From Climacium dendroides (taxonomy: Eukaryota > Streptophyta > Bryopsida > Hypnales > Climaciaceae), in the NCBI GenBank assembly GCA_950106755.1, contig OX467082.1, forward strand, positions 36,890,001 to 36,954,000: 64,000 nucleotides of DNA, written 5' to 3'. Made by a program: the position numbers and the translations under genes. Below, in pieces: positions 1-64,000 of this stretch. The notes beneath the pieces are model-generated. The model saw nothing but the letters and a program-made list of their open reading frames with translations, ran no database searches and was not told where the DNA came from. The stretch's first letter is position 1; each line of letters opens with the position of its first letter.

Positions 1-1128
1 GGCAAAGTTCATAGAGGGGTGAATAAGAGATTTAATGGAACATTTCCAAACATCCTCTTTGAATTTTGTCCATAACTATTGATTGGAATCTCAAAATCCC
101 AAACAGATTTTTGGAGATGAAATTTACAATTTTTATTAGTTCAAAATTATTTTAATATGCTAAAATGGCCTCCAAAAGCTTCTAAATTTACAAAAAAAAA
201 ACAAAAAAAATAGAACAACTAGTTAAATACAATTCTACTCTATACATGTACAATTGGATCTAGTTTATTTACGAATTGCATATTTGAGCTATTCAAAAAT
301 ATTTGTACAATGTGGATTTAAATTGTTTTATTTTGGTGAACATAATTATCATTGTATCTTTACACAATCCCAATCAAGCATACCAAATTTCACTTTCAAA
401 TAAATAAATTTTTATTTTTGGTGAATTTTTAATTTAATTTTCATGATAATATAAGATATTTCATTGACAAACATTGATGATGAATTTTTTTTCAATTTGA
501 TTGCATAGATATGTAGGAAACATTCATATACACATCTTTCCTTTGATGAGTATCTACAAAAAAGTTTCACAATGTTTTCGATAGAGATTTCAATGTTGGG
601 GTGACTTTGTCCTAATTTGTGAGAATAGGTATTTCTTTATTGTAATTGTAATTTTTTGTTTTCTCTTCACATGGTAATTAATTTTATAACATTTAAGTAT
701 GATGGTACAATTACTTTGCCATAATCTAATTAAAATATATAGATATCCATTTTTTCAAAGTTTGATCATATGACACTTTTCATTGAACTCTTCATTGCTC
801 ATTGGTTTGTTACTTAAAGGAATGTTTTTTAATATGTCAAATGTGCATGTGGATATTCCCTACATATCTACCCAATTGGATTAAAAAATTCATCATCAAT
901 TCATTATCCAAAAATATTGTGTAAAATCATGAAAATTGATTTTAAAAATTCACCAAAAATGAGTTTTTGCTTTTTTGAAATTAAAAATTTGGTATGCTTA
1001 TTGAGAGTGGGTAAGAATTGAGTATTAATTATGAAAGACAAAAAAATGATAATTTTAGTTTTATATATATATATTTGAACGGGTCAAACAAGTAATTTGT
1101 AAATGAACTAGACTTGATTATATATAAA
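1..1128. other. AT-rich intergenic DNA, no gene seen
   Basis: No coding exon, RNA gene or clear terminal inverted repeat could be recognised. The sequence is strongly AT-rich with homopolymer runs and probably consists of old, decayed repeats. Confidence 0.5.
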
Positions 1129-1245
1129 ATTGTGGTGTGGTGTAATGGGAAGATCCTTGGGCTTCAACTTTCAAGTTCAAGGATTGAACCTCATTAGCAA
1201 CGCTCACCTAAGTGGTAGCCCTGCTTGTATAGACGGTGGACAATA
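1129..1245 (+). mobile_element. tRNA-derived SINE-like sequence (candidate)
   Basis: The segment starts with TGGTGTAATGGGAAG, which resembles a tRNA A box, and about 40 bases later has GGATTGAACCTC, which resembles a B box. That spacing suits an internal RNA polymerase III promoter. It does not fold as a complete tRNA, so a SINE head is more likely than a tRNA gene. No target duplication was identified. Confidence 0.33.
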
Positions 1246-1859
1246 TAAAATAAAATCTTTTTCTAGATCGCTTGGAAATCTGGGCAGCCCCAAAAAATAT
1301 TTTTTCAAGCGAGAATACAAAATTTGATAAAAAAAAATTAAAATTAAAATTTTGAAAAAAAATTTATTTTCTTAAATTATTATTTTTCTGTATTTGACCA
1401 AAACAACATAATAAATCAACAAATTTGAGTATAATTTTGATTGGTACAACGCAACCCAAGCAACATATGCAAACAACAATTTTTGGTTGTTTGGGTTATA
1501 GATTTTTCTACTAGTGTAAGGATGCCCATATTTGTAAGACATAAGGTAGCTACACCCATAATTGTTAATTTAAGGGTTTGGGATATGATGTCTACTAATA
1601 CACATCCAACAAATTATTGGATCCTACTAGCAAGAGAAAAATAATTCATGTGCACTTTCAAATGTAATATTTGAACACTATAAGTATAAGTTTTGAATTT
1701 TTAAAGAGCCCATTGACTATAAATGCATCTAATACCAACATTGGGGTCTGATAATTTGATGTAGTACATCCTTGTAATCACATCTATTCACTTCCCAAGA
1801 TTTTCCAAGATTTTAGAGGTGACGGTTATGGGTGCTGTTACCTTACTCTTAGTTATACC
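1246..1859. other. AT-rich intergenic DNA, no gene seen
   Basis: Only short spurious reading frames occur here. Base composition becomes GC-richer from about 1900, where the RPL11 leader begins. Confidence 0.5.
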
Positions 1860-2045
1860 GTGCTTGAAGGACAGTACATTCCGTCAACATTCAAAATGTC
1901 ATCCATACAGTTATTCATTCATCCATCATGGGTTTCATTCAACCGAGGCGCAGGTGAAGAAGGCGAAGCCGACCTCGTAGTCGCTCTTTCTGCCAGCTTC
2001 TGCTCGGCCGCCATCTCCGAGTTTCGTGATTCGAAATCTGCCGCA

Positions 2046-3629
<1,584 letters not shown>

Positions 3630-3858
3630 ATTTCATATCTGGTGCAAGTTTCAGTCTTCCGTCCTCCTGTGGACTTATGCTTGTATTTTCATGCAACTGC
3701 ATCAGCCATTTTCAAGTTTCGTCAATTGTGTGGGTATTCAAACATTTTGAAGCTTGAAGCTTGGACTCTGGCCAGCCTGGCCAGCTTGAAGCTTGGACTC
3801 TGTCTGGTGCTTTTACCCATTGAATTTTTGTTTCGATTTGGTGCCCTCATCTTAGGCT

Positions 3859-4330
3859 TCAAGTATACATATTGTTGAGTATGAAGTAAGATGTGTGTCG
3901 TTTTACAAATGCGTCCCATCCGTGCATTGATCGCTCCGCCTCCAAATTTAACTGTTGAGTAATCTCATTTTGCCATTCAATACATGACAATATTTGTGAA
4001 GTTTTGGAACTGGAATTTGATTTGAGTACGAATGCAATGTTCTCTGGCATGAATAATAGGCATTCTCTTGTGGTAGCGTATGCATCTTTGCATACCGGGT
4101 CCTCTTGTGGTGGTGACACAACTTTGAAATTAAATGAAGTGTTTCTTCTCATATCCACGACCACGAGGTTATAATTTATTACCCACCTTTCATCACCTTG
4201 TTGGTGTGAAAATAGCTCAGAGGTTGCGTGGGTCCAAGCAACAGGAAGTTGTCTTCGCAAGGCAGCCCAGCCAATGTAGGGAAAGTACCGGCATCTAGTT
4301 ACAGGGTAGCCGATTTTTTTTAGCCGATTT
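3859..4330 (-). CDS. unrecognised reading frame convergent with RPL11 (candidate fragment)
   Basis: On the minus strand a frame of 133 codons from the ATG at 4260 continues upstream without a stop to about 4330, reading TRCRYFPYIGWAALRRQLPV just before it. Composition is protein-like rather than low complexity, with segments such as KVVSPPQEDPVCKDAYATTR and LLFMPENIAFVLKSNSSS. No family was recognised. It runs tail to tail with RPL11 and ends about 230 bases past the RPL11 stop, so it may overlap the RPL11 3' untranslated region as antisense. A chance frame or an eroded gene piece is possible. Confidence 0.3.
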
Positions 4331-5393
4331 TTTTTAAAGATTTCCGAATGAAATGGGAAAGTTTAGGATGAGCTTCCGGATGAAAAAAGTCAATCCTCGG
4401 GAATGCACCGGGTAGGAAAAAAGAATCTCGGCATTTTGGCCGTCTACCCTTGGAGGAAGTAGGAAAATTACCGATTAAAAGTCTATTTTTTCTGCAGGCA
4501 ACCGACCAGAAAAAAAAATTTAGGAAATTTTTTTATTTACAAATAGGGAAATATTGAAGTATGCTTACTATGCTAGTGTATAACTGTGTATCAATTGTGT
4601 AAGTAATGTGAATTTTAGGTGTTTGGGCATTGGATCGGACGATCTAGCGCCGCTCCCCCCAATGGCGTTCGAATTGCCAGGTGTACGCTTTAGGGTTCAT
4701 GAGTTTTGCAAATGTGCATCTTGTGATTTCTGTCTAAGTCCGTCAAATCTGTTGTAGTTTGGCTGTTTCAGAATTGGAACTTGACATTTGAAATCTTGTC
4801 TTTCGCCCATGAATTTGAGCACTATGCAAGTATGCATCGCAATTTGCAATCACGTTGTTCGCATTTCAAAAGGGTTTAAGGTTTCTGAATTTGGCAGTGC
4901 CAGCAGTGGCTTACGAGATTCATCGCGTATTCACGCTCCATTGCATTGAGGGGGGTTGTGGAATTGGCATCAAATTTTTGTGTTGAGTGCAGTGGAGTTT
5001 GCAGCACTTCAACTTTTTTCAATTCGCGCACACTGTGAGGAGAACAGAACTTTGCCCGCTGCGCCCTACGTTTTCAATTGAATGTGTCCTCCTGTTTTCT
5101 GTCTTTGCCATTGTTGTTTTTTTCTTTTGGCTGGCGTTGATCGGTGTTGCGTACCTTGCTCTGATCGGGGAGTTGGGGGCTATCATTCAAGGGTTACAAT
5201 TTGTGGGCAGGGTGCGATACAGGGTGTGCTTCGACACGGTTATGGTTCTCCGATACAAGGGTTTACTGTACCGTGGGAGCGCGCGCTTCGGACGGGGCTG
5301 GCATTTCGTGAGTCGGGGGGTCTATTGCTGGCTTCAAGGTGGTAATTTGCCAGTTCTTGCACTCACGAAGTGTAGTCTTTGCCTTACAAGGTT
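4331..5393. other. spacer and putative leader of the hAT gene
   Basis: No coding exon is supported. From about 4620 the GC content rises, as expected for a promoter or leader of the transposase gene that starts at 5394. The long open frames in this stretch have no recognisable protein features. Terminal inverted repeats for the hAT element were looked for here and not found. Confidence 0.4.
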
Positions 5394-7673
5394 ATGACGA
5401 AGCGTCAGAAATCTTTGGCCAACTCCTACTTCCGAAAGTCTTGTGAAGTGGATGAGGCAGAGGTCCTTTCTTCAGGAGGAGAGAGCACCCGATCGGTAGA
5501 GATACCGCCAAATTTAGGTACAAGTCACCCCCCTCCTTCGCAAGCACAGATTGCACAGGGCCTGTGGAAAGAAAGTTGGTCTGTCCAATTCGACTGGTTG
5601 CAATTTTCCACGGACTTGGGCAAATTGTTCTGCAAAATTTGTAAGGATAAAGGGGGGCGATCGGTGTACGTAAGAGAGGGCTCCAAAAATTTCAAAGTAT
5701 CAGCGTTCATGGACCACGCTCGGTCCAATGAACACCGGAGGCTTTTTTGGGCCACCAATAGCGGGGTGAAAACGATGGAGAGGGCGATTATGAATTCTCA
5801 GCATGCTTGTGATGAAGCACTTCAGACCCTGTTTCAAGCGGCCTACTTTATAGGGAAGCAATCTCTCTCTCATTGCAAATTCCCTGCTTTGTGTAAGCTT
5901 CTGAAAGCAGTGAATGCTCCTATTACAAGTAGTATCTATCAAGATAACAAAGCTTGTTCAGATTTGATTTGGTGCATTTCTCTTGTCATTCAGAAGAAGA
6001 TAATTTGTAGGGTGCGAAACTCCCCCTTCTATGGCATCATGATTAATGAATCCACAAACATCAGCGTGACCGGGCATTTGGTGGTTTTTGCGACAATAGT
6101 GGAAGAGGGGATGCCTGTGACTTTATTCTTGGGGTTGTTGCAGATCCAAGACGGGAAGAAAGACGTTGGAGTCATTTTCGATACTCTGCTGTCGAATTTG
6201 CGGACGTGGGGGCTGGACCTCTGTAAGTTGGTCATATTTGGAAGCGACGGCGCCAGTACTATGGGCGGCAGCTACAGCGGTGTAGCAACGAGGGTTCAAA
6301 AAGAGGTGAACCCGTTCCTTCTTGCATGTCATTGTGTGGCCCACAGGACGAATTTGGCAGCCTTGGACGCTGCAAAAGCTCCGGCTTGTAAGTCTTTGTC
6401 TTCCGAAATTGATTTGTTGTTGAATTCTGTTGCTTCCTTCTTCAATAAATCCAGTAAACGTAAACATGCTCTAACTTCTTTACAAGTAGAGTTATTGGAT
6501 GCAAAAAAAACCATGAAACACTATCACAAAATTCGGTGGTTGTCACGATGGCAGGCCGTAACTTCTCTTTGTGACTCCCTAGAATCATTCTTGCTGTTCT
6601 TCCGGGATTTGCCCGATGGTGAGGCAAAGCCGGTGTTTGAGAAACTTTCCCAGTTTAAATATGTTTACATCTTGTATTTCTTGGCTGACATTTTGGGTTG
6701 CTTGGCCATGTTGTCCAAAATCTTCCAAATTAAGTTTGTGGACGTCTCAACAGTTGGTAGTATTATTCGAACTGAGATTGCCCAAATCCGTATGTTCTTT
6801 CTTGTTGAAACAATTGACTTGAATGCAACAACTTTTAATGACGACACTGGCTTCCACATTTTACCGGAGTATGGCCCTCACGGAGGCTACATGCGCAGGT
6901 TGCAGTCCGAACTGAGGGGTAAAATGTTTCACAGCTTCGAGCTTGCCAGGTGTAGGCTCGGCAGGGACTTGGAGGAGGCTCTATGTTTTTAGAGGTCCTT
7001 TGCGGAGGCAGTTTGCGCAGGTTTGGAGGCCCGATTCAAGGATAATGATGTGATCTCATGTTTCAAAGTGTTGAACCCTACTAACATGCCGAGTAGTCAA
7101 GTGGGCTTGCAAAATTGGTTCGTTGCTAAGCTTGAGGTTTTATTGGCTCACTTTGGCGTGGACCGGTCCCACTTTGGATTTTCTCTTCCTGCCTTGGTTG
7201 ACATAGCATCATGCAAAAGGGAGTTTCTAGCCTTTAAACTCCAATGCATAAGTGAATGGAAGGATAAGAACTTCAGGGATGTTTGGGGAATGATCACATG
7301 GAACCATGCTTTGCAATGTCATTATCCAAACCTCTTGATTCTTGCTAAGTTAGCTTGTGTGCAATGTGTGTCTATAGCCACATGCGAGCGAGCTTTTAGT
7401 GTGCAAAACTTAATTAAAACAAGAGTAAGAAACCGGTTAGGCAGCAAAAATCTGGAAGCTATGTTGAGAGTTGCACTTGAAGGACCGGATGATGAGGTAA
7501 GTGACATTATTTGTGATGCCATTCTCCTTTGGAAGAATGACAACAAGTACCGATTCTTGTATGCTAACCCTGATATGTATTTAAATGTGGTAGGTCGTCC
7601 TAGTCTTAGTAATACATCTTGTTCATCTGGTGCATTGCAAAATGATGGTAGTAATGCTAGTGGGATTTCTTGA
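5394..7673 (+). pseudogene. hAT-superfamily transposase (KIAA1586/SCAND3-like), one in-frame stop
   Basis: Reads as one frame of 759 residues with a TAG at 6990-6992. An N-terminal BED/TTF-like zinc motif is visible (C80, C83, H108, H114). The hAT RNase-H-like core follows, with FYGIMINESTNISVTGHLVV, then VIFGSDGASTMGGSYSGV (Asp 285), then HCVAHRTNLA. The C-terminal dimerisation region holds SIATCERAFSVQNLIKTRVR, with Glu 665 as the expected third acidic residue. Relatives usually have IMIDESTD; here both acids are Asn (N218 at the likely catalytic position), so cut-and-paste activity is doubtful. After the stop the frame continues in register (RSFAEAVCAGLEARF), so this is one gene with a nonsense change. 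The first ATG in frame is 5394. Composition is GC-richer than the surroundings. Decay or partial domestication are both possible. Confidence 0.85.
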
Positions 7674-7702
7674 TGTTTTGTACTAACAATACTAACCAGC
7701 CT

Positions 7703-7746
7703 TTGGAAAATACAAGGACCCTCTTTTGGATCCTTGTATTTTCCAA
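7703..7746. terminator. perfect 16-bp inverted repeat downstream of the hAT gene
   Basis: TTGGAAAATACAAGGA at 7703-7718 is followed after 12 bases by its exact reverse complement at 7731-7746, 30 bases beyond the hAT stop codon. It could be a short foldback element or an RNA hairpin in the 3' region. Plant polymerase II genes do not need hairpin terminators, so the functional reading is weak; the palindrome itself is certain. Confidence 0.4.
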
Positions 7747-7747
7747 G

Positions 7748-7885
7748 GGCTACATCCTTGGCCCTAGTTTGGTAGGGGCTTGGCCAGGTTCGACTCCTGC
7801 CAAGGATACTTTCAATAAAAAAAAAATATAGTAGTAAAAAAAAGTGTAAGAGTAAAAAAAATGTAAAAGTAAAGAAAAAAATGTA
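7748..7885 (+). mobile_element. tRNA-derived SINE-like sequence with A-rich tail (candidate)
   Basis: TTGGCCCTAGTTTGGTAGG resembles an A box, and GGTTCGACTCC at about 7788 is a perfect match to the polymerase III B-box consensus. The tRNA-like head is followed by an A-rich tail with repeated GTAGTAAAAA and GTAAAAG units. That arrangement is typical of SINEs. No target duplication was confirmed. Confidence 0.45.
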
Positions 7886-8218
7886 GTAGTAAAGAAACTC
7901 AAACCAGAAGACACAACCGGCCCCAATTTCCACATTTAGGAAAACTGACCTTTGGAAATTAAAAATTACGGCAAATTGCCTATTGAAATTTCAAACTCCA
8001 GGATGTAGCCGAAAAATTTCAAGACTGTTCAGTTCACTTCCGGGTGAAATTTTGAAAATCCGAGCCACCTGCTCTAATTGCGGAAATGGTCCGACTTTAA
8101 AAAAAAACCTCCCCCAACTGTGAGCCCAGCGTCAGTATTTAGTCATCGTCTTTGAGGATTGACCCCCTCAGTCCTCGTCTTTGAAGGTCGGGGGGATTGA
8201 CCCCCTCCCCTCATTGCC

Positions 8219-8426
8219 GGCCAGGGTGAACTGACACCCTCATTGCCCCGTTTTACCCCTGGGGAAAACGCTGGGGATTTTTTTATTAGCAATCAGGTGA
8301 ATTTTTTTTTGGCAAATTCTGAATTCAAATTTGCAATCAGCGGCCCAAATTAGTTAGGGGCAGTGTTGAAATATAAAAAATCATGGCAAAAAAATACGGT
8401 GCTTTTTTTCACAATGAACCCTGGCC
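8219..8426. mobile_element. Mutator-type MITE, family with GGCCAGGGTGAAYTGACC ends
   Basis: Starts GGCCAGGGTGAACTGAC and ends CCCTGGCC. The interior (AATTTGCAATCAGCGGCCCA region) matches the elements at 34036-34263 and 46294-46516. The right end is shortened internally. No clean target duplication is visible, because a related copy lies directly downstream. Confidence 0.6.
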
Positions 8427-8622
8427 AAGGGTAATTATAAAAAATTGCCTTATGTTGCTGCGTTTTGGGAATTTCTTCATCTCTCCTACCTAATTTGGGG
8501 GTCTTTGATTACAAATATGAATTCAAAACTTCCAAATTTTATCACGTGTTGCAAATAAAAAATTCCAATGTTTTCTTTATAGGTAAATGGTGGTGCAATG
8601 AGGGGGTCAATTCACCTTGGAT
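8427..8622. mobile_element. second, degenerate copy of the same Mutator-type MITE family
   Basis: The interior CTAATTTGGGGGTCTTTGAT and the right end ATGAGGGGGTCAATTCACCT match the family. The left end is either lost or shared with the copy at 8219, suggesting nested insertion. Confidence 0.5.
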
Positions 8623-8847
8623 GTCTTCTAAGGAGGAGTTTGTTCTTTTTGTCAATTCCCTATTTTGTGGTTGGTCAGTCTTACCAACTCTTTTAGCCAA
8701 ATTGGGGGTTTTAATTTCACATATATGAATTCATATTTCTAAATGTGATCATTGATAGTAACAATAAGTTCCAACTTTTTTCCAGAGAAAAACCTTTGAG
8801 GCTTACATTGTGAACCAATGCATTAGGGGTCTTTTTTGCTTTCATAG

Positions 8848-9080
8848 GAAGTGGAAGTTACTTAGAGGCACTTCACATCACGGACCAGAAGGAAGTTGTT
8901 CATGCCAAAGCTCTTCCGGCCTTTCAACTAAAGGAAAACAGTCCACATATGCAATACAGTGTGAAAGCTGAAGACGGCAGGAAGGTGGGCCCTATGAAGT
9001 TTCTAGGAAATTTCGATATGATCGCAAACAATGCCGATGAAGAAAACAATGGTTCAAACACTTCAAAATTCCAACACTAG
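8848..9080 (+). pseudogene. orphan 3' exon of an unrecognised gene
   Basis: A good splice acceptor (TTTTTTGCTTTCATAG) at 8847 opens a frame of 76 codons ending in TAG at 9078-9080. It begins SGSYLEALHITDQKEVVHAK and includes LPAFQLKENSPHMQYSVKAE and GPMKFLGNFDMI. The codon composition is far more protein-like than that of the neighbours. No upstream exons of the gene could be found because MITEs occupy that side. It is best read as the last exon of a broken or transposon-captured gene. The family was not recognised. Confidence 0.35.
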
Positions 9081-10230
9081 AACTATTCTACTGCAAGAGC
9101 CATCGCCGCCGCCTAAAGCTTTACAAGAGTCCAAAATCACGCGGAAAAATGCCGCGCTACAGCCACCTTCCACCCAGAAACCTCCGGTAGAGTTTTGTTG
9201 CCAGTGGTAGGACACATCAACTATTTTTTCATCCATGCACTTTCTTCCTACTTCTTTAATGTGAAAACCTACCACCATCCACAACAAATCACATTCAAGA
9301 GATGCTATTGCCTCTCACCTTTCTACTGCTTATGTGAAGCTCCTCTTAGCATGGCACCTTCCCAACTAGCCAATGGTTTTCTTGCAACTTTCCACTCATC
9401 CAATGAAACTAATGTTGCAACTTCCAAGCCATCTAATCATTCTTTACAAATTATAAATAAATTCTTTTCTATGCATTTAGGAAGGGATTATCCCTTCTTC
9501 AAGGGGGAATGCTTTAGATTGATTAACAATGTAATAGAGTGGGATGAAAAAAGCATATACATTTCTAAAAGTGAGGTGTTAAGATCTAATTTTTTGGTCT
9601 TGTTTCAAAACTATCAAAATTGTTTAAAAAATGGCTAAATCATTGAATGTGCTTAATTGCCTATTAATTGGGGCCAAATGGTTTACATGTATACGAGCAT
9701 GTATAGTAGACCTAATTTCTTCTTTTTTCAAATATCTTAAATCCTAAATCCTAAACCTCCTTCAGCAATGAATATTGTAAATCAACATAGGGCTTTCAAA
9801 AGTCCAATTTTAGATGCAATATAGGTTTGTTAATTTGACAAAAAAAAAAGTTAATTCTAATTTAAAAGATGAGTGTGAATGAAACATTTGCATTGGGAAT
9901 GATTCAACTACCTAAGTAAGCTTCATAGACCTAGTATTTATTCAACATAGAAGGTGCAAGAATTGAAGTTCAAATCTTTTCAAGTCTAAAAAATCTAAAT
10001 TTGGATGCAACATGGTGATTTGGGTATATTTGAAGTAGATGGTGTAGAAATTGTAGTATATAGCAATGCCAAAAATTTGTATTCATGCTAAATAAAACCC
10101 AATGACACATGGCACGTACTTCCAAATTGAATCATTCTTATACTGTCTTCAATGTCTCAAAAGCTATAAAATGGTCATGTATCCAAATGATGTATATGAT
10201 GCCATATTTGAGCACAATAAGGTTTAAATA
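9081..10230. other. AT-rich intergenic DNA, no supported gene
   Basis: A 147-codon open frame lies at 9195-9638 (plus), containing NHSLQIINKFFSMHLGRDYP, but it has no recognisable domain and no clear gene context. The rest has only short frames. Confidence 0.4.
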
Positions 10231-10234
10231 TTAA

Positions 10235-10650
10235 CCCATTAAGGACTATGGTTGAAAACATAGTGACCTATATAACAAGAATAGCTTGAATAGAATCTTT
10301 ACCCCAAAAAATCATGGTAATTTTGTTTTTGACGAAAAATAATCTAAAAATAAAATAAAATCCTTCTAAAATCTTTTTTATATATAGAATTTTTTTCCCA
10401 TGTAATAGATACGTTGAATTGCTTAACCTATAAGCATCGGTGAAAACATTTGGCATACGCTAGATAACAAAGAACCCTTCCAATAAGACAAAGGTGCAAC
10501 TATTCATCCTCAGAATTTTGTTGTAAAAAGGGGAGGTCTTCTATAGTAGTTTGACTTCCAATGAGTGCTTTTGCAATTTTTAAAGCGAATGATTTACATA
10601 ATACTAATTAAAAGGATGATTTTTACGGTCATCCATCTGTCCTTTAAGGG
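10235..10650. mobile_element. TTAA-flanked MITE (piggyBac-like ends)
   Basis: Bounded by TTAA at 10231-10234 and 10651-10654. The left end reads CCCATTAAGGACTATGG and the right end, inverted, reads CCCTTAAAGGACAGATGG. The interior ATTCATCCTCAGAATTTTG is shared with the MITE at 35417. Confidence 0.6.
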
Positions 10651-10688
10651 TTAAGTGATTGGAAATGGGTCTATCTTAGGTGTATTAA

Positions 10689-10832
10689 CCCATAAATGAC
10701 GTTGCAACCATTTTTTAATAAATGAATGATAAAGAATCTTTGTGTGTAGGATAAAAACACAACTATTCATCCTCCAAATTTTGTGTGAAAAAGGTAGTTT
10801 ATTTCCACGGTGACCGGCTCATTGTTTAAGGG
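10689..10832. mobile_element. short TTAA-flanked MITE
   Basis: Bounded by TTAA at 10685-10688 and 10833-10836, starting CCCATAAATGA and ending TTGTTTAAGGG. It carries the same interior ACAACTATTCATCCTCCAAA as the element just upstream, so the two are related copies lying 34 bases apart. Confidence 0.55.
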
Positions 10833-11053
10833 TTAAAGACCAACAACATTAGTCTCATTCTTTCTTTTTCCGATTTTGTAGATTTGCCTGCTCAATATCT
10901 AGGAAACAGGGAGACTCCAAACATAGGTGGCAAGTCCATCTCTCTCAGTCTGACCACTGACCGGCATTGTTGAATCCATCCCAACGTTCGTCGCCGGTCG
11001 CCGAAGTGAGTCACTCCTGTTGCAGCAGCCCGACTTCTGACAACGCAGACGCC

Positions 11054-11105
11054 GACGTACAGCATTGCTTGACGTACAGCATTGTTTGGTCGACGTACAG
11101 CATTG
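11054..11105. repeat. three copies of GACGTACAGCATTG
   Basis: The 14-mer occurs at 11054, 11071 and 11092, spaced 17 and 21 bases. The longer phrase ATTGTTGAATCCATCC also recurs nearby (about 10970 and 11128), so this stretch has been locally duplicated. Confidence 0.75.
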
Positions 11106-11338
11106 CTTGAAACCAGACTGCTACCAGAATTGTTGAATCCATCCTCACTCTCACGCATGCAGTGATTCTCCAGGTGTGGGAAAAAGGAGGCTCATCTCAT
11201 CACCTGGATGATCACCTCACTTGGCCTCCCAAAGTTGCACATCCCGCTGCGCTCGTAGAGTTCGTAAACAAGCTGCGTGTGGAGCGCAATCTATGATTGG
11301 AAGAGAATTGTGGTGGTGGTGGAGTTGAGTCTCGGTTG

Positions 11339-12000
11339 GGGTCTGAGAGCATTTATTTGGGTTGGGGGCTCGCGATCTGTTGTGCTGATTTTGAACCCTG
11401 ATGATGAATTTATGGAAATGGTGGAGCATTTGAGAAGGAGGGGAGTGGAGGATTGAGGTGTTTGGGGAACAGGGGGTAGGGATTTGGGTTTTCGCTTGGG
11501 ATTTCAAGGAGAAGAATGCACCGGAATGTCTGAGAGCGTTTAGGGTTTAGGGTGCTCTGTTTTTCTTTCTTTATTCTGTTGTGGTGATTTTGGACCCTGA
11601 TGAGGGGTTTTGTTGCGGACGTGAAATCGTTGAGCATTTGAGACGGAGGGGTTTGGTTTCTATTGGAGGATTGAGATGTATTGGGAATAGGGGTTAGAGA
11701 TTTAGGGTTTCTCTGGCAATAGTCGACGAAAAGAGTGCAGTGCTTTGTTCCAGATTGTCTGAGAGCCTTTTCAGAGAGTTTCGGCTTTGTTTTTTGCATA
11801 ATTCTGGTAGTTTTTTTTCTTTTTCTCTTGTGGCGATTTTGAACCCTGATGATGACTTTGTGGTTGACGTAAAATCGTTGAACATTCGAGAAAGTGGGGG
11901 TTTGGTTCTCTACTGAAGGATTGAAATGTATGAGGAACCAGGAACAGGGGTTATTGATTTAGGTTTTCTCCGTGGATGTCGAGGAACAGAATGCAGAGGT
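11339..12000. repeat. three-copy diverged tandem repeat upstream of the LRR gene
   Basis: Units begin near GTCTGAGAGC at 11341, 11528 and 11757, so lengths are about 187, 229 and 245 bases. Each contains the phrase GATTTTGRACCCTGATGA followed by GAGCATTTGAGA-like and GAGGATTGAGATGT-like phrases. The array runs to the LRR start codon, so it probably forms the promoter and leader. Divergence between units suggests an old duplication. Confidence 0.75.
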
Positions 12001-12026
12001 TTGTGATTTAAATGGAATAGGAGATC

Positions 12027-15000
12027 ATGAAGAGAAGCTCGGTGGAGTGGAGTAACTCCGACGATTGTAGACTCGAAAATGGATCCCACAATAAGAAGCA
12101 ACGTTGTGTATACACTGACAGGCCTTCTCTGTTACACCTCTGCATGCGTCAAGGGGCGTTGGATCTGCCTCAACATGCACACAATCTGCACTTCCTCCCC
12201 ACCGACCTTTCTATCACCCTCCTTCGCGACTTTCTAGGGCGGTGTCCGCCGCCATCTTTCACGGAGCTCAGGATCCTCTGTGAAAGCTCCTGGATTTCGC
12301 AAAATTTGAGCCTGAGTAGAGTGCCGCGGTTGGACTCTAGAGGTGTTCAACAGCTTGCACTTCTGCCACACCTTGTGCAGCTCGATTTTGGAGGATGCCG
12401 ATGGCTTGGCAACCTCGATTTCCTTTCTGGTATGTTTCTCACCATCTTTTTATGTAGTAAGGTTAGTGGTAAGGTTCGTGCACCTAATGGCAGCCCCTGC
12501 CTAATTGTGTCTATTTACACCCATTCTTTATTTCAGAATCCAAATCTAGGATAGTCATACTTGTCTTATGAGATTTGCCCCACATTACTAAGAGAAGAAT
12601 GACAACCCTAGGTTTAGATTCTGAATGCATTGTGATGCAATTTGGTGCGGGTTAAAATTAGGTGTGCTTCCTTTATTGGATTTTTTGCAACTTGTAGCTT
12701 TGGTTCAGCATCTAGGGCCAAGTTGGGTCTCATTCTTTTTCATCCGTTGTGAGTGGTGATATGGGGACTCTTTTTTGACCAATATTATTTATTGATTGTA
12801 CCAACACATGCAATGTTTTTAAGTAATTCTGGTGATGTTAAATTTGACTCCATCTGAATTACAGTTTTCTTAGTATGATCAAACGGGTTTCTCATGTTAA
12901 TGGCGCTTAGGAGTTTATGGAGCTAGCTAGTGTTCCCGCGGGAATTTATGAGCCAGTTTTTTCTGAGGTATGTTCTAAAAGCATCGCGTGATAGTTGGTT
13001 CCAAAATGTTTTTGCAGCTTTGAATTGTTTGGAGTGCTTGAACTTGCGAGACTGTTGGTTCTTAAGAACTGAAGACCTTCTCCATATTCGAGGTACAGTA
13101 CCTGACTTTTGAATTGCAAGTAAGGAAGGATTCTCTAAAACTGTTCATTTAAGGGCTGCAGCCTGATTTCCTGGCCTATATATTTTTGGAAAGACATATC
13201 GCTGCAGAGAACAGTGCACTTTGGATGAAAAAAAGACTGTGTTTGCTTGTACAATCACGTATGATTTGAAGTCATAGTGTTCTAAAAGCTTCCTCACTTT
13301 AAAGTGTGAAACTTGTGTACTATGAACAATCAGTATCAATCTCTGTGTAAGATTAACATAGATGTCGCTTTCAGCATAGGAGCAGTTTTAGAGCATCCTA
13401 CCTTACTTGAATTGTGGGTAGAGTAGAAAGTTCTCTGTAGTATCTCTGTCATACATATTAAGATGATCTGTTGAAGACTTGTCCAGAATTTGACAGTTAT
13501 TTGACAGCAAATGATGGTGTCATAGTGAATATGAGGTCTTTTGATTTTTGATAAAGGGAGGCTGTGTCTGATTTGAGTGCAGAACTGACAAAACTGCAGT
13601 GCTTGGATGTCGAAAATGTTTCTGCCATGACAGACGACATTGCTGCTCACACGATTTCTGGTACTGCTGCGTTTCTTACTTGTGGTTTTGGGTGGTATGT
13701 CCTTCTGGCTCGTATTTTAGGTCGTAACTACTTGAGCCATGCTTTTTTGTCTCTTGCCTCAGGCGAGGGACTAAACCAAGGTTCAAACAATGAAAAGTTT
13801 TGGCGTCCCATGAAAATGAGACCTGTGTTTAAGCCATGTTGAGGCTTATCACTCTTAAGAATGAATCTCCAATCTCTAGTAGATTTGTGACTTGTGGTTA
13901 TGGGAATAGCGATATTCCTGGATTGTCAAATAAGGTTTTCTGAATTCTCAATCACTGAGGATTTTATTGAGAATTTTACGAAGGAATCTACTGAGGACTA
14001 CATGAAATGAGACATATGAATAGTATATGGGACATTGACACAATTAGAGCCTTTTTGTGTCGTGTTGTTTCCAGTGTTACTTATCCCTTTCTTTGAATTC
14101 TCTGGTTTAGTCACGTCTTCATATTTGTTGAGTTATTGTTTTATAGCACATATCAATCCCTGATTGAAAATTGTAGGATGTCCTTTGGAGCGTTGACAGG
14201 GCTGTGTAATGGGGATGGGCGCAGAATTGACAAACCTTCGGGCTTTGAATGTCAGCGGCACGTGTGTCGGTGATTGTTTGGTGGAGTTTCTCACGTATGG
14301 AAGCCGTTTACAGTCTTGGGCCTCCCAGCAAGAAGAAACTAAAGTCGAGGATCTCAAGCTAGTCAAAGAAACTGATCCGTATGGAGTACAAAATCTTATG
14401 AGCCGATACCCCGTTTCCAACTTGATATATTTGCGGCTTCAACGCTCCCACATTACTAATGCAGCTATTGCGAACTTGCTAGGTGAGATGCATGCTTTGG
14501 ACTTTGTAAGTGCAAGAAAATTTACTCTTCCACATATCAAATCGTGTTAGCCAAATATATATTATGACTGCAGTCACTGACTCCTGCGTTTCTCGGTTTG
14601 TACAGCATTACCCGACTTGCTTCTTCTGGATGTGCGACTTACAAATGTGACAGGCAGGTCATTATTTTCTCTTAAAGGTGAGCCGTTAATCCCTGCATCC
14701 CGAACCAGAAATAGCAAGTACACTCTGGAAGCTAATAGTCAATTATACTAGCTTCCAAAACATGTTTCTGTCGTTCAAATGTAGGACATGATTTCTTCTT
14801 TCTATTGATACCTTTTGTTTCATTTGTTGAAGCTTCCTCATTGATTAATTTCAACATATTTGATACATATGGAAGTGACCTCTTTTGACCATTTGGCACT
14901 TAGGTGTTAAAACCCTATTTGAAGTTCTTGTCAAGATAATAGGTTCTGTTCTAATTATTTCTAGTTATTCCACACTAATTTTCGTCATCACTCGCAATGA

Positions 15001-15436
15001 TAAATAGGGTAATTTTGAGGTTCTATGATACTCCCATCCGGTAGATGCTACCTTCTTGTCGTGAACACAGATAGGGGACCTCTTTGAAAAGCCGATCTAG
15101 TGGCCTCAAAGAGAGTAGTTTCCAAATGCTGTATTGTGATGTGGAAAGGACTCGGGAACTTTCACGTTAAATTTTCATATTAATTTTTGCGTGTGCTCAA
15201 CAGCCAAGCATAAGCTGATTGCGCTGCCAAACAATGCGAGGGTGGCAGCCCGAACAAACGCAATGCTGGCTGGAGTATTGGAAGGGGAGTGTGGTTGCAG
15301 AGCTATGACACGACATTGCAAATCCTCTAACCCGGATAAGCTTCCTGATGAGTTCACGGAGCTATGGCAGCAGGCTGTTGTGCAATTCCTGCAAGAAGCG
15401 AGCAATGGAACCTCGCATTATTTGGACACCATATGA
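12027..15436 (+). CDS. leucine-rich-repeat (RNI-like) protein, six exons
   Basis: Exons joined by GT-AG introns are 12027-12429, 13018-13092, 13583-13660, 14225-14482, 14606-14677 and 15204-15436. All five introns fall in phase 1, and the joined frame is 1119 nt (372 residues) with no stop. The start is MKRSSVEWSNSDDCRLENGS, followed by a basic KKQR. LRR units are visible: LVQLDFGGCRWLGNLDFLS, LECLNLRDCWFLRTEDLL, LQCLDVENVSAMTDDIA, LRALNVSGTCVGDCLVEFL, LIYLRLQRSHITNAAIANLL and LPDLLLLDVRLTNVTG. Several exons correspond to about one repeat, a modular layout typical of LRR genes. The C-terminal 77 residues are not LRR. The cysteine-containing repeats resemble F-box/AMN1-type RNI proteins, but no F-box was seen. 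Further small exons in the longer introns cannot be excluded. The exact function is not known. Confidence 0.78.
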
Positions 15437-17544
15437 ACAAGTTATTAACTTTTTACAGTCTTAAGTGTACCAAAAAACCAGCAGCAGGCTCTCAATAGAC
15501 TCTTATGTTTTGATTGTGTATATCTAAGTTTTCATGACGCTTTTTAGTCTGAATGTAGGTACTGCATTTCAGACAGTGTTGATTATGGGTGTACATACCT
15601 TAAAAGACAATTTTTAATTTGGAGGCAACATATGGGATTCAACTTTTTGAGGCTATGCTGATGTATGTCATTTCCCAACCCTTAGGTTTAAATTCTTGTT
15701 TACACACTGATATCATCCACTGATTTTGCCAACTTAGTGTTCAATTTTTTTACCAAAAGCTTACAGGCAAGTTTGAATACGTTTTCTATGAATTATAGTG
15801 GTTAGGCCATACAAAATAATTAAGCACTATTGAGAGAGTTTCACTTGGTAGTCTTTTACTACTCCTGAGGCCATGGCATTTTCAAAATGTTGATTTCAAT
15901 TGTATTGTTTTCCTTGCACTTCATATTGCTTTGCAGTATAACAATACACCATTTGGATTGTTAGAACATGCCAGTTTCAAATTTTGGTGAATTTATTGAT
16001 GTTTCTTGATGTTTTACACTTCGCCTAAGGACAAATCTTTCTTTCACAAAGTGGATTCCAGTTATGATTCTTGGTGTGCTCACGTGTATATACTAAAAGA
16101 TGCAACCTAAATTCAACATTCTCCAATTTTGATCGAGTTTCCGACTTTGAGCTCTTAAATTCTCAATCAATTATAAAGAATTTGCTTCTGGAACTTCTGA
16201 CATGAAATTTAATTTCTAGCGTACACTTTTTTCCCATCCAACTAAACATGTTGACATAAGAGTGACCATTTTCTGCATTTGGGGGACTCTCAATCAATGC
16301 AAAGAAATTATACGAATTGAAGGTCACTTTGAAGTCATTTTATGTTGGAATCCACCCGTAAATATTTCCTGTTTTTGATGAAGGAAGTGAATTTTTTGAC
16401 AACACTTTTTGGCTTTAAAATCTTTCATTGAGCACAAAATTCAGTTGAAATTCTTTCTGACTCAGCAACAAGACTTTGATTGCGCTAACTGAAGTATAAA
16501 GCTCCGTCAGTTCTCAACAAATATTTCTAAAAGCTTGGGGCGTGTTGAATAGGAAAATAGAGTGTCTGATCCGCATTTACAACTAAAATACCGTGTCTCC
16601 AGTAGACCCATCAGTCAACTGTTTCTGGACTCTGATGAAAATCACCAAGTCACGTTGACTACTTTACAACCGTTGCAACTGAAAAATAGAGAGAGACGCT
16701 ATAATTGTTGACCCTGAGTGTGTTAAAAAGCTCTTATTTCAATCTTCATATTCAATTGTTTTTTTCAACAAATTAGTGACCCCGGTCGAATGACTATAAG
16801 GCACACATGCACACCCATAATCAACACTATCCAAAATGCAACACCTACATTTGGACTAAAGAGCATGCTAGTATTCGCTCGATATTGATTACATAAGATG
16901 TTCACAATCAAAATATAAGAGTCAATGAGAGTGGCATGTTGATTTTTGGTACACTTGAAAACAATACTTTAAAATTGATTCATAACTTTAATTACATACA
17001 TTGTTCAAATAATAATGCATGATAAAGTGCATTGGAATTGTTTTTAAGATGCGAATACAATCACGTAATGAAGGCACCAACAAGTTGTCACCAATTGAAA
17101 GTCTCTCCTTGATTGTCACAATGAAATTTCATCCCCCTCATAGACAAAGTTGTTGGCTTGTTGCCATGGTAGCAGCAACAATCTCAACAAATGTGTTTTG
17201 ATGTGAATGTTAGCGAGTTGCTCTTTATTGACAAATCTAATATATTTGTTGCTCTCTTGCATGGCATAATACAATTATGAATTGGAAGTGAGGGATGCGA
17301 TAAGGTTGGCTCTTTTGAGTGAGACCCTCAAAAAATAAAAATAAAATTTCTTGGGGTCCCGCTTATATGTCATCTACCATGGGATGGCAAATGACAAAAG
17401 ATTTGGGATCTATATGCATGTTGTACATATATTTGTATATATATTTGTATTCATATATTGTATCCAAATTTGAACTTAAATGATGTTCATAGTTTTATGT
17501 ATGTATTCGATTTTGTAGTTGTATCATCCATTTGTATCATATTA
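15437..17544. other. intergenic DNA, no gene seen
   Basis: This holds the LRR 3' region and then AT-rich sequence with no recognisable exon, RNA gene or paired terminal repeat. Stop codons are dense in all frames. Confidence 0.45.
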
Positions 17545-17911
17545 TAATTGAATCCATTTGAGTGAAGATGTCAATCATTTAAAAAAGCATATTTGAACTA
17601 ATAATAGTCCCCAATTGTATGCTTATAAACAATTATAAAATACAAAGCCAAAATATGGTTTTTTTTTGTCCTAACAGGGTCAACTAAGTATGTTGTGCAT
17701 ATTCTATGAGACCCTCACTACTATTTTGTATTGTATTTTCTTTTATATTTGTGGTCCTTTTATAAAAAAACATCATATAAATTTAATGGCTATAGGCTAG
17801 TTGGCAAACCGTTTTCAATTGTTCTTTTTTTCTTAGTAAGAACTTAAGTTTTTTGTTAGCTATAGTAATACTCTTAAATTTATACAACAATTAATTTTTA
17901 AAACTTCAATA
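17545..17911. repeat. 370-bp direct repeat, left copy
   Basis: Matches 18928-19316 along its length, including CATTTGAGTGAAGATGTCAA, GTATGTTG...CATATTCTATGAGACCC and GCTATAGGCTAGTTGGCAAA. It ends exactly where a TTAA-bounded element starts. It lacks TG/CA ends and a primer-binding site, so it is not an obvious LTR. Confidence 0.75.
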
Positions 17912-17915
17912 TTAA

Positions 17916-18921
17916 AGTCCCATAGTCCCTACGAGGGACAAAATTGATTTTGGGTAGGCTCATGTAATCTCAATTTCAACTACAAATTTCTGAAAATTTT
18001 ACCACACGTGCAAATTTTCGAGAGCTTTGAACACATATAATTTTCATGTAAAACGGACCTTTGGTTTGTAAGTTATGAACATTTTTTTAGAAAATGGGGG
18101 AAATGGGGCAACATGGGTAGGGCTTTTGGCATTGACTTTCAAGAAATGAAGTTCCTAGGCAAGCTCCTGAAAAAGGCAGGGGCAACAGGTTTGAGCTCGG
18201 AGGGATAGGGTGGCAAAGGGAAGATGGATCAAAACTGGAACCTTTAGGCCTGCTTGCCCCCCCCCGGGAACCCGCAAGAGATGAGAATAGATGGGAATGG
18301 CACGGGAACATCATGGGAGTGGGTGAAGCTCATTATTCAAGAACCTGCCCATTGTTTAGAGCACACATTGAGCTTGAACTTGAGATAAAAATTAGAGATT
18401 TTTGAATTTTTGAGTTTTTTCTTTTGGAGCTTGTTATTGATGATATCCTATTTCAATACACCATTTAAATTTTTTCAGATTTTGATCTATGTGGTGGTAA
18501 AATGTGTGCAAAAAATGGATAGTGTATTGTTAAAATTTTGGGACATTGTGACATTGCAAGATTTTTTTTAATGTGCCTTATGTCTTGAATTGACTTGAAA
18601 ATTGGTGAGAATGTTCTTAACATGATACTAATTAGGTAAAAAAATTTAATTTGAAGTCCATAGTATAAGAATTTTTTGCAAGAGGCAGTCAAAGCCATCT
18701 GAAATTTTCAAGTAGGGCCCCAAAAAATAAAACTTTCAATCCATACAGTCAAATTGTAAAAGTTTTTACCACATCATCTTATAAAAGTTCTTTACAAGAT
18801 CCTATGGTTGGATTCTGAAAAACTTCATTTTTCATGGATTTTCGATCAATGCATTAGAAGTGGCAATTTTCAGAGTTTTTGGAGGCAAAAAATCCTAGGA
18901 AATGCCTTGGGACTTTAGAGG
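17916..18921 (-). mobile_element. 1.0-kb TTAA element lying between 370-bp direct repeats
   Basis: Bounded by TTAA at 17912-17915 and 18922-18925. The right end inverted reads CCTCTAAAGTCCCAAGGC; the left end starts AGTCCCATAGTCCC, lacking about seven terminal bases. The left interior (TTTGGGTAGGCTCATG) matches the tail of the element at 23615, so this is the same family in reverse. A GC-richer insert near 18090-18310 is private to this copy. No transposase frame was seen. Confidence 0.65.
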
Positions 18922-18927
18922 TTAAAT

Positions 18928-19316
18928 GAATAGAATACTTATATTATTAGATTGAATCATTTGAGTGAAGATGTCAATTATTTAAAAAAAACATGTTTGA
19001 ACTAATAATACTCTTCAATTGTATGCTTATATACAATTATAAAATATGAAGCCTAAAAATGGGATTTTTTGTCCTAACAAGGTCAACCAAGTATGTTGCC
19101 CATATTCTATGAGACCCTCATTACTATTTTGTATTGTATTTCCTTTTATATTTGTGGTCCTTTTATAAAAAAATATCATATAAATTTAATCGCTATAGGC
19201 TAGTTGGCAAACCGTTTTCAATTGTTCTTTTTTTTCTTAGTAAGAACTTAAAATTTTTGTTAGCTATAGTAATATTCTTAAATTTATATAGCAATTCATT
19301 TTTTAAAACTACAATA
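18928..19316. repeat. 370-bp direct repeat, right copy
   Basis: The second copy of the repeat at 17545-17911, beginning right after the TTAA at the end of the element between them. Differences are mostly single substitutions and short indels. Confidence 0.75.
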
Positions 19317-20511
19317 TTTTTCTTGGATTAATTCATTTTTTGATTTAGAATAAATTGATCTTACAATCTAAAATTCTAATAATTGTACTTTGCAACATTA
19401 CAATCTCTCTTATCTTTCAAATGAATGGATGAACTTAGTTGAAAATCCATTTCACCTAAAAATAGTCCACTAAAGCATGTAAATATTATTCTTGTTAGGA
19501 ATCGTCTTAGCATTTTGTTGAGTCATTTTGGAAATAAAAGTAGGAATCTAAGATTCTTACAACATGTATATTTTGACAATGTATAAATAACATTTGAATT
19601 TATAATCCAAAACAATTGGCCTATAATAAATTTTTGAAGCTTCAATAATTTTCATTTCTAAAATCCATTTTGCTACTATAACTAAATTTCCACAAATTTT
19701 TATGAAAAAAATGAAAAAAATTCTTATCAAATACAAAATACTTCAAAAATCTAAATGTTCATTATAAGATGTATATTGTAGTTTTAAAACATCATAGGAA
19801 AAGACCAATATTTGCATCATTCTATTTTTTTAAAATCAATAAGCCTAGGTTCTTGATCCAAAGTTCAATTCACTTGAATAAAACTTAACTCTAAAAATTC
19901 TAAAAAATTTCGTAAAAAATGCACTTAATAACTTTCATTCCACTGGATGTGTTCAAATTAAAAAAAAAGTATTCATAAAAATGTTGTGGTTGTTGTTTTT
20001 GAGAATATACCATAGCACATAGTCTCTCATGTACTAAAAACACTACTCCAAGCTAATTTTTTTAAAACAAGTGATTTTTTTTTCTAAACTATTGTCAATT
20101 TTTTTCACATGAAAATTTAAGATATTACACTTGTATTTGTATGCAAATGCAACAAAGGATATAGGATATGGATTTTTGTACCTCCCATTAATTGCAAACT
20201 AATTTAAATTGGAAACTATTGGATTAAAACTTACAAATTATTGAATTATGCAGTATCATAGATGAATGTATTCCATGTACAATGCCATTGTAGAAAAGAT
20301 ACTTCAACCTTCATAATTTGAATGTAATAAATAATGGTGATAAGTTTTTAACCATTATTTATAGATAGTACCTTATATAAAATAAAAAATTGCCTTAATG
20401 GATTGAATGTAGTATGACAATCACATGACAAAGACATTAACAAAGAAAAACATGAATTTTATCCAATTTGTATTGTAAAATTGAAATTTCTTTGTCATTC
20501 ATTAACCCCTA
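19317..20511. other. AT-rich intergenic DNA, no gene seen
   Basis: No exon or paired terminal repeats recognised. Confidence 0.45.
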
Positions 20512-20515
20512 AAGT

Positions 20516-21429
20516 TCCTTGGCTATGTTTTCATTGAAAATGCTCCAAAACTGCCATTTCTAGTACAAGTACCAAATTTTGAAAAAAAGTTTTTTCTTGA
20601 CACATGTAATTGTAGGATCTTATAGTATGCTAACTTGAGAACATGTGTTAAAAATTTCAAAAGTTTCCACTACGTGGATTGCAATGAGATATAAGCATTC
20701 AAATCCACAAAATCATTTTTTGGACCTTACAAAAAATAGGGCAGTTGCACTTCACAAGCTTACTTTTCTATGAAAAAATGTCTAAAATGGTGGTCCTTCT
20801 TTGGATTCTTTTCCCTAAATAAGTTGGCTACATTCTTGAAAAATTTCACATCATTTGGAATTGTACAACATATAGGAAAAAATAGTAAGTAGAAAGAAGT
20901 AGATAATGATTCAAAATACAAAATTGTTAAGAATTTAGTTATGGAATTAAGAAATGCCAATCTCAATTGTTGAAGTATTGTAATAAAAAATTTACATCCT
21001 ATGGTTGTTTTTTTCAAAAAATATTGAAAATTAAATAAGATAAAGGATTTCAAAGTTTATTTTAGAGTAGAGAATCCATAACTACCTGCTAATAAAAATT
21101 GCTCATAATTTTCATCTCATTGATCAAAATGGAATGATTCAAAGCTTTCCACGTACATGTAATTCTATAAAACCAATTTCAAATTTTTGTTTTCAAAAAA
21201 TGTTATTTTTACTGCTTCACCTGGATTGCCTGATTGGTGAAAAAAATAACATATTCAACCATAACTTTTGACTCATATTTCCAAATGTCATGAAATTTGG
21301 TGCATATGAAAGATATTCCTTGTCTCCAACTTTCATTAAAATTTCAGCCTAAAATATAAAACTCTCTAGTCACATATACCTACCTAAAATTTCTATGTTG
21401 CCAAAAAACGCATGCTAGTCCTTTAGGGG
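20516..21429 (+). mobile_element. 0.9-kb TTAA element (piggyBac-like ends), first of a tail-to-tail pair
   Basis: TTAA at 20512-20515 and 21430-21433 enclose CCCCTAAAGTTCCTTGG at the left and GTCCTTTAGGGG at the right. The interior is shared with 21434-22371 (inverted) and with 62751-63439 (direct), for example the TGTCTAAAATGGTGGTCCTT region. There is no long open frame, so it is non-autonomous. Confidence 0.8.
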
Positions 21430-21433
21430 TTAA

Positions 21434-22371
21434 ACCCTAAAGACCAAACGGTGCTATTTTGGCAACATAGCGTTTTTGGGCAACTCACTATGAATGGATT
21501 TTTTTTTCTTTCAAATTTCACACAACACGTGCCCAAGGAGTATCTTTAAGGCCCAACAATTTTCATAAATTTTAACTACACGGTCTAAAAGTTATTGTAT
21601 GATATGTCATTTTCTGTGTTTGGTGGGTAGCTTGGGTAGCAAAAAAAACTTCTTTAAAAATCACTTTTTTAAGGAAGAAAAAATTGAAATTGGTTCTCTA
21701 GATTTATATATACTTGGAAAGCTTTAAATCATTCCATTACTATTAATGAAATGAAAGTTATGAGGAGTTTTAGTTTGGAGTAGTTTGCGGGCAATTATAG
21801 ATTTTCTATTCTCAAATAAATTTTGAAGTCCTTTATCTTACTCAATTTTAAATATTTTTGAAAAACAAAAAAACATTAGGTGCAGATTGTTTACTGTAAC
21901 ATTACAACCATTGGGATTGGCATTTTTCAATTCCATAAATTAATTGTTAACAATTTAGTGTTCTAATCCATTCTCCACTTCTTTCTACTTCCTATTTTTT
22001 TCCTATATGTTATACAACTCCAAATAATCTGAAAATTTTCAAGCATGCAACCAAATTGCCTTGAAGAATGAATCCAAAGAGTAACCATCATTTTGGGCAT
22101 TTTTTCATAAAAATGTGACTTTGTGAAGTATAGCTGCCCAGTTTTTCACAAGGACAAAAGAAAGGTTTTTGTCACTTCAAATACTAATATCTTGCAATCT
22201 ACGTGGCAAGATTTTTTGAAAGTTTTACAACTTCTTCAAAAATCACTATACTACAAAATCCTATAGTTACACGTGTCTAAAAACAAATTCTTTTCTAATA
22301 TTTGGTACTTGTACTAGAAATGACAATTTTAAAGCGTTTTTGGTGAAAACATAGTCAAAAATGTTTAGGGG
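21434..22371 (-). mobile_element. TTAA element, second of the tail-to-tail pair
   Basis: Begins ACCCTAAAGACC directly after the TTAA that ends the preceding element, and ends TTTAGGGG followed by TTAG, a one-base decay of TTAA. Its sequence is the reverse complement of the 20516 family (the phrase AAGAGTAACCATCATTTTGG corresponds to the GGTCCTTCTTTGG region). The two elements share one TTAA and form an inverted pair of about 1.86 kb. Confidence 0.75.
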
Positions 22372-22615
22372 TTAGACACAAATGAAACACAACTTCCTTT
22401 TAGGGATAAAAGTGCTAGTAATAATGTGTCCAATAGCTCTAATGTTTACAACATGTAAATTTTAGACAATAATCTACAAGGGTTGGTTTTAATAATGCAT
22501 TCCAATTATATTTAAATATATAAGTTGCTTCCATCGTCCAAGGTTGATATATTCAAATGTGATAGTATAGAATCTAGCCATTGTGAGAATATATTATATT
22601 TTTATTATATCTTAA

Positions 22616-22846
22616 CCCCTGAGCACCCAGCGCGAATTCCAAAAGCAAACTACAAATTGCCACTCAAGTAGACCCCACCGATTACAAAATAAGATCCAAG
22701 AGACATGACTGTTTAGATTGCAAGAGAGGTAGGGAGGGCATCTTTGGAGAAATTTGTGAAAGTTTTCACCATACAACCTAGGACATTATAATGGTCAAAT
22801 GTCTCATAGTAGGAGGCCACATTTGGGTCGCTGGGGCGCTCAAGGG
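22616..22846. mobile_element. 231-bp TTAA-flanked MITE
   Basis: TTAA at 22612-22615 and 22847-22850. The left end is CCCCTGAGCACCCAGCG and the inverted right end is CCCTTGAGCGCCCCAGCG. A different interior from the larger TTAA elements makes it a separate subfamily. Confidence 0.7.
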
Positions 22847-23033
22847 TTAAAGGATGATAAAATTATTTTTTTAAACAAATATATTAAAATATTATTAAAA
22901 TATTATTAAAATACTAAAACAAAAATATAATAATGATCAAATTAAAAATATCAAAATAATAGTATATTTATATTATTCAAAAATATTAAAATATAGGATT
23001 TGTAAAGCTAAAATTCTACTCTGTATTACAATT

Positions 23034-23494
23034 AAGGTAAAACAGCCCATTGTGGTCAAATGACCCATTGTGGTCACCTGGAAAATGATCCATTGTGGGG
23101 TTTTTTTTAGTATGTGAGATGTGGGCTACAATGCATGTCTTACATAATAGCAATGGAGTGAACACTAACCTCATTAGGAACTTCTAATTTTTCAGTGTGA
23201 AGTTCATTGTAAAAATTGACTTTTTTGGCCTTCTGTAATAGAAAATATTTTGATTGCGTTAGGTAGTGAGATGAGCATTACAGATTCAGGTTTTGTTAGT
23301 TTTAAGGTAGTCTATAGACTCTTTTGAGCTGAATACTTTATGAATTTCTAATGAATTGATACTTTGTCAAAAAAATTTAATTTCAATTGCACTTGCTGTT
23401 TCTCACACTTGTACTAATGTGGAAAAAAAATTGAAAAACTTCAACAAGATGATGTCAAACTCTTCATTTTGACCACAATGGGTTGTTTTACCTT
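23034..23494. mobile_element. 461-bp TIR element with AAGGTAAAACA ends
   Basis: The left end is AAGGTAAAACAGCCCATTG and the inverted right end is AAGGTAAAACAACCCATTG, both followed by TGGTCA. A decayed relative lies at 53650-54000. The target duplication and superfamily are unresolved. Confidence 0.7.
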
Positions 23495-23614
23495 ACATGC
23501 TTTTGTTTACCAAAGTTTGTCACGTATCCATATTAACACTATAGAACTTTTTATGAACATCTACACTTTAGTTGTCTATTTTATGAATATAAAGATTTCA
23601 TTGACAAAAGTTAA

Positions 23615-24188
23615 CCCCTAAAGTCCCAAGGACTTTTATTTCATCAAAATCCACTCAAAACTATCATTTCTATTGCAAAGAGCAAAAAACTCTTAAAACT
23701 ATTTTTTTTATACATTGAACCATAAGATCTTGTACTACACTAGTATAAGAATGTGTGGAAAAAATTTCAGGAACTTTGACCTTCTAGATTGCAAGATATT
23801 TGCATTTAAAGTGTCGAATTCAAGATTTTTTGTGAAGATGCTTAGATTGCCCAAGAACTAAGATTGTTCATAACTTTCTCATCACTAGTCTAAATGGAAT
23901 GAATCAAAGCTTCAAATGTAGAAAAAAATATAATATTTTTTGAGAAAAAAAATTAAAATATTTAAAAATGTAACTTTTTGTGATTTTTTTGGGCTACCCC
24001 TCAAGTTGCTTTTTGGACTCATGGTAGCATAACTTTTGTTTCCGAGCATTGATTGAAATAAAAATTATATTCCCACAAAGCTAATTTGATTTCCTATCTT
24101 TAAACATAGTTTCAAAAAATTATGTCAAAAATTGACATCACACGAACCTACCCCAAATCCTAAGAATTCTCTATAGGGACTTTAGGGG
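23615..24188 (+). mobile_element. 574-bp TTAA element with perfect 13-bp termini (block A)
   Basis: TTAA at 23611-23614 and 24189-24192. The ends are CCCCTAAAGTCCC and GGGACTTTAGGGG, exact inverted repeats. The copy in block B (29072-29651) has decayed ends, so insertion preceded the duplication. This is the best preserved set of ends in the window. Confidence 0.85.
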
Positions 24189-25664
24189 TTAAAATTCTTA
24201 ATATTAAAAGAAATTGATATATGTCTAAAGTCATTGTAAGATGTAAGCTGAGTTCAAATCAAATTACTTATGGATTATATAGATCGATAAAGAAGTACAA
24301 TTAAATTTCTGAATTAAATTATCAAAAATAGAACTAAATTTTTGAATTAATTGTCAAAAGTAGGTGTTCAATCAAAGGCTATTTAAAAATAATAAATTAT
24401 TATTTGAAAATACCAAATAATAATGTTAGAGTAGTTATACTTTGGTAAAAAATTAATATTTAAAAAATATTTTATTTAATCTGATCATTTCTACTATTAC
24501 TTAAAAAATCAGATAAATTTTTTTTCCTACAAATGCATAAAAATTATAAAACTTATACAAGTTATTTTTGACTAAAAAAACCATTCAAAAACAATGGGAG
24601 CATCAAAATGAAGTGTTTGGTGGTTTGAGTTTATGGTAATAGACTTTGGACATAATAATTATGCTTTAAATCATAAAGCATATCACATTTCTCAAAAATT
24701 GTGATTATCATTTATTGGACTACTCAAGTCCATACAATTAGTGTAAGATACATTGATAATTGTATTCTATTTTTTTTCTATAATTACCTTATCATTGTTT
24801 GTATGGTAGATAATTATTGGAAAAGCTAATGTCTTGAAGTCATTAATATTTTGGAAATATATATATTTTTTTTCATTTACAATATAGAACAATGATTACA
24901 TCTTGTATTAATCAAATGAATTAATTTGAATAAACAAAACATATATTATGATCATGACATACCAAATAATATTCCAAAATGTTGTAAGTGAAGATTGATT
25001 CTTCACATTACATTGTCATTTGAAAGTTAATGGCATTGTCAACAAGAACACATAGCTTTCCAAAACATTGTTGAAGCCTTGCAATTATAAGCTCTAAGGA
25101 AATAATCATCTTGTATATGAGTCAAGGAGGTTAGGCCACTTCATCTTTTAGAAGAACAAAGCTCCCTTGACACTAGACTTTATTTGAAGTTTAATGGGAT
25201 CATTTACAACTGATGAATTATATCAAGTTTAGTCAAAAAAAAATTTAGGGCCTTTGATCATATTAGTATTTGGATTTTTCTATTGAATGACAAAAATCCT
25301 CCAAAACAATAAAATAAAAATAAAAAGAACACACTCCTCTTTTTTCACAAAACAAAATCATGAAATCACTACAAATTTTTAAACAACATTGCTCTTTGGA
25401 GATGAATGTAAAGATTTTTAATGCATAAAAGTGGAATTCTATGCACTTAGAATAAAAGACAAATCAAAATTTTACATGGATGTGAACAAAATTTACAAGA
25501 GGAGAATCTCAATTATTGACTATCCAAATGTTAGGAGAAAACTCATGAACAATGAAGGAAGCAAGTTTCCGTCTACCTAAAATTGTTTCTCCTAACATTG
25601 AATTTGACATTTTTTGTTGCTTTTAGTTTTGCCAGCAAGGCAAAACTAATTCACTAAAATGTAA

Positions 25665-25843
25665 TTATGAGAAATTTAATTAAAATGGAAAATATTCTGT
25701 AACTTTGACTTCCCATAGTTCAAACCGGGCAGTCTGAAATCTTGTATACTAATAGATTTCAGACTACCTGTTCTGAATTGTGAAAATGACAGGCTGTGAA
25801 AATGGCACATGGAATATTGCCATTTTAATGAAATTCCCCATAA
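25665..25843. mobile_element. small MITE with TTAAAATGG-containing ends (block A)
   Basis: The left end TTATGAGAAATTTAATTAAA and the right end, ending AATGAAATTCCCCATAA, are imperfect inverted repeats. Related copies lie at 35662-36328, 36631-36991, 40635-40878 and 44742-44907 and, through the duplication, at 31128-31306. The 76-codon minus-strand frame repeated at 25676 and 31139 lies within this element and is not a gene. Confidence 0.6.
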
Positions 25844-26041
25844 TTTCTCTCTATTCACATAGAAGTGAAAGTATGATGAAGAGAATTCTAACTCTAGAAA
25901 ACTCAAAATTTCTTTTCTAGTTTAGACACAATATGGAAGTTTGTTTTAAATTAAATTTCATTCACATGATTTTGTACATTTCATCCATGCCCCATGGATG
26001 TAAAACACCTTCATTACACCCGTGTGAATCCATTTGTTGAA

Positions 26042-28039
26042 TCTATTAAGACTGGATGTTTATTTTGTTTTGTTTTGTTTTTCCAGATTTTAGATTCTAG
26101 CCTGTCACCTAGATAAAGGCTCATCATTTGGTGACAGTACATGGCATAGCACATGTATTGTGAGATACAAAAAACTCTAAAATCTTTCAAAAGTTAGAGT
26201 TGCTAAATTTTAAAACAAAAAGGGATAAATGTAGACTAAAACATACATAGGAATGACCATGACTTAGAAGACTTGATAAACATTCCATTAGGATGTGATA
26301 TTTCTTACTGCATTCTTCTTTTGTTCTTTACTCTTTTCAAAATTATTAGTAATGTGCACATATCTTAGGATATGATATTAGACTAAAATTATGATTTGAA
26401 ATTTCACTTATGAAATCAAATCCTAAACCTTAGATACATGGGATTTATACCCATCAAAATATTTATGTTGATCTCTAAAGTAGCTAAATATTTTTGCAGA
26501 CTACTTAATAAAATATTGACAAATTAACGATCAGTTTTTATTAAGACGCCAAAAAAGGATCCTGTTTTGAAAAGAATTATAACTAGCCAAGCTATTAAGT
26601 AGCCTATGTCATTGAAGAAGGGTACTAGTAACTACTATCAAACTGATGGTGATGTAATTAGCCTCCAATCTAAACATTGTATTTATTGTATTGTTCCTGT
26701 TAATGGAGCCATGGTTGTCATACTGGACAAGTTACTATTCATTTCTTGTCCTGTAGGATGAGTTACTATTCATCAAATGTACTTCTCAAGTACATTTGAT
26801 GAATAGTAACTCGTCCTACAGGACGGAAAATGAATAGTAACTTTTCCAGTATGACAACCATGAACAGAGCAATGCACTAGTACGAATGACCATAATTCTA
26901 ATTCAAAATGGGATGATCAATCACATTAGTGGGTTGTCATCTAAACAGGACTTGAATTATTTATAAGCATAATCTCCAGAAAGGAACTAGCATCATAGCA
27001 AAGAATTGTTGAACAACTGTTGATTTAGTCCTGACTTGTCTATTTTTGAGCTGCAAAACAAGGGATTTTGTTCAAATGGCTTCTTCATAGTCTTCAGCCA
27101 ATAGTCAGGTCTAGGCTTTGTGTATATTTAAGTTTATATTTATGTTTATAATTATGTTTGTGCTTTGAACAAATTCATGTTGTGATTATTCAAGACTTTG
27201 AGTTACATGCTTTATTCCAAGTTCTTTTCAAGTGAAAAACATAGTAAGTGAAGTGGTTTGCAGACACCTAGTACAACCTCACTGACTTCATTTTTGTGTG
27301 ATTTGTCTTTGGGATGGGTATAGGTGAGGACCACTTCCTCTCAAAATTTACTTGGAGCATTATGGTTTTATAAGGATTATTCCTATCTTCTAAAAGTTAA
27401 TTATGTTACTACTTGTAGTTGATGTGGGAGTATTAGTGAGAGAAATCAGATTTTTGTGATATGGTATACTCATATGCATAGTTCCTTGCTAAACTTATGC
27501 ATCAAGTTTACCTCTATGAAATATTAAGCATTAGAAGTTGGACTGATTTTTCTCTAAAGGCAGCTTTCTAGAACTAGTAACTTTTAGAAAAACTACACTT
27601 TGATGGGACTGAAAAATTTAGATAAGTACTCTACAAGAGATGTTCCAGAAAAGGTTTGTTTGTTTTGTTTGTTTGTCACGTTGAGATCTCCCAGACCATG
27701 CATCCCTTGGTCACATGCTTAATACTATCAGAAAGCCTTCAGCGAGAAAGGGTGCACAAGCTTGATTTTGTGGCATTCCGACTCATGGTGAGAAAGATAT
27801 TGAATTTTGAAGTATTTTTATGAACTAAATAATTAGAAAATTACTTTTACTTATATTTTGGTCACAATCTTAGTACCATCGGAAAGCCCTCAGTGAGGAG
27901 GGGTGCATGAGCTTTGTTTCATGGCATTCCGACTCACAATGAGAAAGTTATGCATTTTTTAGTTGTTTTTAGTTTTAAAAAAATTAGAAATTTAGTTTTA
28001 CTTTTGTTTTGACTGTGGCAACGGCACAAGGCACACTAG
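26042..28039 (+). mobile_element. non-autonomous Helitron-like element (block A, unit 1)
   Basis: The 5' end A|TCTATTAAGACTGG at 26042 resembles the start of the next unit (TCTTCTATTAAGACAGG). The 3' end has the short hairpin-like TGTGGCAACGGCACA at 28014-28028, followed 8 bases later by CTAG|T. TC...CTRR ends, a hairpin about 11 bases before the end and insertion between A and T are the known Helitron hallmarks. No coding capacity is seen. Confidence 0.45.
26710..26862. mobile_element. 153-bp hairpin MITE, hAT-type, present only in block A
   Basis: CATGGTTGTCATACTGG at the left is exactly inverted as CCAGTATGACAACCATG at the right, and nearly the whole element is self-complementary. Flanking 8-mers AATGGAGC (26702-26709) and AACAGAGC (26863-26870) match the single AACGCAGC at the equivalent place in block B (32153-32160). 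An 8-bp target duplication is typical of hAT elements. Confidence 0.75.
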
Positions 28040-28470
28040 TCTCTATCTCTTCTATTAAGACAGGTGATTTGTTCTGTTTTGTTTGTTTGTTTGTTTTGTT
28101 TGTCACGTTAAGATCTCCCAGACCGTGCATCCCCCGGTCGCGTGCTTGGTACCGTTGGAAAGCCTTTGGCGAGGAAGGGTGCACCAGCTTGGTTTCGTGG
28201 CCTTCTGACGTATGGTGTGAAAGTTGTGCATTTTTTTAGTTATTTTTTGTTCTAAAAAATTAAAAAATTACTTTTTCTTATATTTTGGTCACAATCTTCA
28301 TACCGTTGGAAAGCTCTCGACAAGTAGGGGTGCACGAGCTTTGTTTTGTGGCATTTCAACTCAAGGTGAGAAAGTTATGCATTTTTTAGTTGTTTTTGGT
28401 TTTAGAAAATTAGAAAGTTATTTTTTTTTACTTTTCTTTTTGACTGTGGCAACGGCACAGGGTACTCTAG
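28040..28470 (+). mobile_element. Helitron-like element, tandem unit 2 (block A)
   Basis: Starts TCTCTATCTCTTC immediately after the CTAG of unit 1 and ends with TGTGGCAACGGCACA and then CTAG|T at 28467-28470. It carries the same interior module as unit 1 (GTCACGTTAAGATCTCCCAG). Direct head-to-tail junctions are known for Helitrons. Confidence 0.5.
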
Positions 28471-28608
28471 TACTTAATAATAAATAACCCAGATCAGCGG
28501 TATGCTACCGTGTTTCCGGATCTCAGCGTTGACTTATTACAATATTCTTATCGGCGGACCCTATTCACACCGAGACAATTCGATTCAGAGTGGGGGTTTT
28601 TTCAGACC

Positions 28609-28947
28609 GTATTCACACCGTATTCAAAAAACTTTTTCGGGAAACTTTTTGAGTTCTACTAGTTCATTTCCTTCAATTCTCATATTCAACCGGTTTTTGA
28701 AGAACTGAGTCTGGTTATTTCCTTTATTTTTTATTCAAATTAGAAATTTTATAGATTTTTGTACCAATTTTTTGCCGATGTTTTCAAATTGCAACCAGTT
28801 TCTTTCCCAATTCCTCCGGCTAACTTTGAACTAGCCGCCGGTTTTTTCCGAACATTGATGCACATTTCAAAAATAGGAATGTACACCATTACTACAATTT
28901 TGCCTATGATGAGATGGCTCCCATTTGGGTTGTCATAGGCAAAGTTA
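28609..28947. other. spacer between duplicated blocks
   Basis: No match to the other block. It contains the short palindrome TTTGCCTATGA / TCATAGGCAAA around 28904-28943, just before block B begins. No gene was seen. Confidence 0.5.
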
Positions 28948-29071
28948 CCTTACATGCTTTTGTTTACCAAAGTTTATCACATATCCATATTAACACTCTC
29001 AAACTTTTTATGAGCATCTGCACCTTAGTTGCCTACATTACAAATATAAAGATTTCATTGACAAAAGTTAA

Positions 29072-29651
29072 TCCCTAAAGTCCCAAGGTCTTTTTTCCAT
29101 CAAAATCCACTCAAAACTATATGATTTCTATTGTAAAGAGCAAAAAACTCTTAGAACTATTTTTTGTATACATTGAACCATAAGATCTTATACTACATTA
29201 GTATAAGAATGTATGGAATTTTCTTTTAGGAACTTTGACCTTTTACATTGCAAGATATTTGCATTTAAAGTGCTGAATTCAAGATTTTTTTAAGAAGATG
29301 CTTAGATTGCCCGAAAACTAAGATTGTCCATAATTTTCTCATCACTAGCCCAAATGGAATGAATCAAAGCCTCAGATGTAAACAAAATTATAATCTTTGA
29401 AAAAAAAATTAAAAACTAAAAAAATTTAACTTTTTGTGATTTTTTTGGGTTGCCCCTCAAGTTGCTTTTTGGACTCATGGTGGCATAATTTTTGTTTCTG
29501 AGCATTGATTGAAATAAAAATTAAATTACTAGAAACCTAATTTGATTTCTAATCTTAAAAAAAGTTTCAAAAAATTATATCAAAAATTGAGATCACACGA
29601 GCGTACCGAAAATCCCAAGAATTTCCCATAGAGACTTTGGAACTTAAGGGA
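29072..29651 (+). mobile_element. TTAA element copy in block B, decayed ends
   Basis: TTAA at 29068-29071 and 29652-29655 are kept, but the left end reads TCCCTAAAGTCCC and the right end reads ACTTTGGAACTTAAGGGA. It is the counterpart of 23615-24188. Confidence 0.8.
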
Positions 29652-31504
29652 TTAAAATTCTTAATATTAAAAGAAATTGATATATGTCTAAAGTCATTGT
29701 AAGATGTAAGTTGAATTCAAATCAAATTGTTTATGGATTATATAGATTGATAAAGAAGTACAATTAAATTTCTGAATTAAATTATCAAAAATAGAACTAA
29801 ATTTTTGAATTAATTGTCAAAAGTAGGTGTTCAATCAAAGGCTATTTAAAAATAATAAATTATTATTTGAAAATACCAAATAATAATGTTAGAGTAGTTA
29901 TACTTTGGTAAAAAATTAATATTTAAAAAATATTTTATTTAATCTGATCATTTCTACTATTACTTAAAAAATCAGATAAATTTTTTTTCCTACAAATGCA
30001 TAAAAATTATAAAACTTATACAAGTTATTTTTGACTAAAAAAACCATTCAAAAACAATGGGAGCATCAAAATGAAGTGTTTGGTGGTTTGAGTTTATGGT
30101 AATAGACTTTGGACATAATAATTATGCTTTAAATCATAAAGCATATCACATTTCTCAAAAATTGTGATTATCATTTATTGGACTACTCAAGTCCATACAA
30201 TTAGTGTAAGATACATTGATAATTGTATTCTATTTTTTTTCTATAATTACCTTATCATTGTTTGTATGGTAGATAATTATTGGAAAAGCTAATGTCTTGA
30301 AGTCATTAATATTTTGGAAATATATATATTTTTTTTCATTTACAATATAGAACAATGATTACATCTTGTATTAATCAAATGAATTAATTTGAATAAACAA
30401 AACATATATTATGATCATGACATACCAAATAATATTCCAAAATGTTGTAAGTGAAGATTGATTCTTCACATTACATTGTCATTTGAAAGTTAATGGCATT
30501 GTCAACAAGAACACATAGCTTTCCAAAACATTGTTGAAGCCTTGCAATTATAAGCTCTAAGGAAATAATCATCTTGTATATGAGTCAAGGAGGTTAGGCC
30601 ACTTCATCTTTTAGAAGAACAAAGCTCCCTTGACACTAGACTTTATTTGAAGTTTAATGGGATCATTTACAACTGATGAATTATATCAAGTTTAGTCAAA
30701 AAAAAATTTAGGGCCTTTGATCATATTAGTATTTGGATTTTTCTATTGAATGACAAAAATCCTCCAAAACAATAAAAGAAAAAGAAAAAGAACACACTCC
30801 TCTTTTTTCACAAAACAAAATCATGAAATCACTACAAATTTTTAAACAACATTGCTCTTTGGAGATGAATGTAAAGATTTTTAATGCATAAAAGTGGAAT
30901 TCTATGCACTTAGAATAAAAGACAAATCAAAATTTTACATGGATGTGAACAAAATTTACAAGAGGAGAATCTCAATTATTGACTATCCAAATGTTAGGAG
31001 AAAACTCATGAACAATGAAGGAAGCAAGTTTCCGTCTACCTAAAATTGTTTCTCCTAACATTGAATTTGACATTTTTTGTTGCTTTTAGTTTTGCCAGCA
31101 AGGCAAAACTAATTCACTAAAATGTAATTATGAGAAATTTAATTAAAATGGAAAATATTCTGTAACTTTGACTTCCCATAGTTCAAACCGGGCAGTCTGA
31201 AATCTTGTATACTAATAGATTTCAGACTACCTGTTCTGAATTGTGAAAATGACAGGCTGTGAAAATGGCACATGGAATATTGCCATTTTAATGAAATTCC
31301 CCATAATTTCTCTCTATTCACATAGAAGTGAAAGTATGATGAAGAGAATTCTAACTCTAGAAAACTCAAAATTTCTTTTCTAGTTTAGACACAATATGGA
31401 AGTTTGTTTTAAATTAAATTTCATTCACATGATTTTGTACATTTCATCCATGCCCCATGGATGTAAAACACCTTCATTACACCCGTGTGAATCCATTTGT
31501 TGAA

Positions 31505-33328
31505 TCTATTAAGACTGGATGTTTATTTTGTTTTGTTTTGTTTTTCCAGATTTTAGATTCTAGCCTATCACCTAGATAAAGGCTCATCATCTGGTGACAG
31601 CACATGTGTTGTGAGATACAAAAAACTCTAAAATCTTTCAAAAGTTAGAGTTGCTAAATTTTAAAACAAAAAAGGATAAATGTAGACTAAAACATACATA
31701 GGAATGACCATGACTTAGAAGACTTGATAAACATTCCATTAGGATGTGATATTTCTTACTGCATTCTTCTTTTGTTCTTTACTCTTTTCAAAATTATTAG
31801 TAATGTGCACATATCTTAGGATATGATGTTAGACTAAAATTATGATTTGAAATTTCACTTATGAAATCAAATCCTAAACCTTAGATACATGGGATTTATA
31901 CCCATCAAAATATTTATGTTGATCTCTAAAGTAGCTAAATATTTTTGCAGACTACTTAATAAAATATTGACAAATTAACGATCAGTTTTTATTAAGACGC
32001 CAAAAAAGGATCCTGTTTTGAAAAGAATTATAACTAGCCAAGCTATTAAGTAGCCTATGTCATTGAAGAAGGGTACTAGTAACCACCATCAAATTGATGG
32101 TGATGTAATTAGCCTCCAATCTAAACACTGTATTTATTGTACTGTTCTTGTTAACGCAGCAATGCACTGGTACGAATGACCATAGTCCAATTCAAAATGG
32201 GATGATCAATCACATCAATGGGTTGTCATCTAAACAGGACTTGAGTTATTTATAAGCATAATCTCTAGAACGGAACTACCTTCATAGCAAAGAACTGCTG
32301 AACAACTGTTGGTTACTCCTGATTTTTTATTTTTGAGCTACAAAACAAGGGATTCTGTTCAAATGGCTTCTTCACAATCTTCAACCAATAGTCAGGTCCA
32401 AGCTTTGTGTATATTTAAGTTTAATTTATGTTTATGATTATGTTTGTGCTTTGAACAAATTCATGTTGTGATTATTTAGACTTTGAGTTACATGCTTTAT
32501 TCCAAGTTCTTTTCAAGTGAAAACGATAGCAAATGAAGTGGTGTGCAGACACTTGGTACAACCTCACTGACTTCATTTTTGTGTGATTTGTCTTTGGGAC
32601 GGATATAGGTGAGGACCACTTCCTCTCGAAATTTACTTAGAGCATTATGGTTTTATAAGGATTATTCCTATCTTCTCAAAGTTAATTATGTTACTACTTG
32701 TAGTTGATGTGGGAGTATTAGTGTGAAAAATCAGATTTTTGTGATATGGTATACTCATATGCATAGTTCCTTGCAAAACTTATGCATCAAGTTTACCTCT
32801 ATGAAATATTAAGTATTAGAAGTTGGACTGATTCTTCTCTAAAGGCAGTTTTCTATGACTAGTAACTTTTAGAAAAACTACACTGTGATGGGACTGAAAA
32901 ATTTAGATAAGTACTCTACAAGAGATGTTCCAGAAAAGGTTTGTTTGTTTGTTTTGTTTGTTTGTCACGTTGAGATCTCCTAGACCGTGCATCCCTTGGT
33001 CACGTGCTTAGTACTGTCAAAAAGCCCTCGGCGAGGAAGGGTGCACGAGTTTGATTTCGTGGCATTCCGACTCATGGTGAGAAAGTTATTGAATTTTGAA
33101 GTATTTTTATGAACTAAATAAGTAGAAAATTACTTTTACTTATATTTTGATCACAATCTTAGTACCGTCGGAAAGCCCTCAGTGAGGAGGGATGCATGAG
33201 CTTTGTTCTGTGGCATTCCGACTCACAATGAGAAAGCCATGCCTTTTTTGAGTTGTTTTTGGTTCTAAAAAATTAGAAATTTAGTTTTACTTTTGTTTTG
33301 ATTGTGGCAATGGCACAAGGCACACTAG
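31505..33328 (+). mobile_element. Helitron-like element (block B, unit 1)
   Basis: The counterpart of 26042-28039: A|TCTATTAAGACTGG at the 5' end, TGTGGCAATGGCACA at 33303-33317 and CTAG at 33325-33328. A second unit starts at once with TCTCTATACATTAAGACAG and ends at CTAG 34273-34276, enlarged by the two insertions found only in block B. Confidence 0.45.
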
Positions 33329-33411
33329 TCTCTATACATTAAGACAGATTTTTTTTTTTTTTTTTTTCTTCTTTGTCACATTGAGATCTCCCGGACCATG
33401 CGTCCCCTTTT

Positions 33412-33713
33412 TTTTTAATATTTATAGTTGTTGGAGAATAAATGAATAATTTTGAAATTTTATTAATTTTTTTATGAAAAACAGATATAAAAGTTTTATA
33501 AAATATATAAATAGTTTTTTTATTTAATTTATTAGACCATTTAGTAACTAAAATATTTTGACTATTTATAAAATTTATTTTATTAGATAAAGATAATAAT
33601 TTATTTTTTTCAATAAAATATTTTAATATTTCTTTGTTATTATCTTTTTATCAATTAAATTATATTGATTAAAATTATAATAAATATACTCAATTTTTTT
33701 ATATTATTAAAAC
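33412..33713. other. AT-rich insertion found only in block B
   Basis: The sequence from CCCC at about 33411 to GGTCGCGTGC at about 33716 is absent from block A, where CCCCC runs directly into GGTCGCGTGC (about 28129-28143). The insert is about 300 bases and almost pure A/T. No terminal repeats or target duplication were recognised; a deletion in A is possible. Confidence 0.7.
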
Positions 33714-34035
33714 TGGTCGCGTGCTTGATACCGTTGGAAAGCCCTTGGCGAGGAGGGGTCCACCGGCTTGGTTTCGTGGCCTTCCGACGTACGGTGTGAA
33801 AGTTGTGCATTTTTGAGTTATTTTTGGTTCTAAAAAATTAGAAAATTACTTTTTCTTATTTTTTGGTCACAATCTTGGTACCGTCGAAAAGCCCTCGACG
33901 AGGAGGGGTGCACGAGCTTTGTTTTGTGGCATTTCAACTCAAGGTGAGAAAGTTATGCATTTTTTTAATTTGTTTTTGGTTTTAGAAAATTACTTTTTTA
34001 CTTTTGTTGTGGCAACAGCACAGGGTACACTACAC

Positions 34036-34263
34036 GGCTAGGGAGAACTGACCCCTCATTGCCCCCACCAGGGTTAATTGTGAAAAAAAGCCCCCTATTT
34101 TTTGGCCATGATTTTTTATATTTCTACACTGCCCCAAGCTAATTTGGGGCCGCTGATTGCAAATCTGAATTCAGAATTTGCAAAAAAAATCATGTGATTG
34201 CAAATAAAAACTTCCACAGTGTTTTCCCCAGGGGTAAAATGAGGGGGTCAGTTCACCCTGGCC
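34036..34263. mobile_element. 228-bp Mutator-type MITE with 10-bp target duplication
   Basis: Flanked by TACACTACAC at 34026-34035 and 34264-34273. The ends are GGCTAGGGAGAACTGACC and, inverted, GGCCAGGGTGAACTGACC. Block A has the uninterrupted site (GGGTACTCTAGTACTT). A 9-11 bp duplication is typical of Mutator-like elements. Confidence 0.85.
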
Positions 34264-34443
34264 TACACTACACTAGTACTTAATAATAATAATCCCGGAT
34301 CAGCCGGTATGCCCCTACCGTGTTTCCGGATCTCGGCGGACTCGTAGTTTCAGTTTCTCGGCGTTGACTTATTACAATATTCTTATCGGCGGACCGTATT
34401 CACACCGGGACAATTCGATTCAGAGTGTGTTTTTTTCCAGACC

Positions 34444-35412
34444 TCTCAGTGCTTCGGAGTTTCTCATCAAACACCAAGCGACCAGCAAGTTAAATTTCAA
34501 TGGCAAGCGGAAGTAACCAATGCGCCAATTTAAGTTACTGCGCAACTGTGACGCGCTCCACGAAATGCCAAACCTTGACAAAAACAGATCGACTCATGCA
34601 TAGATCAATTAATGCAAATCGACACAAACAATTTCCCATATAGTCAACACCAAACCTGCAAATAGACTCGGGAAACACCTTCCAGTCGAACTTCCACGAC
34701 GTTTACATGTGTGAGCGCGATCTCCAGGAGATCGATCAGAGTGATGCTCCGGCCTTTAATTTCAAATTTACAGTACGTTGAATCTCATGTACTGTAGCTA
34801 TTTTCGCACGGAAGCTAAAGTCTACATTCGCCACACACAGGCGCAGTACTTTGGAGTCTACAATGTAGAAACTTGCGTCACCTAGAATTTTCCACATACT
34901 GTGTTAAGCTAAAAGATCAATTGCAAAAGCCTAGGTACCCACATACCACAGATCATGGCTGAAGCTTGAAATCAGGGGCTTCACTTAGAACTCCCAGATT
35001 AGCATGCATGTCATCAGTTCAGGTTTGTCAAACGTATGACGCGTCCTGGGCTTCAAATTTAGCTATTATTAAAATAAAGCAACATGATTACATGAACTCT
35101 GTTTCGATTTGAATGTGGGTGTCGACTTGAATCATGCGAAGGAACACTGAAGGTAGCTACGAACTGAGCAGGATATGAGCGCATAGCCGAGAGTAACATG
35201 TGCAGGTGAAAGTCTGGAAAGCTTGCAGACAACTTCCGGCTTGGCTTTATCCTAAGAATAGTTTCTCAGACACATTTGAATGCTTATCTCCAGCCATTCT
35301 TTGCGTTCAGATGAGTGGTTTCTCTACTGTTGACACTATTTGCTTTTCCCCATCCCAATGGACAAGCAAGCGTCTTTATGGGCGCCTGTGAGTGATGAAC
35401 ATTTTTAAGAGC
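34444..35412. other. moderate-GC intergenic DNA, no gene supported
   Basis: Composition resembles the genic islands, but no exon chain or protein family was recognised. Eroded gene sequence is possible. Confidence 0.35.
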
Positions 35413-35416
35413 TTAA

Positions 35417-35638
35417 CCCAGGAAGGACGCGGGGGGTGACCTTGGAAATCATGCATTGTGTAACCGTGAGAGTCATTGGAATAAAAAAATCCAAAAGTAC
35501 TCATTGGAAGTCAAGCTACTGTAGATGTTCTCTACTTTCCACAAAAAATTCCAAGGATGAATAGTTGTAGTTCTGTCCTACAATGGAGAATTCCTTGTCA
35601 TTCATTGGACACTTATTGTCCACGGCGTCCTTCCTGGG
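35417..35638. mobile_element. 222-bp TTAA MITE with perfect 14-bp termini
   Basis: TTAA at 35413-35416 and 35639-35642. The ends CCCAGGAAGGACGC and GCGTCCTTCCTGGG are exact inverted repeats. The interior phrase GGATGAATAGTTGTAGTT is also found, inverted or decayed, near 10500, 10760, 47640 and 54510. Confidence 0.85.
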
Positions 35639-35661
35639 TTAAAAACATTAATTTCATTTAA

Positions 35662-36328
35662 ATGAGGAATTTAGTTAAAATGGCAGTATTCTGTGTACCA
35701 TTTTCAGACCGCCTGGTCTAGACCATAAGAGTGCCATCTAATACAGATGTAGATTTCCAAGATTTGGAGTTTATATAGATTTCATAAATGTAGGATTGAT
35801 ATAGAATTCAAATTGCACGGTCTCAACCATAGAAGTGCCATTTATGACAAATGTGGATTTTAGACATCTAGGTGTGATCTAGGTTTCAAACATCTAGGAC
35901 AAATGTACATTTCAGACCACCAAGTTCGAACCATAAAAATTGCCAAAGTCATGCACTATAACAAAATATGGTAAGAAAAGCGGCCGCACTCAAAATCGAG
36001 TGCAAGTTTTTTACACGATTTTGTATGTGTAGGCCTATTACTTGTGCAATCAACTTCTTTTGCAATTTCCAACTAGAACTTTTAGAATCTCAAGGCATGT
36101 GATATCCATTCGGAAAAGTATTTTCAAAACCTTTCCAATAGCATATCACACGCCCTAAAATTCCAAACACTGCAATTGGAAATTGCAAAGAAGTTGCAAG
36201 TCCACTGCGTGTACATGCACAAAAACGTTAAACCATAGCAAAAAAAATGCACTTGATTTTGAGTGTTTTTTTTTTACCATGTTTTTTTATAGTGGTGGAG
36301 TGGCGCCATTTTAACAAAATGACCCATT
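35662..36328. mobile_element. TTAAAATGG-family MITE interrupted by a CACTA-type MITE
   Basis: The left end ATGAGGAATTTAGTTAAAAT and the right part CGCCATTTTAACAAAATGACCCAT match the family seen at 25665. The insertion at 35954-36294 splits it. Confidence 0.55.
35954..36294. mobile_element. 341-bp CACTA-type MITE
   Basis: Begins CACTATAACAAAATATGGTA and ends TACCATGTTTTTTTATAGTG. A subterminal pair ACTCAAAATCGAGTGCA / TGCACTTGATTTTGAGT extends the inverted repeat. CACTA...TAGTG termini define the superfamily. The flanking triplets ATG and GTG fit a 3-bp duplication only imperfectly. Confidence 0.7.
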
Positions 36329-36630
36329 AAATTGGAATTATTCTAAAGTCATAAATTGTGACATACATCTATGCAATATTCCCTACTCTAAAACTCAATA
36401 TGGGTTAGAAGTGTATGCTCTCTCAGGGTTGAAATTAATAATTGTGCAAATGTCATGGGCTTAGATGGTAGGTATGCATTGGAAGAATGGTTAAATGTAA
36501 TCAAATCTCATATCAAATCTTTTTGGAATAAATTTGTTTTTTCAATCTACAATCTACATATGTCATTTACTTCTCAACTCATGGGTAATTTATTGGGCAT
36601 TAACGAAAGTGGAAGTGGCCAATTTTTCCT

Positions 36631-36991
36631 AATGTATAAAAACAATTTTACTAAAATGGCACTATTCCACTACTTTGGCAGTATTTATGATTCAAATTGG
36701 GCGGTTTGAAATATGTAATTTTTCTAAATGACTGAATCTATACCATTCTTAAATGTTTGAAATCTACAACAATATTAGATGTTATTTTTACAATTCAAAC
36801 CATGTGTTTTGAAACCTATACCAATCATAGAGTTCCTAAATCTTAAAAAATCTAATATTTTTGAAATCTAAAAGATCCAAGATTTCTTAAGTCTATACTT
36901 GTCTAGTTGTCTTAGATGTCACTTTTACGGTTCAAAGTAGGCGGTCTAAAAATGGCACATAGAATATTGCCATTTTAACAAAATTTTCCAT
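36631..36991. mobile_element. TTAAAATGG-family MITE, decayed
   Basis: The left ACTAAAATGGCACTATTCC and the right ATATTGCCATTTTAACAAAA are imperfect inverted repeats. GGCGGTTTGAAA and GGCGGTCTAAAA phrases inside match the relative at 35662. Confidence 0.45.
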
Positions 36992-38758
36992 ACATATTGC
37001 AAGTGCCATTTTTTTTTGCCACAAATGGACATGAGCAAACTCACTTCCACAATAAAACAATTACAAGAGAAACATGAGATACAAATATTGTAGGACCTTT
37101 AATTCTCAAATGCCAAACCCAATCTCAAGGACTTGGCTTTCATGAAAATTTTGAAGATAGCATTTATAATACTCAACTACACTCCAACTTTTTCATTTTA
37201 TTTTCTTTGTTTCCAAGAGATGCATCTATCAAGCTAAATTTGTGTTTCAAATCACAAATTTAATCTATAATTTTGACAATGAAAAACTTATGTTCAATTT
37301 TTTGTGCAATAACCTTTGAAGTTAGTTGTTGCTTTGAGTAGAGCAAAACTTCATCATTGATTGTTCACTTGTCCATGCTCCATGATACCTACAAATATTA
37401 AAGGTTCTCACTATATCCAAATTTGAATTGTCTTTTTAAGACCTTAGAAAATGTGGATTAATTCCTAAATGCTCATCCTAAAGATAGTAATGTTATTTAT
37501 ATAATTTATTAATAAATAATTAAAATTTCTCCAATATATCTATATTATTGGTTCATGCAAAACATTTTATTACATGATTTTCCATGAAATTTTTCCAATG
37601 CAAATGCACTAGATGAGTGCATTTTTCACTACATTAATTATCCAGTCAATGAATAATTGAGCAATTAGAAATAAAATTATTGGACTATGATTAAGTATTG
37701 TTCAATGGAATAGAAAAAATTCTTATGAGAATTTGTAGAACCAAAACAAAGCCCTTCCACGTAAAGCCCCAAAAGTCCCTTGTGCACTTTTGAAAATTGA
37801 GGCAAGTTCCTATAATTCCAATTCTTGGCAAGATTTTTTAAACTTATTTTCAAGATAGAAAAAAATGTTAGCTTTTGGACAATATAATTTTTATCTCAAT
37901 TGGAGCTTAAGGCAAAACTTATACTACAATAGCTCCAAAACATGCAAGGGTGGGCGACAAAAAAATCCATAAAAATTTGAAATAATTTCTCTTGATATTT
38001 ATTTTTTATATTTTATATTTTTTTTCAATGTGGAAAGATCTGATTCATTCCATTTGGATAAGTAATGTGAAAGCTATGAAGCTTCTTGTTTTGTAGTCAA
38101 TCTTAGCAAATTTTTGAGAAAAAAATATATTGGATCTATATTTGAATTCAATTTTAATAATTTTTCAAAAGATATTGTTGCACATGGTTTAGTTTTCTTC
38201 TTAAAACAATCTCACCGTTGGGATGAGTGTGTTTTAATTCCATCTTAGAGCTACATACAATTTATTTTTTCCTTCTATCTTGTGCCTACTTTGACCACAC
38301 AATTGTTCAAAGAATGAAAATTATAGTTGTTTTTTTCGAAAAAAAATACCAAATTTTCAATTCAATTCTTCAACAAAAAGAAATCTAAATCCATGATATT
38401 AAGTAGTACACAAAGTTAAAGAGGATTCAAAGCCTTTTGTTGTTTCTATTGAAAATGGTAATTTTGAGTGGTTTTGATAGAAAAGTGGTCTATGAATTTC
38501 AAATAACAAGACCATTTGGTCCAATGTAAGCTCCCTTTTTCAAGAATGCAAAAGTAATATTTTTCACACTCTCAAATATATTTGATCTTGTTAGATTCCG
38601 TCCCTCTCAAATTGTGCTAATGATGTAAAGTATCATGCGAGGTATTGTTTCAAAAAAACAACGCGCTTGCCCCCTTCCTCATTGGTAAACAATGTTATGT
38701 TCATTTAAAGCTGGTGAGTACTTGGTAGCAACCCAATGCAAATCCTTTGTAGCACCGT
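36992..38758. other. AT-rich intergenic DNA, no gene seen
   Basis: Scattered phrases shared with the TTAA elements (around 37750-38500, in reverse) suggest decayed copies without clear ends. Confidence 0.4.
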
Positions 38759-38929
38759 CCCGGGTGAATTAGCCCCCTCGATTGCTCGCCCCCTCCAAGT
38801 CATTCCAAAGGTGCAAGTAATTTATCCTCAACACCTTTCCTAGCTAATTTGGGGTCTCTAATTGCAAATATGAATTCAAAAGTTGCAAATCATTTTTATC
38901 ATTTTTTAGTGTTTTCTCAATTCACCCCG
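38759..38929. mobile_element. decayed Mutator-type MITE
   Basis: The left end CCGGGTGAATTAGCCCCCTC, the interior CTAATTTGGGGTCTCTAATTG and the right end TCAATTCACCCCG match the family at 34036. No target duplication was found. Confidence 0.5.
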
Positions 38930-38977
38930 ACTCGTAAGGTAGACGCACCTATTTCCATCCCTTGTAACCCCTAAAGT

Positions 38978-39543
38978 TCCAAAGTCCCTATGGGGGACTC
39001 TTGGGATTTCGAGTAGGCTTCAATTTTTGACATAATTGTTAAAAACTTTTTTTGAAGATTTGAAATCAGATTAGCTTTCTGGGAATATAAATTTTATTTC
39101 AATTGGTGCCCGGAAGCAAAGGTGATGCCATTATGAGTCCAAAAAACAACTTGAAGGGCAATCCAAAAAAAACACAAAAAGTTAATTTTTTTTAATTTTT
39201 AATGTTTTTCTCAAATATTATATTTTTGTCGACTTCTAAAGCTTTGATTCATTCCATTTAGACTAGTGATGAGAAAGTTATGGACAATCTTAGTTCTTGG
39301 GCAATCTAAGCATCTTTTTAAAAAATCTTGAATTTATTACTTTAAATGCAAATATCTTGCAATCTAAAAGGTCAAAATTCTTGAATTTTTTTTTCACACA
39401 TTCTTATACTAGTGTAGTACAAGATCTTATAGTTAGATGTATAAAAAAAAAATTAATTTAAATTTAAAAAAATTAAAGTTTTTTACTCTTTGCAATAGAA
39501 ATGACAGTTTTTAGTGGATTTTTAAGGCTTAGGACTATAGGGG
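38978..39543 (-). mobile_element. TTAA element, reverse orientation, decayed borders
   Basis: Starts CCCCTAAAGTTCCAAAGTCC after GTAA and ends GGACTATAGGGG before TCAA. The interior TTGATTCATTCCATTTAGAC is the complement of that in 23615-24188. Confidence 0.65.
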
Positions 39544-40634
39544 TCAAGAACTCCTCCCTCATGTACCAACAGTGCACATTTTCTAGAATGTACTCCATCG
39601 GTACATGGTGATGGAACGGGCTGCAGTGGGTGCATGAGCTCCGTCATTTCTCCCCAGTCTGCCTGTTTCTCTAAGTCTGGATGAGGTGAGCACCGAGAAT
39701 CCTCCTCCTCGAATCTCCGAGTCTTCGCCACAATTCACGACAGAACATGCTCTAAAGTTCCGAATCCGGAAACCCACACTGTAAAACCCTCCGTCGGCTA
39801 TAATTAGGTTACTCGGCACACTCCCCCAGGAAAAAACGAAAACAACTGAACATCGATCATTCAGTTATTCAGTACAGTACAGTACCTGACGCAGGTGCTG
39901 AAACTCCCTCCACAATCCAATTAAAATAACAATAAAAACACTGACGCACCACTGTGTAACTTTACTGACAGCATAGTCTTCCGTCACATGGTCGTACAGA
40001 AGTATTGAATCGTGTCGATAACTTACAGACACCGGCCCACCCCGTCAGCAAATCATCTCCTCAGTCAACAGACATTCATCAGGAATGGTTCGTCTGTGTC
40101 CCGCCCCCATCCGCCCACACTGGCTATCCTAACTGAAACTTATGATTCCGTCAAAAAAGTCTACACAGCCATCTCGGCATAATATGACTCTCGGGGCTTA
40201 GGCTCTCGGAACAGGGAAAGCTTTCGATGCAACCCAATCGAAACGCCGGCCTGACTGCGTGGCCGGGAAGTGGCGGAAGTGGCGAAGTGGCAGAAGTGGC
40301 AGAAGTGGCCATCTCGCAGTCGGAATGAAGGTCAAACGATTTGAATGTGAGACAAGAGCGCTGCAGTCAATGAAAGTGCGACTCAACATTCCACCATGGA
40401 ATGGAAGAGATGGGGTGGGGATCAACTGAAAAGAAGTAAAGGAAATTGATGATGAGTGGAAGAGGTAGTTGAAAAGTCATGAAAAGGTTGTTTGTGACCT
40501 TTCTTCGGACAACATTGAGCACATGTCAATTCTTATTTCTCACTGGATTGTTTTTGAATTCTATATTCATTTTGTTTGTGCTTTTTCTTTTTCACTCTCA
40601 AAGTCGGAAGGTCCTTTTTCCATCAAACAACCAC
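39544..40634. other. moderate-GC stretch, no gene supported
   Basis: Higher GC suggests a former genic island. It holds five tandem copies of GAAGTGGC(G/A/C) at 40267-40309, which create an open minus-strand frame without domain features. No promoter-exon structure was recognised. Confidence 0.35.
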
Positions 40635-40878
40635 ATGGAGAATTTCGTTAAAACGGCGACATACCATTTACACGGGTCAAGAGCACGTACAACACCGCTT
40701 TTCAATATGTCAACCTCATAGATGTGCCAATTATGTCCCCAACGAGTCCAACTTGCAACACGACTCCGATGTTTCTTCACCTCCCGCCTGTGCCATCTTT
40801 CTATGAATTTCTTCCATTTTGCAGTCTTCCTTTGTGCCATTTTCACGGAGTAATTGCCATTTTAATGAAATTCCCCAT
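40635..40878. mobile_element. TTAAAATGG-family MITE
   Basis: ATGGAGAATTTCGTTAAAAC at the left and TGCCATTTTAATGAAATTCC at the right are imperfect inverted repeats of the family described at 25665. Confidence 0.5.
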
Positions 40879-41680
40879 CTGCTCAAAACTGCCATTTCTA
40901 ATGCAAAAGAGAAAAAAAAAACTTTTAAAAATCATTATTTTTATACATCTATCCGTAGGATCTTATACTATACTAGTAAAAGAATGCGTGGAAAAATTTT
41001 CAAAAACTTTGACTGGGTAGATTGCAAGATATTTCCATTTAAAGTGATGAAAACAAATTTTTTGTACACCCTACTCGACTAGATTTTTTGGCTTTAAATC
41101 TTCTTAACTCAAATTTTTTTTGCCCTATTGATTTTGATTTTCACTTATTGAAAAATTATTAAGTAGAAATAGGTTCAAGATTGAAGGGTGAACTAAATAG
41201 TTATTAGCTCTAAGATGGAATTGAAACACAATAATCTCATTGGTGAGATTGTTCTAGCAAGCAAACTTAACCTTGCATGACGATTTTTTTTTAATTGTAA
41301 AAATTGTGAGAAAATTTGCATTCAAAAATGAATTCCGTAAGTTATTTTTTCAAGAAGATGTTTAGATTGCCCATACGTTTCTCATCACTAGTCCAAATAG
41401 AATGAACCAAAGCTTTAGATGTAGACAAAAGTATAATCTTTGTGAAAAAAAATAAAAATTTTAAAATTCAATTTTTTGTGGGTTTTTTTTGGGTTGTCCC
41501 TTGCATTGCTTTTTGGACACATGGTAGCATAAATTTTGCTTCTGCGCACCAATTGAAGTAAAAATTATATTCCCACAAAACTAATTTGATTTTTTTTAAA
41601 TCTTAAAAGCAAGTTTTAAGAAATTAGGTCAAAAATTGAGATCATACAAGCCTATCCAAAATCCCAATTTAGCAATTCCA
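40879..41680 (+). mobile_element. truncated TTAA-family element
   Basis: Interior phrases CTCAAAACTGCCATTTCTAA, GTAGGATCTTATACTATACT and CAAATAGAATGAACCAAAGC follow the order seen in the TTAA family, but neither CCCCTAAAG end survives. Confidence 0.55.
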
Positions 41681-41787
41681 TCCATTGCATAACCCACCCA
41701 CCCCCTAAAAAATAAACCCAAATGAAATGCCCAATATTCTTTCAAGAAAAAATTGTTTTGCTTTTCAGTAATAAATAGCTTAAAAAT

Positions 41788-41815
41788 TGGGGGGGGGGGG
41801 GAGGGGGGGGGGGGG
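41788..41815. repeat. poly-G tract
   Basis: A run of about 26 G broken by a single A. It lies about 400 bases before the putative TATA box of the ERF gene. It could form G-quadruplexes or mark an assembly-difficult site. Confidence 0.8.
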
Positions 41816-42173
41816 CGAGTGCCATTACCATTGCGTTTTGGGTGTGGCATTATCGAGGCGAGTCTCCAAAAGAGCGGGCCCTGCTGACGGAGGCGACGGA
41901 CGGAGACGAGGAATAGAACATGACGGAGCAGTACGCCGCTGTTCTCGTCACTGCTGCTGCGTGCTTCTGGATTTAGCATAACCGTGTGGAAATGGCGGCC
42001 CCTTTCCTCGATCCTACAGAGAGTCCGTAACTGCCAGATTATGCGTAGTTGACGGAGTACCCCTCCAGGCGAATAAATACCCAAACTGCTCCAGTTTCTA
42101 CTTACACAAAAAAACCTCTGTCCGCCGCAAACACCTTCATGAGCCACGTAGTGAAGTTTCAGTCCAAACTTCT

Positions 42174-42180
42174 ATATATC
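42174..42180 (+). promoter_or_regulatory. putative TATA box of the ERF gene
   Basis: TATATAT within TTCTATATATC, 346 bases before the start codon. If used, the leader would be about 320 nt and would include the CAGTTGA array. Position and composition are the only support. Confidence 0.45.
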
Positions 42181-42286
42181 AAGCTCAGTTTCTCTGCTGG
42201 GACACAATTGGAACTCGTAGGATACTACTCTTGACGTACTGTTGGGCTTTCCGGGGCACAGCGAGTTCAGAGGTGGGTTTGGGATA

Positions 42287-42480
42287 CAGTAAGTTGAACA
42301 TTGAGACACCGCTGAGAGATCGATTGACGGTACAGTTCATAATTATATATTTGGGACGCAGTTGAGGTTTTTGGGAGTCAGTTGATCGAGTGATTTGGGA
42401 TCCAGTTGATCGAGGGCTTTCCTTTGGGTTCCAGTTGAGGTCTTTCAGATACAGTTAAAGGGATTTTAGGTTACAGTTGA
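42287..42480 (+). promoter_or_regulatory. array of eight CAGTTGA-like motifs in the ERF leader
   Basis: CAGT(T)-core motifs start at 42287, 42333, 42359, 42379, 42403, 42432, 42452 and 42474, mostly in the form YCAGTTGAGG or CAGTTGATCGAG, spaced mostly 20-29 bases. CAGTTG fits the MYB binding core CNGTTR. The array may be a diverged tandem duplication with or without regulatory function. Confidence 0.55.
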
Positions 42481-42525
42481 GGGTTTTGGTGTGCATTTCA
42501 AGTGCTACAGCATTTCCATTTGAGA

Positions 42526-43605
42526 ATGACAGCAGCGCTAGTGTTACCAAACCAGTGGGACGCATTAAACCAGTCCCTCGACGACAATGTGTTTGTGGAC
42601 ACTACGCACCAGGAGTACATCGACGCCATGAATCACTTTTGCTTCGATCTCCAGGACGCCGCGGACACCAGCTTTCTCCAGGCACAACAACAATCCTCAT
42701 CCGAGAGCGAGTTCGCTGTGCCCGACAGTCTCCCCACCCCGACCGGGAACTTCGTTTTCGACGTCGCCAGTTTCTTCAACTTCTCCCCCCTCCCGGACCT
42801 TCCCGAGGCCACCAGTCGCGACCACTTCGACGCCGGCACCTTCAGTGACTTCAGTGACGACGGGAAGCAAGCGCAGGAGCTCAACAGGGTGACCCTGGTG
42901 TCGAAGAATCTGAAGAAGACGCTGGGCTCCAACTTCGCGGAGCAAGTGGGCGCGCTCGTCAACGTGAGACCGTGTCGCAGCAAGACCCAATTGTCCAGGC
43001 TGACCATCCCCAACGCCGTTCCTTCGAAAGCCTTGTCTGCGCCCCAATCTGATGATATCGTGCAACCCGTTGTTCTCACGCCTTCGGGTTCAAAGCGGGT
43101 ACAATTCCAGCAACCCTCAGTGAGCTATGGCGTCAACGCAGAGGCAGTGCAACAGCAGAAGCCTGTGACAGAAGCTCCAGTTGTGAAGCCCAAATTGCCG
43201 CAGCAGCGGCAGCCGCATTACCGCGGCGTGAGGCAACGTCCATGGGGTAAATTTGCCGCGGAGATTCGCGACTCGGCGAAGAACGGCGCGCGAGTGTGGC
43301 TGGGCACTTTCGACACTGCGGAGCTCGCGGCCTTGGCGTACGACCGCGCGGCGTTGCGGATGCGAGGCTCTCGGGCTCTACTCAACTTCCCTTTGAAAGC
43401 TACCACGGCGCTCTCGAACCCGGAGTCGTTTCCGCCGCCGCCGGTCTCGTCGTCGTCAAGTCGCAAATCGCTCGCCAACAACGCCATGGAACTGAATTAC
43501 ACCGAGCGATACCCCGCCATTTTCAACAAAACCAAGAGACCGAGCTCTACCACCACGGCTGAGCCTGCGAAGCGACTGCGCGTTGAAGACATTGTCATGC
43601 ACTGA
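42526..43605 (+). CDS. ERF-subfamily AP2/ERF transcription factor, intronless
   Basis: A nuclear DNA-binding regulator, 359 residues. One AP2/ERF domain spans about residues 231-290, starting [20 protein letters not shown] and including [20 protein letters not shown] and [13 protein letters not shown]. Alanine and aspartate at the diagnostic positions ([10 protein letters not shown]) place it in the ERF rather than the DREB subfamily, so binding to GCC-box-type sites is expected; the sequence resembles group IX. The N-terminal 230 residues are acidic and Ser/Gln-rich, suiting an activation region. A basic AKRLR near the end may be a nuclear signal. The ATG at 42526 ([20 protein letters not shown]) is the first in frame. 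The coding region is GC-rich compared with its flanks. The gene appears intact. Stress or defence roles are typical of the family but not shown here. Confidence 0.93.
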
Positions 43606-44741
43606 CACAATGGATCATATCGATGCTTGCGTCCCAGAATCCACATTCATTCGATCTCTTCCGTTTCGTGATGCTCTCCATTCCAAGCTATTTGGTATCA
43701 ATTGATTGCCATGCAGCCCGAATTGTATCCCGATGAGAGGATTTCAAGAGCGAGCTAGACTGTCATGATAATTTGGCAGCTAGCAAGCTGAGTAGTTATA
43801 ACGAAGATCGGCGTTTTCCGACGTATTCAATTATCCGAGTTTTACGTAACTCGAGAATACAGCATTTTGAAGACGAGAGGAGAATTTGAAGTTTTAAACG
43901 CAAATCCAGTTACTGTAGTTGTGTGCAGACACAAACTCGTTCGAATATTCAACAATTCTTCGTAATCACAAAACACTACCGGGCATGCTGTACGTGCCTT
44001 TAGTCTGAGATTCGGGGATCTTGCGTTCTGATTCGGCTCTCACGGTGCATGTTTCGATCGATCGATCAAAGAGTAGTGCGAAGCGTTTCTCTTGTGATCA
44101 AGGATGCATGCAGCCACGTGTGTACCATAGAAAATGTTTTGGGCCGTGGGAAGGGTGGATAGAGAGCGCAATTTGACGCACTACGTACCAAGCAGTGAGC
44201 TCTGAAATTTCAGGGACTTTTAATCTGAGATCTATGATTAAATTGCCATTTATGACCCGTCTCATGATTTCTGAATTTTGTGAAATCTGCTCATCAATCT
44301 GCTTGAATTTTTCATAGCCTTACACTCCATCGTCTCGTATCATGTATTGCTCACTCAGTAACACCACGTTCTTGAAAATCTATCATGCTGCCTGCACATC
44401 TGATTGGAGAACTTCCACGTACATGTCAAGTTCTGAACTCCTCAAGTTTTTCATAGCACATCTGTTCCCCCTTTCAGAGCAATTAAAAGAGGGTTGAGTG
44501 TGTTTCTTGAAATGGCGAACACGATGAAAATGGCGTAGTTTCAGTCCCGCAACTGAAATCTCCCATGCCGAAGCGTTGGGCACATAAATTTTACAGTTTT
44601 GATCCTCCGTAACAACTCATTTCAACGAGTATCATGGCTATTCATGCACGAAACGGCATGGCAGTGGATTTATCACAAGGAGCTTTTCTACAGTGGTCCT
44701 CTTCGAGCACCAAACATTTTCTTAACGTCGAAGATTGAATC
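43606..44741. other. ERF 3' region and spacer
   Basis: No further gene was recognised; composition falls gradually to AT-rich. The 3' untranslated end of the ERF gene must lie in the first few hundred bases, but no single polyadenylation signal stands out. Confidence 0.4.
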
Positions 44742-44907
44742 AATAGGGAAATTCATGTTATTAAAATGGAGATCTTTAATTCATACACCATTGTCAGACC
44801 GCGTGCTCTAAACCATCTATGGCTGGTATAGTTTTCAGATCGTGCAGCCTAAATTGTAAAAGTGCCAAACTTGTGGAATGACTGCCATTCTATCAAAATT
44901 CCTCATA
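44742..44907. mobile_element. TTAAAATGG-family MITE
   Basis: Left ATAGGGAAATTCATGTTATT then AAAATGG; right TGCCATTCTATCAAAATTCC then TCAT. Internal CAGACCGCGTGCTC resembles the CAGACCGCCTGGTC of the copy at 35662. Confidence 0.5.
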
Positions 44908-45889
44908 TCATCAGGTGATGTTTTGAGGAGCAGCGCTGACAGTGAATTGTCAAACAAGGATACAAAACTACTAAATATCTTGCAAGGTGAACGGTATTAG
45001 TGTAGAATTTGAATTTGAACTGATTTTGACTGTGAGAGATCGATTGGGATTCATCTTGGCTACTCGTTATCGGTTACTGGGAGCAAGAGTAGACCTTGCT
45101 ATACATGCCAGTGAACCACCTTCAAAATACTCGTTCACGAGGGTCTTTCGGGGCAGCGTTATTTATTTCTGTAGGAGACTTAGTTTGGAAGTGAACATGG
45201 TCACCATAACATTACTCAACAGTATGGTGCATTGTTCCTAGTTAAGAGTAATAGGAAAGAAACAAAATGTATGTTATGCTCTGTCACAAGCTAATAATTC
45301 AACACACAAGTTTTCTAGTTAAGCAACTCACTCTTGCATAACATCAACTTCTGACAATTCAATTCAATGACTTGGGAGAATCGCCACAGTTAGTTCCTTT
45401 TGAGTAAATGATAATGAGAAGAAAAATACACAAAAATTGGCAATGGAAAATCAGGTGTAATTATTAGTGAGGCTCTAAAACTCTCCAAATGTTACTCCAA
45501 ATGTTGCATGTGAAGTACCGACAATGTCATGTTGCATTCAGAAGTGACGTTATTTGAAGTCAAAAAAGTCAAGAAGCCGCAATTTAGAAAAACTCTTTTT
45601 ACACTAGGTTAGCTTCATACTTAGTTATCACGTTTGGATACAGTTTTTATAACACAAGGTAAAAACATCCCAAAACATCCAAAATAAACAATTATGAAAA
45701 GTTGGAGGTATTTTTTTAGAAAACCAAAACTAAAATATTTTGTAGTATTAGCAAACTTGAAACTCATGAATTTTCAGAAAAAAAAAAAAAATGTAACTTT
45801 GTGGATAAGACGTGAAATCACTATAAATGTTCAAAATGAAACTTCCTTGACCACCAAAACTAATCACATAGCAATTGGTTATCTTAGTG

Positions 45890-46284
45890 AAATCTAAAGA
45901 ATCAACAATCAATTCAACGAATCACAATCAAGTATAGAAACAATTTAACTGCTCTTTGGGGGATACTTTCTACAAAAATGTACTTGTTAAGAATGAATCC
46001 ACAGACACTTTTGAATGTTTTCACCGTATTTAAGTGTAGAAGAGGCTAGGCAAGTTCTAAATTGGATAAGACCATTGAGCCGATGTTGTACAAAGAAAGT
46101 GATATTAAGAGAGTACGATCATGTTACCGAAATCTAAAGAATCAACATTCAACTAATCACAGTGGAATGTAAAAAAAAAGGTTTAATTGCACTTTTGGGG
46201 ACACTATCAACAGAAATCTACTTTTCAAGAATGGATCCAGAAAAAAATCTATTTCTTTCAGATATTCTCACCTTCTTTGAGTGC
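45890..46284. repeat. two ~150-base direct repeats
   Basis: GAAATCTAAAGAATCAACA begins both 45890-46039 and 46129-46284, and each continues to a TTTTCACCGTATTTAAGTG or ATTCTCACCTTCTTTGAGTG phrase. The copies are diverged and lie about 240 bases apart. Confidence 0.65.
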
Positions 46285-46293
46285 AACAAAAGC

Positions 46294-46516
46294 GCGCAGG
46301 GAGAATTGGCCCCCTCATTGCCCCGTTCAATTGTGGTTTGACAAAAAAGCCCCCTATGTTGTGCCAATTTTTTGGCAATTCTTGCATCTCCCTGGAATAA
46401 ATTAGAGCCTCTGATTGCAAATATGAATTCAGAATTTCAAAAAAAAATTAAGCCTTGCAAATAAAAAATTCCAGGGCTTGCCCTGGAGGCAATGAGGGGG
46501 TCAATTCACCCTGGCC
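46294..46516. mobile_element. 223-bp Mutator-type MITE with 10-bp target duplication
   Basis: Flanked by CAACAAAAGC at 46284-46293 and 46517-46526. Ends GCGCAGGGAGAATTGGCC and, inverted, GGCCAGGGTGAATTGACC. Same family as 34036-34263. Confidence 0.85.
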
Positions 46517-46526
46517 CAACAAAAGC

Positions 46527-46660
46527 TGGGTGAGTTTTTTTAATTTTAATTTTATTTTAATTTTAATTTTTTACACACTACATGATTGGGTGAGGTTTTT
46601 ATTTCGTTTTTTTACTTTAGAAATTTTTTACACACTAATGATTTGGGCGAGTTTTGAACT
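46527..46660. repeat. diverged two-copy repeat with TTTTACACACTA phrases
   Basis: TGGGTGAGTTTTTTTAATTT...TTTTTTACACACTA is followed by a second diverged copy ending ATTTGGGCGAGTTTTGAAC. The first copy also contains a short TTTTAATTTTAA microsatellite. Confidence 0.55.
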
Positions 46661-48857
46661 GGATAACACCGTACCCTAAAGGAAGGTGCTATTACAGAAG
46701 TCCGAGTGTAACTTCCTGGGATCATTCCGAACCCCCCTCGTTGACTTTCTTCTTTTTAGTCAAACAGGAAGCTTCGTTCAGTCTGAGGGAGTGTCTGGAT
46801 TTCGAGAACTGGAAAGAAATCAGTCAGGTACAAAGAGATTCCATCAAGGGCCCCCACAAAGTTGTTTGCATACCGTACTCCATATTATAAAGAAAAAGAA
46901 AAAAAAGAACTGATAAAGAAAAAGAATAAAAAGGAGTAACTGTTGAATATACAGTTAGTTCCAACTGGAAAGTTCAGTTTGAGGAACCTTCCCAGCACGT
47001 GAAATACCGACGAGGAAGCTTCGCTGCGACTCCCAGAAAGGGTGACAGTTATTTGTACGGGGAAGTCAGTCGCTTTATGATTGATTTAGGCCGGGTGACC
47101 CGCGCGGAGCCCTAAAAATCTAGAAACGTTTAAGATTGTAGGGTGAGGGCGAAAGGACAGTACTAGAAGTCGTACTCCTTGTGAAATTTGTTGACTCTGA
47201 CCAGCCCCCATGCCCCCCTCCCCCCTTTTTTTTCTTTCTTTTTTTTTTCTTTCTTTTTTTACTTTTTGAGAAAGTGCCAGGATGATGATCACTTTAAAAT
47301 TTGGTATTTTCTACATTCATTCATCTTTTGGACCAAAAAACCCTTTTCGAGCATATTCATGCATTTTTTAAAATCTGAAATTGGTGACTTCCATCCCTGT
47401 TTTTAGTAGAAAATGGGAAATTTCTGGAAAGAAAAGATTACTTTTATCTGGTGACGAGTAGACTTTCATTTTGAAATCATGCAATTTGGCCCTTTAGTAT
47501 AAAAAAAAGGGTTGCTTTGGACCCAAGGGGAAGATAATTGTCAAAAGTTTGACCTTGTAACGTTGTTGTTAACATTAAGATGAAAGAGAATCTTTCTATG
47601 GTTCTAGTAGGTGAGAAAGAAGTGCAGAGTGTTCATCCTTGGAATTTAGGTTTTGGATAGTAGTTTGATCTCCAGTGTGTACACTTGTTTTTTAAGCAAA
47701 TGGTTTATACAATATTGAAAAGGATGATTTTCACGTTCACCAACTTGGCATTCTAGGATAAACCTTTTATAAGAGTATCTTTTTAGTCCAATTGATATAT
47801 TGGTCCCCGAATTGATGATTTCCAACTTTTGACTCGTATATAATTAGGACTTGAAATTTGTATCATGTACCATTCAAAAATTAGAAATACATTTGAAAGG
47901 GTAATGTACTAGTTGGATTGAGGATGCCAATGTGATTAAGGATGTTCTTAATGCCAGAATCATTTCTTAATATTTTGCATGTTTTTACTTAAATTTTTAT
48001 AAATATGTATTATATACCTCATTTTCATCATACAATAAGCTTTGTTTTTAAAAGTCATCTATGAATTTAGGTCAATGAAAAGTTATGTAGTCAATAAAGT
48101 CCTTCGAACCTCTCTCATCATCATTCAAATATTAGGCATTAGAGCACTAAAGGGTTAATGTGAGCAACTTTGAGTAAGGCGATTGTAATTTTTTGAGACT
48201 CCTTTTGTAGCATTTAATTTTGGTTTTCTTGCACTATGCTTTAAAGATGACTTGTACCTTCAATTGCAAGTGGGTCAAAACAATCATCTAATTTTGAGAC
48301 ATCCATTGTATATATATACTTTCATCCACAGTATTGTTTAATGTTAATAAACTTCATCCAACTTTTGACAAATTTTGAATTTCTTGGAGACATTTTTAAA
48401 AATTTCATCTCAAATTTTTCTATTTTTCTTAGGATATTGGTAGCCACTACCAAAATGAGGTAAGGATTTGGTAAAAATTCACCCAAGAATATAAACTACA
48501 TCTTTCGGAAACCACTCCCTAAAGATTTTTGCCTAGAATGTACATACTTTGTTTATGAGATATTAAATCTTTGAACTTTAAAAATTTATATTTAATCCAT
48601 ATGTGTCCAAAGATGCATTTAAAGAAAGTCTAGAATCTCTTTTTGACTTCCACCAAGATTGAACAAAAACTTTGAGGTAGTTTAATAATATAAATCATGT
48701 TGAATTATTCATTGGTTTGATTTTAGATGATATTAACTCATGACTTTATTAAAAAAGAAATCCATTACTATAAATTGCTTGTTGACATTAGAGGAATTTG
48801 AAAAATCAAGGTGTGATTTGATTCCGTAACATGTCTTATTAATCTTTACAGCCTTCT
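46661..48857. other. intergenic DNA, no gene supported
   Basis: Overlapping open frames near 46654-46913 have mixed composition but no recognised domain. A C/T-rich stretch at 47217-47260 and a decayed MITE phrase near 47640 are the only notable items. Confidence 0.4.
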
Positions 48858-49856
48858 TAACCCCTACATATTCAAGGCCCTTTTTGAGCTCTTTGGAATT
48901 TGTTCAAAACTAAACAAAAGCTCAACTTTTAATAAGTTTTACCAAATTTTTCAAAATTATATTTGTCCAAATTCAAACCAAACACATTGGGGGCGATAAA
49001 GGAAAAAAAACCCAATAATGTAATTTACGGATTGAAAGATTATAATGAGGGTGTTACCTCCTAATCAAGAGGGTGTTGCCCTCCAAAGGACCCGAAGGAA
49101 CCCACTTTTGTTTTTTAAAGAACTTGAGTACTCAAGTAGCCTATATTGACTTCATAATTTGAAATTTTGGCATGAATTCAAATTCTTAGGATGGATGCTA
49201 ATCATTCTTATTTACATTTGAAGCTTTGTTTCATATGATTCCAATAAATATTGCAAAAAATAGGATTCTTTTTTATATTTCAATTTAGGTAGAATTAAAA
49301 ACATTCTAAAAATTGATTAGCTAATTTTTGTGTTTTATAGATTGATACCTACTCAAAAACATTTGAATCATTTAATTTTGATTAATTAAGTCAAAGTTAT
49401 GAAGAGTTTTATGTTATAGGCAAAAAAAAGTAGAAAAAACATATAATTTTGTCTTTTGCAAATATAAACAAAAATAAAGAATACCAACTTTTTACTAGAA
49501 CATTCTTACCATTAAGATTAACATTTTTTAATTTCTTGTCACAGTTATTAGCAATTTAGTTTTTCCTATTATTGAGTTTTATCTTCGATTTCATATTTTT
49601 TCAAAACATGAATACATAAAAGTCTTTTTAGTTTAAATTTTTTGTTAAATTTTCAACCCATTTTCCAACATATTGACTAAATTGCACAAGTCATAGGACA
49701 TATGTGTTTTTTCTAATCTTTTGGAAGGGCTAAAGAAGCCTACACTTTAACTTGATTTAGGCACAATAAATTTGCAATTGGTGGAAATATTCACTCTAAA
49801 ATTTCGGGTTAATGTACTTGAATATGTAAACCAAAAGATCCTATGATTTGATCCAG
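48858..49856 (-). mobile_element. probable TTAA element lacking a clear right end
   Basis: TTAACCCCTACATATTCAAG near 48860 looks like an intact end, and the interior ATTAATTAAGTCAAAGTTATG is the complement of a family phrase. No matching end was located before the next element starts. Confidence 0.4.
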
Positions 49857-49986
49857 TAATCCCTAAGGCCCAAGGCTTTTATTTTGGTAAAAAAATACTC
49901 AAAATTGCCATTTTGCTTTTTGAAGGATATATGATTACAAGATTATAATTATAGGATCATGTAGTTTACTTGTTTGAGATCATATC

Positions 49987-50218
49987 ACTACAAAAGAAAT
50001 GGGTGTTTTAAGTGAGTTTCTAAGTATAATCATAGACATATGATTATAAGTAATGACCTTTTAAGAGAATTTCAGTAAAAATTTATTAGAAATTCATGTG
50101 TTTCTAATAAATTTTTATTGAAAATCTCCTAAAAGGTCATTACTTATAATCTTATGTCTAGGACTATACTTAAAAACTCACTTAAAAACTCACTTAAAAC
50201 ACCCCTTTCTTTTGTAGT
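49987..50218. mobile_element. 232-bp foldback MITE with ACTACAAAAGAAA ends
   Basis: ACTACAAAAGAAATGGGTGT at the left pairs with the right end ACACCCCTTTCTTTTGTAGT, and the arms extend through AAGTGAGTTT, TAAGTAATGACCTTTTA and AAATTTATTAGAAA. The terminal sequence resembles CACTA-type MITEs, but the target duplication is unresolved. Confidence 0.7.
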
Positions 50219-50301
50219 ATGTGGTAAAATTGATTTAATAAAAATTGACTGTATAGATTGAGAGATATTAGCATTCAAAGTTGATTTTTGTTTCTTTGTT
50301 G

Positions 50302-50567
50302 CAGGGTTTTCATAGTAGGCGGACGTCCGGTTCGCCCGTCCATCCAGTTTGCCCGTCCGTCCGATTCGCCCGACAGGGCGTGGACGTTGTAGTCAGGGCG
50401 TGGACGGGATTGTCAGGGCGTGGACAGGATCGTCAGGGCGCGGACGGGATTGTCAAGGTGCTAAACTCTCAAAATTAAAGCCGTTCAGACCGTCCGTTCG
50501 TCTGGTCCGGTTCGCCCGTCCGGTTTGCCCGTCCATTCGGTCCGGTTCGCCTGTTACGACAACCCTG
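50302..50567. mobile_element. 266-bp GC-rich hAT-type MITE with internal 20-bp minisatellite
   Basis: CAGGGTTTTCATAGTAGGCG at the left and, inverted, CAGGGTTGTCGTAACAGGCG at the right. Flanking 8-mers are CTTTGTTG (50294-50301) and CTTTGTTT (50568-50575). CAGGG ends and 8-bp duplications are hAT features. The interior has about 4.5 tandem copies of GTCAGGGCGTGGACGGGATT from 50372 and repeated CCGGTTCGCCCGTC phrases, very GC-rich against the AT-rich host. Confidence 0.8.
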
Positions 50568-51279
50568 CTTTGTTTGAACACTAGCTTACAATTTTAGATG
50601 ACTTTGACCACCATTTTTGAAATTCTTTTGCACTATGGACTTTGAATTTTTTTTCTTAAACTTTGTGTTGAAGAATTGAGCTAAAAGTCTAGAAAAAAAT
50701 TTCAAAAAATGCACACTTGATTTTTATTATTTAAAAATTTATTAAGTAGAAATAGAAAAACTAAATTGTTAATAACTCTAAAATGGAATTAAAACACAAT
50801 AATTTCAATGGTGAGATTGTTCTAGAAAGTAAATTTAACCTTGTTGAACTTTTATTTTTAAAAAATTAAAAAAATTACATTCAAAAATGAATCTTGTAAG
50901 TTATTTTCTCAAAAAAATGTTCTAATTGCATGAAAAACATCAATATCCATAACTTTCACATCACTGATTCAAATGGAATGAAATAAAGCTTTATATATAG
51001 AAAAATATGGTCTATAAGAAAACAAATTGAAATTTTTAATTTCAAGTTTTTGTGGATTTATTTTTCTACCTATTGAATGAAAATTTGGGATTTTTGTAGT
51101 ACTCCGTATAATTTTTGTTCCTAGACACCAAGTGAAATAAGAATTATATTCCCACAAAGCTAATAAGTTTTTTTTATCTAATGAAAAAGTTTCAAAATGT
51201 TTCACTAAAAATTGAGGTTGTAAAATCCTACCTAAAATTCATTTTGTACCTGAAGAAACAATAGGCCCTTAGGGATTAA

Positions 51280-52706
51280 AAAATAAATATTAATAAAAAA
51301 TTTGGCCTTCTTTTGGGAATAATCATTTTGAAGTAGTTTTGGGCCTTTCAACATAAATGAACTTTAGGGGATTAAAGTACAAAAGTGATTTGAAGTCTTC
51401 CAATCTTTTTTATACATGTCAAATTGAGTGCATGAAAAAAGTGAGGTTAAAGGATATAACATGCATAATTATAATCAATATATGTCTATTTTAAATCTAT
51501 TTTATAATTTTTTTAATGAATTTTTAATGTGAGTCTTTCTTTAAAATCTAATTTATTTAATGAGACCCATTTTCAAAAGCCTTTAACACTAAAAAAAATC
51601 AACATTTGCAATAGACTCCTTTACATAAAATCTTTAATAGAAATATCATAATTTTAAAAGATTTATATTTCTAATGCTTAAACATGAATTTGAAGGTATT
51701 TAATTTTAAAGAAATACTAAAAATAATACTTTGATATGTTTCCATCAAGTTCAAAGTTTATTCGACACCAATTTGTTGTGCCTTTGACATTTAGGGGTTA
51801 CGTCTCCATTGAATGTAAGCCAATTTTTTTCCTTAATTGTAAGGCCTTGATATCAAAGTCAATGACCACCTTCATTTCCTAAGTCTTGGGTTGCCATTCT
51901 TTTCTTGTTTATGTAGCACAAATGTCATTTGAAAATTATCAATGTCCTAAATTTAGGTTTTAAAATAATGAAAGGTTTGCATTGTGAAGCAATTAGGTAG
52001 AGCTTACAATTAGACATGCTTCCCTCTTAAGCTTTATTTTTGTATTTTTGAAGGAAATGGCTCCTTTTAATGCACAAACGAACTAAACTCCACCCATTAT
52101 AATTACAACAAGTCTTCCTAAAGAAGGCATGCCTATCAAGATTTGATGACTTCACCTCTTGAATTGCAGTAGGACATATTGATTACAATCATATTGTGAA
52201 CTCTTGAATCACAATTCAATGAACATATTCAATTTTTGATATTCATCCATTTGAAGCAAGTTCTATGTCAGTCTCTCATATCTATTATAATGGATAAACA
52301 TTTTAGCTTACAATTTATTATAAATCAAGACCCTAAAATATTATTAGTTGGTAAAGCATATCAATTCTCACTTCGAAATGGAAGTGATTTTTTAAATATT
52401 TTGATTGACAATTGAATATAGATTTCAATACACAAAAGAATTCCATCATTTAAAAACCAAACACAAATGCTACGAAGGATTGAAAGTTTTTTGGGTAGGT
52501 GTTATAAAATTATTTTTTCATTAATAGATATAAATTGATTTTTAAAAAATGTATATTATGAGAGTATATGATTAAGTGATGCATTTAGGCACCTAACCCT
52601 TTTAGGGGTACCCATCTTTTACTAAATAACTTTATAGCTTCTACTTAAGGTAAATCGATCTAAAACAGGTTAAAAGATCCATCATAGAGATCTAGAGAAT
52701 GACCCA
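51280..52706. other. AT-rich intergenic DNA with remnants of TTAA elements
   Basis: Isolated right ends occur, such as GAACTTTAGGGGATTAA at about 51358 and GACATTTAGGGGTTACG near 51790, without clear partners. No gene was seen. Confidence 0.45.
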
Positions 52707-52710
52707 TTAA

Positions 52711-53587
52711 CCCCTAAAGGACCAAGGCCATTTTTCTATGAAAAAACACTCAAAATTGTCATTTCTACAACAAAGAGTAAAATAACTTGAATTTTTTTTG
52801 CGGATACAACCATAGGATCTTACACCTAACTAATACAAAAAAGTGAAGAAAAAATTTCATAAATTTTGACCACAAAAATTGCAAGATATCTTTGTTTAGT
52901 GTGAAAAAACGAGTTTTTGAACACATTGTGGGACTAGATTTTTTTGACTTTGAACCTTCTTTACTATAATTTTTTTCACTATTGGTTTTAGAAATTTAAA
53001 TATATGGTGGAGAATTGAATTGATGGTTTAGAAAAAAAAATAAAAATAAAAAACCTTAAAATTTTATTCTTCAAAAAATTATTAAGTAAAAGTAGGTACA
53101 AGATAGAAGGAAAATCTAAATTATTAATATCTCTAAGATGGAATTAAAATACATTAATCTAGAAGAAAACAAACCATGTGGAATTGTTTTCCTTAAAATA
53201 TTGTAAAAATTGCATTCAGAATTAAATCCTACAAATTATTTTTTCAAAAATATGTTCTAATTGCCTAAAAAACAAGCTTGTCCATAACTTTCTCATAATA
53301 AATCCAAATGGAATGAATGAAGGCTTTCTATATAGACAAAAATATATTTATGAGAAAAAAAAATTGAAATTTGAATTTTTTTTCCTATTCCCTCTCCCTT
53401 GTTTTAAACTTATTTGGCATAATTTTTGTTTTCAACCACCAATTGAAAAAAAATTATATATTCCCATAAAGCTAATCAATTTTTTTATCAATAAAAAAAG
53501 TATAAAAAAATCATGACAAAAAATTGAGACAATAGGTGCCTACCCAAAATCCCATTTGTCCCTCAAAAAGACAAGGTCTTTTAGGAG
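52711..53587 (+). mobile_element. 0.88-kb TTAA element
   Basis: TTAA at 52707-52710 and 53588-53591. The left end is CCCCTAAAGGACCAAGGCC and the inverted right end is CTCCTAAAAGACCTTG. The interior CAAATGGAATGAATGAAGGC follows the family order. No transposase frame was seen. Confidence 0.8.
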
Positions 53588-53649
53588 TTAACGTCTTGCA
53601 TTAAGCCACAACAAACTTTTTTCAATAAATGAGATTTATGCTATATTAA

Positions 53650-54000
53650 GTTGAATTAGTGGCCACAACCAATGTCACTTGGACTATGGCAATAAAGTGA
53701 TTAGTGACTCCTATAGGAACTTCCACTTTTTGAGTGTAAATTCATCCCAAGAAGTCACTTTTTTTGGCCTTCATATTGTGGTCATGTTAGGAAATATTGT
53801 GGTTGCTTCAAGTGAGTTCTAGACCATTATTAATGCATTTTTTTGATTGACTTTGCTATAGTTTAGAAAATCTTTTGAACCAATTGGGCACCAAATTTCA
53901 AAATTCATAACAAATTCATACTTTGTCAAAAACATACAATTTCAATTTCTCTCTCCATTTCTCACATTTGTCTTTATGGTAGAACCACCCATTCTTGACC
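53650..54000. mobile_element. decayed relative of the AAGGTAAAACA element
   Basis: Interior order matches 23034-23494: ...AATAAAGTGATTAGTGACTCC..., GAACTTCCACTTTTTGAGTG, GTCACTTTTTTTGGCCTTC and a TCTCACATTTGTCTTTATGG end. Terminal repeats are poorly kept. Confidence 0.5.
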
Positions 54001-54641
54001 AAAGATCCATATCCAACCTATAGAGTACAGCTATTTCCAACCAAGCTAGGAACAAATTTCCAACCAAAACTTAGAATGTGATTTTTTCTTCTTTTCAAGG
54101 TTGGGACTAACAAGGTCATGACACTAAGAAAGTAGGAAGTAGTGAGTAAGAAAAGCAGTTCTTGAATTATTGAAATTGGAAGAATCTATACATTAGGTAT
54201 GGATCTAGCCCAACTTTTGGCTTCCAAAACTCATAATAATTCCAATTCAAGGCATAAAAATTACCAAGAAAATTGACAATCCTTGTGATTTAGTCTATCT
54301 TCTTATATGGCAAAAAATTTACATCACCTTCTAGTGCTCTAGATTATGTATGGAATCACTTAATAAGCCTTAAAAGACAAGCTAGTCAATGTGAAATCCA
54401 TCTCTTTGAGTACCATGTGAATTGTTGCCTTAGAAAAATGATAAAGCACTCGTTGAAAGTCAAACAACTGCAAAAGACCTTTCCTATTTTATACAAAATT
54501 TGGAGGATGAATAGTTATACTTTTGTCCTATATGGAGAGATTCTTTTTCATTTATGAACTACAAAATATTCTTTGCGTCGTTTATAGATTAAGTGGTTGA
54601 CTATAGGTGGTTCTACCATATCATACTACAATATCATATTA

Positions 54642-55321
54642 CAGTAACCTCTGTAACATCACATCTGCAAACTCTATGATATTATCCTCTATAATATCAC
54701 ATCTTCTAACTCTGCGATATTACAGAAATATACAATGGCCGTTGAAGAGAAGTGATATTAAAGAGAATCAATAAAGTGATATTATAGAGGTGTCATTTTG
54801 ATTTTTTTTTTGCCTTCAAACTTCATTGCACTTCTGTAATTTTGTGATTTTGTAAGATTTGAACATTCATGACTTTAATGTTGTATTGTTATTACCAAAT
54901 GATTTGAAAATTTTGTTAGATTGAAGCAATTTTAGATTCTATAACAATTTATGTATTCACCAAGTTTTTGAAATTGACAAATTTTTCATTTCAATCCTTC
55001 AAATTGGATCACCATTCTTTGTGAGGCAAGAACTTTTTGGAGTGATGGTGTTCAAGTATTCAATTGAGTTCAAGAATGCCTCTAAGGTACACAATTTTTC
55101 TTACACTTACTTTGAGCAAATTTGACTTCAAGTATAGATTGGTGGTTTGAAGATTAAGCTTTGTTTGAACAATGTGACTGTAATTTGAGTCTCAATCTAA
55201 TAGTTTCATCAATGACCATTGTATTTCTGTAATATCACAGAGTTTACAGATGTGATATTACAAAGGATTGTATTTCTGTAATATCATAGAGTTTACAGAT
55301 GTGACATTACAGAGGTCACTC
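54642..55321. mobile_element. 680-bp pogo/Emigrant-type non-autonomous element
   Basis: The left end CAGTAACCTCTGTAACATCA follows TA (54640-54641); the inverted right end GAGTGACCTCTGTAATGTCA precedes TA (55322-55323). The inverted arms extend about 120 bases and repeat the phrase CTCTGTGATATTACAGAAAT. CAGTA...ACCTCT ends with a TA duplication are known for pogo-like plant MITEs such as Emigrant. The interior has no long frame. Confidence 0.75.
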
Positions 55322-55329
55322 TAATTTTG

Positions 55330-55790
55330 AGTTTCATTTGAACAATTTGAATCAAATTTCAATATTACAATCTAGCATAATTTCAATAGTTTGACCTAAT
55401 TTGAACAATTTGACCTATTTCAAGCCTAATTTTAACAATTTGATTCTAATTTGATTCTAATTTGATCAATTTGAGTCAAATTTCATCAATGCAATCTAAC
55501 CTAATTTTAATAGTTTAACCTAATTAGAGCCTAATTTGAACAATTTGATTCTAATTTGATCAATTTGAGTCAAATTTCATCAATGCAATCCAACCTAATT
55601 TTAATAGTTTAACCTAATTAGAGCCTAATTTGAACAACTTCAACAATTTTTTGAGCTTCATTTGAGCAAATTGAGGCAAACTTAAGCAATTGAATTTAAT
55701 TTCAATAGTTTGATTTAATATGAGCAATTTGATTCAATTTTATTTGAATTTGAGCAATTTGTAATAATTTCGCCTAATTTGACCTAACTT
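55330..55790. repeat. AT-rich tandem repeats, including a 94-bp unit
   Basis: GATTCTAATTTGATCAATTT starts copies at 55453 and 55547, giving a 94-base period and about two full copies. Short degenerate phrases of the type CTAATTTGAACAATTTG fill the rest. No coding sequence was seen. Confidence 0.75.
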
Positions 55791-56180
55791 CTGCAAAAAG
55801 CTCTAAAATCCAAAAATTTATTGTTGAATATATTTTGATGTGCAATAGATTTTAGGAGACAAAACATTTGGTTAGGAGTGAAGTGCAGCATGTTCAAGAG
55901 GTGCAAATTTTTGGAGTGCAAGTTATATAGGTGCAATCTTCAACCTATTTTTTTGTAATTGTACATCACAAAGTTTCTACCCTTTATAGGTTTTAGGGTT
56001 TATAGTTTGGATTTTTATAATCCTACTTTAAGCCCTTGGATTTAAGGGTTTTCAATTTAGAATTTTTATTATCCTATATCCTAAATCCTTTTTTACTACC
56101 AAGCTTCATTGTTGCAGAGTTTAGGACTTAGGATTTTTCTTATCCAAGTCTAAATTTATGATTGTCATCTCTCTTAGACT

Positions 56181-56840
56181 ATGGCTCGTATTTTGTCTAT
56201 GATTGATGACTATGTAGATGTCAATATTGATGGTGTTGGATTCATGTGCATTCAATGTTCAAAATGTTTGACATTTCGTTTTAAAAAAGAAAAAGCGACA
56301 ATTTGTTGTTACAATGGTAAAGTTACCAGTGAACATGTTAGCCATCCTATTGTCCATCCAATACTAAATGAACTTTTTATAGGCAATACACCCAATTCTT
56401 GAGGATTTCTTAAATCCATTAAAAAAATATTATCAAACGTTTGCATTTACAAGTATGTGTAATAAGTTTCAATTTGGCCAAGCTGAAGATCGAGGGGTGT
56501 ATACTTTTCGTGTAAACGGAGAGTTATGCCATCATATTGGAAATTTAGAGTCCAAAATAGATCATGGCTCAAGATTTGCGCAAATTTACTTCTTAGATGA
56601 TGATTTGTAATTAGATCATCACATGGAGATCTTTGATGATTTTGATCGTGACACTGTTAATAACATCTAAAAAAATTTAGAATCTATAAATGCATTAGTT
56701 TGTGGTTTCAAGTCTTCACATCAAGTTCTTTTAAGGAGACATATTATAGGACTTCATATCTCTAGTGAGACTCCTATTGGTAAACATCATCATCAATATA
56801 ATTGACATGTGGTTCCAAAGATTGTATCGTAGATAGGCCA
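56181..56840 (+). pseudogene. Helitron Rep/helicase gene, N-terminal remnant
   Basis: MARILSMIDDYVDVNIDGVG begins a frame whose zinc-binding-like part (CIQCSKCLTFRF..ATICCYNGKV) resembles the N-terminal region of plant Helitron helicases. After a stop near 56400, another frame reads YYQTFAFTSMCNKFQFGQAE, GVYTFRVNGELCHHIGNLES and RFAQIYFLDDD, a recognisable Helitron segment, and then LRRHIIGLHISSETPIGKHH with HQYN. Stops and frame changes show it is dead. The gene resumes near 62190, so the 56840-62190 segment interrupts it. Confidence 0.75.
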
Positions 56841-58244
56841 CTCACCGTGTGCTGCCAATAACCGTGCACCCCACCGTGCATCTCACCGTGTACTTTGCAT
56901 CCTATCCGTTGGTTTTCACAAGCATTGATCTAAACCATCCATTTGTCCTTGTAAAGCTTTTTTCAAGACTGCTTTACCTTCACGCTACTTTTTCTCCACA
57001 CTAGCTATGGCCAGGACTGTTTGTCTTCCTTAGTACATTTTGTGAGAAACGATCCATTGTTTTTGTTTTTGTGGCCATTGCATTGTTTTGTAGCCAACAT
57101 TGTTGATTGAACGAACTAGCTGTGAAGAAAGTAATGTGAATGTTTGGCTATGGAGCTTTGTTGAAGGTGCGAGGTCATTGTTTCAACATCGAATAGGACT
57201 GGTTCCAAGAGGCTCTTGATTGTATTGTGGCGTTTTGGAGTATCACAGGGCGGGGGTGGAATGGTGCATGAGTCGTATGAGCGCACTAATTCAATTTTCT
57301 AATTCATACACGGCATGTGCATCGGGCTTGAGCCGTATGAGCGCGTTGGTTCAATTTTTTAGTTCACATGTGCATCGGGCTTGCTCTTTTCTGTAGCTCT
57401 TCTTGGATAGGTAACTCCAGATATGGTTGATTATTTTGTTCTTTTGAATTTGGAGAAACCGATGGAGATTTCGAGGAATTGTTTCTAATTTTTTGTTGAG
57501 GTATTGTTAGCTTGGACATTTAGGTGCAACATTGAATAGTTTTGTAAAGTAATAATGGATTTGGAATTGTTATATTACGTTGGCCTTGGGAACTAGTTTT
57601 GTAGTCGGAGGCATTAGAAGAGTTCATATGTTCTTTTTTGGATACATAATTCCATTGAGACCTTTGAAACACTGTGCAGATTATTGAGCGCAGTAGGAAT
57701 GCAACTTAGAACAAGGTATATCAAGACATCTCCCCTCTTCAATCCTCAAAGAGTTTTCTACATCAACCGAAAGTGAGACACACAATTATATTTTATTTGA
57801 TGCCAATTTATTTTGCTTCAATTAGCACCTTATATGAAGGAGGTAATCAGGTAACCTTTCTTTTCACTTGCCTTTAAGCTATGACCTAATAGTTTGCCCT
57901 TGGATCTTTGGATATGAGTCTTGCAGGTAAATGTATTTGCCCTGGGATGTTGGACTTGCAGATAAATGTAGCTCTACCTTGGATACGATTCAACCTAATT
58001 AAGGTACATTCTAGTTTCTTAGTATGTTTTCTCATTGCATTTTTATTTTAACACATACTCTTGTCATTGTTACGAGATTTACAAATCCAATTGCATTGAA
58101 TGAATGTAATTTGCTTCATTTGTATTTTCACAACCCTAGGTTCAAATGCTATAACATACCGGCTAAGTATTTTACATATTGCTCTTTGTAGCAATGATCT
58201 CTTCAAGGAGGAAGATGAAGTGGTAGCTTTAGACGATTGCAATC
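56841..58244. other. region upstream of the pogo-Ulp1 gene, probably part of the same insertion
   Basis: GC rises here and repeated ACCGTG(T/C)GC phrases occur at 56842-56895. A two-copy repeat lies at 57270-57382. No exon was confirmed, but GT-AG leader introns are possible. Terminal inverted repeats of the pogo element should lie here; none could be fixed by eye. Confidence 0.4.
57270..57382. repeat. two-copy ~57-base tandem repeat
   Basis: GAGTCGTATGAGCGCACTAA (57270) and GAGCCGTATGAGCGCGTTGG (57330) both run to ATGTGCATCGGGCTTG. The second copy is a few bases shorter. Confidence 0.75.
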
Positions 58245-61200
58245 ATGGCTAGACATCCTCAACAACGTGAACGAGTTCAAGTTCAGAAGTCTCATGCTGC
58301 ATCTTACAGTTTAAAGGCTTCAAGTCAGCCAACACCAAAGACCGTACCAAAACCTATTCCAAAGAAAAAACCTAGTGTACAGAAAGGCCCTATCAGAGGC
58401 ATGTGGACTGAGGAATTGATGCAAACAACCATCCAGTGTATCAAATCTGGACAGAGATCAATTAGAAATGCCTCTAAATTTTTCTCTATTCCTTTTTCAT
58501 CTATCAGGGATTGGATGTCGGGGAAGACAAAGAGCAAAAGACATGGACATGATCCCTATTTGACACAGGTAGAAGAAGAGGCACTGAAAACTTGGTGTTT
58601 CAAAATGCAAGATATGGCATTTTCGATAACCCTACCAATTTTGAAAAACACAGTAAGAAATATTGTGCAACGCTTTCCACGACAAGATCCTTTTAAAGAT
58701 GACCTTCCTGGCCAAACCTGGTGGGAATGCTTCAAGTTTCGACATCCAGATGTCGTATTGAGACTAGGTGAAGGTTTGGAAATGAAGCGATGTATGGGCT
58801 TAAACCACAAATCATGTTCCAATTTTTATAGTGGGTTAACCACTGTGATTACCTCTCATGGATATGAAGCATCTCATATATGGAATATGGATGAGACTGG
58901 AGTCCAAGCAACAAGGAAAAATAGTACCTCAAGGTTGTAGCAAAAAGGGGATCAAAAAATGTGAACATCTTGCTGGTAACAACAGGGAATGGTTGACTAT
59001 TATAGTGTGCATTAGTGCTCATGGAACTTACATTCCTCCTTACTACATATTCAAGGGAAAATATTTGCTTCAAGATTATGTAGAGTTGTGCGGACCTGGA
59101 GCAGCAATGAATGTTCAAGAAAATGGTTGGATTACCAACGAGATTTTTTGTGATTGGCTTGTACATTTTCAATCAAATGTTCCTGGAGGAGTAAGTCAAC
59201 AAAACAAGCATCTTCTCATTTTAGACGGACATTGCAGCCATGTGAGTGCTACAACACTAGATACTTGTATTAAAATGAGAATAGACATCATGAGTATTCC
59301 ATCACATATTTCACACAAAATGCAACCATTGGATGTATCATGTTTTAAACCTTTCAAGCAATATCTTCAAGAAGATAAAGCAGCAATGGGATTGAAAAAT
59401 CCAAATTGGGCTAATGGTGTCATGTTGAGATCAACTTTAGCTGGGATGGTTGCAACAGCTCTAAACAAAGCTCTAAAGCCATCTACCATATTAGCAGATT
59501 TCAAAGCAACAAGTATGTGCTCAATTTTATTTTTATTTTGCTTTAAATGATTTATTTAATATATAGTGAATTATTTTGTTCAACGTGACTTACATGTGGA
59601 TTTGCCAAACAACAGGCATCTTTCCAATAAATTCTAAGGCAATGGAGAGCTTTTATGGCCCAAGTATCCCTCATTTAAACAATGTGAATTTGCCTAAAGC
59701 TGTGAAGGATGAAGTAAGATTTGAAGATCAAGCACTTTCACAAACAGACAACAATACCAATATTGAACAGGTGTTGCACAAAAACGTTCATATTATTGAA
59801 GAGGTGCTTCAAGAAGAAGATGGCAATTGTGTCTTGTATGAAGAAAAACTCATTGACTTGTCAAATGAAGCATTTGGAACAATTCAAGAAAAAATACAAC
59901 CATTTGGGGAATGTACATTTGGAGAAGTAGTTCAAGGAGTTGTATGGCCATTGGATGATCCTAATCCAGTGGTAATTCAAACTATTGATTTTCATTGCCT
60001 TGATGAAGGTCAATGCTTAACAGATATGATTGTGGATTTCTATCTCAAGTACAAGGAAAGAAAATATAAGTGGTTTAAGGGCTTTCATTTCTTCAATAGT
60101 TTTTTCTTTAGGAAACTAGTACTTGTTCATCAATAGGCTACACCAAATGGATTCACTAAGATTGCACGTTGGATAAAAGATTTGAACATCTTCAACTGTA
60201 ACTATATCTTCTTGCCGATTCTATTAAGGTAATTGGCTATTCAATTCCTTATCACATTTGACAAAATTCTTACTAAATTTTTTGATTATTACTAACTAAT
60301 TTTTTTTTCAATTGCAGAGGGCATTGGAGCTTGATAGTTATGTGTTATCTTGGCAACACTACAACCAACCCTTGTATACTTCACTTAAATTCAATGAGTT
60401 CAACTACTCATTTGGATTTACATGAATATCTGAAATTGTAAGATTTTTTATAGCTCAAATTTGTTAATATGATCTTGATTAATTTGTAGTAGATATTGGA
60501 TCATGGTTATTGGCACTAATATACTAATTTTTGTTTATGTGTTATTTGCATTGTAGTTTGTTGAGCTCAGAATGGGACAGACAGAATAATACAAAACCTT
60601 TGAAAATTTCAAAAGAGCTTGTACTTGACCTACAGATCCAAGCGCTTGAAGTAAGCTAAGTGATCAATTATACATTCTTGAAGATGCATTGTAATTTTTG
60701 TCATGTTGCGTTATTTACAAATGTGAATATGTTATGTATGTGTGCAGGTTCCTCAACAGCCGGAGAGCAATGTGACTGATTGTGGAATTTATTTGTTGAA
60801 AAATATGGAGATTTTCATAGACACCATTATTGAATCAGTTACTTTGGGTCAAACTACTGATTGTATAGTAAGCCTCTACATCTCTTAGAAATTTATAAAT
60901 TGCTCCAAGTGTATTTGAATTTACAGTATGTTAACACAATTTGACTAAATACTAACTTGATTTTATTATATGATTGATCAGCTGAAGAAAATAAATTGGG
61001 AGTTCAAAAATGTAAGATTTCAAGATGAAGAAACTAGCTCAAAACGGTTGAGCATCCAACAAACAATATTGATGCTCCAAGGTGGTTCAATGTTCTCATC
61101 AATTGTTCCAACTATTCCTAAGAAGTAAGTCATCTACATTATTTTCCTTTTAATTCTTTTTTCTGTAATCATTTTTTCTAATTGTGTTGATTTTTACAAT

Positions 61201-61608
61201 CTTTATTAATTTTTATCTTCTTATTTTAGGAACAATGTACCTCAAGACCTATCCAGTATTCTAAAAGTCCCTACGTTCCCTCAAACTTCAAAAAGGAAGC
61301 AAAAAAATCCAAAAAGGTTGAATCCGCATGAAAAATGTCTTACTTCAGAGAAATTTACTTTGGAGAGACAAAAAGCAATACAAGAAGTAGAGGACAAGTT
61401 TAATGAGAAATTAGAAATGAGGAAGAAAAAAGCAGATCTTGCAAAGTCAAGAAAAGATGAAAAAATTCAGAGGCAAAAGGACGCACAACTGAAGAAAAAA
61501 GTGAAGCAGGAAGAAATAGGGATCAAGAAGAAAGAAAAGCAAGGAATATCAACAGTCAAGAAAAGGCCTACATTTGTTACACCTATAGCTACTAACATGC
61601 ACGGTTAG
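58245..61608 (+). pseudogene. pogo-type DDE transposase with embedded Ulp1/SENP-like C48 protease domain
   Basis: Exons 58245-59512, 59616-60228, 60318-60437, 60557-60650, 60748-60867, 60982-61124 and 61230-61608 join in frame at all six GT-AG introns. One extra base near 58905-58920 and a TAG at 60134-60136 break the frame; without that base the exons total 912 codons. Order: basic N terminus; psq/CENP-B-type helix-turn-helix (GMWTEELMQTTIQCIKSGQR, SSIRDWMSGKTKS); DDE core with Asp in WNMDETGVQ (D216), LLILDGHCSHVS and MQPLDVSCFKPFK; FKAT/SIFPINSKAM across intron 1; an acidic linker; a Ulp1-like fold (CLTDMIVDFYLKYKERKYKW, HFFNSFFFRKL, RGHWSLIVMCYLGNTTTNP, CILHLNSM, VPQQPESNVTDCGIYLLKNM); and a Lys/Glu coiled-coil tail. 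His (HW), Gln and Cys (DCG) are kept, but the expected catalytic Asp is Asn (LHLNS). Likely a transposon protein with SUMO-protease ancestry, now damaged. A read-through of two adjacent genes is the alternative. Confidence 0.8.
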
Positions 61609-62185
61609 TGATTGATACAATGATTTGATAATGCCATACATAGTTGTGCACCTATTTGGTGAAAGGTCACAACTTTTTAATGAAAAATTCATTTTTTCAA
61701 GTGGACAATAGTATCATCTAAGTCACTAATGATATTCAAAAAAAAATTACGATTTTTTTGATACCCAACCTGTGAAAATCACTCTTGAAATCAAATGTGC
61801 GCAGTCATTGGCCTGTCTACAATAGCTATTGTTCTTGACGAACAACACATGGAATTTGTTTGAAACATTATTCTGACCTTCATCACATTGTATTATAAGG
61901 TATAATGGTGGAAATTTTTTGCCAAATTTATTTACACTCCATACTACATCAAATTTTAGAAATGGATGTTGTTCTAAATGAGGGTTTGAAAAGGTATAGG
62001 ATTCTTCTCCCAATATCAAACAATCCTATAACAAATTGAATGTATATGGCCCAAGCAAAGCTAAACTCTTTCATGATTTGTGTTTCAAAGCATCAATGTT
62101 CATACATTCGAACCCATCTTTGCATTCATGTCCATGTATATGGGCATGTCCTTATGTCCTCACGCATCCTTGTATTTGCATCCAT
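61609..62185. other. downstream part of the insertion in the Helitron
   Basis: No recognised domain. A 90-codon minus-strand frame (61747-62019) has no known family. The right boundary of the pogo-Ulp1 segment should lie here, before Helitron coding resumes. Confidence 0.4.
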
Positions 62186-64000
62186 ACTAGTATCATCAAT
62201 GTGGTGGAGATTTACAACGGATAAAGAAAATTCATCCAATTTATGATGCTTTATCCTATCCTTTGTTATTTTTAGATGGTCAATGCAGGTGATCACCTAC
62301 TTTTAAAGTAAATATTGGAGTGACTTTAAAGTCATTTGTGTTTCAAAAGCAGCTTGAATTTAATGTACTATATAGGGTTGGTAGGTTATTCCAGCAATAT
62401 GTAGTAGATTGATATTTGCGTGTAGAACACAAAAATCTACTTTTCATTAGACAACATCATGCAAAATTTCATGCAAAATGTTATTAGGGGATTGTAGATG
62501 CTATGTAGGAAGACAATAGAACACACATTGGACGTTGCATTGTTTTACTTGCGACATTCATCAGATCCCCTCGATACATGCAAAAAAATTCATGATAATA
62601 TGTTTTTAATTAGAGTTTTAGGCAAACCAGATTTGTTTGTAACAATGACGTGTAATCCAACTTGGTCTGAGATCATTGATGAGCTTGAGCTAGGTCAAAG
62701 TCCTCCCCATCGTCTAGATGTTGATGTGCATGTCTTTGAGTTCAAATTAACCTCTAAATGCATTGGACTATGTTTTCACCAAAAACACTCCAAAATTGCC
62801 ATTTTTAAAATAAGTACCAAATTTTAGGGAAAAACTTTTTTTAGACACATGTAACCATAAGATCTTGAAGTACACTTGTTTGAAAAGATGTGGGAAAAAT
62901 TTCAGAAATTTCCAACCCGTAGATTGCAAGTTATTAGCATTTGAATTTACAAAAATCTTTTTTTGTCCCTACAAAAAATCGGGCAGCTACACTTCACAAG
63001 TCACATTTGTATGAAAAAATGTCCAAAATGGTGGTTACTCTTTGAATTCATTCTTCAAGGCAAGTTGGCTACATGATTAAAAATTTTTAGATCATTTGGA
63101 ATTGTACAACATATAGGAAAAAATAGTAAGTAGAAAAAATAGACAATTATTCAAAACACTAAATTATTAAGAATTTATTTATGGAATTGAAAAATGAGAA
63201 TCCCAATGGTTTTAATGTTGTAATATACAATATATATCTTAAGATTTTATTTTTTTCAAAAAATATTGAAAATTGAATTCAATAAAAGACTCCAAAGTTT
63301 ATTTTAGAGTCGAGAATCCATAAGTGTCCCCAAACTAAATTTGCTCATAATTTTCATCTCATAAATCAAAATGGAATGATTTGAAGCTTTTCATTCATAT
63401 TTATATATATGAATATATATAAAGTTGAGCATTTAGGGGTTAAGAGCAATGATGGACGAAATCACAAAGAAGAATGTATTGGGAGAGACAATTGTTTTTT
63501 GTTACACTATTGAATTTCAAAAGTGTGGTCTCTCTCATGCTCACATTCTTCTTTGGTTGAAAGACAAAATCGACAATTGTGACCTTCTAGATAGACTTGT
63601 ATATGCTCAGATTTCAGATTTGGATAAACAACTGTGATTTTATGCCACGGTTACTAAGTACATGATGCATAGTCCATGCGGTTTGGGTAATCCCAATTGT
63701 CCATGTATGGAGGATGGAAAATGTTGTAAACATTATTCAATGCAAATTCGAGATACTATCGAGATGGATGGTGACAGTTATATTTTGTATCGTTGTCGAA
63801 ATCATAGTCGGTCTATTGAAAAACACACATGGTCAGATTGTTCATTTGAACAATCGATGGGTTGTGCTATACAACCCATATTTTAGTAGGCCGTTTTAAT
63901 TGTCATATTAATATGGAGGTTTGCAATTCAATAAAACTATCAAATACCTCCATAAGTATATTTTTAATGGTTCAGATTATGGCATTGTAAAAACGAATGA
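62186..64000 (+). pseudogene. Helitron Rep/helicase gene, central part, runs off the window
   Basis: Coding resumes with GGDLQRIKKIHPIYDALSYP then LLF, continues QLEFNVLYRVGRLFQQYVVD, VEHKNLLFIRQHH and SPRYMQ, then after a frame change VLGKPDLFVTMTCNPTWSEI, the conserved Helitron motif. After the 62751-63439 insertion it goes on with EITKKNVLGETIVFCYTIEF, QKCGLSHAHILLWLKDKI (the region of the HUH/rolling-circle domain), MHSPCGLGNPNCPCMEDGKC, VVLYNPYFSRPFNCHINMEV and IKYLHKYIFNGSDYG at the right edge. Several stops and frame changes show decay. The helicase part is expected beyond 64000. Confidence 0.85.
62751..63439 (+). mobile_element. 689-bp TTAA element inserted in the Helitron gene
   Basis: TTAA at 62747-62750 and 63440-63443. 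Left end CCTCTAAATGCATTGGACTATG, right end GAGCATTTAGGGG. The interior matches 20516-21429 (GGCAGCTACACTTCACAAG, GTCCAAAATGGTGGTTACTC). Coding on both sides joins in frame if the element and one TTAA are removed (VFEFK then LRAMMDEITKK), which directly supports a TTAA target duplication. Confidence 0.88.

Follow-up and report, generated by a model that had tools for sequence, protein, structure and literature searches.

Can a cut-and-paste transposase and a SUMO protease be parts of one transposon protein, or do a mobile element and a piece of a host gene simply lie side by side? This question is raised by a locus on the plus strand of the window, by which we mean the whole 64,000-nucleotide stretch of Climacium dendroides DNA analysed here. 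An earlier note had proposed a single composite protein encoded from 58245 to 61608. We find it almost certain that the composite exists and arose by capture. The reading that we prefer, with a probability of about 0.62, is that the window contains a dead copy of a cut-and-paste transposon from the pogo superfamily, that its transposase acquired the catalytic portion of a ULP2-type gene, introns included, and that the fused protease is a putative deSUMOylase for the element. The order of the parts, the ends of the element, its mobility as a unit, the kinship of the protease with ULP2 and the introns common to both are established by the observations that follow.

The gene model starts and ends where the note had placed it and is closed by a stop codon at 61609-61611; the stretch from 58245 to 61608 leaves out the ends of the element at 56827 and 61822 (Table 1). 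Its six GT-AG introns join in frame, giving a read-through protein of 909 residues with X placed at the breaks. In a Pfam search this protein matches DDE_1 (1e-23, residues 246-413), Peptidase_C48 (1.4e-16, residues 554-729) and two helix-turn-helix families, HTH_Tnp_Tc5 (7.3e-4, 19.9 bits) and HTH_psq (0.021), and no others; the domains read from the sequence by the note, with the DDE core and the Ulp1-like HW..Q..DCG motifs, are thus borne out, in the order given there. This includes its psq/CENP-B helix-turn-helix: when exon 1 is searched alone, HTH_Tnp_Tc5 rises above its cut-off (1.1e-4, 22.6 bits vs 22.2) and HTH_psq stays under its own (0.0048, 17 bits vs 20.4). Three DDE aspartates lie at residues 216, 325 and 361 of the read-through protein, and the spacing of 35 makes this a DD35D core. 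One exon, open from 59616 to 60133, holds both the pogo motif that follows intron 1 (IFPINSKAM) and the start of the Ulp1 domain; in first-order Markov simulations of this stretch, 0 of 20,000 were open. Homology supports intron 1 as the note had drawn it, since the pogo motif that it splits is continuous in the nearest Ulp1-less relatives in the genome, L041 and L047.

The copy in the window is a pseudogene that is unable to make the composite protein, because it carries two frameshifts in the DDE part and a TAG in the Ulp1 part. The first frame terminates at a stop at 58938-58940, KVVAKRGSKNVN is read in the second frame, and everything from EWLTIIV on is read in the third. A perfect intact gene at this locus is ruled out by these two frameshifts and one stop. 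The proposal that the six introns join without losing frame therefore stands for the joins themselves and fails for the DDE and Ulp1 parts that they connect. Likewise, the single composite transposon protein is upheld as one gene by copies elsewhere that share its ends (C34, C3) or its order (L014, L017), but it could not be made from this copy.

Table 1. Coordinates of the composite element and its parts within the window.
Feature	Position	Strand	Evidence
Whole element, 4,996 bp	56827..61822	+	Ends common to C34 in other flanks; diverged ends on C3
TA target-site duplication, left	56825..56826	.	TA outside common end in both copies; empty-site join
TA target-site duplication, right	61823..61824	.	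TA outside C34 and window ends; empty-site join
Left terminal inverted repeat (TCGTAGATAGGCCACTCA...), imperfect	56827..56850	+	Pairs with right end; end fixed by C34 copy
Right terminal inverted repeat	61799..61822	-	Right end also on C3, 77% over 211 bp
Exon 1: HTH and DDE core	58245..59512	+	Pfam; Asp positions in read-through protein
HTH within exon 1	psq ~58410-58541; Tc5/CENP-B ~58569-58757	+	Pfam
DDE core within exon 1, DD35D	~58984-59493	+	Pfam; Asp residues 216, 325, 361
Two 1-nt frameshifts	58926..58968 (at 58926 and 58967)	+	Frames; 1-nt indels vs C34 copy
Intron 1, phase 1, interrupts pogo C-terminal motif	59513..59615	+	GT-AG; motif uninterrupted in L041, L047
Exon 2: end of pogo motif, linker, first half of Ulp1 (from ~59933)	59616..60228	+	Open 59616-60133; spliced alignment with plant ULP2
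In-frame TAG inside Ulp1 domain	60134..60136	+	
Intron 2, phase 2, common to host ULP2 genes	60229..60317	+	Alignment column 115, 6/6 host genes
Exon 3: catalytic His (GHWSL); Asp position is Asn (HLNS)	60318..60437	+	
Intron 3, phase 2, common to host ULP2 genes	60438..60556	+	Column 167, 6/6
Exon 4, Ulp1	60557..60650	+	
Intron 4, phase 0, common to host ULP2 genes	60651..60747	+	Column 199, 6/6
Exon 5: Gln (VPQQ), catalytic Cys (TDCG)	60748..60867	+	Identical motif in C34 copy
Intron 5, phase 0, common to two host ULP2 genes	60868..60981	+	Column 241 here vs 242 in L015, L016
Exon 6: last piece of Ulp1-derived part	60982..61124	+	
Intron 6, phase 2	61125..61229	+	No host counterpart in modelled stretch
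Exon 7: pogo-type tail (LSSILKVPTF ... Lys/Glu, coiled-coil-like) and stop	61230..61611	+	Alignment with Ulp1-less pogo L047

The ends of the element rest on its copies on contigs C34 and C3, because the pairing of the terminal inverted repeats is by itself weak: the best 24-mer pairs at 18/24, and 7 of 100 shuffles also reach at least 18. The copy on C34 (L057, C34:22262500-22266600) aligns with the window element from left end to right end, at 92.9% over 2,838 columns and 97.7% over 1,188 columns. Window and C34 both have TA outside both ends, in flanks unlike each other; the end is less exactly placed on C34 than in the window, as the C34 flanks mirror one another for a few bases beyond the TA. 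On C3 the left end is found over 60 bp at 83% (22487148) and the right end over 211 bp at 77% (22490519-22490738). The interval between these ends contains a C48 match on the same strand (39%, at 22489693), with three internal stops; no DDE is among the C3 matches listed. Each DNA search with an end of the element returned at least three places, in the window, on C34 and on C3, and these counts are lower bounds because the search skips common words. When the element and one TA are excised in silico, the flanks join in one frame (HVVPKIV-AIVLDEQHMEF). The interrupted sequence is a Helitron (56383-56826 and 61825-63886), whose right flank matches Helitron_like_N (1.2e-11 and 1.4e-9). The left piece, which has no Pfam match, is assigned to the same Helitron by frame alone, and the Helitron is decayed too, because further stops lie in its sequence. 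These results show that the composite moved as a unit.

Several CACCGTG-like repeats lie just inside the left end (56841-56891), with a single inverted copy where the coding region ends (61597-61611), and may be candidate subterminal binding sites; the C34 copy is without 12 bases in this repeat region.

Besides the DDE exon, the C34 copy retains the tail and the end of the Ulp1 part, which includes VPQQPESNVTDCG; it also has one stop that the window does not share. Its DDE exon is identical to that of the window at 1,226 of 1,268 aligned bases (96.7%), and 37 of the 42 mismatches are transitions. The Lys/Glu tail that the note had described is likewise matched there, at 380 of 382 positions (also given as 98%). 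An internal deletion of 1,084 columns (~1.08 kb), running from intron 1 into intron 4, leaves this copy with neither the linker nor the first half of Ulp1. The two DDE exons differ by 12 synonymous and 29 nonsynonymous changes, and the resulting dN/dS of 0.63 is close to neutral decay and says little beyond decay.

Where does the protease part come from? In the protein database, all 10 of its listed matches carry C48 and 9 of the 10 also carry PF25352, several being named ULP2A or 2B; in the PDB, SENP7 is the best match (3.3e-21), with yeast Ulp2 (2.1e-13) among others. These matches place the protease part in the ULP2 class, as a predicted SENP6/7-like protein. The catalytic His, Gln and Cys are present in the window, but Asn stands where SENP7 has the Asp of the triad, leaving the His-Asp-Cys triad of this copy incomplete. 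A cotton ULP2B isoform (P0003) likewise has Asn at this position. The interval between Gln and Cys contains two additional residues in the window, and also in C34.

The introns carry a record of the capture. We modelled six ULP2-like genes of the genome with a home-made spliced aligner, and introns 2, 3 and 4 of the composite have the same column and phase as introns in every one of them. Intron 5 corresponds to an intron of two of these genes only, L015 and L016, with the same phase and one column off. Four matches in four introns have a chance value of roughly 2e-9, if the one-column offset counts as a match. The common columns and phases indicate that intron-bearing gene DNA was captured, and the donor was probably a gene like L015 or L016. 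The window copy lacks two introns of all six host genes, one at column 48 (phase 2) and one at columns 134-139 (phase 1); they may have been lost, or may have been absent from the donor. The composite therefore resembles host ULP2-type SUMO proteases in its catalytic-domain sequence, in His, Gln and Cys, and in the places and phases of its introns. It differs from them in these two introns, in the Asn of the triad and in being without the host N-terminal region, as judged from the modelled gene.

Other Ulp1-like sequence lies elsewhere in the genome. Four matches to Ulp1 exons, with at best 67% identity to the Ulp1 of the window, are found at C1:34784502-34785822 (minus strand), and C34:23638152-23747716 has several similar exon matches within ~110 kb that may represent ULP2-like genes in a local array. 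At L012 (C37:16767400-16777300), a partial ULP2-like gene occurs twice, in inverted copies ~1.5 kb apart.

We searched the genome (412.6 Mb, 123 contigs) for further composites, taking 13 ten-kb loci around its 17 C48 matches; the genome-wide PF02902 search missed the Ulp1 of the window itself and so has a low reach. Two of the 13 loci, L014 and L017, have a pogo DDE upstream of Ulp1 on the same strand, and both repeat, in decayed form, the order of DDE, Ulp1 and Lys/Glu tail. The note had held that its reading would fall if DDE and Ulp1 were always separate genes, and within this genome they are not. The two loci, whose aligned pieces share 74-90% identity, form one family, and their DDE parts are 39% (L014) and 40% (L017) identical to that of the window. 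The distance from DDE to Ulp1 is ~380 bp in L017, like that in the window, and ~2.8 kb in L014. Over the aligned DDE, L014 has seven stops and two frameshifts, against seven frameshifts and one stop in L017. The triad Asp is kept in L017 and is Asn in L014, which has kept its Cys. Their tails score 98 (L017) and 80 (L014) against the window tail, where shuffles on L047 reached at most 81. The right end of L014 has the right end of the window element as its best site (14/19); for the right end of L017 this is not so (12/19, other sites scoring 12-13). No left end was found for L014. Among the composites examined (window, C34, L014 and L017), no copy is intact.

The genome has at least 150 DDE_1 matches (150 scored among 486 candidates), many of them pogo-like. 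When 30 of the scored stretches were searched with the Ulp1 profile, including 1.5-kb flanks, the domain was found in one, that of the window itself. L041 and L047, whose DDE is 48% identical to the window over the aligned part, are without Ulp1, and the L047 DDE reads without stops. In the DDE tree, which shows kinship and not rank because its rows are pogo-like only, seven rows form a clade (100/98): the window, L041, L047, P0011, P0012, L014 and L017. Within it the window groups with L041, L047, P0011 and P0012 (94/80), so that Ulp1-less L041 and L047 are nested inside the clade of composites. Ulp1 was thus either captured once and then lost in their line, or captured twice; on the evidence of this tree, the insert would be dispensable or would have been acquired on two occasions. 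In the Ulp1 trees the three composite rows group at 59/68 only, which does not settle the choice between one and two captures.

The tail, in contrast to the protease, is native to pogo. The tail of L047 (LSQILAIPTF...KLITSESF) aligns with that of the window at a score of 133, vs at most 81 for 20 shuffled tails, and the same tail is present in L041. That ULP2 brought the tail with it is ruled out by its presence in the Ulp1-less L047. Instead, the insert entered between the DDE core and a pre-existing transposase tail.

Given this position between core and tail, one spliced transcript would encode one protein. An intact element would make a single HTH-DDE-deSUMOylase-tail protein, whose HTH domains would bind the termini of the element and whose DDE core would cut and join. 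The fused protease would strip SUMO from the transposase itself, or from nearby silencing or repair proteins, and this removal would ease expression or transposition. By a small measure we lean towards a deSUMOylase role of the protease on behalf of the element. A more ambitious version, in which a pogo lineage whose DDE has diverged to ~40% identity carried a working ULP2-type deSUMOylase in its transposase, undoing SUMO-dependent silencing at the insertion site or freeing the transposase, strikes us as doubtful; if it is true, transposase and counter-defence were one protein.

The readings divide on what the protease did for the element. ULP2 DNA might have been taken up as other gene pieces are, remaining in frame for a while without being of use. 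The existence of L041 and of L047, with its DDE free of stops, agrees with such a passenger, as do the loss of the first half of Ulp1 from the C34 copy, the near-neutral dN/dS and the Asn in the triad of the window. It accounts less readily for an insert that sits in the transposase frame with its splice sites kept, or for the far-diverged L014 and L017, which retain Ulp1, with the His and Cys motifs each present in at least one copy; the same order in two families suggests retention. We consider a passenger possible, as a minority view.

Much less probable is an artefact of neighbourhood, in which a pogo element landed beside or in a decayed host ULP2 gene and the frames aligned by luck. With this many DDE_1 stretches (at least 150 of 486 candidates) and several ULP2 genes in the genome, such neighbours are possible, and the pairing of the terminal repeats does little on its own to oppose them. 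However, the same composite with the same ends is found at C34, in flanks that differ from those of the window, and in diverged form on C3; the order recurs at L014 and L017; the tail that follows Ulp1 is a pogo tail; and both ends flank Ulp1 within a Helitron. Two neighbouring genes are ruled out, as these copies share ends or order. We give just as little credence to a domesticated gene, a pogo-ULP2 fusion that the host retained and whose dead copy would lie in the window: every composite examined is decayed, TA-flanked or fragmentary, and no intact single-copy fusion is among the genome matches listed.

How does a transposon whose transposase took in a ULP2-type protease compare with known systems? 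In the portions of two reviews consulted here, pogo superfamily elements have DD29-56D cores, lengths of 1.20-5.20 kb, transposases of 300-977 aa, a TA duplication and, in most families, terminal inverted repeats of up to 40 bp (PMC7386202, PMC7325037). The window element resembles them in HTH_Tnp_Tc5, DDE_1, DD35D, TA, its 4,996 bp and its ~909 residues, and we assign it on these features to pogo, at superfamily level; its short terminal repeats are a candidate further likeness. It differs from them in the intron-bearing ULP2-type protease inside its transposase (PMC7386202, PMC7325037). Those portions of the reviews name no Ulp1, and the words 'SUMO' and 'peptidase' are absent from PMC7325037. 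They describe pogo in land plants as restricted (PMC7386202, PMC7325037), vs the at least 150 DDE_1 matches counted in this genome.

Ulp1 domains are known from other mobile elements, as described in the excerpts consulted of the papers cited here. Ginger1 transposases carry Ulp1, for which the authors propose a role in transposition (PMC2836005). In both, a single protein joins a DDE transposase to a C-terminal Ulp1 protease, but Ginger1 has an integrase-type core with a GPY/F motif, in the animals listed there, whereas here a pogo core is followed by the protease and then by a pogo tail (PMC2836005); Pfam finds no Gypsy-integrase-type core with GPY/F motif in the element. Mutator-like elements carry Kaonashi (KIU) Ulp1 genes and Ulp1-carrying VANC genes (PMC13317346, PMC6117577). 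These too are plant transposons with a transduplicated Ulp1, and Vandal relatives escape silencing, but in these MULEs Ulp1 is encoded separately or in a VANC gene, not inside a pogo transposase with host ULP2 introns (PMC13317346, PMC6117577); no MULE transposase is found in the protein of our element by Pfam. Grapevine has CACTA-ULP and MULE-ULP families, and one rice protein combines Tnp2 and ULP1 (PMC2528002). They share with the window element a ULP domain in plant cut-and-paste transposons and differ in superfamily, no Tc1-Mariner having been found in grapevine by that study (PMC2528002). Cryptons carry C48 proteins (PMC3212892) and Utopia/NeSL retrotransposons an Ulp1-like domain (PMC4640811); they are likewise mobile elements with an Ulp1/C48 protease, but are tyrosine recombinase elements and non-LTR retrotransposons, respectively (PMC3212892, PMC4640811).

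No pogo-Ulp1 element was found in the open-access literature searched, and the two domains occur together in 0 of 149 listed protein database matches (10 + 93 + 46). Capture of Ulp1 is thus known, and its capture inside a pogo transposase with the donor introns kept has no counterpart in that literature. This case adds a superfamily to the several unrelated kinds of transposon that have taken up Ulp1, and its donor introns, still in place, are one of the clearest records of how a capture happened. The recurrent capture suggests that SUMO removal helps mobile elements, a benefit that a fused transposase and protease would make testable in one protein.

Elsewhere in the window, an AP2-domain gene lies at 42481-43602 (PF00847, 4.6e-16), in keeping, like the plant-type ULP2 genes, with a plant host, and a hAT-like transposase remnant at 5376-7670 reads in two frames, with matches to zf-C17orf113, DUF4371 (under cut-off) and Dimer_Tnp_hAT.
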